This document shows, piece by piece, positions 1 to 39,198 of a stretch of 39,198 nt of DNA. The notes beneath the pieces are model-generated. The model searched no databases, had not been told where the DNA came from, and was given only the letters and a program-made list of their open reading frames with translations. Source of the DNA: Kiritimatiellia bacterium. GTDB lineage: Bacteria > Verrucomicrobiota > Kiritimatiellia > RFP12 > UBA1067. Numbering within the stretch: the stretch's first letter is position 1; each line of letters begins with the position of its first letter. The position numbers and the translations under genes were made by a program. The stretch is from contig JAFSTA010000248.1 in assembly GCA_017450695.1 (NCBI GenBank), positions 1-39,198 of the forward strand, written 5' to 3'.

Positions 1-5
1 CAAAT

Positions 6-141
6 GGTGAAAGTCTGAACAATTCCAAAGCGCCATGATTCACCACGGGATATACGGAACTTACGGAATCGCCGTTCCAAGAAACCGATGTTTTCCCGTG
101 GTTTCCGTGGTTTTTCAAAGTGTCCAACAGCGGAATTTAGG
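6..141. repeat. 136-bp palindromic repeat, copy 1
   Basis: This stretch is nearly the same as 24015-24150: both are exactly 136 bp, begin GGTGAAAGTC and end GAATTTAGG. It contains inverted words (CCACGG...CCGTGG) that could fold into a long imperfect hairpin. It lies about 40 bp beyond the stop codon of the minus-strand EEP gene, in the same orientation relative to that gene as copy 2 has to the trkH remnant. No open frame is supported in it. It may be a REP/MITE-like element that acts as a 3' hairpin; that role is inference. Confidence 0.8.
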
Positions 142-183
142 GCTTCATTTTGATCCCTTTTGAAGCTTCTATCCCTTTTTCGT

Positions 184-1224
184 TCAGTCGTCACGGGGAA
201 TCAACACAACACGGATGGGGAAATGGTCGGAATAGCCAGTCATGTAGGAATCACCGATTCCCTTTTTCCGAACGCGGCGGAAGGGAAACGGGGTACCCAA
301 CTTGGTACACTGCGCGGGCGTCTTGAAAATCCGGTAACTCCCCTTCTGGACTTGCCACGGAGTCTGGGGCTGTAAATCGCCCCACATTCCGCGAGTCACG
401 ATCATGGCGTCAATCAGATTCCATGTCCGTCCTGTCGCGTAGTAATAAGTTCCCTTCTCATTCGGAGACAACTCTCCCGTCAGATTGTACAGATACCGTT
501 GTGTTCGATCGGCAACCACCTCGGCGAGGTTGGTTTTGAACAAACCGATCTCGCACAACGGAGGGGCGGATGCCTCGTCGTTAAAATCCCCGGTGACCAG
601 GATTGCGGCATCCGGCGTTTTTTTCAGAATCGCATCCACCTTGTCGCGGACAGCCTTGGCGCAGACGCGGCGCAACGCCTCGCTTTCATTCTGCTTTCCG
701 AGTTTGGACTTCCAGTGGTTTGCCAACACGTGGAGCTGTCGCCCACCGAAGGAGAAAGTCGCGACAACGGTATCCCGCATTTCCTGATACGGCGTAACCC
801 ACTCTACATGAACGGGAGCAGTCTTGGAAAGGATCGCCACGTCGATCCCCCGCTTGTCGCCACTGTCGCGGTGGATAATTTCCGGCAGTTCGTATCCGCA
901 CCGTTCCTGGAGTGTCTTGACCAAGTCCTCCAGAACACGCCGATTCTCGACTTCCTCCACGCACAGGATATCGGGACGCATTTGCGCAATGATGTCCGAG
1001 AGATGCTGGAGTTTCAGCCGGTAACGGTTGTTCGTCCATCGCATCCACCCGCGCGGTGTGAATCCGTCGTCACCTTTGTTCGCGGGATCGTCCTCCGTAT
1101 CGAAGAGGTTTTCCAGATTCCAGTTGCACAAAACCAATTCCCGTGACGGTTCCACCGCGCCGAAAAGGGTGCCCGCCGAGAACAACCACATGGCGGCAAA
1201 TAAAAAAAGAAAACTTTTTTTCAT
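184..1224 (-). CDS. secreted endonuclease/exonuclease/phosphatase (EEP) family protein
   Basis: The 346-residue protein starts with a signal peptide (MKKSFLFLFAAMWLFSAG, cleavage near 22-24) and continues as one EEP (DNase I-like) domain. Visible family motifs are WNLENLFD near residues 35-42, the metal-binding glutamate in CVEEVEN (about 88-94), VTGDFND (Asp and Asn of the active site) and the C-terminal GYSDHFP, which supplies the catalytic Asp-His pair. The family hydrolyses phosphodiester or phosphomonoester bonds in nucleic acids, inositol phosphates or lipids, using Mg2+. The substrate cannot be told from sequence; export suggests scavenging of extracellular nucleic acid or phosphate. 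The start is preceded by AAGGGG and, further up, GGGAGGG. The gene is divergent from tRNA-Pro, whose promoter occupies most of the gap. Confidence 0.9.
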   Translation of the reverse strand: MKKSFLFLFAAMWLFSAGTLFGAVEPSRELVLCNWNLENLFDTEDDPANKGDDGFTPRGWMRWTNNRYRLKLQHLSDIIAQMRPDILCVEEVENRRVLEDLVKTLQERCGYELPEIIHRDSGDKRGIDVAILSKTAPVHVEWVTPYQEMRDTVVATFSFGGRQLHVLANHWKSKLGKQNESEALRRVCAKAVRDKVDAILKKTPDAAILVTGDFNDEASAPPLCEIGLFKTNLAEVVADRTQRYLYNLTGELSPNEKGTYYYATGRTWNLIDAMIVTRGMWGDLQPQTPWQVQKGSYRIFKTPAQCTKLGTPFPFRRVRKKGIGDSYMTGYSDHFPIRVVLIPRDD

Positions 1225-1229
1225 TCCCC

Positions 1230-1258
1230 TTGACTTCCCTCCCGAAAAACGCTATAAT
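1230..1258 (+). promoter_or_regulatory. sigma70-type promoter of tRNA-Pro
   Basis: TTGACT (1230-1235), a 17-nt spacer and a perfect TATAAT (1253-1258) lie 25 bp upstream of the mature tRNA-Pro. The expected transcription start is near 1265. It is one of the two strongest promoters in the window and shows that near-consensus sigma70 elements are used in this genome. Confidence 0.8.
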
Positions 1259-1283
1259 GACAGCCGTTTTTTACGACACGAGT

Positions 1284-1360
1284 CGGAGAGTAGCGCAGTC
1301 TGGTAGCGCGTTTGGTTCGGGACCAAAAGGCCATGGGTTCAAATCCCATCTCTCCGACCA
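1284..1360 (+). tRNA. tRNA-Pro, anticodon CGG
   Basis: The 77-nt gene folds as a complete cloverleaf. The acceptor CGGAGAG pairs with CTCTCCG, followed by discriminator A and an encoded CCA. The D arm is GCGC...GCGC. The anticodon arm is TTTGG-TTCGGGA-CCAAA, which places CGG at positions 34-36. The T arm is ATGGG-TTCAAAT-CCCAT. It reads proline codon CCG. The CCA end is genomically encoded, as in the tRNA-Leu of this window. No intrinsic terminator hairpin follows, only a short T run. Confidence 0.97.
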
Positions 1361-1418
1361 TTTTTGTACCCTCCGCTTTTCTCATCGCGCCCCTCTTTCC
1401 CATCGCTTCGGAAATCCG

Positions 1419-2249
1419 TCACTGCGTCGGCTGGGTCAACGAGCGGATAAACGCACGAAGGACAGGCAATCCTTTCTTTGCGACGGTTCCGTGATTCGCT
1501 CCGTGAATCTCGTGGAACTCGACCCGTTTCGCGCCCAACTTTTTCAAGCTCGCCGCCATCAACTCGTTCTCTTCCACACGGCAAGCCCACTCGATTCTCC
1601 GATCGCCGAGAATCAGGCAGATCGGGATCACGTCGGCGGAGAGATAGTACATCGGGGCGCGTTCGTTGATCAAGGGACGGTACTGCGGCCCCGTGTCCCC
1701 CATCCACTTCTTCACATTGAAATGTTCCGTCATCTGTCCGCTGATCGGCGCGACGCCGAGCAATTCTTTCGGATTGGCCCCGAACTTGGCCAGCCAGCGC
1801 GGATCAAGGGCAATCATCGCGGAAAGATAGCCTCCCGCAGAATGTCCCGACACGATCACGCGTTTCGGATCGCCGCCGTAGCGGTCGATCGAGCGAAGCG
1901 TCCAGACCACAGCCCGCGCCGCATCTTCCAGGTAAGCGGGAAAAGCGGCCCGAGGTCCCAGCCGATAGTTCACCGCAACCTGGATCACCGGATCGTCCCC
2001 CAAGTCCTTCAGGTGTTTATTCCCGCCGGAAAGCCCCCCGCCGTGGAACCAGACCAGGACAGGAACATTCGTGCCTCCCTCCAGGTACCGGACATCCAGC
2101 TTGCAACGGGCCCGCTGGTACTCGTCCGCAGATGCGTTCAACTCCTCTTCCGTGTAGTACGGGAGATCCTTTTCCACCTTCCATTCGGCTGACGACAAAG
2201 AAGTCAGGCCAGCAACCGCCGCCGCAATCACAAACCCATACGTTTTCAC
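1419..2249 (-). CDS. secreted alpha/beta hydrolase (carboxylesterase-like)
   Basis: This 276-residue protein has a signal peptide (about 1-21) and an alpha/beta-hydrolase domain of the esterase/lipase (HSL or BD-FAE-like) type. HGGG at 69-72 forms the oxyanion hole, GHSAGG carries the nucleophile Ser137, and the likely acid and base are Asp216 (LILGD) and His253 (HGANHGT). Such enzymes hydrolyse carboxyl esters, for example acetyl or feruloyl groups on polysaccharides; the substrate is unknown here. Its ATG overlaps the stop of the S41 protease gene by four bases (ATGA), so the two are translationally coupled at the end of a three-gene minus-strand operon. Confidence 0.9.
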   Translation of the reverse strand: MKTYGFVIAAAVAGLTSLSSAEWKVEKDLPYYTEEELNASADEYQRARCKLDVRYLEGGTNVPVLVWFHGGGLSGGNKHLKDLGDDPVIQVAVNYRLGPRAAFPAYLEDAARAVVWTLRSIDRYGGDPKRVIVSGHSAGGYLSAMIALDPRWLAKFGANPKELLGVAPISGQMTEHFNVKKWMGDTGPQYRPLINERAPMYYLSADVIPICLILGDRRIEWACRVEENELMAASLKKLGAKRVEFHEIHGANHGTVAKKGLPVLRAFIRSLTQPTQ

Positions 2250-3499
2250 TTGTTTCCTCCCGGAATCATTCCTTTCAATAACTCGACCGCTTTTTCCAAC
2301 TGCGGATCACGGACACCTTTGAATCCCTTCCCCTCCACAAGCTGCTGACGGATCTTGTTCCATTCGTCAGAATCGATCTCCACGACGAAATCAGGCGAAA
2401 GTCCCTCGCCGTGAATTTCTTTGCGTTTGGGCGTGAGGTAATACGCGGTTGTCAGCCGAATCGCGCAATCCGGCCTTGTACTCAGCGGGATCACGCTCTG
2501 GACGGACGCCTTGCCGTAGGTCTGCGTCCCTACCACAACGGCACGCATGTGATCACGCAACGCGCCCGTCAAAATTTCCGACGCGCTAGCCGAAGAACCG
2601 TTCACGAGCATGATAATCGGCGTTTTGGTATCCCGTATCTCGCACTTGCCCGCGGTATATTCTCCGGGATCGTCCTCGTCTTTCCGGCGCCCTTCGATGA
2701 AAACAATGGTCTTTCCGCGTTTCAACAACTGCTCCGCAACCCCCGTAGCCGCAAGCAGAAGCCCGCCCGGATTATCCCGCACGTCCAGAATGATTCCCTT
2801 CACCTTCGTTTCGCGAAACTGTTTGAGAACCTTCGTGAACTCCTCGGGGAGGTTCTGATTGAACTGCGCGATACGGACGTACCCGATCCCATCTCCCAAA
2901 TCCAAAACAGGGCGGATTCCCGAAACGTGGATGTCCTTGCGGACGAGCTTGAATTCCAACTCCTTGTCCGGATCCCGATGGATACCCAAGGTGACGTTGG
3001 AGCCTTCTTCGCCGCGCATCATCTTAAGAACCACATCCATCGATGTCCCGACAACATTCGTCCCGTCAATCGCGGTAATCGCATCGCCCGCCAAGATTCC
3101 CGCATGGAACGCGGGAGAATCGTCTATCGTAGCCAACACCCGCATGACTCCCTCGTCATCCGAATCGACCGTGACCCCGACGCCGCAGAACTCGCCGTTC
3201 GTCTCCTCTTCCAGCTCCTCGTATTCGTCAGGTTGGAGGAAGGAGCTGTTCTCGTCCATCTCCTGCAACATGCCGTCTGCCGCCATATACACCAGATCGC
3301 GAAATTCGACATCCTCCACAAAATTCTGCTTGGCGAGGAAGAGCACTTCCATCAGCATGGTCACGTCATCAAAATTGTTCGTCGCATTCTCTTCAAGCCC
3401 CTCGCACTCCAATCCATCGGCAAGGTTTGGCGACGGCGCCGTGCGGCACCCCACGAACAAGAGGAACAGAACCCCCAAAAACAAACCGATATATTTCAT
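2246..3499 (-). CDS. S41 family C-terminal processing protease, lipoprotein
   Basis: The protein has 417 residues from the chosen ATG at 3499. An upstream in-frame ATG at 3529 would overlap the preceding gene, whereas 3499 has a good GGCGAGG site and gives a clean lipoprotein signal (MKYIGLF...LFVGC, lipidated Cys18). A PDZ domain spans roughly 100-185 (starting GVGVTVDSDDEG). The S41 protease core follows, with nucleophile Ser305 in GSSASASE and general base Lys330 in TYGKASVQ; the 25-residue spacing matches the CtpA family. It probably sits on a membrane facing the periplasm and trims C-termini of exported proteins. Downstream esterase overlap and the 11-bp gap to the upstream gene indicate one operon. 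Confidence 0.93.
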   Translation of the reverse strand: MKYIGLFLGVLFLLFVGCRTAPSPNLADGLECEGLEENATNNFDDVTMLMEVLFLAKQNFVEDVEFRDLVYMAADGMLQEMDENSSFLQPDEYEELEEETNGEFCGVGVTVDSDDEGVMRVLATIDDSPAFHAGILAGDAITAIDGTNVVGTSMDVVLKMMRGEEGSNVTLGIHRDPDKELEFKLVRKDIHVSGIRPVLDLGDGIGYVRIAQFNQNLPEEFTKVLKQFRETKVKGIILDVRDNPGGLLLAATGVAEQLLKRGKTIVFIEGRRKDEDDPGEYTAGKCEIRDTKTPIIMLVNGSSASASEILTGALRDHMRAVVVGTQTYGKASVQSVIPLSTRPDCAIRLTTAYYLTPKRKEIHGEGLSPDFVVEIDSDEWNKIRQQLVEGKGFKGVRDPQLEKAVELLKGMIPGGNK

Positions 3500-3510
3500 T
3501 GGGTCCTCGC

Positions 3511-4347
3511 CTACCAGAATTTCCACCACTTCTTCTTTTTCTGCTGCTCAGCCTTTTCATCCGCCATCTCGTTATACATGGACTTCGCTCGCTGCGATGC
3601 CGAGATGGCAGGATCGATCAACTGGTTTCGCTCGTTGATCTCGAGGCTGTCCGGGAGCGACCAAAGAACCGTCCGAATGAAAGCGTCCTGCGTCGCGCGG
3701 TGTACCACCGTCACCTCGCCGCCCGGAGAGATGTCGAGTTTGGCGGGAGAAGTCCGCAACAGCGTACCGAGGTCAATGGAGTCCCACACCTTGTTTCCAG
3801 GCTCGTCCGTCACGCGGAGGAAAAGGTGTTCCGTCTGATTCCTGTCCCAATAGACCAGGCGGAAGACCCGCTGCAGATTTTTCCGGTTTGAAAACATCTG
3901 CACCCCTTCCTGCAGACGAATCCCCGGCACCACGTCGAAACTCTTTTTCTGCGACTTGTACTGCACCCCGTCGTGGACCAGTACGGCGTTGACAAGATAC
4001 TTGCCCTCCTGCAGCAGCGGGAACCATTTGTCTAGCTCTGCCGAACGATAGACATGATCGCCGGGACCCAATTGGAAAGTTCCCGCAATCGGCGCCTCGT
4101 TGAACGGACGTAACGTATCCATGACGGCACTACCCTTGGAAACCTCGACATAAAGCCGGTCGCCGCCCCCCCCCTTGCCGAGAAACAGCCGTTCGCGCGT
4201 CAGGTTCAGCAAGTCGAACTGCATCACGACCGGCTCGCCCATGATGTAATGCCGCTGCGCAAGATTCACCTGCAAACTGATTTCCTGTGCAGGGAGCGAC
4301 CCCGCCGCAAGGCACGAAACACATAGCAATAACGTTTTTCCACACAT
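3511..4347 (-). CDS. secreted protein of unknown function with aromatic/lysine C-terminus
   Basis: I do not recognise this 278-residue protein. It has a cleavable signal peptide (about 1-20, ending LPAQ). The middle reads like beta-sandwich material (an MGEPVVMQFDLLNLT segment typical of Ig-like domains of the 'intracellular proteinase inhibitor' style, which is only a resemblance). The C-terminus is peculiar: a charged helix (about 250-270) ending KKKKWWKFW. That tail could bind membrane lipid or nucleic acid. It is the first gene of an operon with the S41 protease and the esterase, so it might be a substrate or partner of the protease. A GGGAGAG site precedes the ATG. Confidence 0.8.
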   Translation of the reverse strand: MCGKTLLLCVSCLAAGSLPAQEISLQVNLAQRHYIMGEPVVMQFDLLNLTRERLFLGKGGGGDRLYVEVSKGSAVMDTLRPFNEAPIAGTFQLGPGDHVYRSAELDKWFPLLQEGKYLVNAVLVHDGVQYKSQKKSFDVVPGIRLQEGVQMFSNRKNLQRVFRLVYWDRNQTEHLFLRVTDEPGNKVWDSIDLGTLLRTSPAKLDISPGGEVTVVHRATQDAFIRTVLWSLPDSLEINERNQLIDPAISASQRAKSMYNEMADEKAEQQKKKKWWKFW

Positions 4348-4370
4348 TGTATCTCTCCCAAACGGGATGC

Positions 4371-4398
4371 ATTATACCACATTCAAAAAGAATCCAAA
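4371..4398 (-). promoter_or_regulatory. promoter of the S41 protease operon
   Basis: On the minus strand a perfect TATAAT (4376-4371) is preceded at 16 nt by TTTGGA (4398-4393). The predicted transcript starts near 4364 and leaves a leader of about 17 nt containing the GGGAGAG ribosome-binding site of the first gene. Confidence 0.55.
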
Positions 4399-4436
4399 AC
4401 TGCTTTTTTCTCACATGGGGGACGTGCGGTTGGACA

Positions 4437-4470
4437 TAAAAAAAGAGACGCGGGGAAATCCCGTGTCTCT
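4437..4470 (-). terminator. Rho-independent terminator after tRNA-Leu
   Basis: Inverted arms at 4444-4454 and 4460-4470 (AGAGAC and CGGG pairs, one mismatch) form a hairpin with a 5-nt loop. Read on the minus strand, it is followed by a run of seven to eight T residues. It lies just downstream of tRNA-Leu and ends that transcript. Confidence 0.75.
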
Positions 4471-4478
4471 GAAAAAGA

Positions 4479-4564
4479 TGGTGCTCGGGGCGGGACTCGA
4501 ACCCGCACGGATATTCTCCATAAGCACCTCAAGCTTACGTGTATGCCAATTTCACCACCCGAGC
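4479..4564 (-). tRNA. tRNA-Leu, anticodon GAG
   Basis: The 86-nt gene has the long variable arm of a class II tRNA. The acceptor GCTCGGG pairs with CCCGAGC, then discriminator A and encoded CCA. The anticodon arm TAAGC-TTGAGGT-GCTTA gives GAG, reading CUC/CUU leucine codons. The T arm is GCGGG-TTCGAGT-CCCGC. The variable arm lies between the anticodon and T stems. A promoter with TATAAT is immediately upstream and a terminator downstream, so it is a single-gene transcription unit. Confidence 0.97.
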
Positions 4565-4585
4565 GTTGCGGTAAAAACGGGCTTC

Positions 4586-4614
4586 ATTATATCGAATCTA
4601 ATTCTCCAGCGCAA
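4586..4614 (-). promoter_or_regulatory. sigma70-type promoter of tRNA-Leu
   Basis: On the minus strand TTGCGC (4614-4609), a 17-nt spacer and a perfect TATAAT (4591-4586) lie about 21 bp upstream of the tRNA 5' end. Confidence 0.8.
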
Positions 4615-4775
4615 GCACAAAAATCGAAAAATATCATTTCGATGGTTCGGCACCCCGTTTCGACTGGTTGATTTCTTGTTCTGTGTTTTCGACTGTTGTC
4701 GAAAGCCCACCCCGGTACCGAAACCCCGCACGACAAAAACAGAAATCGCGTATGGAAATTGCGGTTTAGTTGTGC

Positions 4776-4781
4776 TATACT
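4776..4781 (+). promoter_or_regulatory. candidate -10 element of the 4.8-10.9 kb operon
   Basis: A TATACT box lies 37 bp upstream of the start codon at 4819. No good -35 is found at 16-18 bp; TTGCGG sits only 11 bp away. The call rests mainly on position. Confidence 0.35.
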
Positions 4782-4818
4782 GAATCCGTTTTTCAACCTA
4801 CGAGAGGAGTTACGAACC

Positions 4819-7113
4819 ATGTCAACTGTTTCATCTGATACTGTCGATACCCAGCATGTCTGGAATTTCTTCCGCGCGGGCGGCGCCACACAGGTGTCGT
4901 TCAACAAAGGTGCGGATATCGAAGCACTGGCCCAGCTGGATCAAAAGCTATGGACAGCGTTGAGTTGCCCCGCCACGGATCTGCGTTTTGACCAGCGGAC
5001 ATTGAATTTCCTCGATGCGGACAAGGACGGACGGATTCGCGTACCGGAAATCCTCGCGGCCATCGAGTGGTTGAAACAACGCCTCGGTTCTCTGGATTCC
5101 CTCTTCCAGCCGGAAGAATCGATCGACCTTTCCGAACTCAATCAGGAAACGGACGAGGGGCGCGCGTTGCGCACCACCATCGTTAACATCCTGACCAACC
5201 TCGGCAAGGCAAAGGAAACCAGACTCTCCCTCAAAGACGCGACCGACACGGCGAAGATTCTCGCCGACTCGAAGTTCAACGGCGACGGCGTGGTCTATGC
5301 CGAATGTTCCGATGACGCAGAGGTGCAGCAGACGATCGCCGACATCATCGCGGTTTCCGATTCAGTCAAAGACCTGAGCGGCAAAGACGGGATTGACCAG
5401 GCGAAATCCGACGCTTTCTTTGACGCGGTCAAGGCTCGTGTGGAGTGGCAGGCGAAAGGCGATGCCTCAGTACTCCCCCTCGGCGACCAGACTGCCGCGG
5501 CGGCTGCCGCCATAGATGCCGTCCGCACCAAGATCGACGATTTCTTCACGCGCTGCGACCTCGCCGCGTTCGACACGCGCTTCGAAACGCTCCTGAGCGG
5601 CAAGGACGAGGATGTCGCGAAACTGGCGGAAGGACAGCTCTCGACCTCGCAGGGTGCGCTGGAGGGACTGCCGCTCGCCAAGATCACGGGTGGACAGGCG
5701 TTGCCCCTCACCGCGAAAATCAACCCCTACTGGCAACAAGCGCTCGCCTCCTTCCGTACCGTTGCGGCGCAACCGCTCCTCGGCAAGGATGTCACAGAAC
5801 TGACGAAGGCCGACTGGGACGCGATCCAAGCGAAGGTTGCCCCCTACAAGGCGTGGATCGAATCGGAAGCGGGAAAAACGGTCGCCTCCCTGGATGCGGC
5901 ACGTCTGGCAACGCTGGCGAAAGGCGAGACACAGGCGAAGATCAACGAGCTGATTCAAAAGGATTTGTCGCTTGCTCCGCAGTATGCGCTCTACCTCGAA
6001 GTCGAAAAGATCATCTGTTTCCGGGCGAACCTGTTGCAGTTGCTGAACAACTATGTCAACATGGGTTACCTGTATGATCCCGCGAAGTACCCCATCTATC
6101 GCGTCGGCAAGCTCTATCTCGACGGTCGCGCGGTTCTGCTCTGCTTCGAGGTAAAGGATTTGGGCGCGTTCTCGGCCCTCGCCGCCGCCAGCAAGTGCTG
6201 TCTGGTTTACTGCGACCTGAAGCGTCCCGGCGAAGGCAAGAGCCGCACGATCTGCGGCGTGGTGACGGCGGGCAACTCGCAGTCGCTCTGGGTCGGGCGG
6301 AACGGTCTCTTCTACGACATGGACGGAACGGACTGGGAGGCGACGATCACGAAGATCGACGAGCACGAAACCAGCCTGAAGGAAGCGTTCTGGGCGCCGT
6401 GGCGAAAGATCGCCAAGATGATCTCCGAACAGATCAACAAGCTCCTCGCCTCCAAGCAGGATGCGGTCATTGCTTCTGCGGGATCGAAAATCGAGTCCAG
6501 CGTCACCGCACCGGCGGCAGCGGCGAAAGATGCGGCGGCGGCAGCCCCGAAGAAGATGGACGGGGCGGCGCTCGCCTCTTCGGTCGCCGCCATCGGCATC
6601 GCCGTAGGCTTGTTGGGCTCCGCGATCGGCGGACTGGTCTCCACCATCGCCGGGATTCCCGTGTGGAAGTCCTGCCTGGGTGTCTTGGTGGTCATCCTCG
6701 CCGTTTCCCTGCCCTCCGTGCTGATCACGTGGTTCAAACTTCGCGCACGTGACCTGTCGCCGATCCTGAACGCGGGCGGGTGGGCGATCAACCGCGAACT
6801 GCACTTCTCGCTGAAGCTCGGCAAGCTTTGGACGGCCCAGGCGGCGCTGCCTTCCAAGGCGAAGGTCTCGCTGACGGATCCATTCGAGGACAAGCATCCG
6901 GTCCGCAACGCGATCATCGCCCTGCTTATCATCGGCGCGATCCTCGCCGGATTCTGCTGCTGGTGCAAGAAGAACGGGTGTCCGTTCGGCAAATGCAAGA
7001 AAGGCGCGACCACCAGCGAAGTGCAGACTGCTGACAAAGCGGCCGCAGACAAGCCAGCGACGGATGCCGCCAAGCCCGCAGCCCCCGCACCGGAAGCAGC
7101 CGCCACGAAATAG
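4819..7113 (+). CDS. large EF-hand-containing membrane protein of unknown function
   Basis: The protein has 764 residues from the ATG at 4819, chosen because GAGAGGAG lies just upstream; an upstream in-frame ATG at 4696 would run back through the promoter. Near residues 75-90 there is a canonical EF-hand loop (DADKDGRIRVPE) and near 155-170 a degenerate one (KFNGDGVVYAE). A long helical, Ala/Lys-rich region follows. Two adjoining hydrophobic segments lie at about 583-612 and 615-638, and a third at about 696-715, followed by a Cys-rich patch (FCCWCKKNGCPFGKCKKG) and an Ala/Pro/Lys-rich tail. No enzyme motif is recognised. It may be a calcium-responsive inner-membrane protein with a large soluble head. 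It leads an operon whose next gene starts two bases after its stop. Confidence 0.85.
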   Translation: MSTVSSDTVDTQHVWNFFRAGGATQVSFNKGADIEALAQLDQKLWTALSCPATDLRFDQRTLNFLDADKDGRIRVPEILAAIEWLKQRLGSLDSLFQPEESIDLSELNQETDEGRALRTTIVNILTNLGKAKETRLSLKDATDTAKILADSKFNGDGVVYAECSDDAEVQQTIADIIAVSDSVKDLSGKDGIDQAKSDAFFDAVKARVEWQAKGDASVLPLGDQTAAAAAAIDAVRTKIDDFFTRCDLAAFDTRFETLLSGKDEDVAKLAEGQLSTSQGALEGLPLAKITGGQALPLTAKINPYWQQALASFRTVAAQPLLGKDVTELTKADWDAIQAKVAPYKAWIESEAGKTVASLDAARLATLAKGETQAKINELIQKDLSLAPQYALYLEVEKIICFRANLLQLLNNYVNMGYLYDPAKYPIYRVGKLYLDGRAVLLCFEVKDLGAFSALAAASKCCLVYCDLKRPGEGKSRTICGVVTAGNSQSLWVGRNGLFYDMDGTDWEATITKIDEHETSLKEAFWAPWRKIAKMISEQINKLLASKQDAVIASAGSKIESSVTAPAAAAKDAAAAAPKKMDGAALASSVAAIGIAVGLLGSAIGGLVSTIAGIPVWKSCLGVLVVILAVSLPSVLITWFKLRARDLSPILNAGGWAINRELHFSLKLGKLWTAQAALPSKAKVSLTDPFEDKHPVRNAIIALLIIGAILAGFCCWCKKNGCPFGKCKKGATTSEVQTADKAAADKPATDAAKPAAPAPEAAATK

Positions 7114-7115
7114 CC

Positions 7116-8021
7116 ATGACGCAACACGAGATAGACAAGCTGAACAAGCGGTTCGGGGCGAAAGTCCGTATCGGTTTTCGCCTCGACAGCTGCGGTTTCC
7201 CCGTGGCTGCGCTCGTTTGCAAATATGGCTCCGCCGAGATTTCGCTCTACGGCGCCCAGGTCATGACCTACCGTCCGGTGGGTCATGGCCCCGTTCTCTT
7301 CCTCAGCAAAAAGTCGGAGTTCGCGGAGGGAAAACCGATTCGAGGCGGGATCCCGATCTGCTGGCCCTGGTTCGGAAAATCCAAGACGGACAGTTCGCTG
7401 CCCTCGCACGGATTCGCCCGGACCAGCCTGTGGCAGGTCGTCTCCTCCTCGTACTCGGATGAGGTGGTGGAGCTGACGCTGGGATTGGTCGATACGCCCG
7501 AAAGCAAGGCGATCTTCCCCTACGCTTTCGCCGCGCAACTGCGCATCACCGTGAGCCAGAGTCTCAAGTTGCAGCTGACGACACGGAACGCGGGAATTGC
7601 CCCGATGTCGCTCACCGAGGCCTTCCACCCGTATTTCCGGGTCATGCGCGCGACGAATATCGCGATCCAAGATCTCGACGGGGCCAAGGTCGATGACCGC
7701 GTGACCGGCGAACAGTCCATCCAGCAGGGAGAGGTACGTATCACGGGCGAGACCGATCGGATCTACTTCCCGAAACAGGCGCACGCCGCGATTGCGGACG
7801 CGAGCCTGAACCGGACGATCGACATCGTCTTCAACGGAACCAAAAGCCTCGTGGTCTGGAATCCGTGGATTGAAAAATCACAGCAGATGCCGGATTTCGG
7901 AGACGATGAGTACACCCAGATGGTCTGCGTGGAACCGGCGAACACGGATCTCACCCCGCTCACCCTCAAGCCGGGAGACCGGCACACGCTGGAAATGACG
8001 ATCCAGGCGAAACTCAACTAA
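7116..8021 (+). CDS. D-hexose-6-phosphate mutarotase (YeaD family)
   Basis: This 301-residue protein belongs to the aldose 1-epimerase-like glucose-6-phosphate 1-epimerase family, which interconverts alpha and beta anomers of hexose 6-phosphates in the cytoplasm. Family signatures are IRGGIPICWPWFG near residues 74-86, the catalytic histidine in SHGFAR, EAFHPYF around 170, WNPW in the C-terminal third, and the catalytic glutamate in CVEPAN. Length is typical. The start follows the preceding stop by two bases with no clear Shine-Dalgarno, so translation is probably coupled. The phosphomannomutase/phosphoglucomutase two genes downstream uses related sugar phosphates, consistent with a shared hexose-phosphate role. 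Confidence 0.92.
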   Translation: MTQHEIDKLNKRFGAKVRIGFRLDSCGFPVAALVCKYGSAEISLYGAQVMTYRPVGHGPVLFLSKKSEFAEGKPIRGGIPICWPWFGKSKTDSSLPSHGFARTSLWQVVSSSYSDEVVELTLGLVDTPESKAIFPYAFAAQLRITVSQSLKLQLTTRNAGIAPMSLTEAFHPYFRVMRATNIAIQDLDGAKVDDRVTGEQSIQQGEVRITGETDRIYFPKQAHAAIADASLNRTIDIVFNGTKSLVVWNPWIEKSQQMPDFGDDEYTQMVCVEPANTDLTPLTLKPGDRHTLEMTIQAKLN

Positions 8022-8032
8022 GCAGCGGATTT

Positions 8033-8773
8033 ATGGACGACTCGATCTTACACAACTTCCGCGTCGTGCTGGTCGGAACGCTCTACAGCGGCAACATCGG
8101 TTCGACCTGCCGCGCAATGGCCAACATGGGGCTCCGCGACTTGGCGCTGGTCGCACCGCACATCTGTGACGACGGAACCGATGCCGAACGGCTCGCGGTC
8201 CATGCAACCGACATCCTCCAGAACAAGCGAGTCTTCGACACGCTGGAGGATGCCGTAGCGGATTGCTCGTGTGTGGTCGGCACCACCGCCCGGATGGGGC
8301 TTTACCGTGCGCACGTGCAGGAACCGAAGGTCATCATGCCCGAACTTCTCCAGCTGGCGGCGAACGGGAAGGTCGCGCTGGTTTTCGGTCGCGAGGACAA
8401 AGGGTTGTCCAACGACGAAATCATGCAGTGCAACCGGCTGATCCGCATCCCCGTCCATCCCGACTACAAGTCGATCAACCTCTCGCAGGCGGTTCTCATC
8501 TGCTGTTACGAACTGTATTGCGCCACGGGTTCGTACGAACCGCCGGTCGAGAAGTCGCCTCCTGCCACCGCAGGGAAAAAGCACCGGATGATGCAGATCT
8601 GGCGGGAGATGTTGCTGCGTGTCGGCTTCATGAAAGAGGACAAGGCCGACCACATGATGCAGGGAATCCAGCGGATTTTTTCACGGGGCGTACAGTCGGA
8701 CGACGACGTGGCCATTTTGATGGGAGTCGCCCGCCAAACCGAATGGTATCACGGGCAACACACGAAACAATAG
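8033..8773 (+). CDS. trmJ: TrmJ-like tRNA/rRNA 2'-O-methyltransferase (SpoU family)
   Basis: The 246-residue protein is a SPOUT-class RNA 2'-O-ribose methyltransferase closest to TrmJ, which methylates position 32 of tRNAs with S-adenosylmethionine. Motif 1 is visible as the GNIGSTCRAMANMG segment (about 20-33), motif 2 as LVFGREDKGLSNDE (about 121-134) and motif 3 as HPDYKSINLSQAV (about 143-155), which together form the trefoil knot. The helical C-terminal part (160-246) matches the TrmJ extension. It begins 11 bases after the mutarotase stop with only a weak ribosome-binding site. The enzyme has no obvious functional link to its sugar-metabolism neighbours. Confidence 0.88.
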   Translation: MDDSILHNFRVVLVGTLYSGNIGSTCRAMANMGLRDLALVAPHICDDGTDAERLAVHATDILQNKRVFDTLEDAVADCSCVVGTTARMGLYRAHVQEPKVIMPELLQLAANGKVALVFGREDKGLSNDEIMQCNRLIRIPVHPDYKSINLSQAVLICCYELYCATGSYEPPVEKSPPATAGKKHRMMQIWREMLLRVGFMKEDKADHMMQGIQRIFSRGVQSDDDVAILMGVARQTEWYHGQHTKQ

Positions 8774-8782
8774 GAGATCACA

Positions 8783-10150
8783 ATGTCATTTTTCAAGGCA
8801 TACGACATGCGCGGAGAGTTCGGGACGGATTTCACGATCGATACGGTTTACCGCGTGGGAAGATGGCTTCCCTCCGTACTCGGTGCGCGCCGGTTTCTGA
8901 TCGGGCGCGATATGCGATTGACCTCTGACGCCATGCGCGACGCGCTCTGCGCGGGATTGAACGAGGCCGGGGCGGATGTCGATGACATGGGACTCTCGAC
9001 CACGCCGATGGTTTATTTCTTCACGGCGAAGAAAGACTATGACGCTTCGGTCATGATCACCGCGTCGCACAATCCGAAAAGCAACAACGGAATGAAGGTC
9101 TCCAAACGAGGAGCAATCCCCGTCGGCGGCGACACGGGACTCGGGCTTCTGGAATCCCGGATCGCGACCGGAAAATTTCTGGAACCGGCGCCGTCACCGG
9201 GTGTCACGCGACTCGTCTCCTATCTGCCGGAATACATTTCCTGGCTGAAAAACCAAGGGCTTTCGTTCGAGGGACTCCGCTTCGCGGTCGATTGTTCGGA
9301 CGGCGCGGCGGGAATCCTCGCGCATTCCCTCTTCGAGATGCCTAATGACCTCTTCGGTTCGGAGTGCTTCTTCTTGAACGACAAGCCGGACGGCGATTTC
9401 CCGCATCATTCCCCCAACCCGCTTGCCGCCGAAGCGCGCGAACAGATTCGCGCCCTGGTGCGTGACAAGAAACTGGACTGCGGACTGATCTTCGACGGTG
9501 ACGCGGACCGCGTAATGTTCGTCGATGAGAAAGGCGATTTCGTCCAGCCCGATTACCTGATCCCGATCATCGCGCGCCATTTCCTGAAGAAGGAACCGAA
9601 AGCGACCGTCATCCATGACATCCGCACTTCGCGCGGCGCGATCAACGCGCTCAAGCGCGACGGTGCCAAGCCCGTGATGGGGAAGGTCGGCCACGCCTTC
9701 GCGAAAGTCCTGCTGCGGCAGGTCCACGCCGTCTGCGGCGGAGAACTCGCCGGCCATTATTACTTCCGCGATTTCGTCAACTGCGATTCGGGGGAACTCG
9801 CCGCCCTGATCGTTCTCTCCGCCGTGGCGGAGGCGAAAGCGAAAGGAAGCACGTTCAGCAAACTCATGAAGCCCATCCTCCGCTACCAGACGACCGGAGA
9901 ATGCAACTTCCGAATCGAAGACAAGGACGCCGCCCTCAACGCCGCCCGTCAGGCGATGGAAACGAAATACGGCAAACCGCTGTCGGTGGCAGACTTCGAC
10001 GGGATTCGTATGGAGTACAAAGACGGATGGATCAGCATCCGCAAATCCAACACGGAACCGTTCCTGCGTTTGATCGTCGAGGCGAAGACCGCGGATATCC
10101 GCGACGCCTGGCATCGGCTCATCGTGGAAACCTTCGCGGCGTATCAGTAA
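8783..10150 (+). CDS. phosphomannomutase/phosphoglucomutase
   Basis: The 455-residue protein is an alpha-D-phosphohexomutase of the ManB/AlgC type. The phosphoserine loop TASHNP gives Ser95, the Mg2+-binding loop is DGDADR near 238-243, the sugar-specificity loop GGELAGHYYF lies around 318-327, and the phosphate-binding loop is SNTEPFLRL near the C-terminus. It moves phosphate between C6 and C1 of mannose or glucose, feeding nucleotide-sugar synthesis for polysaccharide or lipopolysaccharide. The GEL(A/S)GH form is usual for bifunctional PMM/PGM enzymes; exact preference is not decidable. AGGAG precedes the ATG. It lies nine bases after trmJ, in the same operon as the hexose-6-phosphate mutarotase. 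Confidence 0.94.
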   Translation: MSFFKAYDMRGEFGTDFTIDTVYRVGRWLPSVLGARRFLIGRDMRLTSDAMRDALCAGLNEAGADVDDMGLSTTPMVYFFTAKKDYDASVMITASHNPKSNNGMKVSKRGAIPVGGDTGLGLLESRIATGKFLEPAPSPGVTRLVSYLPEYISWLKNQGLSFEGLRFAVDCSDGAAGILAHSLFEMPNDLFGSECFFLNDKPDGDFPHHSPNPLAAEAREQIRALVRDKKLDCGLIFDGDADRVMFVDEKGDFVQPDYLIPIIARHFLKKEPKATVIHDIRTSRGAINALKRDGAKPVMGKVGHAFAKVLLRQVHAVCGGELAGHYYFRDFVNCDSGELAALIVLSAVAEAKAKGSTFSKLMKPILRYQTTGECNFRIEDKDAALNAARQAMETKYGKPLSVADFDGIRMEYKDGWISIRKSNTEPFLRLIVEAKTADIRDAWHRLIVETFAAYQ

Positions 10151-10165
10151 CCAACCGGAGTACGC

Positions 10166-10882
10166 ATGCTCACAGTTGACCATCTCTCGTTTTCCTACGG
10201 GCGCAACACCGTACTGCGGGATGTCTCGTTCCAGTTTGAGACAGGCGAGATTATCGGGCTTCTCGGAAAAAACGGAACGGGAAAAACCACGCTTCTCAAA
10301 ATCCTTGCCACAAGCCTCATGCAGGATCGAGGTTCGATCGAGCTGGATCAGGTGGATCCCCTCGCGACACCGATCCGTTACCGGACCCGAATCGGATACC
10401 TTCCCGAAAAATGCCCGCTCTATCCGGAAATGACCGTGAAGGAATACCTCGCCTACCGGGATCGGCTGAAACGGGAAAAGACGTTGCGCGTCAACCGGCG
10501 CGTACGCGAGGTGATGGCCAACTGTGACCTGACGGAAGTAGCGAGGAAACGGATCAAAACGCTCTCGCTTGGATTCCAGAAGCGTGTCGCGATTGCGGAT
10601 GCGCTCCTGCGGAAACCGTCCGTCTTGCTGTTGGATGATCTATTGCCCGGACTCGACGTGGCGCAGCGTGCGCAGATCATCGACCTGTTGCGCGGAACCG
10701 CCGCACGTTCCGCCATCCTGATCGCGGGACACGAAATCTCCGAGCTGATCACCTTCTGCACACGTTTTCTCGTTCTCTCTGAAGGCGTAATCGCGTTGGA
10801 CATTCCCGTGAAGGGAACGTCTCCCGATGAATTGAAGACGCGACTGGAAAAAGCGATCTGCGGGAAATCCGAAACCGCTTAG
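10166..10882 (+). CDS. ABC transporter ATP-binding subunit with altered Walker B
   Basis: The 238-residue ATPase resembles the NatA/GldA/CcmA group. Walker A is GKNGTGKTT (about 34-42), the Q-loop precedes YLPEKCPLYPEMTVKEYL, and the signature is LSLGFQKR (about 133-140). Walker B reads VLLLDDLLPGLD (about 152-163), so the catalytic glutamate that normally follows the aspartate is replaced by aspartate. The switch histidine is present in AGHE. No permease is encoded next to it in the window, so its membrane partner is elsewhere or the large membrane protein at the head of the operon is a candidate. It is the last gene of the operon, 15 bp after the mutase. Confidence 0.88.
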   Translation: MLTVDHLSFSYGRNTVLRDVSFQFETGEIIGLLGKNGTGKTTLLKILATSLMQDRGSIELDQVDPLATPIRYRTRIGYLPEKCPLYPEMTVKEYLAYRDRLKREKTLRVNRRVREVMANCDLTEVARKRIKTLSLGFQKRVAIADALLRKPSVLLLDDLLPGLDVAQRAQIIDLLRGTAARSAILIAGHEISELITFCTRFLVLSEGVIALDIPVKGTSPDELKTRLEKAICGKSETA

Positions 10883-11059
10883 AAAGCCCCCGCGCTTCGC
10901 CAAGGAATGAAGATGGAGCCATTAGAAACAATGCTTGACTCGACGCACCAGCATCACGCACTCGCCTTTGGCCGGGCTTCTAGCTGTCAGCATCCCGCCC
11001 GCACGGGAATGTACAGGAGGGGAAATTTGCCTCACGCAGAGGCGCGGAGCCGCAGAGAC

Positions 11060-11161
11060 GGGGAGGGTCGCGCCCCCTCGCGACCGCATTGCCCTGCACG
11101 CTTACCTATAAGTTCAAAGTTAGGTGGTTGGGTAGTTAGGTGGTTAGGCGGTTGGGCGGTT
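11060..11161. repeat. dispersed repeat, copy A (TATAAGTTCAA...GTGGTT)
   Basis: It shares the string order GGGAGGGTC, TCGCGACC, CATTGC, CACGCTT, TATAAGTTCAA and GTGGTT with 15573-15686. Here the 3' part runs into several GGTTGGGTAGTTAGGTGGTT-like words in place of the CGAT hairpin present in the other copies. Confidence 0.7.
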
Positions 11162-11233
11162 GTATGGCAAGAACTTATCCAGACGAACCTTCCCGCGCCA
11201 GCGCGGGCGAGGCGCTTGCCTATCACTTCCTTA

Positions 11234-11330
11234 TTCACAAATCCCAAATGTTCACAAATGCCACCAATGGCACAAATGCAAACTGTCAGTTGTGATTTAT
11301 GTACAATTGTGCCAATTGAGATTTGCGAAC
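11234..11330. repeat. long imperfect palindrome built of TTCACAAAT words
   Basis: The left arm (11234-11275) repeats TTCACAAATCCCAAATG/TTCACAAATGCC. The right arm (11290-11330, ending GAGATTTGCGAAC) is its approximate reverse complement. The match is about two thirds of positions by eye. It lies between the ABC ATPase and decarboxylase genes. Confidence 0.55.
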
Positions 11331-11433
11331 AATCACACAGTTACCCTCATTTCCATTCCCGCGAAGAGCGTACTGCGCGCTTACCCGGTCTAACACGCCG
11401 AATCCGAACTTCCATCTACAGGAGTCGATCGCT

Positions 11434-13626
11434 ATGATGACGCCGCTTACCGTAATTTACCTGCATACGCCCACGCCCAACGACAAGAAGATTCTGCAGA
11501 CAATGGAATACGGTCTCTCGGACGCATTCCGCAATGTCTGCCGTGAGATGTTCTCCGTCGGCGAAAGGCTGGACTATCCGACCCTCCGTCTAGTTGCCGT
11601 CGATTCCCCGTCCGCGATGGACAGACTTCTGTTTCATGTCGATAACGAACGCCACTTCCTTTCCGATTACGCGAAGTCGTGTTGCCTGTTCCTGTTGGAC
11701 GACGAACTGCGCCGGAGCGTGGACGGGAAAAACGGCAAGACGGAGAGCGTATCGCTCGACGAGTTGCGGCTGGACGGTCTCTCGATCCAACACTGGTTCC
11801 GCGTCTATTTTCCAGCGATCCCCAAGGTGGTACTGACTCGTCCCGGCCACAAGCGAATCTCCCTTCCGGCGCGGCGTTGGGTACAGAAAGAATTCGAGGT
11901 CCTGACCAATCCCGAAATCTACCGGGAACGGATTGAGCACATGTTCAAGTCGTTCTGGATGCCTCGCTTCTGGACCGCGCTCCATCAGTACGCGATGGAA
12001 CGCGCGGGAACGAACTGGCACACGCCGGGACACAACGGAGGAAACGCCTTCGAGCGCTCTCCCTTCCTGCACGGATTCCACGACGCCTTCGAGCCGCTTA
12101 TCTTCCGCACGGATCTCTCCGTTTCGGTCGAGAGTCTGGGCGACCTCTCCACACCGGAAGCGCACACGCCACTTTCCGAAGCACAGCGAGTCGCCTCCGA
12201 AATCTTCGGCACCGCGCAAACCCGTTTCGTCACCAACGGAACCAGTACCTCCAACAAGGCGATGCTGATGACCTTGCTCCGTCCCGGCGAAACCGTGTTG
12301 CTTGACCGGAACTGCCACAAGTCCGTCCACCACGCCGTGGTGATGTCGGGCGCGGTGCCGCGTTATCTCCCAGCACGCTTCAACACGCGCCTGGGAATCT
12401 GGGGGCCGATTGCGCTGGAGGATCTGCAAAAGGAAATCACGCGCCCCTGTGACCCGACAAAGAAACCCAAGTTGCTGATCATCACCACCTGCACGTATGA
12501 AGGCGTCCTCTACCCGGTCTGGGAAATCGGGAAGATGTGCGAGAAGGAAGGCATCCTCTTCTATGCGGACGAGGCGTGGGCACCCTATCTCAATTTCCAC
12601 CCCTATTACACGATCACCCTGCCGGACAACCAGCAGGTCCGCTACAACGCCGTCAACGAGTTGAGCGGCGCGCATTTCGCGGTGCAATCTACCCACAAGG
12701 CGCTGTCCGCTTTCTCCCAAGCGTCGATGATCCACGTTTCCCTCCTTTTCAAAAAACTGCTGGAGGAAGACGGCAACCCGAAGTTCCGTTGGCTTCGGAA
12801 ACGCTTCTCCCTGCACGGACACGGCTCCTACGAAAAATTCTCGCACGACCTCCACGAGGTCTTGCGCTACTGGCACTCGACCTCACCGCATTACCCCACC
12901 CTCGCGACGCTTGACATCGCCGGCGTGCAAATGCGGCTGGAAGGACTCAAGCTCATCGAGGAACGGCTGCATTGGGTTGCCGCCTTCAAAAAGCGCGTGG
13001 CGGAAATCTGCGAATTGCCAGAGGAGGAATGCTTCGTCGATCTCGACGCCATTACGGGAGACGGCAAGAAATGGGAGTCGCAAGGGTACCTGCATGACCC
13101 GCTCAAGATGACGCTCTCCTTCAAGAACGAGCATCTGTGCGACAAGTTTGAGAAACTCCTGCTGAAGAACCACATCCAGTGGGAGAAATCGACCCCCGTG
13201 ACAATCCTCTTCCTCGTCACGGTCGGAACGGTGGAGGAACACTTCGAATACCTCTTCCGAACCTGCCTCCAGATGAAAGACGCGATCGGTCGCCCCGAAG
13301 CAGACATTTTCGATCCGCACATTGTCGATGCGGTGAACTGCCAAGCTGCCGTCCTCCCGCGTGACGCCGCGCTGTGCGACGGGGAACTCATTCCGCTGGA
13401 AGAGACGGAAGGACGCATCTGCTCCCAGCTGCTCGTCCCCTACCCGCCCGGCATTCCCGTGTTCATTCCCGGTCTCGCCATCAGTCGCCCGATGATCGAC
13501 CTCATCCGCAATGTGATCAACAAGGAAGGGACAAGCGCGATCCACGGACTCTTCGTGCGCGGCAAAAAGATCTACGTCGAAGTCCTCAACCGCGACGAGG
13601 AAAACCGCGTCCAACGGCTCAACTAG
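11434..13626 (+). CDS. Orn/Lys/Arg decarboxylase, class III PLP-dependent
   Basis: The protein has 730 residues from the ATG at 11434, which has AGGAG nine bases upstream; the open frame runs back to 11323 but without a ribosome-binding site. The order is an N-terminal response-regulator-like wing domain, the PLP domain beginning near HTPGHNGG, and a C-terminal domain. The Schiff-base lysine is Lys422 in STHKALSAFSQ, the PLP-contacting DEAW is present, and TNGTSTSNK binds the cofactor phosphate. The length is close to the large inducible lysine and arginine decarboxylases. It makes agmatine, cadaverine or putrescine, consuming a proton; substrate cannot be fixed from sequence. It stands alone, with no antiporter nearby. 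Confidence 0.92.
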   Translation: MMTPLTVIYLHTPTPNDKKILQTMEYGLSDAFRNVCREMFSVGERLDYPTLRLVAVDSPSAMDRLLFHVDNERHFLSDYAKSCCLFLLDDELRRSVDGKNGKTESVSLDELRLDGLSIQHWFRVYFPAIPKVVLTRPGHKRISLPARRWVQKEFEVLTNPEIYRERIEHMFKSFWMPRFWTALHQYAMERAGTNWHTPGHNGGNAFERSPFLHGFHDAFEPLIFRTDLSVSVESLGDLSTPEAHTPLSEAQRVASEIFGTAQTRFVTNGTSTSNKAMLMTLLRPGETVLLDRNCHKSVHHAVVMSGAVPRYLPARFNTRLGIWGPIALEDLQKEITRPCDPTKKPKLLIITTCTYEGVLYPVWEIGKMCEKEGILFYADEAWAPYLNFHPYYTITLPDNQQVRYNAVNELSGAHFAVQSTHKALSAFSQASMIHVSLLFKKLLEEDGNPKFRWLRKRFSLHGHGSYEKFSHDLHEVLRYWHSTSPHYPTLATLDIAGVQMRLEGLKLIEERLHWVAAFKKRVAEICELPEEECFVDLDAITGDGKKWESQGYLHDPLKMTLSFKNEHLCDKFEKLLLKNHIQWEKSTPVTILFLVTVGTVEEHFEYLFRTCLQMKDAIGRPEADIFDPHIVDAVNCQAAVLPRDAALCDGELIPLEETEGRICSQLLVPYPPGIPVFIPGLAISRPMIDLIRNVINKEGTSAIHGLFVRGKKIYVEVLNRDEENRVQRLN

Positions 13627-14309
13627 CCGATTTTGCGTAGCTGGTGGGTGGTGGCTTGTGGCTGGTGGCTGGCGGCTGGCGGCTGGTCAGGTTAAATAAT
13701 TAAATCGTCGCTGACGCGACTTGAAAATGTCACAAATCACAATACCATTTCAACCTCGTCTATAACTTCAACCTCCAGCGTGTAGCATAACAAGTTATCT
13801 GAATAGAATCACTCGCGCAACGCATGAGCGGGGGGGCTAATAACTACACGCTAACACCTATAAGCTCAAGGTCGGGTGGTAGCCATCCGGGAGGGAGGCG
13901 CCCCGTCGCGTCCGCAATGCGTATCCGACTCCTCCGGAATGTCCGGCTTACCCGGCGGGAAGGCTGCGCTTTGTCGCGGCCGGATTTTGCCTCGGCCGAT
14001 TCTCACCCGTTTGACAAAGGATCGCCCCCTTCCTTTCGGTTCGTTTATCCCGCTTCTGTGGTGAGTCTCATTGTCTGCATCGGAAATGGCGATACCGCAC
14101 GCCATGCGGCGCACCCCGCCATCCGTACCCCCCTTGCACACCACAATCGGAATGTGCTAGAATATCACCCGTTCACACGAAAGCACTGTCCGCATTGACT
14201 ATGCAACGGGTGTTGCACTGGACATTTGCTGGCTGAATCATCCTGTTTACACATTTGACCTGGCGAAGAAATTGGGAAGAATCAAGAACTGCTATTCAGT
14301 GAGGCCATC
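13627..14309. other. 683-bp intergenic region, low-complexity and palindromic
   Basis: No gene is supported. Just after the decarboxylase stop comes a (G)CTGGTGGCTGG-type low-complexity run (about 13640-13690), echoed at 15484 on. AGCGTGTAG and CTACACGCT form a 9-bp inverted repeat around 13778-13853. A partial copy of the dispersed repeat (TATAAGCTCAAGGTCGGGTGGT) begins near 13859. A promoter for the small membrane genes lies at 14134-14163; its leader contains a CACCCGTT/AACGGGTG inverted repeat (14166-14212). Confidence 0.6.
14134..14163 (+). promoter_or_regulatory. candidate promoter of the small-membrane-protein island
   Basis: TTGCAC (14134-14139), an 18-nt spacer and TAGAAT (14158-14163) precede the first small gene by about 150 bp. 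The leader would include the inverted repeat CACCCGTT/AACGGGTG. Confidence 0.45.
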
Positions 14310-14606
14310 ATGGAACGAATCATACGAATTCGAAATCGGCGGTTGTTGTTCACAATGCTTTCTGCGACCCTGCACGCAGCGTTTACCGCCTATATGCTGA
14401 TGCTAGGAATCGGCGATGTCGCAACAACTGGAATTTGCGGAATCGCAACGCTAATCGTACACGCCGCTGCGATTTCCGTTCCGGTTGTGCTGGTACTGGG
14501 ACTCGTTCCCAAGGTTGAAAAGTTCTTTTTCCCGTTGGCGAATATCTTGGCGAGTATGGCGATGACGATCTATATCATTCCAATTGCGGTAGGATGTCAC
14601 TGTTAA
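14310..14606 (+). CDS. small membrane protein, three predicted helices
   Basis: The 98-residue protein is not recognised. After a basic N-terminus (MERIIRIRNRRL) it has three hydrophobic stretches: about 12-34, 42-66 and 74-95, separated by a short basic loop (VPKVEK). A GTGAGG site lies upstream of the ATG. It is the first of three consecutive small membrane-associated genes in DNA that is visibly richer in A+T than the flanking operons. No family can be named; by size and arrangement it could be part of a small accessory or toxin/immunity-like set, which is speculation. Confidence 0.6.
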   Translation: MERIIRIRNRRLLFTMLSATLHAAFTAYMLMLGIGDVATTGICGIATLIVHAAAISVPVVLVLGLVPKVEKFFFPLANILASMAMTIYIIPIAVGCHC

Positions 14607-14625
14607 ATTCACCACGGAGGATGAC

Positions 14626-14919
14626 ATGACGATGAGTTTACGTGCGAGAATGATTGTTCGTTTCCTTATAACCGCCTTTGGGTTATATTTGTTGTCCGCA
14701 TTGTTTCTACTATGCTTGTTGTTTCCTATACTGCACGTCCCGGAAAATGTCAGCATTGAATCTTTCCGGTGGGTATGGATCTGTTCAATTCCGATTGGAT
14801 TTGTCACGGCATATTTTCCCTGTTCGTTAGATGGATTTCCGAGATGGGGCTGGTTCGTTTCGGTTTGTTTGATACTGGTGTGGGATGTGTGTGTCATCGG
14901 TATGCTCGCCGTACCATAA
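14626..14919 (+). CDS. small membrane protein, three predicted helices
   Basis: The 97-residue protein is unrecognised. It starts 19 bases after the previous stop, with a strong GGAGG site before the ATG. Hydrophobic stretches lie at about 9-34, 47-63 and 73-95, with a Pro/Gly-rich loop (CSLDGFPRWGW) before the last. Its layout (basic N-terminus, three helices, similar length) matches the preceding gene, so the two may be distant paralogues, though I see no clear sequence identity. Confidence 0.6.
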   Translation: MTMSLRARMIVRFLITAFGLYLLSALFLLCLLFPILHVPENVSIESFRWVWICSIPIGFVTAYFPCSLDGFPRWGWFVSVCLILVWDVCVIGMLAVP

Positions 14920-14982
14920 CAGCGAAAGATTTTTTGGTTCATAACTCTGATACGAATGTCTATGTTGTTTCGAGGGATCAGG

Positions 14983-15306
14983 ATGAGATTGAAAACGAAA
15001 CATGTTTGCGTACTGTGTAGTGCGTTGTTAATCATGTGTTTGTGTATCAGCCTTCTGTTTTTCAGAAGAGTGTATTCTTCCCCCATATTGGGAGAAGGAA
15101 CTGCGGCAGTCGGTGATATTGTTGAAGTAAGGGTAGCACCATTGTTCGCAACAGGAAAAGTGGTCGCTGTGACCGAAAAGTCTGACAACAAGCATGGTTC
15201 CTATGCCTGCTATCGAGTTGATTTTGGAATCTTGGAAAACGGCCAACACGATACCTATACGATCCCGTTTCGATTTGTGAAAAAGATTACGAATGGCGCC
15301 AAGTAA
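14983..15306 (+). CDS. small signal-anchored protein of unknown function
   Basis: The protein has 107 residues from the ATG at 14983 (in-frame ATG at 14956 is possible, but GAGGGATCAGG lies immediately before 14983). It has one N-terminal hydrophobic segment (about 7-26), then a soluble domain beginning VGDIVEVRVAPLFATGKVVA, which reads like a small beta-barrel (SH3-like or KOW-like) fold, and a conserved-looking YRVDFG segment. It probably sits on the inner membrane with its domain in the periplasm. It closes the run of three small genes. Confidence 0.6.
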   Translation: MRLKTKHVCVLCSALLIMCLCISLLFFRRVYSSPILGEGTAAVGDIVEVRVAPLFATGKVVAVTEKSDNKHGSYACYRVDFGILENGQHDTYTIPFRFVKKITNGAK

Positions 15307-15412
15307 CGATATAAACTTTTTTGATGAAAGTAAGATTACTAGTTGACTGCCTCTTGGCACACAAGCTCTCTGGCACGATGCAAAGCGCGGACGGCGTCAG
15401 CAGACTGCCCCC

Positions 15413-15487
15413 GTGAAACATGACGGCGGCACGAACATGTACGCCTACGCATACGACAGCATGGGCGTCCACCGCGTACTTGCGTAG
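15413..15487 (+). pseudogene. possible Rhs/YD-repeat fragment
   Basis: One short frame reads HDGGTNMYAYAYDSMGVHR before a stop. YAYDS.G with a preceding Gly/Asn-rich stretch is characteristic of YD repeats of Rhs polymorphic toxins. It has no start or ribosome-binding site and only about 25 codons, so it is at best debris of a larger gene once present beside the small membrane genes. Confidence 0.25.
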
Positions 15488-15572
15488 CTGGTGGGTGGTA
15501 ACTGGTAGCTGGTTCCGAGTGCCACACCGCATACCCTTGCATGATCGGCCTTCGAGGTCGGGGGTGAAAAGT

Positions 15573-15686
15573 GGGAGGGTCTCGCCTCGTCGCGACCACA
15601 TTGCTGAACACGCTTGATTATAAGTTCAAGGTTGAGTGGTTAGGCGATCGATTGCAGTCGATTGCTTTCGGTAGCTATCGATTGAC
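15573..15686. repeat. dispersed repeat, copy B, with CGAT hairpin
   Basis: It matches copy A in its 5' half and adds a hairpin: TCGATTGCT (15658-15666), loop TTCGGT, AGCTATCGA (15673-15681), with one mismatch in nine pairs. The same 9-6-9 layout recurs at 16964-16987 and 33760-33783. Confidence 0.7.
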
Positions 15687-15741
15687 AAATCCCTACTGCC
15701 TTCGTCTCAGCCCCCGCTAGCCTCTCAGCTTACCCGCTTCT

Positions 15742-15762
15742 CAGCTGGCGCGAAGCGCCCCG
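15742..15762. repeat. GGCGC-GAA-GCGCC hairpin
   Basis: AGCTGGCGCGAAGCGCCC is also present at 18574 on and, with a GAT loop, at 18725 on. This copy sits three bases past the stop of the DUF362 gene. Confidence 0.6.
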
Positions 15763-15765
15763 TCC

Positions 15766-16872
15766 CTAGATGGTAATCAAATCGTACCGGTCGGATCCCA
15801 ATCCGATTTCGACGGCGTGTTCCATCGCATCCCGCCAATGTGTGGTAGGATGGATCGAATCGAACAGGTCCCCGTCTTCTTCGACTTCATCCAATACCGT
15901 CCCGTGAAGCCGCGGCGCGCGTTGGCAAAGATCGGCGCAGGCAAGATCCAGCGCGACCGGATCGAAACTGGCGAGCATTCCGATATCCGGAACGACTGCC
16001 GCATCGTTTTCCGCATGACAATCGCAGTTGGGCGAAACGTCCGAGATCAGGCTGATGTGAAAATGCGGACGCCCGGTGACCACCGCCAGCGCATATTCCG
16101 CAGTTTTATAGTCAAGCACGGAAAAGCCCTGTTCTCCCCACTGCGGCATAAGGGCGCCTTTCGGACAGACACCGACACACCGGCCGCACCCCGCACAGAC
16201 CCCCCGGTTGATCGTCATTTTCCGAGATGCCATTGCCAAGGCACCGTGCGCACAAACTTTCAGACACATTCCACACCCGATACACGTCTCTGGATCGACA
16301 TACGGTTTCCCGTCGCTATGCATCTCCAGCTTGCCTCCACGCGAACCGCATCCCATTCCAATGTTTTTGACGGCACCGCCGATTCCCATCGCCTCGTGCC
16401 CCTTGAAATGGGTCAAGGTCAACAACACGTCCGCCTCCATAATCGTACGCCCGATCTTGGCTTCCTTGACGTACTTCCCATTCGGCACGGGAACCAGTAC
16501 CTCATCCATTCCCTTCAAACCGTCCGCAATAATGACATGGCACCCGACGGTCAGCGGAGTAAAGCCGTTCAGGTCGGCAGTCTCCAAATGATCCACCGTG
16601 TTACCGCGTCCACCTACATACAAGGTATTGCAGTCGGTCAAGAACGGTTTCCCGCCAAGACTCTTGACCAACTCGACAACCGCACGGGCGTAATTCGGAC
16701 GGATGAAGGCAAGATTCCCTCGTTCCCCAAAATGCATCTTAATGGCCACCAGTTTGTGACGGAAGTCAATCGACTCGATCCCTGCACGTTTCAACAGACG
16801 CTGCAGTTTCTGCGTCCTGTTCTCGGTATAGGTCGTACGGAACGTAGTGAAATAAACGGCTGACTTTTTCAT
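15766..16872 (-). CDS. DUF362 / 4Fe-4S ferredoxin domain protein
   Basis: The protein has 368 residues from the ATG at 16872, which has AAAGGAG five bases upstream; the frame extends 20 codons further without support. Residues about 1-190 form the DUF362 domain (KMHFGERGN, THFKGHEAMGIGGAVKNIGMG). A bacterial-type ferredoxin insert follows, with two cluster sites: Cys197, 200, 203, 207 and Cys226, 229, 232, 236. DUF362 continues to the end. The family is often annotated as a ferredoxin or 4Fe-4S protein with unknown partner; it is common in anaerobes. No signal peptide is present, so it is cytoplasmic. This fits an anaerobic lifestyle but does not prove it. Confidence 0.93.
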   Translation of the reverse strand: MKKSAVYFTTFRTTYTENRTQKLQRLLKRAGIESIDFRHKLVAIKMHFGERGNLAFIRPNYARAVVELVKSLGGKPFLTDCNTLYVGGRGNTVDHLETADLNGFTPLTVGCHVIIADGLKGMDEVLVPVPNGKYVKEAKIGRTIMEADVLLTLTHFKGHEAMGIGGAVKNIGMGCGSRGGKLEMHSDGKPYVDPETCIGCGMCLKVCAHGALAMASRKMTINRGVCAGCGRCVGVCPKGALMPQWGEQGFSVLDYKTAEYALAVVTGRPHFHISLISDVSPNCDCHAENDAAVVPDIGMLASFDPVALDLACADLCQRAPRLHGTVLDEVEEDGDLFDSIHPTTHWRDAMEHAVEIGLGSDRYDLITI

Positions 16873-16898
16873 GCTGCTCCTTTTGCGGTAAAAAAGAA

Positions 16899-16927
16899 AT
16901 CGTACCCGAAATCCAATTTTGAGACAA
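16899..16927 (-). promoter_or_regulatory. candidate promoter of the DUF362 gene
   Basis: On the minus strand TTGTCT (16927-16922), a 17-nt spacer and TACGAT (16904-16899) lie about 27 bp before the start codon. The -10 is only moderately good. Confidence 0.4.
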
Positions 16928-16937
16928 GCCAAAACCC

Positions 16938-16992
16938 AAGTTTAAGGTTGGGTGGTTCGGCAATCGATCGCCTTCGATAGCTATCGACGATT
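16938..16992. repeat. dispersed repeat, copy C, with CGAT hairpin
   Basis: AAGTTTAAGGTTGGGTGGTTCGGCAATCG is followed by TCGATCGCC (16964-16972), loop TTCGAT and AGCTATCGA (16979-16987). It lies upstream of the DUF362 promoter and 15 bp beyond the SGNH hydrolase stop. Confidence 0.65.
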
Positions 16993-17007
16993 CACTACCC
17001 CTGCCGC

Positions 17008-18285
17008 CTACTCCCTACCCCCGTCCCCTCCGAACAGCTCCATGAGCGCGTCGGCGAAGATCGTCATTCCTCCCGCGACGGGATGATTGATGTCGTTGAC
17101 GTACATCGTGGAAAACGGGATTCCTTCGCGCCAGAGGTGTCCCCACCGACGGGAGGCATCGGCGAGCGCCACACCGTTTTCAGCAGCGAATTTCCGCAAG
17201 GCGTGGACGAACGGGCGGGGATCGTAATCCGATTCGTGACAGTCCTTCAGCCCCATCCAGTCAAGCCGGACATAATGGGGTGTCATTGCGATCCATTCAC
17301 TGCCGACCTCCCGGAAGGACTGGAGGAAACGCGGATAATCCTCCCGCACGATTTTCTCGCCGTACCCGCAGTCGTTGACGAACTCGCTGATCACAAGATC
17401 GGCTTTCACACCCGCAACCTTGTTCGTGAAATTGTGCGGATCCGCTTCCGGTACCCGAAGGAAGTTGTTGGAACAACGCCCGCCCCACCCGTTGGAGACA
17501 AGACGGATATCCGCCTTGGGAAAACGACGGCGAAGCCTACGAATGAATTGCTCCTGCCACTTGTCCTTGTCAGGCAGAAACCCGCATGATGTCACCGAAT
17601 CCCCCCATGCCAGCACAGTCACGGTAGTTCCCTGATTGAGCTTTTTCCAGGTTCGGGGAAGGAGCCGTGCGGCCACGGGTGTCGTAGAAGAGATGGGGTT
17701 TGGGGGCGGTTCCAACACGGGGAAGAGGTTGCGGACGCCGAGGGAATCCGTCTGCGCGTCGAGAAACACGTTTCCGATACGCGTCTCATTCGGCGCGAGC
17801 GCGGGCTGTACGGGCGTGGCAACATGTGCTTCCCCTTTGCGAAGAGAAAGACGTCCGTCCGTTCCCCGAACAATCGAATCGATTCGGCGCATACGATAGG
17901 CGTAGCTCACGGAGACAGGAACATTGGTGGACACCTCGCCTCCCGGCTTCCATTCGATCGTTCCCCACAACAGATCCACCGTATAGTCCCGACCGTTCGC
18001 GAGGACGCGACCATCGGGCAAAGAGGTTATGACATACGAATCCGGGACGACGGCATGGGCAACGGTACACTCCCACGCCCGCGCTGCGAGAAACTTGCAC
18101 TCCTTTCTCCACCCGGCAACGGGAGACGGCGGAGGTAATCGAGGGTGACGTTCATTTTTCACTTCGATCCGCGTCGGCGGATCAATCGCAAATGACTCCG
18201 TTTTGCCATCCACCGAAACCGAAATCTGCCAATCCCCGACCGGGGTCATCGCAACCGCCAAAACCAAAGAAGCAATCATGCTCAT
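17008..18285 (-). CDS. secreted SGNH/GDSL hydrolase
   Basis: The protein has 425 residues from the ATG at 18285; an ATG three codons upstream (18294) abuts the AAAGGA site, so 18285 has the better spacing. A short signal peptide (about 1-17) precedes a beta-rich N-terminal domain (to about 210). The SGNH hydrolase domain follows: block I LAWGDSVTSCG with the catalytic Ser, block II SNGWGG, block III EFVND with the oxyanion Asn, and block V DINHP with the Asp-x-x-His. Such secreted enzymes remove acyl groups, often acetyl esters from polysaccharide. A good promoter lies just upstream. Confidence 0.9.
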   Translation of the reverse strand: MSMIASLVLAVAMTPVGDWQISVSVDGKTESFAIDPPTRIEVKNERHPRLPPPSPVAGWRKECKFLAARAWECTVAHAVVPDSYVITSLPDGRVLANGRDYTVDLLWGTIEWKPGGEVSTNVPVSVSYAYRMRRIDSIVRGTDGRLSLRKGEAHVATPVQPALAPNETRIGNVFLDAQTDSLGVRNLFPVLEPPPNPISSTTPVAARLLPRTWKKLNQGTTVTVLAWGDSVTSCGFLPDKDKWQEQFIRRLRRRFPKADIRLVSNGWGGRCSNNFLRVPEADPHNFTNKVAGVKADLVISEFVNDCGYGEKIVREDYPRFLQSFREVGSEWIAMTPHYVRLDWMGLKDCHESDYDPRPFVHALRKFAAENGVALADASRRWGHLWREGIPFSTMYVNDINHPVAGGMTIFADALMELFGGDGGRE

Positions 18286-18313
18286 TCCAAACATTCCTTT
18301 CTGTACGGAGGCA

Positions 18314-18343
18314 AGTATAGCACAGCGAATCGCGAAAGTGCAA
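18314..18343 (-). promoter_or_regulatory. promoter of the SGNH hydrolase gene
   Basis: On the minus strand TTGCAC (18343-18338), an 18-nt spacer and TATACT (18319-18314) place the transcript start near 18307, about 22 bp upstream of the chosen ATG. Confidence 0.6.
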
Positions 18344-18567
18344 CCAGCGTGTTAAGCAGGGGAAGCCAGGTAGGCGTTGCGGTCGCGACGGAGCGCGCAC
18401 CTCCCGTTCTCTGCGCGAGACACGCGACATGCGACACCAGTCCTAGTTGTCCCATTCGTCCCAGTTGCCCCAGCTCCGTGTGAGGCGAAAGACATGCGAC
18501 AGGCGACAAGCCGGGGCGCGAGACATGAGGCGTGAGACGAGTGCCCCCTCTTCTCAGCTTCTCAGCC

Positions 18568-18745
18568 TCTCAGCTGGCGCGAAGCGCCCGCCCCTCCCGG
18601 CGGGTCAAGTCAACTTAGGGGCGCAGCCCCATTCTGGCCCGCAGGGGCACTTAGGCGGCGCAGCCGCCACTTATCAGCCCTCGTTTTCCTGAAAGCCGAC
18701 GGCGAGGGCGCCGTCGCTACGCAGCTGGCGCGATGCGCCGCCCCT
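18568..18745. repeat. string of short hairpins with GNA/GAT loops
   Basis: Five or six small hairpins follow one another: GGCGC-GAA-GCGCC (18576-18588), GGGGC-GCA-GCCCC (18618-18630), GCCC-GCA-GGGGC (18637-18648), GGCGGC-GCA-GCCGCC (18654-18668) and GGCGC-GAT-GCGCC (18727-18739). Words such as CTTAGG and AGCTGGCGC recur between them. Confidence 0.7.
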
Positions 18746-18756
18746 CATTTCACGGC

Positions 18757-18785
18757 TTGCCGCGAATGGTGGGGGATGGTATAAT
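18757..18785 (+). promoter_or_regulatory. near-consensus promoter giving a leaderless transcript
   Basis: TTGCCG (18757-18762), a 17-nt spacer and a perfect TATAAT (18780-18785) lie only six bases before the ATG at 18792. Transcription should start at or within a base or two of the start codon, so the mRNA would lack a ribosome-binding site. Confidence 0.65.
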
Positions 18786-18791
18786 AACCGC

Positions 18792-19424
18792 ATGAGTTTT
18801 CGAAAGTGGATGGTGTTTTTTCTCATGGCGGGTGTCTTGACCCCGCTCTTGTTGTGTGCCGCTTTTTTTTCACAGGTCTCTCGCACCGCCGCCCGTTTTC
18901 TGACGGAACAGAACGGTTCACGCGTGTATTCGACGGATGTCCGCGTGAACGGGGGGGATGGAAAACTGGAGGCCTACGTCCTGCCTCACTCCCCGGCGGA
19001 AGTGCAACGGTTGATCGCGCAGAACCAGTTTCCGCAAACCCGGTTCTTCGTCCTGCCGTCTTCGTTTTCTGCCGGCGAAAGCGTCGTCCTTTCCTTCTCC
19101 AGCGAGAAGAACATGGGGCAAGAGGCGGAGTGGCCGCAGGCGATTCCTCGATTCGACGCTCTTCCCCAATTCTCCGCCGAATGCACGAAGACGCAGGTCG
19201 CCTTCTTGACGGCGAAATCGGCCGCTTCCCTTTCGGGGACAATGGAGAATGCCTCTCGCGCCCTCGAAGGCGTGCGTTTTATCGAGGTGTCTCCGCCCTC
19301 CTCGTCCTGCCGGATTTTCTCCCGCCGCAACGAAGTGGCGCTGGTATTCGTTCATTCACAACCCGAATCTCACGAGACGCTCGTGACCGTGCTTCTCAGA
19401 TCCGGATCATCAAAACTTTTCTGA
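18792..19424 (+). CDS. membrane-anchored protein of unknown function, first gene of murE operon
   Basis: The 210-residue protein is not recognised. It has an N-terminal hydrophobic segment (about 6-27, FFLMAGVLTPLLLCAAFF) acting as signal or anchor, then a soluble domain that reads as mixed alpha/beta and contains no motif I can name. A cell-envelope role is suggested by the murE gene starting eight bases after its stop. Position resembles that of ftsL-type genes in dcw clusters, but size and lack of a coiled coil argue against FtsL. Initiation is apparently leaderless, since a TATAAT box ends six bases upstream of the ATG. Confidence 0.75.
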   Translation: MSFRKWMVFFLMAGVLTPLLLCAAFFSQVSRTAARFLTEQNGSRVYSTDVRVNGGDGKLEAYVLPHSPAEVQRLIAQNQFPQTRFFVLPSSFSAGESVVLSFSSEKNMGQEAEWPQAIPRFDALPQFSAECTKTQVAFLTAKSAASLSGTMENASRALEGVRFIEVSPPSSSCRIFSRRNEVALVFVHSQPESHETLVTVLLRSGSSKLF

Positions 19425-19432
19425 GGTTTGCC

Positions 19433-20959
19433 ATGTTCCTTTCCTCTTGTCCCCGTGTCCTTCCTCTCCTGCTTTCCCCCTACCCTGATTTCGAGTTTAC
19501 CCATGTTCGGAGCGATTCACGTCTTGTGCGTCCCGGCGACCTGTTTGCCGTCGTACAAGGTACGGAACAGGACGGAAGCCGTTTCATACCCAATGCGATC
19601 CAAGCGGGTGCATCCGGATTGCTGGTGGATGCGAGCGTGAAGGACGCGGTTCCGCTTGCAGACCTGACCCTACCTATCGCCTACACGAAAGACGTGCGCG
19701 GTGCAATGGGGATTCTGGCATCCTGTGCCGAAGGCGATCCCAGCCAACACATGGATGTCTATGCGATCACGGGAACGAACGGAAAGACGACAACGGCGCG
19801 CCTGTTGGCGGAAATGCTGAAAGCGGGCGGGCACCACCCCGGATTGCAGACGACCGTCGCGGTTGAGTACGGCAGGCGTTCGTATTCGTCGGAACGGACA
19901 ACCCCCGGAATCTGCGAAATGCAGGAACTGCTGGGCGAAATGTGCCGCGCCGGATGCGATTCCGTTGTGATGGAAGCCTCTTCTCATGCGTTGGACCAGC
20001 GCCGCCTTTCCTCCATCCGTCTCGCGGGCGGGGCGTTCACAAACCTGACGGAGGATCACCTGGATTACCACCGGTCGATGGATGCGTATTTCGACGCGAA
20101 GAAAAAGCTCTTCGCGCAACTTGCCACCGATCGTCCTTCCGCGCCCGCAGTCTGCTTCGTCGATGCGCCCGGCGGTCAAGAAATGGCCGCTTACTGCCGG
20201 ACGCTGGGACTCACCGTCCGGTGCGCGGGAATCACGGAAAACGGAAGAACACCGGACGAACCGCTTTTCGTTCGGGCAGAGAATGTGAAAATCGCGCCGG
20301 ATGCGACACGTTTTACATTGATTGTCGAGGATGGGAGACGAGCCGAAATCCATTCCGCGCTGGCGGGACGCTACAACATCGCCAACCAGCTCTGCGCCGC
20401 CGCGCTGGCGCTGTCGGCGCGAGTTCCCTTTGAGACTGTCGTTCACGTCATGAACACGGTCCTTCCCTGCTGGGGGCGGCTGGAGCGTGTCGATACGGCA
20501 TTGCCCTGCACCGTCTTTGTGGATTATGCGCATACGGATGACGCCCTGCGCAACGTGCTGACCACCATTCGCGAGATGGCGTCGGGCAAGATCGTTGTTG
20601 TCTTCGGATGCGGCGGAGACCGCGACCGCGCCAAGCGACCGTTGATGGGAAGGGCTTGCGCCGAATGCGCCGATCGGCTGGTGGTGACCTCCGACAATCC
20701 GCGTTCCGAAGAGCCGATGGCGATCATCCGTGAAATCCTGACGGGAATCCCCGACGGGAAAGATGTCGTCGTAGAGGCGGACCGTCGCGAGGCGATTCGG
20801 TCGGCACTCGAATCCGCCGGGAAAGACGATATCGTGCTGGTGGCGGGAAAGGGACACGAAACCGAACAGATCGTGGCAGGAGCGCACCATCCCTTTGATG
20901 ACCGGCAAGTGGTAAGAGAACTGGCGAAGGAGATTGCGCGGAGGAATACGAATGGATGA
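19433..20959 (+). CDS. murE: UDP-N-acetylmuramoyl-tripeptide synthetase (MurE)
   Basis: The protein has 508 residues from the ATG at 19433, which has GAGG eight bases upstream; the open frame extends far back through the preceding gene in another frame. It is a Mur ligase: N-terminal UMP-binding domain (RSDSRLVRPGDLF), ATP loop GTNGKTTT near 111-118, the central ligase domain, and C-terminal domain with GCGGDRDRAKRPLM and DNPRSEEP near 421. The DNPR motif is the hallmark of enzymes that add meso-diaminopimelate to UDP-MurNAc-L-Ala-D-Glu, so the cell wall is probably of the DAP type. The gene ends eight bases inside lpd. Confidence 0.95.
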   Translation: MFLSSCPRVLPLLLSPYPDFEFTHVRSDSRLVRPGDLFAVVQGTEQDGSRFIPNAIQAGASGLLVDASVKDAVPLADLTLPIAYTKDVRGAMGILASCAEGDPSQHMDVYAITGTNGKTTTARLLAEMLKAGGHHPGLQTTVAVEYGRRSYSSERTTPGICEMQELLGEMCRAGCDSVVMEASSHALDQRRLSSIRLAGGAFTNLTEDHLDYHRSMDAYFDAKKKLFAQLATDRPSAPAVCFVDAPGGQEMAAYCRTLGLTVRCAGITENGRTPDEPLFVRAENVKIAPDATRFTLIVEDGRRAEIHSALAGRYNIANQLCAAALALSARVPFETVVHVMNTVLPCWGRLERVDTALPCTVFVDYAHTDDALRNVLTTIREMASGKIVVVFGCGGDRDRAKRPLMGRACAECADRLVVTSDNPRSEEPMAIIREILTGIPDGKDVVVEADRREAIRSALESAGKDDIVLVAGKGHETEQIVAGAHHPFDDRQVVRELAKEIARRNTNG

Positions 20960-22367
20960 GTTTGACATTGTGGTCATCGGCGCGGGTCCCGCCGGCTATC
21001 CGGCAGCCGTTCGCGCCGCGCAACTCGGAAAGCGCGTGGCGGTTGTCGAGGCATCTGAACCGGGCGGCGTCTGTCTGAACGAGGGATGCATTCCGACCAA
21101 GACCTTGATCGCCTCTTACCGCCGTTATCACGAGGCGGTGTCCCATTTCGCCGATTTCGGAATCGAGTGTGATCCCGTTCCGCCAGCACTCGGAACTGTC
21201 GTGGACCGAAAAGACGTGATCGTATCCCGTTTGCGCGGCGGTATCCGGATGATCCTTCAGTCGCACGGAGTGGAACTGATTCCAGGGGCGGCGTCTTTCG
21301 CGGGCCCGCATGAAATACATGTCACCGCGCCAGATGGTTCGGGGCGAACTATCCGTGGCGACGGCATCCTCATCGCAACCGGGAGCGAACCGGCTTCCCT
21401 GCCCTTCCTGCCGTCCTCACCCCGAATCCGAACGAGTCGAGAGTTTCTGAATTTGCGGGAACTGCCGGAACGGATGATTGTGCTGGGAGGCGGCGTAATC
21501 GGATGCGAACTGGCTTGTCTGGCGGCGCAGTCCGAACAAACGGAAGTGACAGTCATCGAGGCGCAACAAGACATTCTGGGGATGCTTGACCCTGATGTGC
21601 GGCGAATCGTGAAACGCGGAATGCAGCATGAGTTGCGCATCGAGCTGATGACGGGCAAGACGGTGACAGCGGTTGCCGCCGATGCGGAGTCCGTCACTGT
21701 GACAGTCGAAGGGAATGCGCTCGAAGCGGAATTGCTCTTGGTTGCGGTGGGCAGGAAACCGAGAACCGGGGGATTGCAACTGGAGAACGCGGGTGTCGTG
21801 GTCAATGCGCACGGCGCGATTCCGGTGAACAAGTACGGACAGACCAACGTGCCGCACATCTGCGCGGCGGGAGACGTCGTGGCCGGGAGTCGGCAACTGG
21901 CACATGACGCGACCTGGCACGGGGTACGAGCCGCCGAGTTTCTGTGCGGCGCGTTCCCCGAAGACGGCATGGAATCAGCGGTTCCCTCCGCGATTTTTAC
22001 GACGCCGGAAGTCGGTAGCGCCGGGTACACAGAGACGCAAGCCACGGAAGCAGGAATCGAATACGGCGCAGCCGTCTTCCCATTCGCCGCATCGGGTAAG
22101 GCACTGGCGGAACAGGAAACGGACGGCTTCGCGAAATGGATTTACGATCCTGTGTCCCATCGCGTGATGGGCGCCGCAGTCGTGGGAGCGCACGCGACGG
22201 AACTGATTTCGGAAGCCACACTGGCCGTTACGCGCGGTCTGCGTCTCGAAGAAATCACAGAAGTTCAGCATGCCCACCCGACGCACGGCGAGTGCTGGGC
22301 GGAGGCGGCGCATGTCGCCTTGGGAAGTTGCGTGAATTTACCGAAACGGAGAGGAGGAAACGGATGA
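20952..22367 (+). CDS. lpd: dihydrolipoyl dehydrogenase
   Basis: The protein has 471 residues from the ATG at 20952 (MDEFDIVVIG), which has GCGGAGG upstream and overlaps murE by eight bases; the frame begins six codons earlier without support. It is a class I flavoprotein disulfide reductase: FAD-binding GAGPAG at 10-15, redox disulfide Cys41/Cys46 in GGVCLNEGC, NAD-binding GGGVIGCE, second FAD motif (AAGDV), and the C-terminal dimer domain with active-site His442-Pro and Glu447 (HAHPTHGE). It reoxidises protein-bound dihydrolipoamide with NAD+. The gene for a lipoyl carrier protein of the GcvH type overlaps its end, which suggests a glycine-cleavage role. Confidence 0.95.
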   Translation: MDEFDIVVIGAGPAGYPAAVRAAQLGKRVAVVEASEPGGVCLNEGCIPTKTLIASYRRYHEAVSHFADFGIECDPVPPALGTVVDRKDVIVSRLRGGIRMILQSHGVELIPGAASFAGPHEIHVTAPDGSGRTIRGDGILIATGSEPASLPFLPSSPRIRTSREFLNLRELPERMIVLGGGVIGCELACLAAQSEQTEVTVIEAQQDILGMLDPDVRRIVKRGMQHELRIELMTGKTVTAVAADAESVTVTVEGNALEAELLLVAVGRKPRTGGLQLENAGVVVNAHGAIPVNKYGQTNVPHICAAGDVVAGSRQLAHDATWHGVRAAEFLCGAFPEDGMESAVPSAIFTTPEVGSAGYTETQATEAGIEYGAAVFPFAASGKALAEQETDGFAKWIYDPVSHRVMGAAVVGAHATELISEATLAVTRGLRLEEITEVQHAHPTHGECWAEAAHVALGSCVNLPKRRGGNG

Positions 22368-22726
22368 GCGAACGGTTGGTATCGGACAAGCATATCTGGC
22401 TAACAGTCGAGGGAAACAGGGCGACGGTTGGGATTACCGACTATGCACAACAGCAGACCGGGGATCTGGAGTTCATCAATCTGCCGAAAATCGGGCAACA
22501 GGTCACGATTGGCGAATCGTTCGCAGACATCGAATCGTTAAAAGCAATCGTGCCCTTGATCTCTCCGTTGGATGGAACGGTTGTGGAGACCCATGCGGAG
22601 GTGGCGAAACAACCGACGAGAGTCAACGACAACCCGTACGATGCCTGGCTGGTCAAATTTGAGTTCACGCGCCTACAGGACAATCTCCTGACGGAAGCCG
22701 AGTATCGGAACAAAACCCATTCTTGA
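22364..22726 (+). CDS. gcvH: glycine cleavage system H protein
   Basis: The 120-residue protein begins at the ATG at 22364, which overlaps the lpd stop as ATGA and has GAGGAGG upstream. It has the GcvH fold with the lipoylation site Lys60 in IESLKAIVPLISP, plus the typical NDNPYDAWLVK segment. It would shuttle the aminomethyl group between P, T and L proteins of the glycine cleavage system in the cytoplasm. Only L and H are here; P and T are not in the window. Slightly short for the family (usually 125-130 residues). Confidence 0.94.
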   Translation: MSERLVSDKHIWLTVEGNRATVGITDYAQQQTGDLEFINLPKIGQQVTIGESFADIESLKAIVPLISPLDGTVVETHAEVAKQPTRVNDNPYDAWLVKFEFTRLQDNLLTEAEYRNKTHS

Positions 22727-22766
22727 GCCGCGTTCCGGTCCCCGGCGTTTCGCGCTTCACCGCACC

Positions 22767-22787
22767 AAACGGCAAAAAATGCCGTTT
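22767..22787. terminator. hairpin between convergent gcvH and metallophosphoesterase genes
   Basis: AAACGGCA and TGCCGTTT form a perfect 8-bp stem with an A5 loop, placed between two genes that end toward each other. Neither strand has a proper T run after it, so termination strength is uncertain. Confidence 0.4.
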
Positions 22788-22812
22788 CACAGAACAAGGG
22801 CAAGGATGCCGT

Positions 22813-23772
22813 CTATACGAAACTGATGCGCTGCACTTCGCCGCGATAGGTCGCACTGCAAACGTACTGCATCGCCGTGGGCGAGAAGCGCTCCTCGTGG
22901 AACTTGTGAAGGTGACCGCAGAGAATGCCCTTCAGCAGTTTCTGCTCCTTCAGCCAGGCGACGAACGCGCCTGTCGGCGCATCGGTTTTCTGCTGCTCGG
23001 CCCGGTGTGGATTGTATTTGGAGGTAATATCCAGCGGTGCGCCAGTGACATACGCGGGGGTCGAAGCGTTCCCTCGTTGCTGATCCGCACAAAGTCCCGG
23101 CAGATAGAACGGCACGTGGCACATCAGGATGATCGGAAGTCCCTTCTCAACCTCCTTGCGGAAAAGCTCATGTTGCGCCTCGGTGACGTTATAATAGACA
23201 TCATCGATCGCCACGAAGTTCACGCCGTTCACCACGCGGGAACAGAAGGTCAAGTCGTTCGGGAACGCAGCCTGCACGCGGTCATAGCTGTCCGCCTTGT
23301 ATGCCGCATCCTCCTTCGCCTCGCCGACATACTTGCTGAACTCGTGGTTCCCAGAAGAGGCGTACCAGTCGTCGCTGGCGAACGCACGTTCCGTGTAAGC
23401 GAGATTCGCCTTGCTCACGAAGTCGATCATATCGCCGGTATGCAGCAGCAGGTCGCCTTTCGTACGCGCCAGGTGAACCGCCTCGTCGAAATAATGTTCC
23501 GACCAAGGGAAGATCGTGTGGCGTCCCATCGCCAGACTCACCTTGCGCGCGTCATTCTCGCTCGCGTTGACCAGCGTCAAGTGCGTGTCCGACACCTGCA
23601 TCGCCGTGAACGGCTTCGAGGCGCCCGCTTCAATCCGGATTTCCTTCACCTTCAGCGGCGCGAACTTCGCGCGTGGTTTCGCATCCTTCCCGTCAACGCC
23701 ATACGCGGCAAGTTCCGACGCGAGCAAGGCACCCGCGCTCACCTGCAAAAAACTCCTTCTACTGCACTTCAT
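22813..23772 (-). CDS. Tat-exported metallophosphoesterase, paralogue 1
   Basis: The protein has 319 residues from the ATG at 23772 (GGAAGAG upstream); the frame runs 38 codons further without support. The N-terminus is a twin-arginine signal (CSRRSFLQVSAGALLAS). The calcineurin-like core is complete: SDTH (Asp62, His64), GDMIDF, GNHEFS, CHVPF and GHLHKF, all ligands for a two-metal site. It probably hydrolyses phosphoester bonds outside the cytoplasm. It is very close to the product of 27102-28235 along its whole length but stops right where that protein begins its LDTR-repeat tail. The gene stands apart from the SUMF1/phosphoesterase block, beyond the trkA/H remnant and the palindrome array. 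Confidence 0.92.
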   Translation of the reverse strand: MKCSRRSFLQVSAGALLASELAAYGVDGKDAKPRAKFAPLKVKEIRIEAGASKPFTAMQVSDTHLTLVNASENDARKVSLAMGRHTIFPWSEHYFDEAVHLARTKGDLLLHTGDMIDFVSKANLAYTERAFASDDWYASSGNHEFSKYVGEAKEDAAYKADSYDRVQAAFPNDLTFCSRVVNGVNFVAIDDVYYNVTEAQHELFRKEVEKGLPIILMCHVPFYLPGLCADQQRGNASTPAYVTGAPLDITSKYNPHRAEQQKTDAPTGAFVAWLKEQKLLKGILCGHLHKFHEERFSPTAMQYVCSATYRGEVQRISFV

Positions 23773-24014
23773 CGTTTCTCTTCCTTTCGTTACAACAAGA
23801 ATCAACACCCAAGTCCGTCCAAACGGACACAACAAACCTCTCTCGCAAGAACCACCTGATCGTACCCCCCGTTGGGTCCCTATCAAAATCCTTCTCTGTT
23901 ACAAAACACAAGTTATCCTACCATTATTTACCCTTACCCGTCCAGCCAATAAGAAAGTCATGCGACTGAGCGGAGCGGATGAAGCTACGGAGTCCAACGT
24001 ACATTTTCTCCGAA
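23773..24014. other. intergenic stretch upstream of metallophosphoesterase 1
   Basis: No gene. A GTCCGT-CCAA-ACGGAC hairpin is present near 23815-23830. I could not find a convincing promoter for the phosphoesterase here. Confidence 0.5.
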
Positions 24015-24150
24015 GGTGAAAGTCCGCAAGATTCCAACGCGCCATGATTCACCACGGAATACACGGAACTCACGGAATCGCCAGTCCACGGAACTGATGT
24101 TTTTCCGTGTATTCCGTGGTTTTTCAAATTATCCAACCGAAGAATTTAGG
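24015..24150. repeat. 136-bp palindromic repeat, copy 2
   Basis: It matches 6-141 over exactly 136 bp. This copy has a perfect 17-bp inverted pair: CCACGGAATACACGGAA (about 24053-24069) and its complement (about 24104-24120), with a 34-bp middle. It abuts the original stop codon of the trkH remnant at 24152-24154. Confidence 0.85.
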
Positions 24151-24151
24151 T

Positions 24152-24903
24152 TCAACTGCGGTTGTTCGGTTCAGAAGCCCCGTGGGAAAGAGTTTCTCTG
24201 CGGAGGAAACAGGCACGGACGACGAGGATGAGCAGGGTGTAGATCTCCAGACGTCCGGCCAGCATGGCGAACATGTAGAACCATAAGTGGCGCAACAAGA
24301 GCACCGTAGTTGGAGGTTGGGACGAGGCTACCGAACGCGGGACCTACGTTGCCAACCATGCTGAGCGCACCGGTGAAAGCGGTAAAGATATCCAGTCCCG
24401 CTAACGCCCCGGCAAGCGTCGTGACCAACACGAGCAGCATGGAAACAAAGACGAACGAGGCAACAACAGGTACGAACGAGCTTCGTCCCGAAGAACTGTT
24501 GATGCTCAACGTGAAGACCTCGTGCGGATGCAGGATACGGCGCAACTCGTTTCGGAGTTGTTTTCCCAAAATTGTCCAGCGGATAACCTTGATGCCGCCA
24601 GCCGTGAAACCGGACGAGCCACCCACGAAGAAGAGGATGAAAATCACGGCCTGAGCCGCCGGATTCCAAGTGAGGTAGTCATCCGTCATAAACCCCGTCG
24701 TGGAGATAATCGACGGCACCTGGAACGCGACCGCGCGTAACTTTACATCGACCCCATCCCAGGAGCCGCAGCACTCGACGACTGTCGCGAAGGCGACCGC
24801 GAAACACTCACTCGCGAGCAAGCTGCGGGCCATCGAGCGTGTGCAACTCCGAAAACGGCAAACCAAGGAGTGGACTTCCCGCGCCGATTATGAATATCTT
24901 CAT
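24152..24903 (-). pseudogene. decayed trkA-trkH potassium uptake remnant
   Basis: The minus strand starts with MKIFIIGAG at 24903, with AAGG nine bases upstream; this is the usual first segment of TrkA. The reading then breaks, and from about 24720 the strand encodes TrkH-like sequence: VPSIISTTGFMTDDYLTW, FFVGGSSGFTAGGIKVIRW, LGKQLRNELRRILHP, GALSMVGNVGPAFG. A one-base shift near 24285-24300 moves the rest into another frame (WFYMFAMLAGRLEIYTLLILV) ending at a stop at 24152. Most of trkA and the front half of trkH are missing. It is the relic of a K+ uptake operon, joined by deletion and then frameshifted. TrkH is certain; TrkA rests on nine residues. Confidence 0.75.
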
Positions 24904-25809
24904 ATCGTCACACCTTCATGACAGAAGATCTTGCCTTGAAGTTGGCAGGTTCAGCGTGTTAAGCCGATTACGCTCGCCGCCCGCACTCCGCTCAGGAATG
25001 GAAATGAGGATAACTTCCAATCCTTCAACCGCCGAAACACCCAACCTTGGACTGAGGGGCTAGTTGTTATTCCACGAACATTGAGCCAAATAACCAAACC
25101 ACAGACCAACACGGACGCGCCTCGCTGACGCTTGCGCATTTCCCAACCAGGGCGAGCGTGACCGATGCCTGTTCTCTAAACCACAGACCAACATGGACGC
25201 GCCTCGCTGACGCTTGCGCATTTCCCAAACCAGGGCGAGCGTGAGCGATGCCTGTCTGTGTACGTCCGTGGTTAACTAAACCGCCAACTTAAACCACAGA
25301 CCAACACGGACGCGCCTCGCTGACGCTTGCCGCTTTTCCCAACCCGGGCGAGCGTGAGCGATGCCTGTCTGTGTATGTCCGTGGTTCTCTAAACAAAACC
25401 ACAGACCAACGCGGACGCGCCGCGCTTACGCTTGCGCATTTCCCAACCAAGGTGATCGTGACCGATGCCTGTCCGTGTACGTCCGTGGTTAACTAAACTG
25501 CCAACTTAAACCACAGACCAACGCAGACGCGCCGCGCTTACGCTTGCGCATTTCCCAATCAGGGCGAGCGTGAGCGATGCCTGTCCGTGTACGTCCGTGG
25601 TTAACTAAACCGCCAACTTAAACCGCAGACCAACATGGACGCGCCACGCTTACGCTTGCGCATTTCCCAACCAGGGCGAGCGTGAGCGATGCCTGTCTGT
25701 GTACGTCCGTGGTTCTCTAAACCGCCCGGCGCCCCAACCTGAAATTAGAGGCAAGCGTGTTCCGAATTCTGCGGACCCCCCATGTGCCTGCTTGTCTCAT
25801 CCACCACAT
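24904..25809. other. 906-bp gene-free region with palindrome array
   Basis: No gene is supported. The six-unit palindrome array (25097-25714) fills most of it. The part at 24904-25096 shows no coding signal; 25715-25809 is a short tail before the stop of the SUMF1 gene. Confidence 0.7.
25097..25714. repeat. tandem array of six ~94-bp imperfect palindromes
   Basis: Units begin AACC(A/G)CAGACCAAC at 25097, 25179, 25292, 25397, 25509 and 25621. Five end GTCCGTGGTT (at 25273, 25386, 25490, 25602 and 25714), giving 94-95 bp; the first unit lacks this end. Each unit is one long imperfect hairpin: the first ~40 bp (CACAGACC..CACGGACGCGCC..GCTGACGCTTGCGC) pairs with the last ~40 bp (GGCGAGCGTGAGCGATGCCTGTC.GTGTACGTCCGTGG) around a TTTCCCAACCAGG centre. 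Three junctions have the 18-bp spacer AACTAAACCGCCAACTTA; others are shorter. It carries no open frame of note. Confidence 0.9.
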
Positions 25810-27081
25810 TTAACGGACCGTGCAGAAGACGCGGAAACCGAAGCCGCCGTCTTGTAGCGTCTTGTTTTTGTCGCCGCGCCGTGCAGCGCTGCGGGCGGTC
25901 TTGCAGTCCCCGCCGACACCGGCGGAACGTGCCACAATATACGTGCCCGTCGCGGGACCGACAGGGTTCGTCACCGCAGCCGTCCCCAGATTGGCTTGAT
26001 AAAAGTCCAGGCACCACTCATACGTGTTGCCGGCCATGTCGTAGAGTCCCCAGCGGTTTTCCTTCTTCGACCCGACACGGATCGGCGCCATCGTCGCGTT
26101 GGACTCCGGACGAACCCAGGCGATCTCGGCGATTTCCGGATGCGTGTAGGCACCGTGATTGTTTACACCTGAATACGGGCACGCTTTGGTCATGAAAAAC
26201 CCGTTGTTGTAGGAGGCTGTCTCGCCCGCGCGGGCGGCGTACTCGAACTGCGCGTCTGTCGGCAGGTCGAAACTGTCGATCCCTGTCTTCTTTCGAAGCA
26301 GTCCGAAGAAAGTCGTTTCCGCCACATCGTTCGATGCCGGCCAAACGACACCATTCCCGCGGAGATCGTTCCACGAAACCCTGTTGACGGGACAGTAGTC
26401 GTTCGCTCCGGCAACATTGGAAGGAAGAGAACCGACCACCTTTTGGTATTGGGCACGCGTCACTTGAAACACACCGGCGAAGAACGGCTGCGTGAGCGTC
26501 ACGGAATGCTGATCCTCGTTATTATTACGCCCGATTTCAGTCGTGGGACTTCCCATCAAGTAGGTTCCTGGAGGACAATACTTCAGCCAGAGCTTATCCG
26601 AGAGGTTGGCGTTCACCGCCGGATCCGGCGAGTCAAAGGTGAAGGAAACCGGATACGCCGTGGCTGAGCTGCCACCGGAGATATCGATCACCATGTAAGA
26701 ACCGGGTACGGTGTAGAGTCCGTTCGTCGGCCACGCATACACCACGGCGACGGCGTTCGACTCCAAATGCCCGTACCAGTCGGAGCGCGCGCTCCACTCC
26801 AAGTGGCGGTTTCCCGGCTCGACAAAGGTCGAGAAGTTCCGCGAGAAGTCACCGGACACGGTCTTGATCTTCTCCATGCCGATGGAGACGCCATTCGTAA
26901 GGATATCGAGTCGCACGAAGGCCGCCTCGCCGTTTGATTCCAGCGTGTAATCGACCTTCACGCGGTGGGTGCGCATATCCTGCTCGTAGATCACATTCCG
27001 CACCTGCAACGGCGTTTGCGCCAAAGCGCCACATGCGGCGACTCCCCAAACAACTCCCGTTGCCAACAGCACTCGTTTCAT
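25810..27081 (-). CDS. secreted SUMF1-fold protein, paralogue b
   Basis: The protein has 423 residues from the ATG at 27081 (GGAAAGGAG upstream); the frame starts eight codons earlier. A signal peptide (to about 22, ending GALAQ) is followed by a beta-rich N-terminal domain (about 24-165, WSARSDWYGHLESNAV) and a SUMF1/formylglycine-generating-enzyme-like domain (PPGTYLMGSP, LPTDAQFEYAARAG, GLYDMAGNTYEWCLD, GFGFRVFC). The active-site Cys pair of true FGE is not visible: the region reads GGDCKTARSAARRG with one Cys. It is therefore more likely a binding or structural member. It starts 21 bp after the stop of the LDTR-tailed phosphoesterase gene and is closely related to 28375-29640. Confidence 0.88.
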   Translation of the reverse strand: MKRVLLATGVVWGVAACGALAQTPLQVRNVIYEQDMRTHRVKVDYTLESNGEAAFVRLDILTNGVSIGMEKIKTVSGDFSRNFSTFVEPGNRHLEWSARSDWYGHLESNAVAVVYAWPTNGLYTVPGSYMVIDISGGSSATAYPVSFTFDSPDPAVNANLSDKLWLKYCPPGTYLMGSPTTEIGRNNNEDQHSVTLTQPFFAGVFQVTRAQYQKVVGSLPSNVAGANDYCPVNRVSWNDLRGNGVVWPASNDVAETTFFGLLRKKTGIDSFDLPTDAQFEYAARAGETASYNNGFFMTKACPYSGVNNHGAYTHPEIAEIAWVRPESNATMAPIRVGSKKENRWGLYDMAGNTYEWCLDFYQANLGTAAVTNPVGPATGTYIVARSAGVGGDCKTARSAARRGDKNKTLQDGGFGFRVFCTVR

Positions 27082-27101
27082 CTTATCTCCTTTCCTTCCC
27101 G

Positions 27102-28235
27102 TCACCGGGTAAACAAAACCGTTCCGATCCTCGTCTTCGTGTCCAGCACGGACTCACCGTCCGTGCGTCCTTCCGCAAAAAACCTGGTGTCGAGCAGACT
27201 CTCCGTGTCCGTACCGCCCGCCGCGTGCCAGCGCGTGTCCAGCCTTCCCGGCAACGACGCGTCACTCGCCGGGAAACTCCCGGAAGCAGGGGTTGAGACA
27301 TCCGCCGCAAACGTGATGCGTTGCACCTCCCCCTGGAAGTTGCCGCTACAGACGTACTGCATCGCCGTGGGCGAGAAGCGTTCCTCATGGTACTTGTGGA
27401 GGTGACCGCAGAGAATCCCTTTCAACAACGGCTGCTCCTTCAACCAAGCGAGAAAGTCCGCCGTCGGCTGGTCGGTGCGCTGCTGTGCCGCGCGGGCGGA
27501 CGGATACTGCGAGGTCACTTCCAACGGCGCCCCCGTCACATACGCGCTGGAATCTTGTGCCAACTGCTCCGCGCACAGTCCCGGCAGATAGAACGGCACA
27601 TGGCACAGCAGAATGATCGGAAGCCCTTTCGCGACCTCTTGCTCGAACAGCGCGTGTTGCGCCTCGGTGACGTTGTAATAGACGTCGTCGATCGCCACGA
27701 AGTTGACGCCGTTCACCACGCGCGACGCGAAGGTGAGGTCGTTCGGGAACGCCGCCTGCACGCGGTCATAACTCTCCGCCTTGTACGCGGCATCCTCCGT
27801 CGCCTCGCCGACATACTTGCTGAACTCGTGGTTCCCGGAGGTGGCGTACCAGTCATCCGCCGCAAACGTCTGCGAAGCGCGTTCCAGATTCCCGTAGCTC
27901 ACGAAGTCGATCAGGTCGCCCGTATGCAGCAACAATTCGTTGCGGGCACGGGCGGTAGCGACGGCCTCCCCCAAATAGTATTCCGCATTCGGGAAAATCC
28001 GGCTTCGGCTGTTCGCGAGATTGATCTTGCGCGTGTCGCCCGCGTCATCCTCGTTCACCAGCGTCAGGTGCGAATCCGAAACGTGAAGCGCGGAAAATGG
28101 TTGCGTCACATCAACAGGGATCCGAATCTGCTTGATCGACAACGGCGGCAACTGGGAATCCGCACGCGCGCCAAGCCGCGACGCCAACCACGCGCCCGCG
28201 CTCATCTCCAGAAACTCTCTTCTGCCGCACTTCAT
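27102..28235 (-). CDS. Tat-exported metallophosphoesterase 2 with LDTR-repeat tail
   Basis: The protein has 377 residues from the ATG at 28235 (GAAAGGG upstream; a TTG at 28241 is an alternative). It has a twin-arginine signal (CGRREFLEMSAG) and a complete calcineurin-like metallophosphoesterase core (SDSH, GDLIDF, GNHEFS, CHVPF, GHLHKY), near-identical in long stretches to the protein from 22813-23772. After the point where the paralogue ends it carries about 65 more residues with three LDT(R/K) units: RLDTRWHAAG, LLDTRFFAEG, VLDTKTRIGT, ending VLFTR. The same tail module ends the 99-residue protein at 29683-29982. The tail has the look of a sorting or attachment signal. The gene lies between the two SUMF1 genes. 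Confidence 0.92.
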   Translation of the reverse strand: MKCGRREFLEMSAGAWLASRLGARADSQLPPLSIKQIRIPVDVTQPFSALHVSDSHLTLVNEDDAGDTRKINLANSRSRIFPNAEYYLGEAVATARARNELLLHTGDLIDFVSYGNLERASQTFAADDWYATSGNHEFSKYVGEATEDAAYKAESYDRVQAAFPNDLTFASRVVNGVNFVAIDDVYYNVTEAQHALFEQEVAKGLPIILLCHVPFYLPGLCAEQLAQDSSAYVTGAPLEVTSQYPSARAAQQRTDQPTADFLAWLKEQPLLKGILCGHLHKYHEERFSPTAMQYVCSGNFQGEVQRITFAADVSTPASGSFPASDASLPGRLDTRWHAAGGTDTESLLDTRFFAEGRTDGESVLDTKTRIGTVLFTR

Positions 28236-28374
28236 TCCCAATTCCCTTTCGTCCCGATTGTCAGAGACCGCCGTTACCTGTTACAACAGACTGCCGATGA
28301 TTCCCTACCGCCTCTCAGCCTCCCTGACCTCACACGCTTTGCCAGCCGGCAACGACAAATGTCGCCCCCCCCGG

Positions 28375-29640
28375 TTACCGCACCGTGCAGAAGACGCGGA
28401 AACCGAAACCGCCGTCGTGAAGCGATTTGGCTTTATCGCCGCGACGATAGGCACTGCGGACACCGGTGCAAGCACCACCGATTCCCATCGAACGGACGAC
28501 AGGGTTGGTTCCGGTCTCTGGACCAACCGGATTCGTGACGGCCCGCTTCCCCAGGTTCGCCACATAGTTGTCGAGGCACCACTCGTAGATGTTGCCAACC
28601 ATATCGTACAGCCCCCAGTTGTTCGGTTTTTTCGACCCCGCGCGAATTTTCTGGAACGGGGAGTTGCTTTCCGGACGGCACCAGGCGATCTCCGCAATCT
28701 CGGCGTGATAGGTGTTATTCGCATCGGGACACGCCGACGAGAAAGAGAATCCATTGTAATAAGTGTTGGTCTCGCCCGCGCGGCAGGCGTATTCCCACTG
28801 TCCCTCCGTCGGCAGGTCGAAGGTGTCAATCCCGGTCTTGGCACGAAGCACCCCCATAAAGCTGGCGGCGGCAACATCGTTGGACGCCGGCCACGCGCAA
28901 CCGGCTCCACGCGCGTCATTCCAGCTTGCCGCGACAGGACAGTAATCATTGGCTGCAGAACCATCGCTAAACGGGAGAGAACCGATCACCTTCTTGTACT
29001 GGGCACACGTTACATCGAAGACACCGGCAAAGAACGGCTCTGTCAGGGTCACCTGATGCTGATCCTCGTTGTTCGATCGTCCGATTTCAGTCGTCGGGCT
29101 TCCCATCAGGTAGGTTCCGGGAGGACAATACTTCAGCCAGAGCTTATCCGAGAGGTTGGCGTCCACCGCCGGGTTCGGCGAGTCAAAGGTGTAGGAGACC
29201 GGATACTCCGTGGCGGAGGTTCCGCCAGAGAGATCGACCACCATGTAACAGCCAGGTACGGTATAAAGTCCGTTCGTCGGCCACGCGCGAACCACCGCAA
29301 CCACGTTCGACTCCAGATACCCGTACCAGTCGGAACGTGCGCTCCACGACAGGTGTCGAGCACCGGGTTCAACAAAGGTCGAGAAGTTCCGCGAAACGTC
29401 GCCGGACAAGGTCTTGATATTCTCCATGCCGATCGAGACGCCGTTGGTCAGGATGTCAAGGCGAACGAAGGCAGGCTCATCTGCCTCCAGCGTATAATCA
29501 ACCTCCACGCGGTAGGTTCGCCGGTCCTGATGGAAATTCACGGTCTTCACCTGAATCGGCGTGAACGCATCCGTAGCCTCCGCCACGCCCGCACCAACGC
29601 ACGCCAGCAACGAACAGCACCACCACATCATCTTTTTCAT
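28375..29640 (-). CDS. secreted SUMF1-fold protein, paralogue a
   Basis: The 421-residue protein parallels 25810-27081: signal peptide (about 1-22), beta-rich N-terminal domain (WSARSDWYGYLESNVV), and SUMF1-like domain (PPGTYLMGSP, LPTEGQWEYACRAG, GLYDMVGNIYEWCLD, GFGFRVFC), with the same C-terminal residues FGFRVFCTVR. The FGE-type cysteine pair is missing here too (GGACTGVRSAYRRG). No sulfatase gene is present in the window, in keeping with a non-FGE role. An adequate AAAGGAG site precedes the ATG. It follows the tail-only gene by 42 bp and precedes the phosphoesterase gene by about 140 bp. Confidence 0.9.
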   Translation of the reverse strand: MKKMMWWCCSLLACVGAGVAEATDAFTPIQVKTVNFHQDRRTYRVEVDYTLEADEPAFVRLDILTNGVSIGMENIKTLSGDVSRNFSTFVEPGARHLSWSARSDWYGYLESNVVAVVRAWPTNGLYTVPGCYMVVDLSGGTSATEYPVSYTFDSPNPAVDANLSDKLWLKYCPPGTYLMGSPTTEIGRSNNEDQHQVTLTEPFFAGVFDVTCAQYKKVIGSLPFSDGSAANDYCPVAASWNDARGAGCAWPASNDVAAASFMGVLRAKTGIDTFDLPTEGQWEYACRAGETNTYYNGFSFSSACPDANNTYHAEIAEIAWCRPESNSPFQKIRAGSKKPNNWGLYDMVGNIYEWCLDNYVANLGKRAVTNPVGPETGTNPVVRSMGIGGACTGVRSAYRRGDKAKSLHDGGFGFRVFCTVR

Positions 29641-29682
29641 CTTCCGAACTCCTTTCGTCTCATCAAATCCAAAACCTGCCGC

Positions 29683-29982
29683 CTACCGAATCATCAGGAA
29701 CGTACCCACCGGCGTCTTCGTGTCCAGTACGCTCTCCGCGCTCCAAGCCTCCGCCCAGTAACGCGTATCGACCAACTCATCGTCCGCCGCCACAGCATCG
29801 GCGCTGTACCGCGTGTCCAGTCCGCCGCCCGTCACCGCACCGCTGGAAACCGGCAAGACGAATGAAGCCGCCGCCGCGACAGAAAACGCGGCACAAACCG
29901 CAAGTCCGCAACAAACCAGCGGACGCCACGCCGACCTCACCACTTTGCCCGCACCGATGAAAGAAGTTCTTTCTCTTTTCAT
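29683..29982 (-). CDS. small secreted protein consisting of signal and LDTR tail
   Basis: The protein has 99 residues from the ATG at 29982 (GAAAGG upstream; a start at 30042 in the same frame is less likely). Residues 1-40 are a long signal/anchor with a basic front. The rest, from about residue 54, is almost only the tail found at the end of metallophosphoesterase 2: GLDTRYSADA, LVDTRYWAEA, ESVLDTKTPVGT, ending FLMIR. It is either a stub left by deletion of a larger tailed protein or a genuine small partner bearing the signal. It is the first gene of the minus-strand block running to 25810. Confidence 0.7.
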   Translation of the reverse strand: MKRERTSFIGAGKVVRSAWRPLVCCGLAVCAAFSVAAAASFVLPVSSGAVTGGGLDTRYSADAVAADDELVDTRYWAEAWSAESVLDTKTPVGTFLMIR

Positions 29983-30062
29983 GATCTCGTACCTTTCTTC
30001 GACCCCAACCGGAGACATCGGACAAATACCGACACCCCGCAAATTTGAAAGGAATAGTTTAA

Positions 30063-30108
30063 CCTAAATTCCTCTGCTAGACAATTGAAATCACGGAACA
30101 CACGGAAT
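30063..30108. repeat. 136-bp repeat family, inverted partial copy
   Basis: Read on the minus strand it goes ATTCCGTGTGTTCCGTGATTT...AGAGGAATTTAGG, the last third of the 136-bp repeat of 6-141 and 24015-24150. It lies between the 3' end of the SDR gene and the tail-only gene. Confidence 0.6.
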
Positions 30109-30132
30109 AAGTTGATAACGGGTAGCCACCCG

Positions 30133-30867
30133 CTAGCGTGCGGTTTGGAGTCCGCCATCGACAGAAATCGTTTGTCCCGTGATATAGGCCGCATCCGCAG
30201 AAAGGAGGAAGCGGACAACGGATGCGACCTCCTCCGGTTTTCCAAAGCGTCCAAACGGAATCCATTCAAGTTCCTTGCGCCTGCGACTCTCCGGCATATC
30301 CGCCGTCATGTCCGTTTCGATGATTCCCGGAGCAACGGAATTGACGGTGATCCCGGAGGGTGCCAATTCACGATTCGCGGTGCGGCACAATCCGATCAAC
30401 CCCGCCTTGGAGGCGCTGTAGGCGCTTCGCATGAGATCTCCCATCAACGCGGCGTCCGAAGAAATGTAAACGATCCGTCCCTCGCGGCGACGGACAAACG
30501 CGCGGGAGACAGCCTTGGTCAAAAGGAAAGGCGCATCCAGATTCGTCGCCATCACCTGCCGCCAATCCTGGATTCCCGTGAACGAAATCGGCTTGGAGAA
30601 CATCACGCCCGCATTACAGACCAACCCGTAGATCGCTCCCGTCGCCTCCACTCGCTTGACCAGATCATCCGCCTCGGCGGGAACGGACAGGTCTGCCGCA
30701 AAACATTCGGCCTCGCCGCCCGCAGCGCGGATTTCAGAAGCGACGCCTTCCGCCTGCTCCTTCGCGTTCCGATAATGAACCGCCACGCGATAACCATCCC
30801 GTGCGATCGCTTTCGCAATCGCCGCGCCGATTCCCCTGCCCGCACCTGTCACCAGTACCGTCTTCAT
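30133..30867 (-). CDS. short-chain dehydrogenase/reductase, FabG-like
   Basis: The 244-residue protein is a classical SDR: cofactor loop TGAGRGIG at 7-14, NAG(V) at 85-88, catalytic Ser137, Tyr150 and Lys154 (YSASK), PG motif (SVAPGIIETDM), and GQTISVDGG near the C-terminus. Arg12 and Arg33 near the Rossmann loop suggest NADPH. The pattern is that of 3-oxoacyl-ACP reductase FabG, which reduces 3-ketoacyl-ACP in fatty acid synthesis; many FabG-like SDRs act on other ketones, and no fatty acid synthesis gene is nearby. GGGAGG precedes the ATG. It is divergent from glnN. Confidence 0.9.
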   Translation of the reverse strand: MKTVLVTGAGRGIGAAIAKAIARDGYRVAVHYRNAKEQAEGVASEIRAAGGEAECFAADLSVPAEADDLVKRVEATGAIYGLVCNAGVMFSKPISFTGIQDWRQVMATNLDAPFLLTKAVSRAFVRRREGRIVYISSDAALMGDLMRSAYSASKAGLIGLCRTANRELAPSGITVNSVAPGIIETDMTADMPESRRRKELEWIPFGRFGKPEEVASVVRFLLSADAAYITGQTISVDGGLQTAR

Positions 30868-30906
30868 CCGAAAAGTCCTCCCATTTCTCCGTCATAAGGT
30901 AAAGAT

Positions 30907-30935
30907 AGCCTAACAAATAATCAATGTCTTGACAA
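30907..30935 (-). promoter_or_regulatory. candidate promoter of the SDR gene
   Basis: On the minus strand TTGTCA (30935-30930), a 17-nt spacer and TAGGCT (30912-30907) lie about 40 bp before the start codon. Confidence 0.35.
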
Positions 30936-31147
30936 ATCCGATCTCACCAGAGCCGTAAGTGGTTATCACGTGTGTCTCATGTCACACGCGCAAACGCGGT
31001 CATGGGTTAACAACTGAATCTCCATCCTTCCATTTTTGCATTTCCTCCAGACTTGATTTTGGATTCATAACGAATTATTACATTTTTGTTAGATTGCATT
31101 TTCACAAAACAAAAGTGGCTTTGATTATCTTTGCAAATCCTAACTTG

Positions 31148-31184
31148 GAATTGTAACTTATTGTAATTTCATATTTTACAATTC
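31148..31184 (+). promoter_or_regulatory. ATTGTAA boxes upstream of glnN, candidate operator
   Basis: ATTGTAA occurs at 31150-31156 and 31160-31166, ten bases apart (one helical turn), and inverted as TTACAAT at 31176-31182. GAATTGTAA (31148-31156) and TTACAATTC (31176-31184) are perfect reverse complements. The set ends just before the -35 of the glnN promoter, as expected for a regulator that controls glutamine synthetase transcription. The pattern recalls but does not fit the TnrA half-site pair (spacing differs by two). Confidence 0.5.
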
Positions 31185-31187
31185 TAT

Positions 31188-31216
31188 TTGCTTTTTGGCA
31201 TTCGATATGCGATAAT
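31188..31216 (+). promoter_or_regulatory. candidate glnN promoter
   Basis: TTGCTT (31188-31193), a 17-nt spacer and GATAAT (31211-31216) place a transcript start near 31223, with a leader of about 40 nt. Confidence 0.5.
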
Positions 31217-31263
31217 CAAAGTGCTTTTTTTGTAAGCAATCAAACCGCGAATGAAAGGTGTCT

Positions 31264-33435
31264 ATGAGCATTACGAGACAGAAAGCGATTGAGTCGGCCA
31301 TTGGATATCACGAGAGTGATACGGCGACTGTGAAGGAAAGCCATGTCGAGGAGTATTTCGGATGCAACGTGTTCGGCATCGACCGGATGCGCCAGCGTCT
31401 TCCGAAAACCGTTTTCCGCAAACTGCAGAAGACGATTGAGAACGGCGAACCCTTGGACGAGAGCGTGGCGGATGCAGTCGCGCAGGCGATGAGCCAGTGG
31501 GCGATGGAGCGTGGGGCAACCCACTACGCGCATGTTTTCTATCCCCTGACCGGATTAACCGCCGAGAAGCACGACTCGTTCTACGATCCCGATTATCACG
31601 GTCATCTGATTGCGAACTTCAGCGGCAAGGAATTGATCCAGGGCGAGCCGGACGCCAGCTCGTTCCCGAGCGGGGGCATTCGCGCCACCTTTGAAGCGCG
31701 CGGATACACGGCATGGGACGTGACGAGTCCCGCTTACCTGATCGAGGGGAAGAATGGGATGACGCTTTGCATTCCGACGGCGTTCTGTTCCTGGACGGGC
31801 GACGCGCTCGACATGAAGGTTCCCCTTCTCCGTTCCATGCAGGCGCTGAACAAACAGGCGCTGCGCGTTCTGAAATGTTTCGGCCACGAGGATCCCGGTT
31901 TGATCACGGCATCCGCCGGTCCGGAACAGGAATACTTCTTGATTGACCGTTCGTTCTATTACGCCCGCCCCGATCTGCTGAGCGCGGGGCGTACCCTCTT
32001 CGGCGCACACCCGCCCAAAGGGCAGGAGCTGGATGACCAGTATTTCGGCGCGATTCCCGAACGGGTTCTCGCGTTCATGCAGGAGGTCGATGTCGAACTC
32101 TACAAACTCGGCGTTCCCGTCAAGACGCGCCACAACGAAGTCGCGCCGGGACAGTATGAGATCGCGCCGGTTTTCGAGAGCGCGAACCTGGCGACCGATC
32201 ACCAGTACCTGATTATGCAGACGCTGCAGCGGATCGCCCCCAAGTACAACCTGGCCTGCCTGTTGCATGAAAAGCCCTTTGACGGAATCAACGGAAGCGG
32301 CAAGCATGTCAACTGGTCGCTCGGAAGCGGCAAGCTGGGCAATCTGCTGAAGCCCGGTGATACGCCGCAGGAGAATATGCAGTTCCTGGTCTTCTGCGCG
32401 GCGGTTATCCGTGCCGTCAACCTGCATCCGCAGATGTTGCGCGCCTCTGTCGCCCACGCTGGCAACGACCACCGTCTGGGCGCGAACGAGGCGCCGCCCG
32501 CGATCATCTCGATCTTCCTGGGCGCGGAGCTCACCAACGTCTTTGAGCAGATCGCATTCGGTTCAAAGGCCGCCTCCAAGAAAACCGACGTGCTGAATGT
32601 CGGTGTCGATACGCTGCCGAAACTGCCGAAGGACGCGACGGACCGGAACCGCACCAGCCCCTTCGCATTCACGGGGAACCGCTTCGAGTTCCGCGCGGTC
32701 GGCAGCAGCCAGTCGATCGCGAAGCCTTTGCTGATCCTCAACACGATCGTCGCGGAATCCCTGGACTACGTGGCGTCGGAACTGGAAAAGGCCCCGAAAG
32801 ACCCGAAGAAATTCAACACCGTCGTTCAGAAGCTTCTCCAGAAGATCATCCGCGAAAACGGCCGGATTATTTTCAACGGCGACAACTACACGAAAGAGTG
32901 GGTGTCCGAGGCTTCGAAGCGCGGGCTGTCGGTCGCATCCAGCACGCCCGAAGCGCTGAAGCAGATGGAGACGCCGGAGACCTTCGGAATCTTCGAGAAA
33001 TACGGGGTTCTCAGCGAACGCGAACTCGCCAGCCGCTTTGAGATCTACCGCGAGAAGTATGTGAAGGACTTGATGATCGAGGCAAGGCTCTGCATCTCGA
33101 TGGCGCGTACCATGATCTTCGCCGCCGGTGTGAAATACCAGCACCTTCTGGCGAAGACGGCTGCGGAACTCAACGCTCTCGGGAAGAACACCTGCACGAC
33201 CACGCTCGACGAGATCGACGAGATTCTCGCGAATCTGCAAAAGGCGATGCTCAATCTCGAAGAGGTCATCAAGATGCCGCCCAATCTCTCGCTCGAACAG
33301 CAGTGCGGGTACATCGTGGCAACGATTATCCCGGTGATGAACGAGCTGCGTACCTACGCGGATGCGCTGGAGCATGTCTGCGCGGACGAGCTGTGGCCGC
33401 TGCCGACCTATCAGGAGATGTTATTCATCCGGTAA
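31264..33435 (+). CDS. glnN: glutamine synthetase type III
   Basis: The protein has 723 residues from the ATG at 31264, which has AAAGG five bases upstream; a GTG two codons earlier is the alternative. It is a GSIII enzyme: far longer than GSI, starting with the GSIII-specific N-terminal domain. Catalytic-domain motifs include [16 protein letters not shown], the ATP-binding [18 protein letters not shown] and the [19 protein letters not shown] loop. It forms a cytoplasmic dodecamer and joins glutamate and ammonia using ATP. GSIII is common in Bacteroidetes, cyanobacteria and PVC bacteria. It is followed by a strong terminator and is a single-gene unit; ATTGTAA boxes upstream suggest nitrogen regulation. 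Confidence 0.96.
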
Positions 33436-33474
33436 ACGGTCTTGCAGCCTCAAGTTTATAACTTCAATCCCCCA

Positions 33475-33525
33475 CCCCGGAGTTTCGCCTCAACTGACGT
33501 GAAACTCCGGGGATTTCTATTTCTG
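33475..33525 (+). terminator. Rho-independent terminator of glnN
   Basis: A perfect 12-bp stem, CCCCGGAGTTTC (33475-33486) with GAAACTCCGGGG (33501-33512), is followed by ATTTCTATTTCTGTTTG. It lies 40 bp after the glnN stop. Confidence 0.85.
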
Positions 33526-33724
33526 TTTGTTCGGCGAGTGAGGCCGTGTTCAGCCATGCGACTGTTATCTTTTGCTTGGAGACAACGGCAACAACGGAAA
33601 GACAACACGCTGGCGGTCGTTGCGCAACCGCGCGACGGTTCTGATCCGGCTCGCGGTTGCGAGCCGTCCCGATTCAAGGTTGTCCTCGATGTTGTTCCTG
33701 TTGTTTCCCAATCCGTTGCCCATC

Positions 33725-33783
33725 AGTTCACGGTTTGGTGGTTCAGCAATCGATTGCAGTCGATGGCCTTCGATGGCCATCGA
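33725..33783. repeat. dispersed repeat, copy D, with perfect CGAT hairpin
   Basis: AGTTCACGGTTTGGTGGTTCAGCAATCG precedes TCGATGGCC (33760-33768), loop TTCGAT and GGCCATCGA (33775-33783): nine perfect pairs. It lies just past the stop of the third metallophosphoesterase gene. Confidence 0.7.
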
Positions 33784-33810
33784 GCGTTCTCGCCTCCCGG
33801 CTGGCGCAAC

Positions 33811-34956
33811 TTACCGAAGGCGCCACGTGTCCAGGGGCGTGGTGGAATCGCCGCCGAAAAAGCGGGCGAGGACTCCGCGTTCGGAAACTTCCAGCCGGAA
33901 GAATCCGGCGGCTACGGAGCGAATATAACGCACCAGCGCGGGACGGTATTCCGCCAGATAGTTACGTCCGTCAACGGTGGTCTGGAGTCCCCCGTAGTTC
34001 GACGGAAGGGTCTGTGACGGAGAGATCGTGGCAAGCCCCTCCCGCGTCCAGACGCTGTTGGCGATAATCTGCGTGATACGCCCTTCGTCAGTCACAACCT
34101 CGGCCAGTTCGGTCGTGTGGATGTGGCCGGCGATGACGATTACGTCGTGCTGCAACAGCAAGGAACGCAGGGTGCGCCGGTTGGTATGTTCGCTGTGTCC
34201 GTAGAGAATCCAGTTGTAGCTGCCGCAGTCCGAGGGAATGACCGGTCCGTGCGTGACCAGGAACTTGTATCGTGCATCCGCATGGGCGGTGAGGGCGTTG
34301 CGAATCACAGAGAGACTGGGGGAAGTGAAGTCAACATGAATCCAAAGATCATGTCCCTGCCTATAGCTAAAATTCGTGGCAGAGACAGTCTGCCCTGTCT
34401 CTGCCGTCATCTGCCCATTCATCCAAGAACGGTATGCGGAAGCAACGTTATTGTTCGCGCCATTGCGGATGTCGTGGTTGCCCACGACCAGTCGCAACGG
34501 AAGTCCTCCCAACGCGGTCTTGATCTCGGAAAAGGCATCCGTCGCCATCTGCGCGTGAACGGACGCATTGTTGCAGTCACCCTGAATCAAATCGCCAACC
34601 TGAATCGCGAAGGCAGTATCGCCTCGCCTTGCGGATGCGGCGGCGGCAAGCAAACGCGGAATCCGGTTCGCCCACATCTCGCCGTTGCGCGTGAATTCGG
34701 CGCGTTGAATCGCCTCCAGCGACGCGCTCACGTCGCTTCCCGGATAGGCGGCGTGATAGACCGTTTCGGGCGCCTTGTCAAAGTGCGTGTCACCTAAAAC
34801 GAGGACGGAGTACTCCCCTTTCCGTCGCACAGCGGGAACGGGTATCGGCGCGGACGCGGAGCGCATCTGCAGATTCACCGAATCACTCGCGGAGAGCCGC
34901 AGGGGAAATGAGGCTCCCGCACAGAGGCCGGTCTTGATCCAATCGCGCCGAGTCAT
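33811..34956 (-). CDS. Tat-exported metallophosphoesterase 3
   Basis: The 381-residue protein starts at the ATG at 34956 with AAGGAG six bases upstream. It has a twin-arginine signal (MTRRDWIKTGLCAGAS) and a calcineurin-like core with all metal-ligand motifs: LGDTHF, VGDLIQGD, VGNHDIRN, VTHGP and AGHIHTTE. It is only distantly related to the two paralogues in 22.8-28.2 kb. Its last residues TTPLDTWRLR recall the LDT units of the tail module in weaker form. It begins nine bases after the stop of the beta-strand repeat gene, so the two are co-transcribed; it may act at the cell surface with that protein. Confidence 0.9.
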   Translation of the reverse strand: MTRRDWIKTGLCAGASFPLRLSASDSVNLQMRSASAPIPVPAVRRKGEYSVLVLGDTHFDKAPETVYHAAYPGSDVSASLEAIQRAEFTRNGEMWANRIPRLLAAAASARRGDTAFAIQVGDLIQGDCNNASVHAQMATDAFSEIKTALGGLPLRLVVGNHDIRNGANNNVASAYRSWMNGQMTAETGQTVSATNFSYRQGHDLWIHVDFTSPSLSVIRNALTAHADARYKFLVTHGPVIPSDCGSYNWILYGHSEHTNRRTLRSLLLQHDVIVIAGHIHTTELAEVVTDEGRITQIIANSVWTREGLATISPSQTLPSNYGGLQTTVDGRNYLAEYRPALVRYIRSVAAGFFRLEVSERGVLARFFGGDSTTPLDTWRLR

Positions 34957-34965
34957 TGCAGCTCC

Positions 34966-37900
34966 TTACCGCACCATGATCATCAAACCGAGACGGGTGA
35001 CGAAAATTGCACGTTCCGTCTTCTGCACAACCCATCCGGTCCCCGAAAGGTTGTTGTCATCCAGATTTCCCGTGATTGTCCCGTCGGTCACTTCCACGAG
35101 CTTCCAGACATTGGCCAGGTTCTGCAAGTCTGTGATGACAAGTGATGCCGACGAGAGGTCGAGATTTCCCTTGGCGAGAATCTTGTCACCCACCTCTGCC
35201 GCGATCGTTCCGGTGACCGTTCCGCCACAGGCGAGATTCAGTGTCCCCACGGTATTTTCCCCGCCGGGATAGAGTGTACCGGTGACGGCAAGCGTTCCGT
35301 TCGTCACCGTACCGGCGCCCGCGAGTGCCGCCTGTGAGAACGACTGCCCGTTGAGGTCGAGCGTGGATCCGGAGGCAAGTGTGATCAACGCGGGACGGAC
35401 CAGTTCCGCGTCCGGGCCATTCTGCGCGTTGGCCGCCAACTGGGCTTCGGTAAGTACCGCGTTCCAGACGCGCACCTCGTCGTAGGTTGCCGACGCATCC
35501 GAGTCTCCCGAAGAAAACGAGCGTCCAAGCCAGCAATGGGTTTGTACGAGATTCCCCAAATCCCACCCTTGGGCGGCAGTGAGTGACCCCTTGTTGATCG
35601 TGTTGCCAGCTGCGTCCTGCTGATAAACCGTAATCAGCCAACGGCCATTGGCCAACAGCTCAAAGGTCACGCCGAGATGATAAGCCACAGCCTTGGTGAA
35701 CGAGAGCCAATATTTGGTTCCGCCGCTCGTGCCACTGAGGGTGCCGAGCGAAATGCCGCCGTCAGCGGAATTACTGTTGTTTTTCGAGAAGTTCATGAAG
35801 ATACGGTTGCTGGTATCATTCCCGAAGTTCATGATACGCCCCCACGAGCGGTAGGTGTTGAGCGTGACCCACATCTCCAGTGTCACCGGCGTTCCGTTCG
35901 TCGGCAGGACACCGGGGCCGAGATCAATCGCACCCGTACCCTGCGCACCGCCCTTCAGCGTGCAGGTACTCTCTCCAACCGTCACGCCGGACGCCTTGTC
36001 GATGGTGGCGGTCTGACCTCCGACGGAATCTTCGAGGTTTCCGTTGAAGCTCCAGCGGTGGAGCAGTGGAAGTGTCGAGACTGGCTCTGCCGCCGCCAGC
36101 TTCAACGTCCCCGCCTGCACGTCCACCTGGTGGAACCCATTGAGGCTGCCGACGGAAAGGGTCCCCGCTCCCTTCTTCGTGAGCGGGGCGAAGGCGGGCG
36201 TGTCGATGTCGAAATCCGGCACGGAGATGTTGTAGTTTTGCGTGTCAAAGGTGACGCCGCCCGCGCCGATCGTCACGTTCGTGAGATTGGAGAAGTACAA
36301 CTGAGAGGCGGAAGGAGTGAGCGTGGCGACGAAAGTGCCGCCATCGACAGTCATGTCCATCGTCTCGTTGTTGCTATTGCGCTCTACCCATTTTGCCTTG
36401 ACGGTACCGCCGTCACGCAAGATGAACGATCCCTTTGCCTTCGAGCTGCCGACACCGAAGCGGAGCCGTCCCTGCCGCAGATCGAGTACGCCGGAGTCGC
36501 AAACGGTGACGATGCCCGTTCCTTCTTCGCCGATGATGAGTCCATAGTTCCCCGTGCTGGTAGCGGTTCCGCCGGAGAGTGTGTAGGTGCCGAATCCAGG
36601 GGCGTAACGTCCGACACATCCCCAGCCGCCGAAGTTGAGGTTTCCGCCCGTTTGCGTCATCGTGCCAATCCCATAAACGCCCACCTGAAAATTCGCATTG
36701 GCCGTGAACGTGCCGCCGGAGAGCGTCATCGTCCCGTTCCCGCGCTTTGTCTTGTCCTTGTCGTCGATATACGAGCCGCCGATCATCGTGTTTCCGGAAG
36801 AGTCCACCACCGAACCTCCCGACTGCACGAATTCGCCGGTCCCCAATCCCGCGACTGAGAAACCCTTGCAGGTGACTTTGCCGCCGGTCAGAATGCTCTT
36901 GCCGTATTCTCCGCTTACAGCCGCATGGTTGTATTCCCCGCTGATGCTGAGATTGGTCGCGACGCAAAGTGTCCCGCCGTACACCTTAACCATCTTCGCG
37001 GTGGACGCCACATTGCTGTGAACCAGCGTGCCACCCGCAATCCGCCATTCGGGCGACCCCGTGATACCGCCACCCAGCACCAACGTCCCGCTGTTGCGTT
37101 TGCCGAAATAACGGGAGGTGGAGCCGGTGATCGCGCCGGAAATCGTAGCGGTTCCCGCATTCACCGCCACGTCCAGATTGGTCGCCGTCATGTTCATCGG
37201 ATTGCGGAAGTCCAGCGAGGAATCCGCACCGGTATCGTTTAGCACAAAGTAATTACCGATCGGATCGCTCCCCACCATCAATGTCCTTGCGTCATTCCCC
37301 GCGTTGATCGTGAGCGGCGCGCCGATCGCGGAAAACCGCGTGTAGAATCCCGCGTCGGTCTCCCACTGCCCCGCGCCCGTACCCGGAATTTGCGTCATCG
37401 TTCCGGTCGGTGCCCAGGTGCCGCCACGAAACCGGAGGTGCGACGTAACGGGAATGCCGGTACCGTAATCCGCGCGCAAGGTGCCGCCGTACAGGAGCGT
37501 TTCCCCCGTCCAGTTGTTCGCCCCCGTGAGCGTGAGGGTCCCGTTTCCGATTTTTGCAAACCCGACACCGGGGTTCAGCGTAACAACGTCCGCGATTTCC
37601 GCAACCGTATCGACCAGGAAACCAAAGAACGAATCTGCGGGAAGCAGTGCCTGAATCGCCGTGATCTCTGCCGCCGTCCAGTTCGCGGGATTGATCGCGA
37701 GCGTCGTTCCGGAGGCAACCGTCAACTTGTTGCGCCAGTCAATCACCGACGGCGTGTCGAGCGCCAAGACACCTTCCTGAAGAACGGTCTGCCCCGCGTA
37801 GGTGCAATTGGCCGCAATGCGTAGAATGCCCGCGCCGGTCTTGGTGAGTCCTCCGGTCGAACCCGCGTCCGCCTCCAACGGCTGGGCGACCGAGCAGTCG

Positions 37901-38865
37901 CGCCCGGCGGGAATTTGGATTTCCATGCCGCCGTTGCCGATGAGGACGTGCGTGCAGTTGGTCAGGTACCCGGAGATAAATCCGCCGATAAACTCGACCT
38001 GCGACTGGGATCCGTGCGCGGTCAGTTTACCCCCGTCGAAGAGGTAAACGGCGGACTTTCCAAGCTGGGCGTTTGTGATACGCTGTCCGATGCGCCGCGC
38101 ACGCAACTCGCCGCCGTCGCGCACAGTCACCGTACCGGTACCAAGGCGGAACTGCCCCTCCGTGGAGAAGACCGTTCCCGCGTTCTCAATCACCATCGTT
38201 CCAGCAATACCGGCGGTGTTGTCCGCCATAATCACGCCCGAATCAAACCCCGTGTGCAGAACCTGCGCACCATTCGACAGCAACCACTCGCCGCTCGCAC
38301 CGCTACCGAACGGGATACATAAATAGCCGGATGAAGTGACCGTGCCGCCCGTCTGGATCAAACGCCCGACGGAATTGTTTGCATGTCCGATATGCAAGGC
38401 ACGTCCACCGAGTTCGAGAGTCCCGGAAGCGATTGTCCAGACACCGGTTGAATCTGCCCCGCTGGAGACTTCAACCGTATCACCCGTCACCTTCAACGTA
38501 CCGTACTGAATCAACGTACCGGTGGAGCCGGCAGCCAGTCCCAGGTGGAGTTGCTTCGACGAAAGTTGGGCATCCGCCTCCAGCGTAAGCGATGCCCCCG
38601 CCCCTGCGACATTGCCAATCCGCACGTAATCGGTGGTATTCGTCTTACCGCTGGAAATCGTAACCGCGCCCGATCCGATCAATGCGCCAGCGCCCGATGC
38701 CGGCACGGCTTCGGTACTCCAATTGCCCGGCACATTCCAGTCACCCTCCCCACCGTTCCAGATCGTCTCGACCGTCTCGGCAGAACAGGCCACGGCGACA
38801 CAACAAAATCCCACCGCGACTCGTAGTCTGGCGAACGCACACTCTGTCCTCAACGAAAACTCCAT
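34966..38865 (-). CDS. giant beta-strand repeat protein with LamG-like domain
   Basis: The 1299-residue protein has a signal peptide (about 1-29, ending VACSAE). A long repetitive beta-helix-like region (to about 930) contains autotransporter-associated beta-strand repeats (KTGAGILRIAANCTYAGQT, LTGANNWTGETLLYGG, KKGAGTLSVGS), plus many SGG-T units (LSGGTFTANANFQVG). A LamG/concanavalin-like domain occupies about 940-1150 (HRWSFNGNLEDS, TYDEVRVWNAVLTEAQ), followed by a last beta-repeat stretch. No C-terminal beta-barrel is visible, so it is not a classical self-exporting autotransporter. It ends VTRLGLMIMVR, similar to the ends of metallophosphoesterase 2 and the tail-only protein. It probably is a surface adhesin or glycan-binding protein. 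CGGAGAG precedes the ATG. Confidence 0.92.
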   Translation of the reverse strand: MEFSLRTECAFARLRVAVGFCCVAVACSAETVETIWNGGEGDWNVPGNWSTEAVPASGAGALIGSGAVTISSGKTNTTDYVRIGNVAGAGASLTLEADAQLSSKQLHLGLAAGSTGTLIQYGTLKVTGDTVEVSSGADSTGVWTIASGTLELGGRALHIGHANNSVGRLIQTGGTVTSSGYLCIPFGSGASGEWLLSNGAQVLHTGFDSGVIMADNTAGIAGTMVIENAGTVFSTEGQFRLGTGTVTVRDGGELRARRIGQRITNAQLGKSAVYLFDGGKLTAHGSQSQVEFIGGFISGYLTNCTHVLIGNGGMEIQIPAGRDCSVAQPLEADAGSTGGLTKTGAGILRIAANCTYAGQTVLQEGVLALDTPSVIDWRNKLTVASGTTLAINPANWTAAEITAIQALLPADSFFGFLVDTVAEIADVVTLNPGVGFAKIGNGTLTLTGANNWTGETLLYGGTLRADYGTGIPVTSHLRFRGGTWAPTGTMTQIPGTGAGQWETDAGFYTRFSAIGAPLTINAGNDARTLMVGSDPIGNYFVLNDTGADSSLDFRNPMNMTATNLDVAVNAGTATISGAITGSTSRYFGKRNSGTLVLGGGITGSPEWRIAGGTLVHSNVASTAKMVKVYGGTLCVATNLSISGEYNHAAVSGEYGKSILTGGKVTCKGFSVAGLGTGEFVQSGGSVVDSSGNTMIGGSYIDDKDKTKRGNGTMTLSGGTFTANANFQVGVYGIGTMTQTGGNLNFGGWGCVGRYAPGFGTYTLSGGTATSTGNYGLIIGEEGTGIVTVCDSGVLDLRQGRLRFGVGSSKAKGSFILRDGGTVKAKWVERNSNNETMDMTVDGGTFVATLTPSASQLYFSNLTNVTIGAGGVTFDTQNYNISVPDFDIDTPAFAPLTKKGAGTLSVGSLNGFHQVDVQAGTLKLAAAEPVSTLPLLHRWSFNGNLEDSVGGQTATIDKASGVTVGESTCTLKGGAQGTGAIDLGPGVLPTNGTPVTLEMWVTLNTYRSWGRIMNFGNDTSNRIFMNFSKNNSNSADGGISLGTLSGTSGGTKYWLSFTKAVAYHLGVTFELLANGRWLITVYQQDAAGNTINKGSLTAAQGWDLGNLVQTHCWLGRSFSSGDSDASATYDEVRVWNAVLTEAQLAANAQNGPDAELVRPALITLASGSTLDLNGQSFSQAALAGAGTVTNGTLAVTGTLYPGGENTVGTLNLACGGTVTGTIAAEVGDKILAKGNLDLSSASLVITDLQNLANVWKLVEVTDGTITGNLDDNNLSGTGWVVQKTERAIFVTRLGLMIMVR

Positions 38866-39198
38866 AACACTCTCCGATACAAACGGGGAAAGGATCCCTC
38901 CCGGAATTCATCCTCAAGAATAGAACTTTCCCAATTTTAGTGGGGCTATATGCCGCGCACACCGCCCCCGACACACCGGATACGGTCCGTGAAAACCCGT
39001 CACGGAACCGTCAGGCGTACCGCTTCCCGCTCCTTACGAAAACTCTCCCACCTTAGCACGGACATATCCACAAAGTCAAGCGAAAAACGGAATTTTTCCG
39101 GGGGGTAAATCATTGATTTCCAATAAATTACAAATATACCAAAGAGATGCCGGGCATCCAGTCCGTGAACCTCCCTCCCACCCGCGCAGGGGGCGGGG
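38866..39198. other. upstream region of the beta-strand repeat gene, to window end
   Basis: No gene is supported in these 333 bp. I see no convincing sigma70 promoter for the large minus-strand gene; TATTCT near 38921 lacks a -35 partner. The last 30 bp are C/G-rich. Confidence 0.5.

Follow-up and report, generated by a model that had tools for sequence, protein, structure and literature searches.

A seven-residue C-terminal tag that looks like an address label for surface proteins in some Kiritimatiellae

In a 39,198-nucleotide stretch of a Kiritimatiellia bacterium genome (contig JAFSTA010000248.1, the window), a 99-residue protein and a metallophosphoesterase end in a similar repeat-bearing tail, raising the question of what this tail is and what it might do. 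An earlier note, made from the letters alone, had described it as an LDT(R/K)-repeat module with a possible role in surface sorting or anchoring. It placed both genes at the right coordinates, and both lie on the minus strand. The features are as follows.

29683..29982, minus strand: small exported protein, 99 residues (translation, alignment with 20 homologues, AlphaFold2)
29686..29706, minus strand: tag GTFLMIR, C-terminal in the 99-residue protein (translation, alignment)
27102..28235, minus strand: metallophosphoesterase 2 (MPE2, PF00149) with appended tail (translation, Pfam, AlphaFold2)
27105..27296, minus strand: MPE2 tail, residues 314-377, three LDT(R/K) units, predicted disordered (translation, alignment, AlphaFold2)
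27105..27125, minus strand: tag GTVLFTR, C-terminal in MPE2 (translation)
22813..23772, minus strand: MPE2 paralogue, untagged, a natural control (Pfam)

Translation of the 99-residue protein gives a signal-peptide-like N-terminus (approximately residues 1-39), three (L/V)DT(R/K) units and a final GTFLMIR, the C-terminal end reading ...GGLDTRYSADAVAADDELVDTRYWAEAWSAESVLDTKTPVGTFLMIR. AlphaFold2 predicted a helix at residues 10-39, compatible with a signal peptide, and no confident structure beyond it; the model is weak, because its mean pLDDT is only 57. MPE2 starts with a Tat-like RR-x-FL and ends in ...GRLDTRWHAAGGTDTESLLDTRFFAEGRTDGESVLDTKTRIGTVLFTR. Its AlphaFold2 core has pLDDT >90 over much of its length, and the tail (residues 314-377) about 25-35. 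Alignment of the two tails over 59 columns showed 48% identity, confirming a common C-terminal module of three (L/V)DT(R/K) units followed by GTxxxxR. Neither the 99-residue protein nor the MPE2 tail matched any Pfam or NCBIfam family. The paralogue at 22813-23772 ends with its catalytic domain, as do 15 of 16 further MPE homologues from GTDB genomes, the exception being a tailed near relative (L108). The MPE2 tail is therefore an added suffix, separable from the enzyme as the earlier note had proposed.

The likeness of the two tails is more than chance: a profile built from them recovered further copies, some with marginal E-values, both in the same genome and in 17 others from its family. 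Most were small exported proteins of about 77-110 residues, laid out as signal peptide, LDTR, DTR, LDTK or LNTK, and GTxxxxR. These LDT-repeat proteins accompany arrays of genes for FGE-like (formylglycine-generating-enzyme-like) proteins, an association absent from the earlier note: an FGE-like gene adjoins at least 16 of 21 aligned small tagged proteins, the others lying near contig ends or being unclear. Two such genes lie in the window.

28375..29640, minus strand: FGE-like gene 1 (PF03781), untagged (Pfam, PDB fold matches)
25810..27105, minus strand: FGE-like gene 2 (PF03781), untagged (Pfam)

FGE-like gene 1 begins 42 bases downstream of the 99-residue gene, and the start of FGE-like gene 2 overlaps the end of MPE2, giving a closely spaced minus-strand order of 99-residue protein, FGE-like 1, tailed MPE2 and FGE-like 2. 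FGE-like proteins have a C-type-lectin-like fold that serves both enzymes and surface binding. PDB matches of FGE-like 1 were PvdO, PorK, Treponema TvpA and SUMF1, and it seemingly lacks the usual catalytic Cys pair (judged by eye in an unaligned region). The whole genome contains 47 PF03781 matches. It is unusually rich in FGE-like genes, several of them in tandem arrays of two or three, and the arrayed genes encode an N-terminal beta-sandwich-like region. Several arrays carry the tag on the first FGE-like gene itself, and arrays with no recognisable tagged protein also exist (C258 in the same genome, C94 in G001). Three sequences of G003 (L135 41-1873, L136 1-1830 and L137 1-1503) have GFMFSVR or GTIISLR endings ahead of FGE-like genes, which may be further tag variants.

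Across array proteins the ending G-T-hydrophobic-R was kept while the remainder varied. The tag consists of Gly-Thr, four mostly hydrophobic residues and Arg (rarely Lys), followed by the stop. The LDT repeats were rejected as a general signal because the tag lacks them outside FGE-array proteins; they are a local elaboration, found mainly in small secreted proteins near FGE-like arrays in one family of rumen Kiritimatiellae. The repeat module described in the earlier note is shared by both tails, but what other genomes conserve as its core is the final seven residues. A 742-residue protein of G019 (L126 11935-14160) places LDT units on a larger protein and ends in LVDTRSSVLDWSGMHLIDTRPIVGTLLLVM, with Met replacing Arg as the final residue.

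Matches to the DNA pattern GT-x-[FILMV]3-R-stop were tallied across 334 genomes of the class, and the reversed pattern served as a control. Because the strict form overlooks variants (final Lys, GF, GM, GL), both window copies among them, all counts are minimum values, and a genome with none may still have the tag. The genome containing the window gave 11 matches against 0 for the control; a first-order Markov simulation put the chance expectation at about 1.3, an imprecise figure because only 2 events were obtained in 8 Mb. Ten relatives gave 20-59 matches each, with controls of 0-3: G056 59 vs 1, G036 37 vs 0, G041 36 vs 0, G019 34 vs 3, G020 32 vs 0, G118 32 vs 0, G059 28 vs 0, G167 27 vs 0, G032 20 vs 2 and G181 20 vs 1. 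Most other families of the class had 0 or 1, and among 388 genomes drawn from the phylum, those outside the class had at most about 5 each, near the control. Low strict counts also occur inside the tag-rich family (G026 0, G055 3, G057 4), at least partly because variants exist, such as GMMLIVK in G055. For nine of the 11 matches in the window's own genome, the tag was observed to end an ORF of 940-1827 residues in frame. Inside proteins, 643,499 residues of fetched loci held just 5 copies of the motif; since these loci were chosen for a terminal motif, the ratio of C-terminal to internal copies is biased and was set aside, and only the internal rate is meaningful.

Loci fetched from several tag-bearing genomes encode large tagged proteins, many of them 600-1800 residues long, whose domains include PATR, beta-helix, LamG, lipase, phosphodiesterase and choice-of-anchor Q. 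A simple hydrophobicity rule, used in place of a dedicated predictor, called a signal-peptide-like N-terminal segment in 51 of 60 complete tagged ORFs, and 57 tagged proteins fell into 27 groups with no detectable homology between them. The choice-of-anchor Q domain belongs to a type whose name reflects the varied anchoring signals that follow it; in L242 it stops 11 residues short of the protein end, and in other proteins its GCYE ending is followed by the tag. The window holds a large protein of the PATR/LamG kind.

34966..38865, minus strand: large PATR/LamG autotransporter-like protein, 1299 residues (Pfam, NCBIfam)
34969..34989, minus strand: probable variant tag GLMIMVR at its end (translation; comparable variants GMMIFIR and GMMLIVK)

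No barrel domain was detected in this protein, and its GLMIMVR ending, assigned by eye, is probably a tag variant. A third metallophosphoesterase gene (33811-34956) follows within 10 bases.

The prevalence of PATR, LamG and beta-helix proteins among the carriers, and the beta-strand-like composition of the tag, could mean that it merely closes a beta-strand of such passengers or of an adjacent domain and has no sorting role. We consider this structural explanation unlikely, though it is the strongest of the alternatives. The same type of tag ends MPE2, FGE-like proteins and the proteins of 77-110 residues that have no confident fold past the signal peptide; the distance from the last domain to the tag varies; the carriers fall into the 27 groups given above; and PATR-type secreted proteins of a sampled tag-free genome have different endings.

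The tag is placed exactly at the C-terminus, is abundant in some genomes, and occurs on many non-homologous proteins, most with N-termini resembling export signals; the MPE2 tail is disordered in its model. We therefore favour, with a probability of roughly 0.65, the reading that the last seven residues are a C-terminal sorting or export signal for surface proteins. The sorting or anchoring role proposed in the earlier note thus fits the data, namely a short suffix on many unrelated exported proteins and PEP-CTERM endings on comparable proteins of sampled relatives, but the signal proper would be GTxxxxR. In the corresponding pathway, the protein would be exported through its N-terminal signal peptide or Tat signal, and a flexible or beta-rich passenger would present its free C-terminal peptide. 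A putative envelope machine would then recognise this peptide and move the protein to the outer surface or fix it there. Recognition by a dedicated machine, the outer-surface destination and any cleavage of the tag are steps that we infer. In the FGE-array subfamily, the small tagged LDT protein could partner or anchor the untagged FGE-like proteins next to it at the surface, and gene order suggests that it may display them. A broader proposal, which we regard as evenly balanced, is that certain Kiritimatiellae possess a so far undescribed system for exporting proteins to the outer surface or anchoring them there. It would recognise the free C-terminal peptide of seven residues on dozens of proteins in a genome, and in one sub-branch a tiny tagged protein with LDT repeats would display the FGE-like arrays.

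The neighbours of tagged genes include no recurrent candidate machinery gene, and the protease or sortase-like gene that the earlier note suggested looking for was not found next to them. Among the papers searched, none dealt with Kiritimatiellae in combination with sorting, exosortase or FGE.

Some protease-recognition peptides are likewise short, hydrophobic and at the free C-terminus, which would suit a degron or quality-control tag read through its free carboxylate by a PDZ-type protease; this is improbable for a suffix that a genome can place on dozens of large exported proteins and that is kept on proteins not all expected to be unstable. An exosortase substrate of unusual type is no more probable. 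In its favour, an exosortase was found in all 31 genomes tested; it is there whether they are tagged or not, and was dropped as a discriminator of tagged genomes, since it does not track the tag and would not explain its distribution. The tag has neither a PEP motif nor a transmembrane helix, and classic PEP-CTERM endings exist apart from it in G055, G262 and the window's own genome; those in tag-free G262 and tag-poor G055 come from small samples of secreted proteins. In the window's own genome, a PEP-CTERM-like protein (L323 6438-8795) lies directly upstream of the second exosortase (G000:C277:8833-9573).

Least probable is a divergent or minimal type IX secretion signal, which the Gly-hydrophobic-basic strand that can end type B domains would favour, but the T9SS sorting-domain models (NCBIfam, CHU_C/TIGR04131, Por-tail) matched none of seven tagged proteins at E up to 10, and SprA (TIGR04189) was found in 0 of 28 genomes, ten of them tag-rich, in a search that gave no positive-control match. 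T9SS cargo likewise has an N-terminal signal peptide and a C-terminal signal (PMC9143113), but known type B signals require five motifs within the last 100 residues (PMC12618676).

If the tag is a sorting signal, it would let the surface proteome be predicted from sequence alone. Its counts in individual genomes already form a phylogenetic profile with which to look for the cognate machine. Signals of this C-terminal kind have more than once been the route to a new sorting enzyme, as with sortase, exosortase and rhombosortase. A short signal that lacks a helix and is confined to a single class of gut bacteria, most of them uncultured, would imply that recognition follows a different principle. 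Since it closes dozens of unrelated exported proteins across that class, the tag resembles an address label for surface proteins that has not been described before.

Like known C-terminal sorting signals in general, the tag is a suffix on many non-homologous exported proteins within one genome. PEP-CTERM signals consist of a PEP motif, a transmembrane helix and basic residues. As in the PEP-CTERM/exosortase system, tens of exported proteins in a genome can carry the tag, many of them not otherwise related, with PATR-type and choice-of-anchor proteins among them; unlike PEP-CTERM, the tag spans about seven residues and lacks the Pro-Glu-Pro motif, the transmembrane helix and the basic cluster, with, position by position, only 3-5 hydrophobic residues before a single final Arg. 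With the GlyGly-CTERM/rhombosortase system it shares a Gly in the motif and its place as a C-terminal suffix on non-homologous proteins, whereas GlyGly-CTERM is tripartite, with a Gly-rich motif, a transmembrane helix (about 22 residues) and a basic cluster (PMC3237569), an arrangement that position-wise inspection of tagged C-termini did not reveal. The type IX secretion C-terminal domains (types A and B) also combine an N-terminal signal peptide with a C-terminal signal free of a transmembrane helix, but those signals are either folded Ig-like domains or stretches of about 100 residues that contain five motifs, and the tag is not domain-sized (PMC12618676, PMC9143113). The likeness to PEP-CTERM and T9SS signals drawn in the earlier note is thus functional only, because neither architecture is present. 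Proteins of the FGE-like fold (PvdO, PorK/GldK, Treponema TvpA, SUMF1) belong to the same fold family as the untagged neighbours, and are counterparts of the genomic partners of tagged proteins, not of the tag itself. Judged from its residues, the tag differs in anatomy from LPXTG, PEP-CTERM, GlyGly-CTERM and T9SS domains; its distribution resembles that of PEP-CTERM and GlyGly-CTERM, while it has the defining parts of neither.
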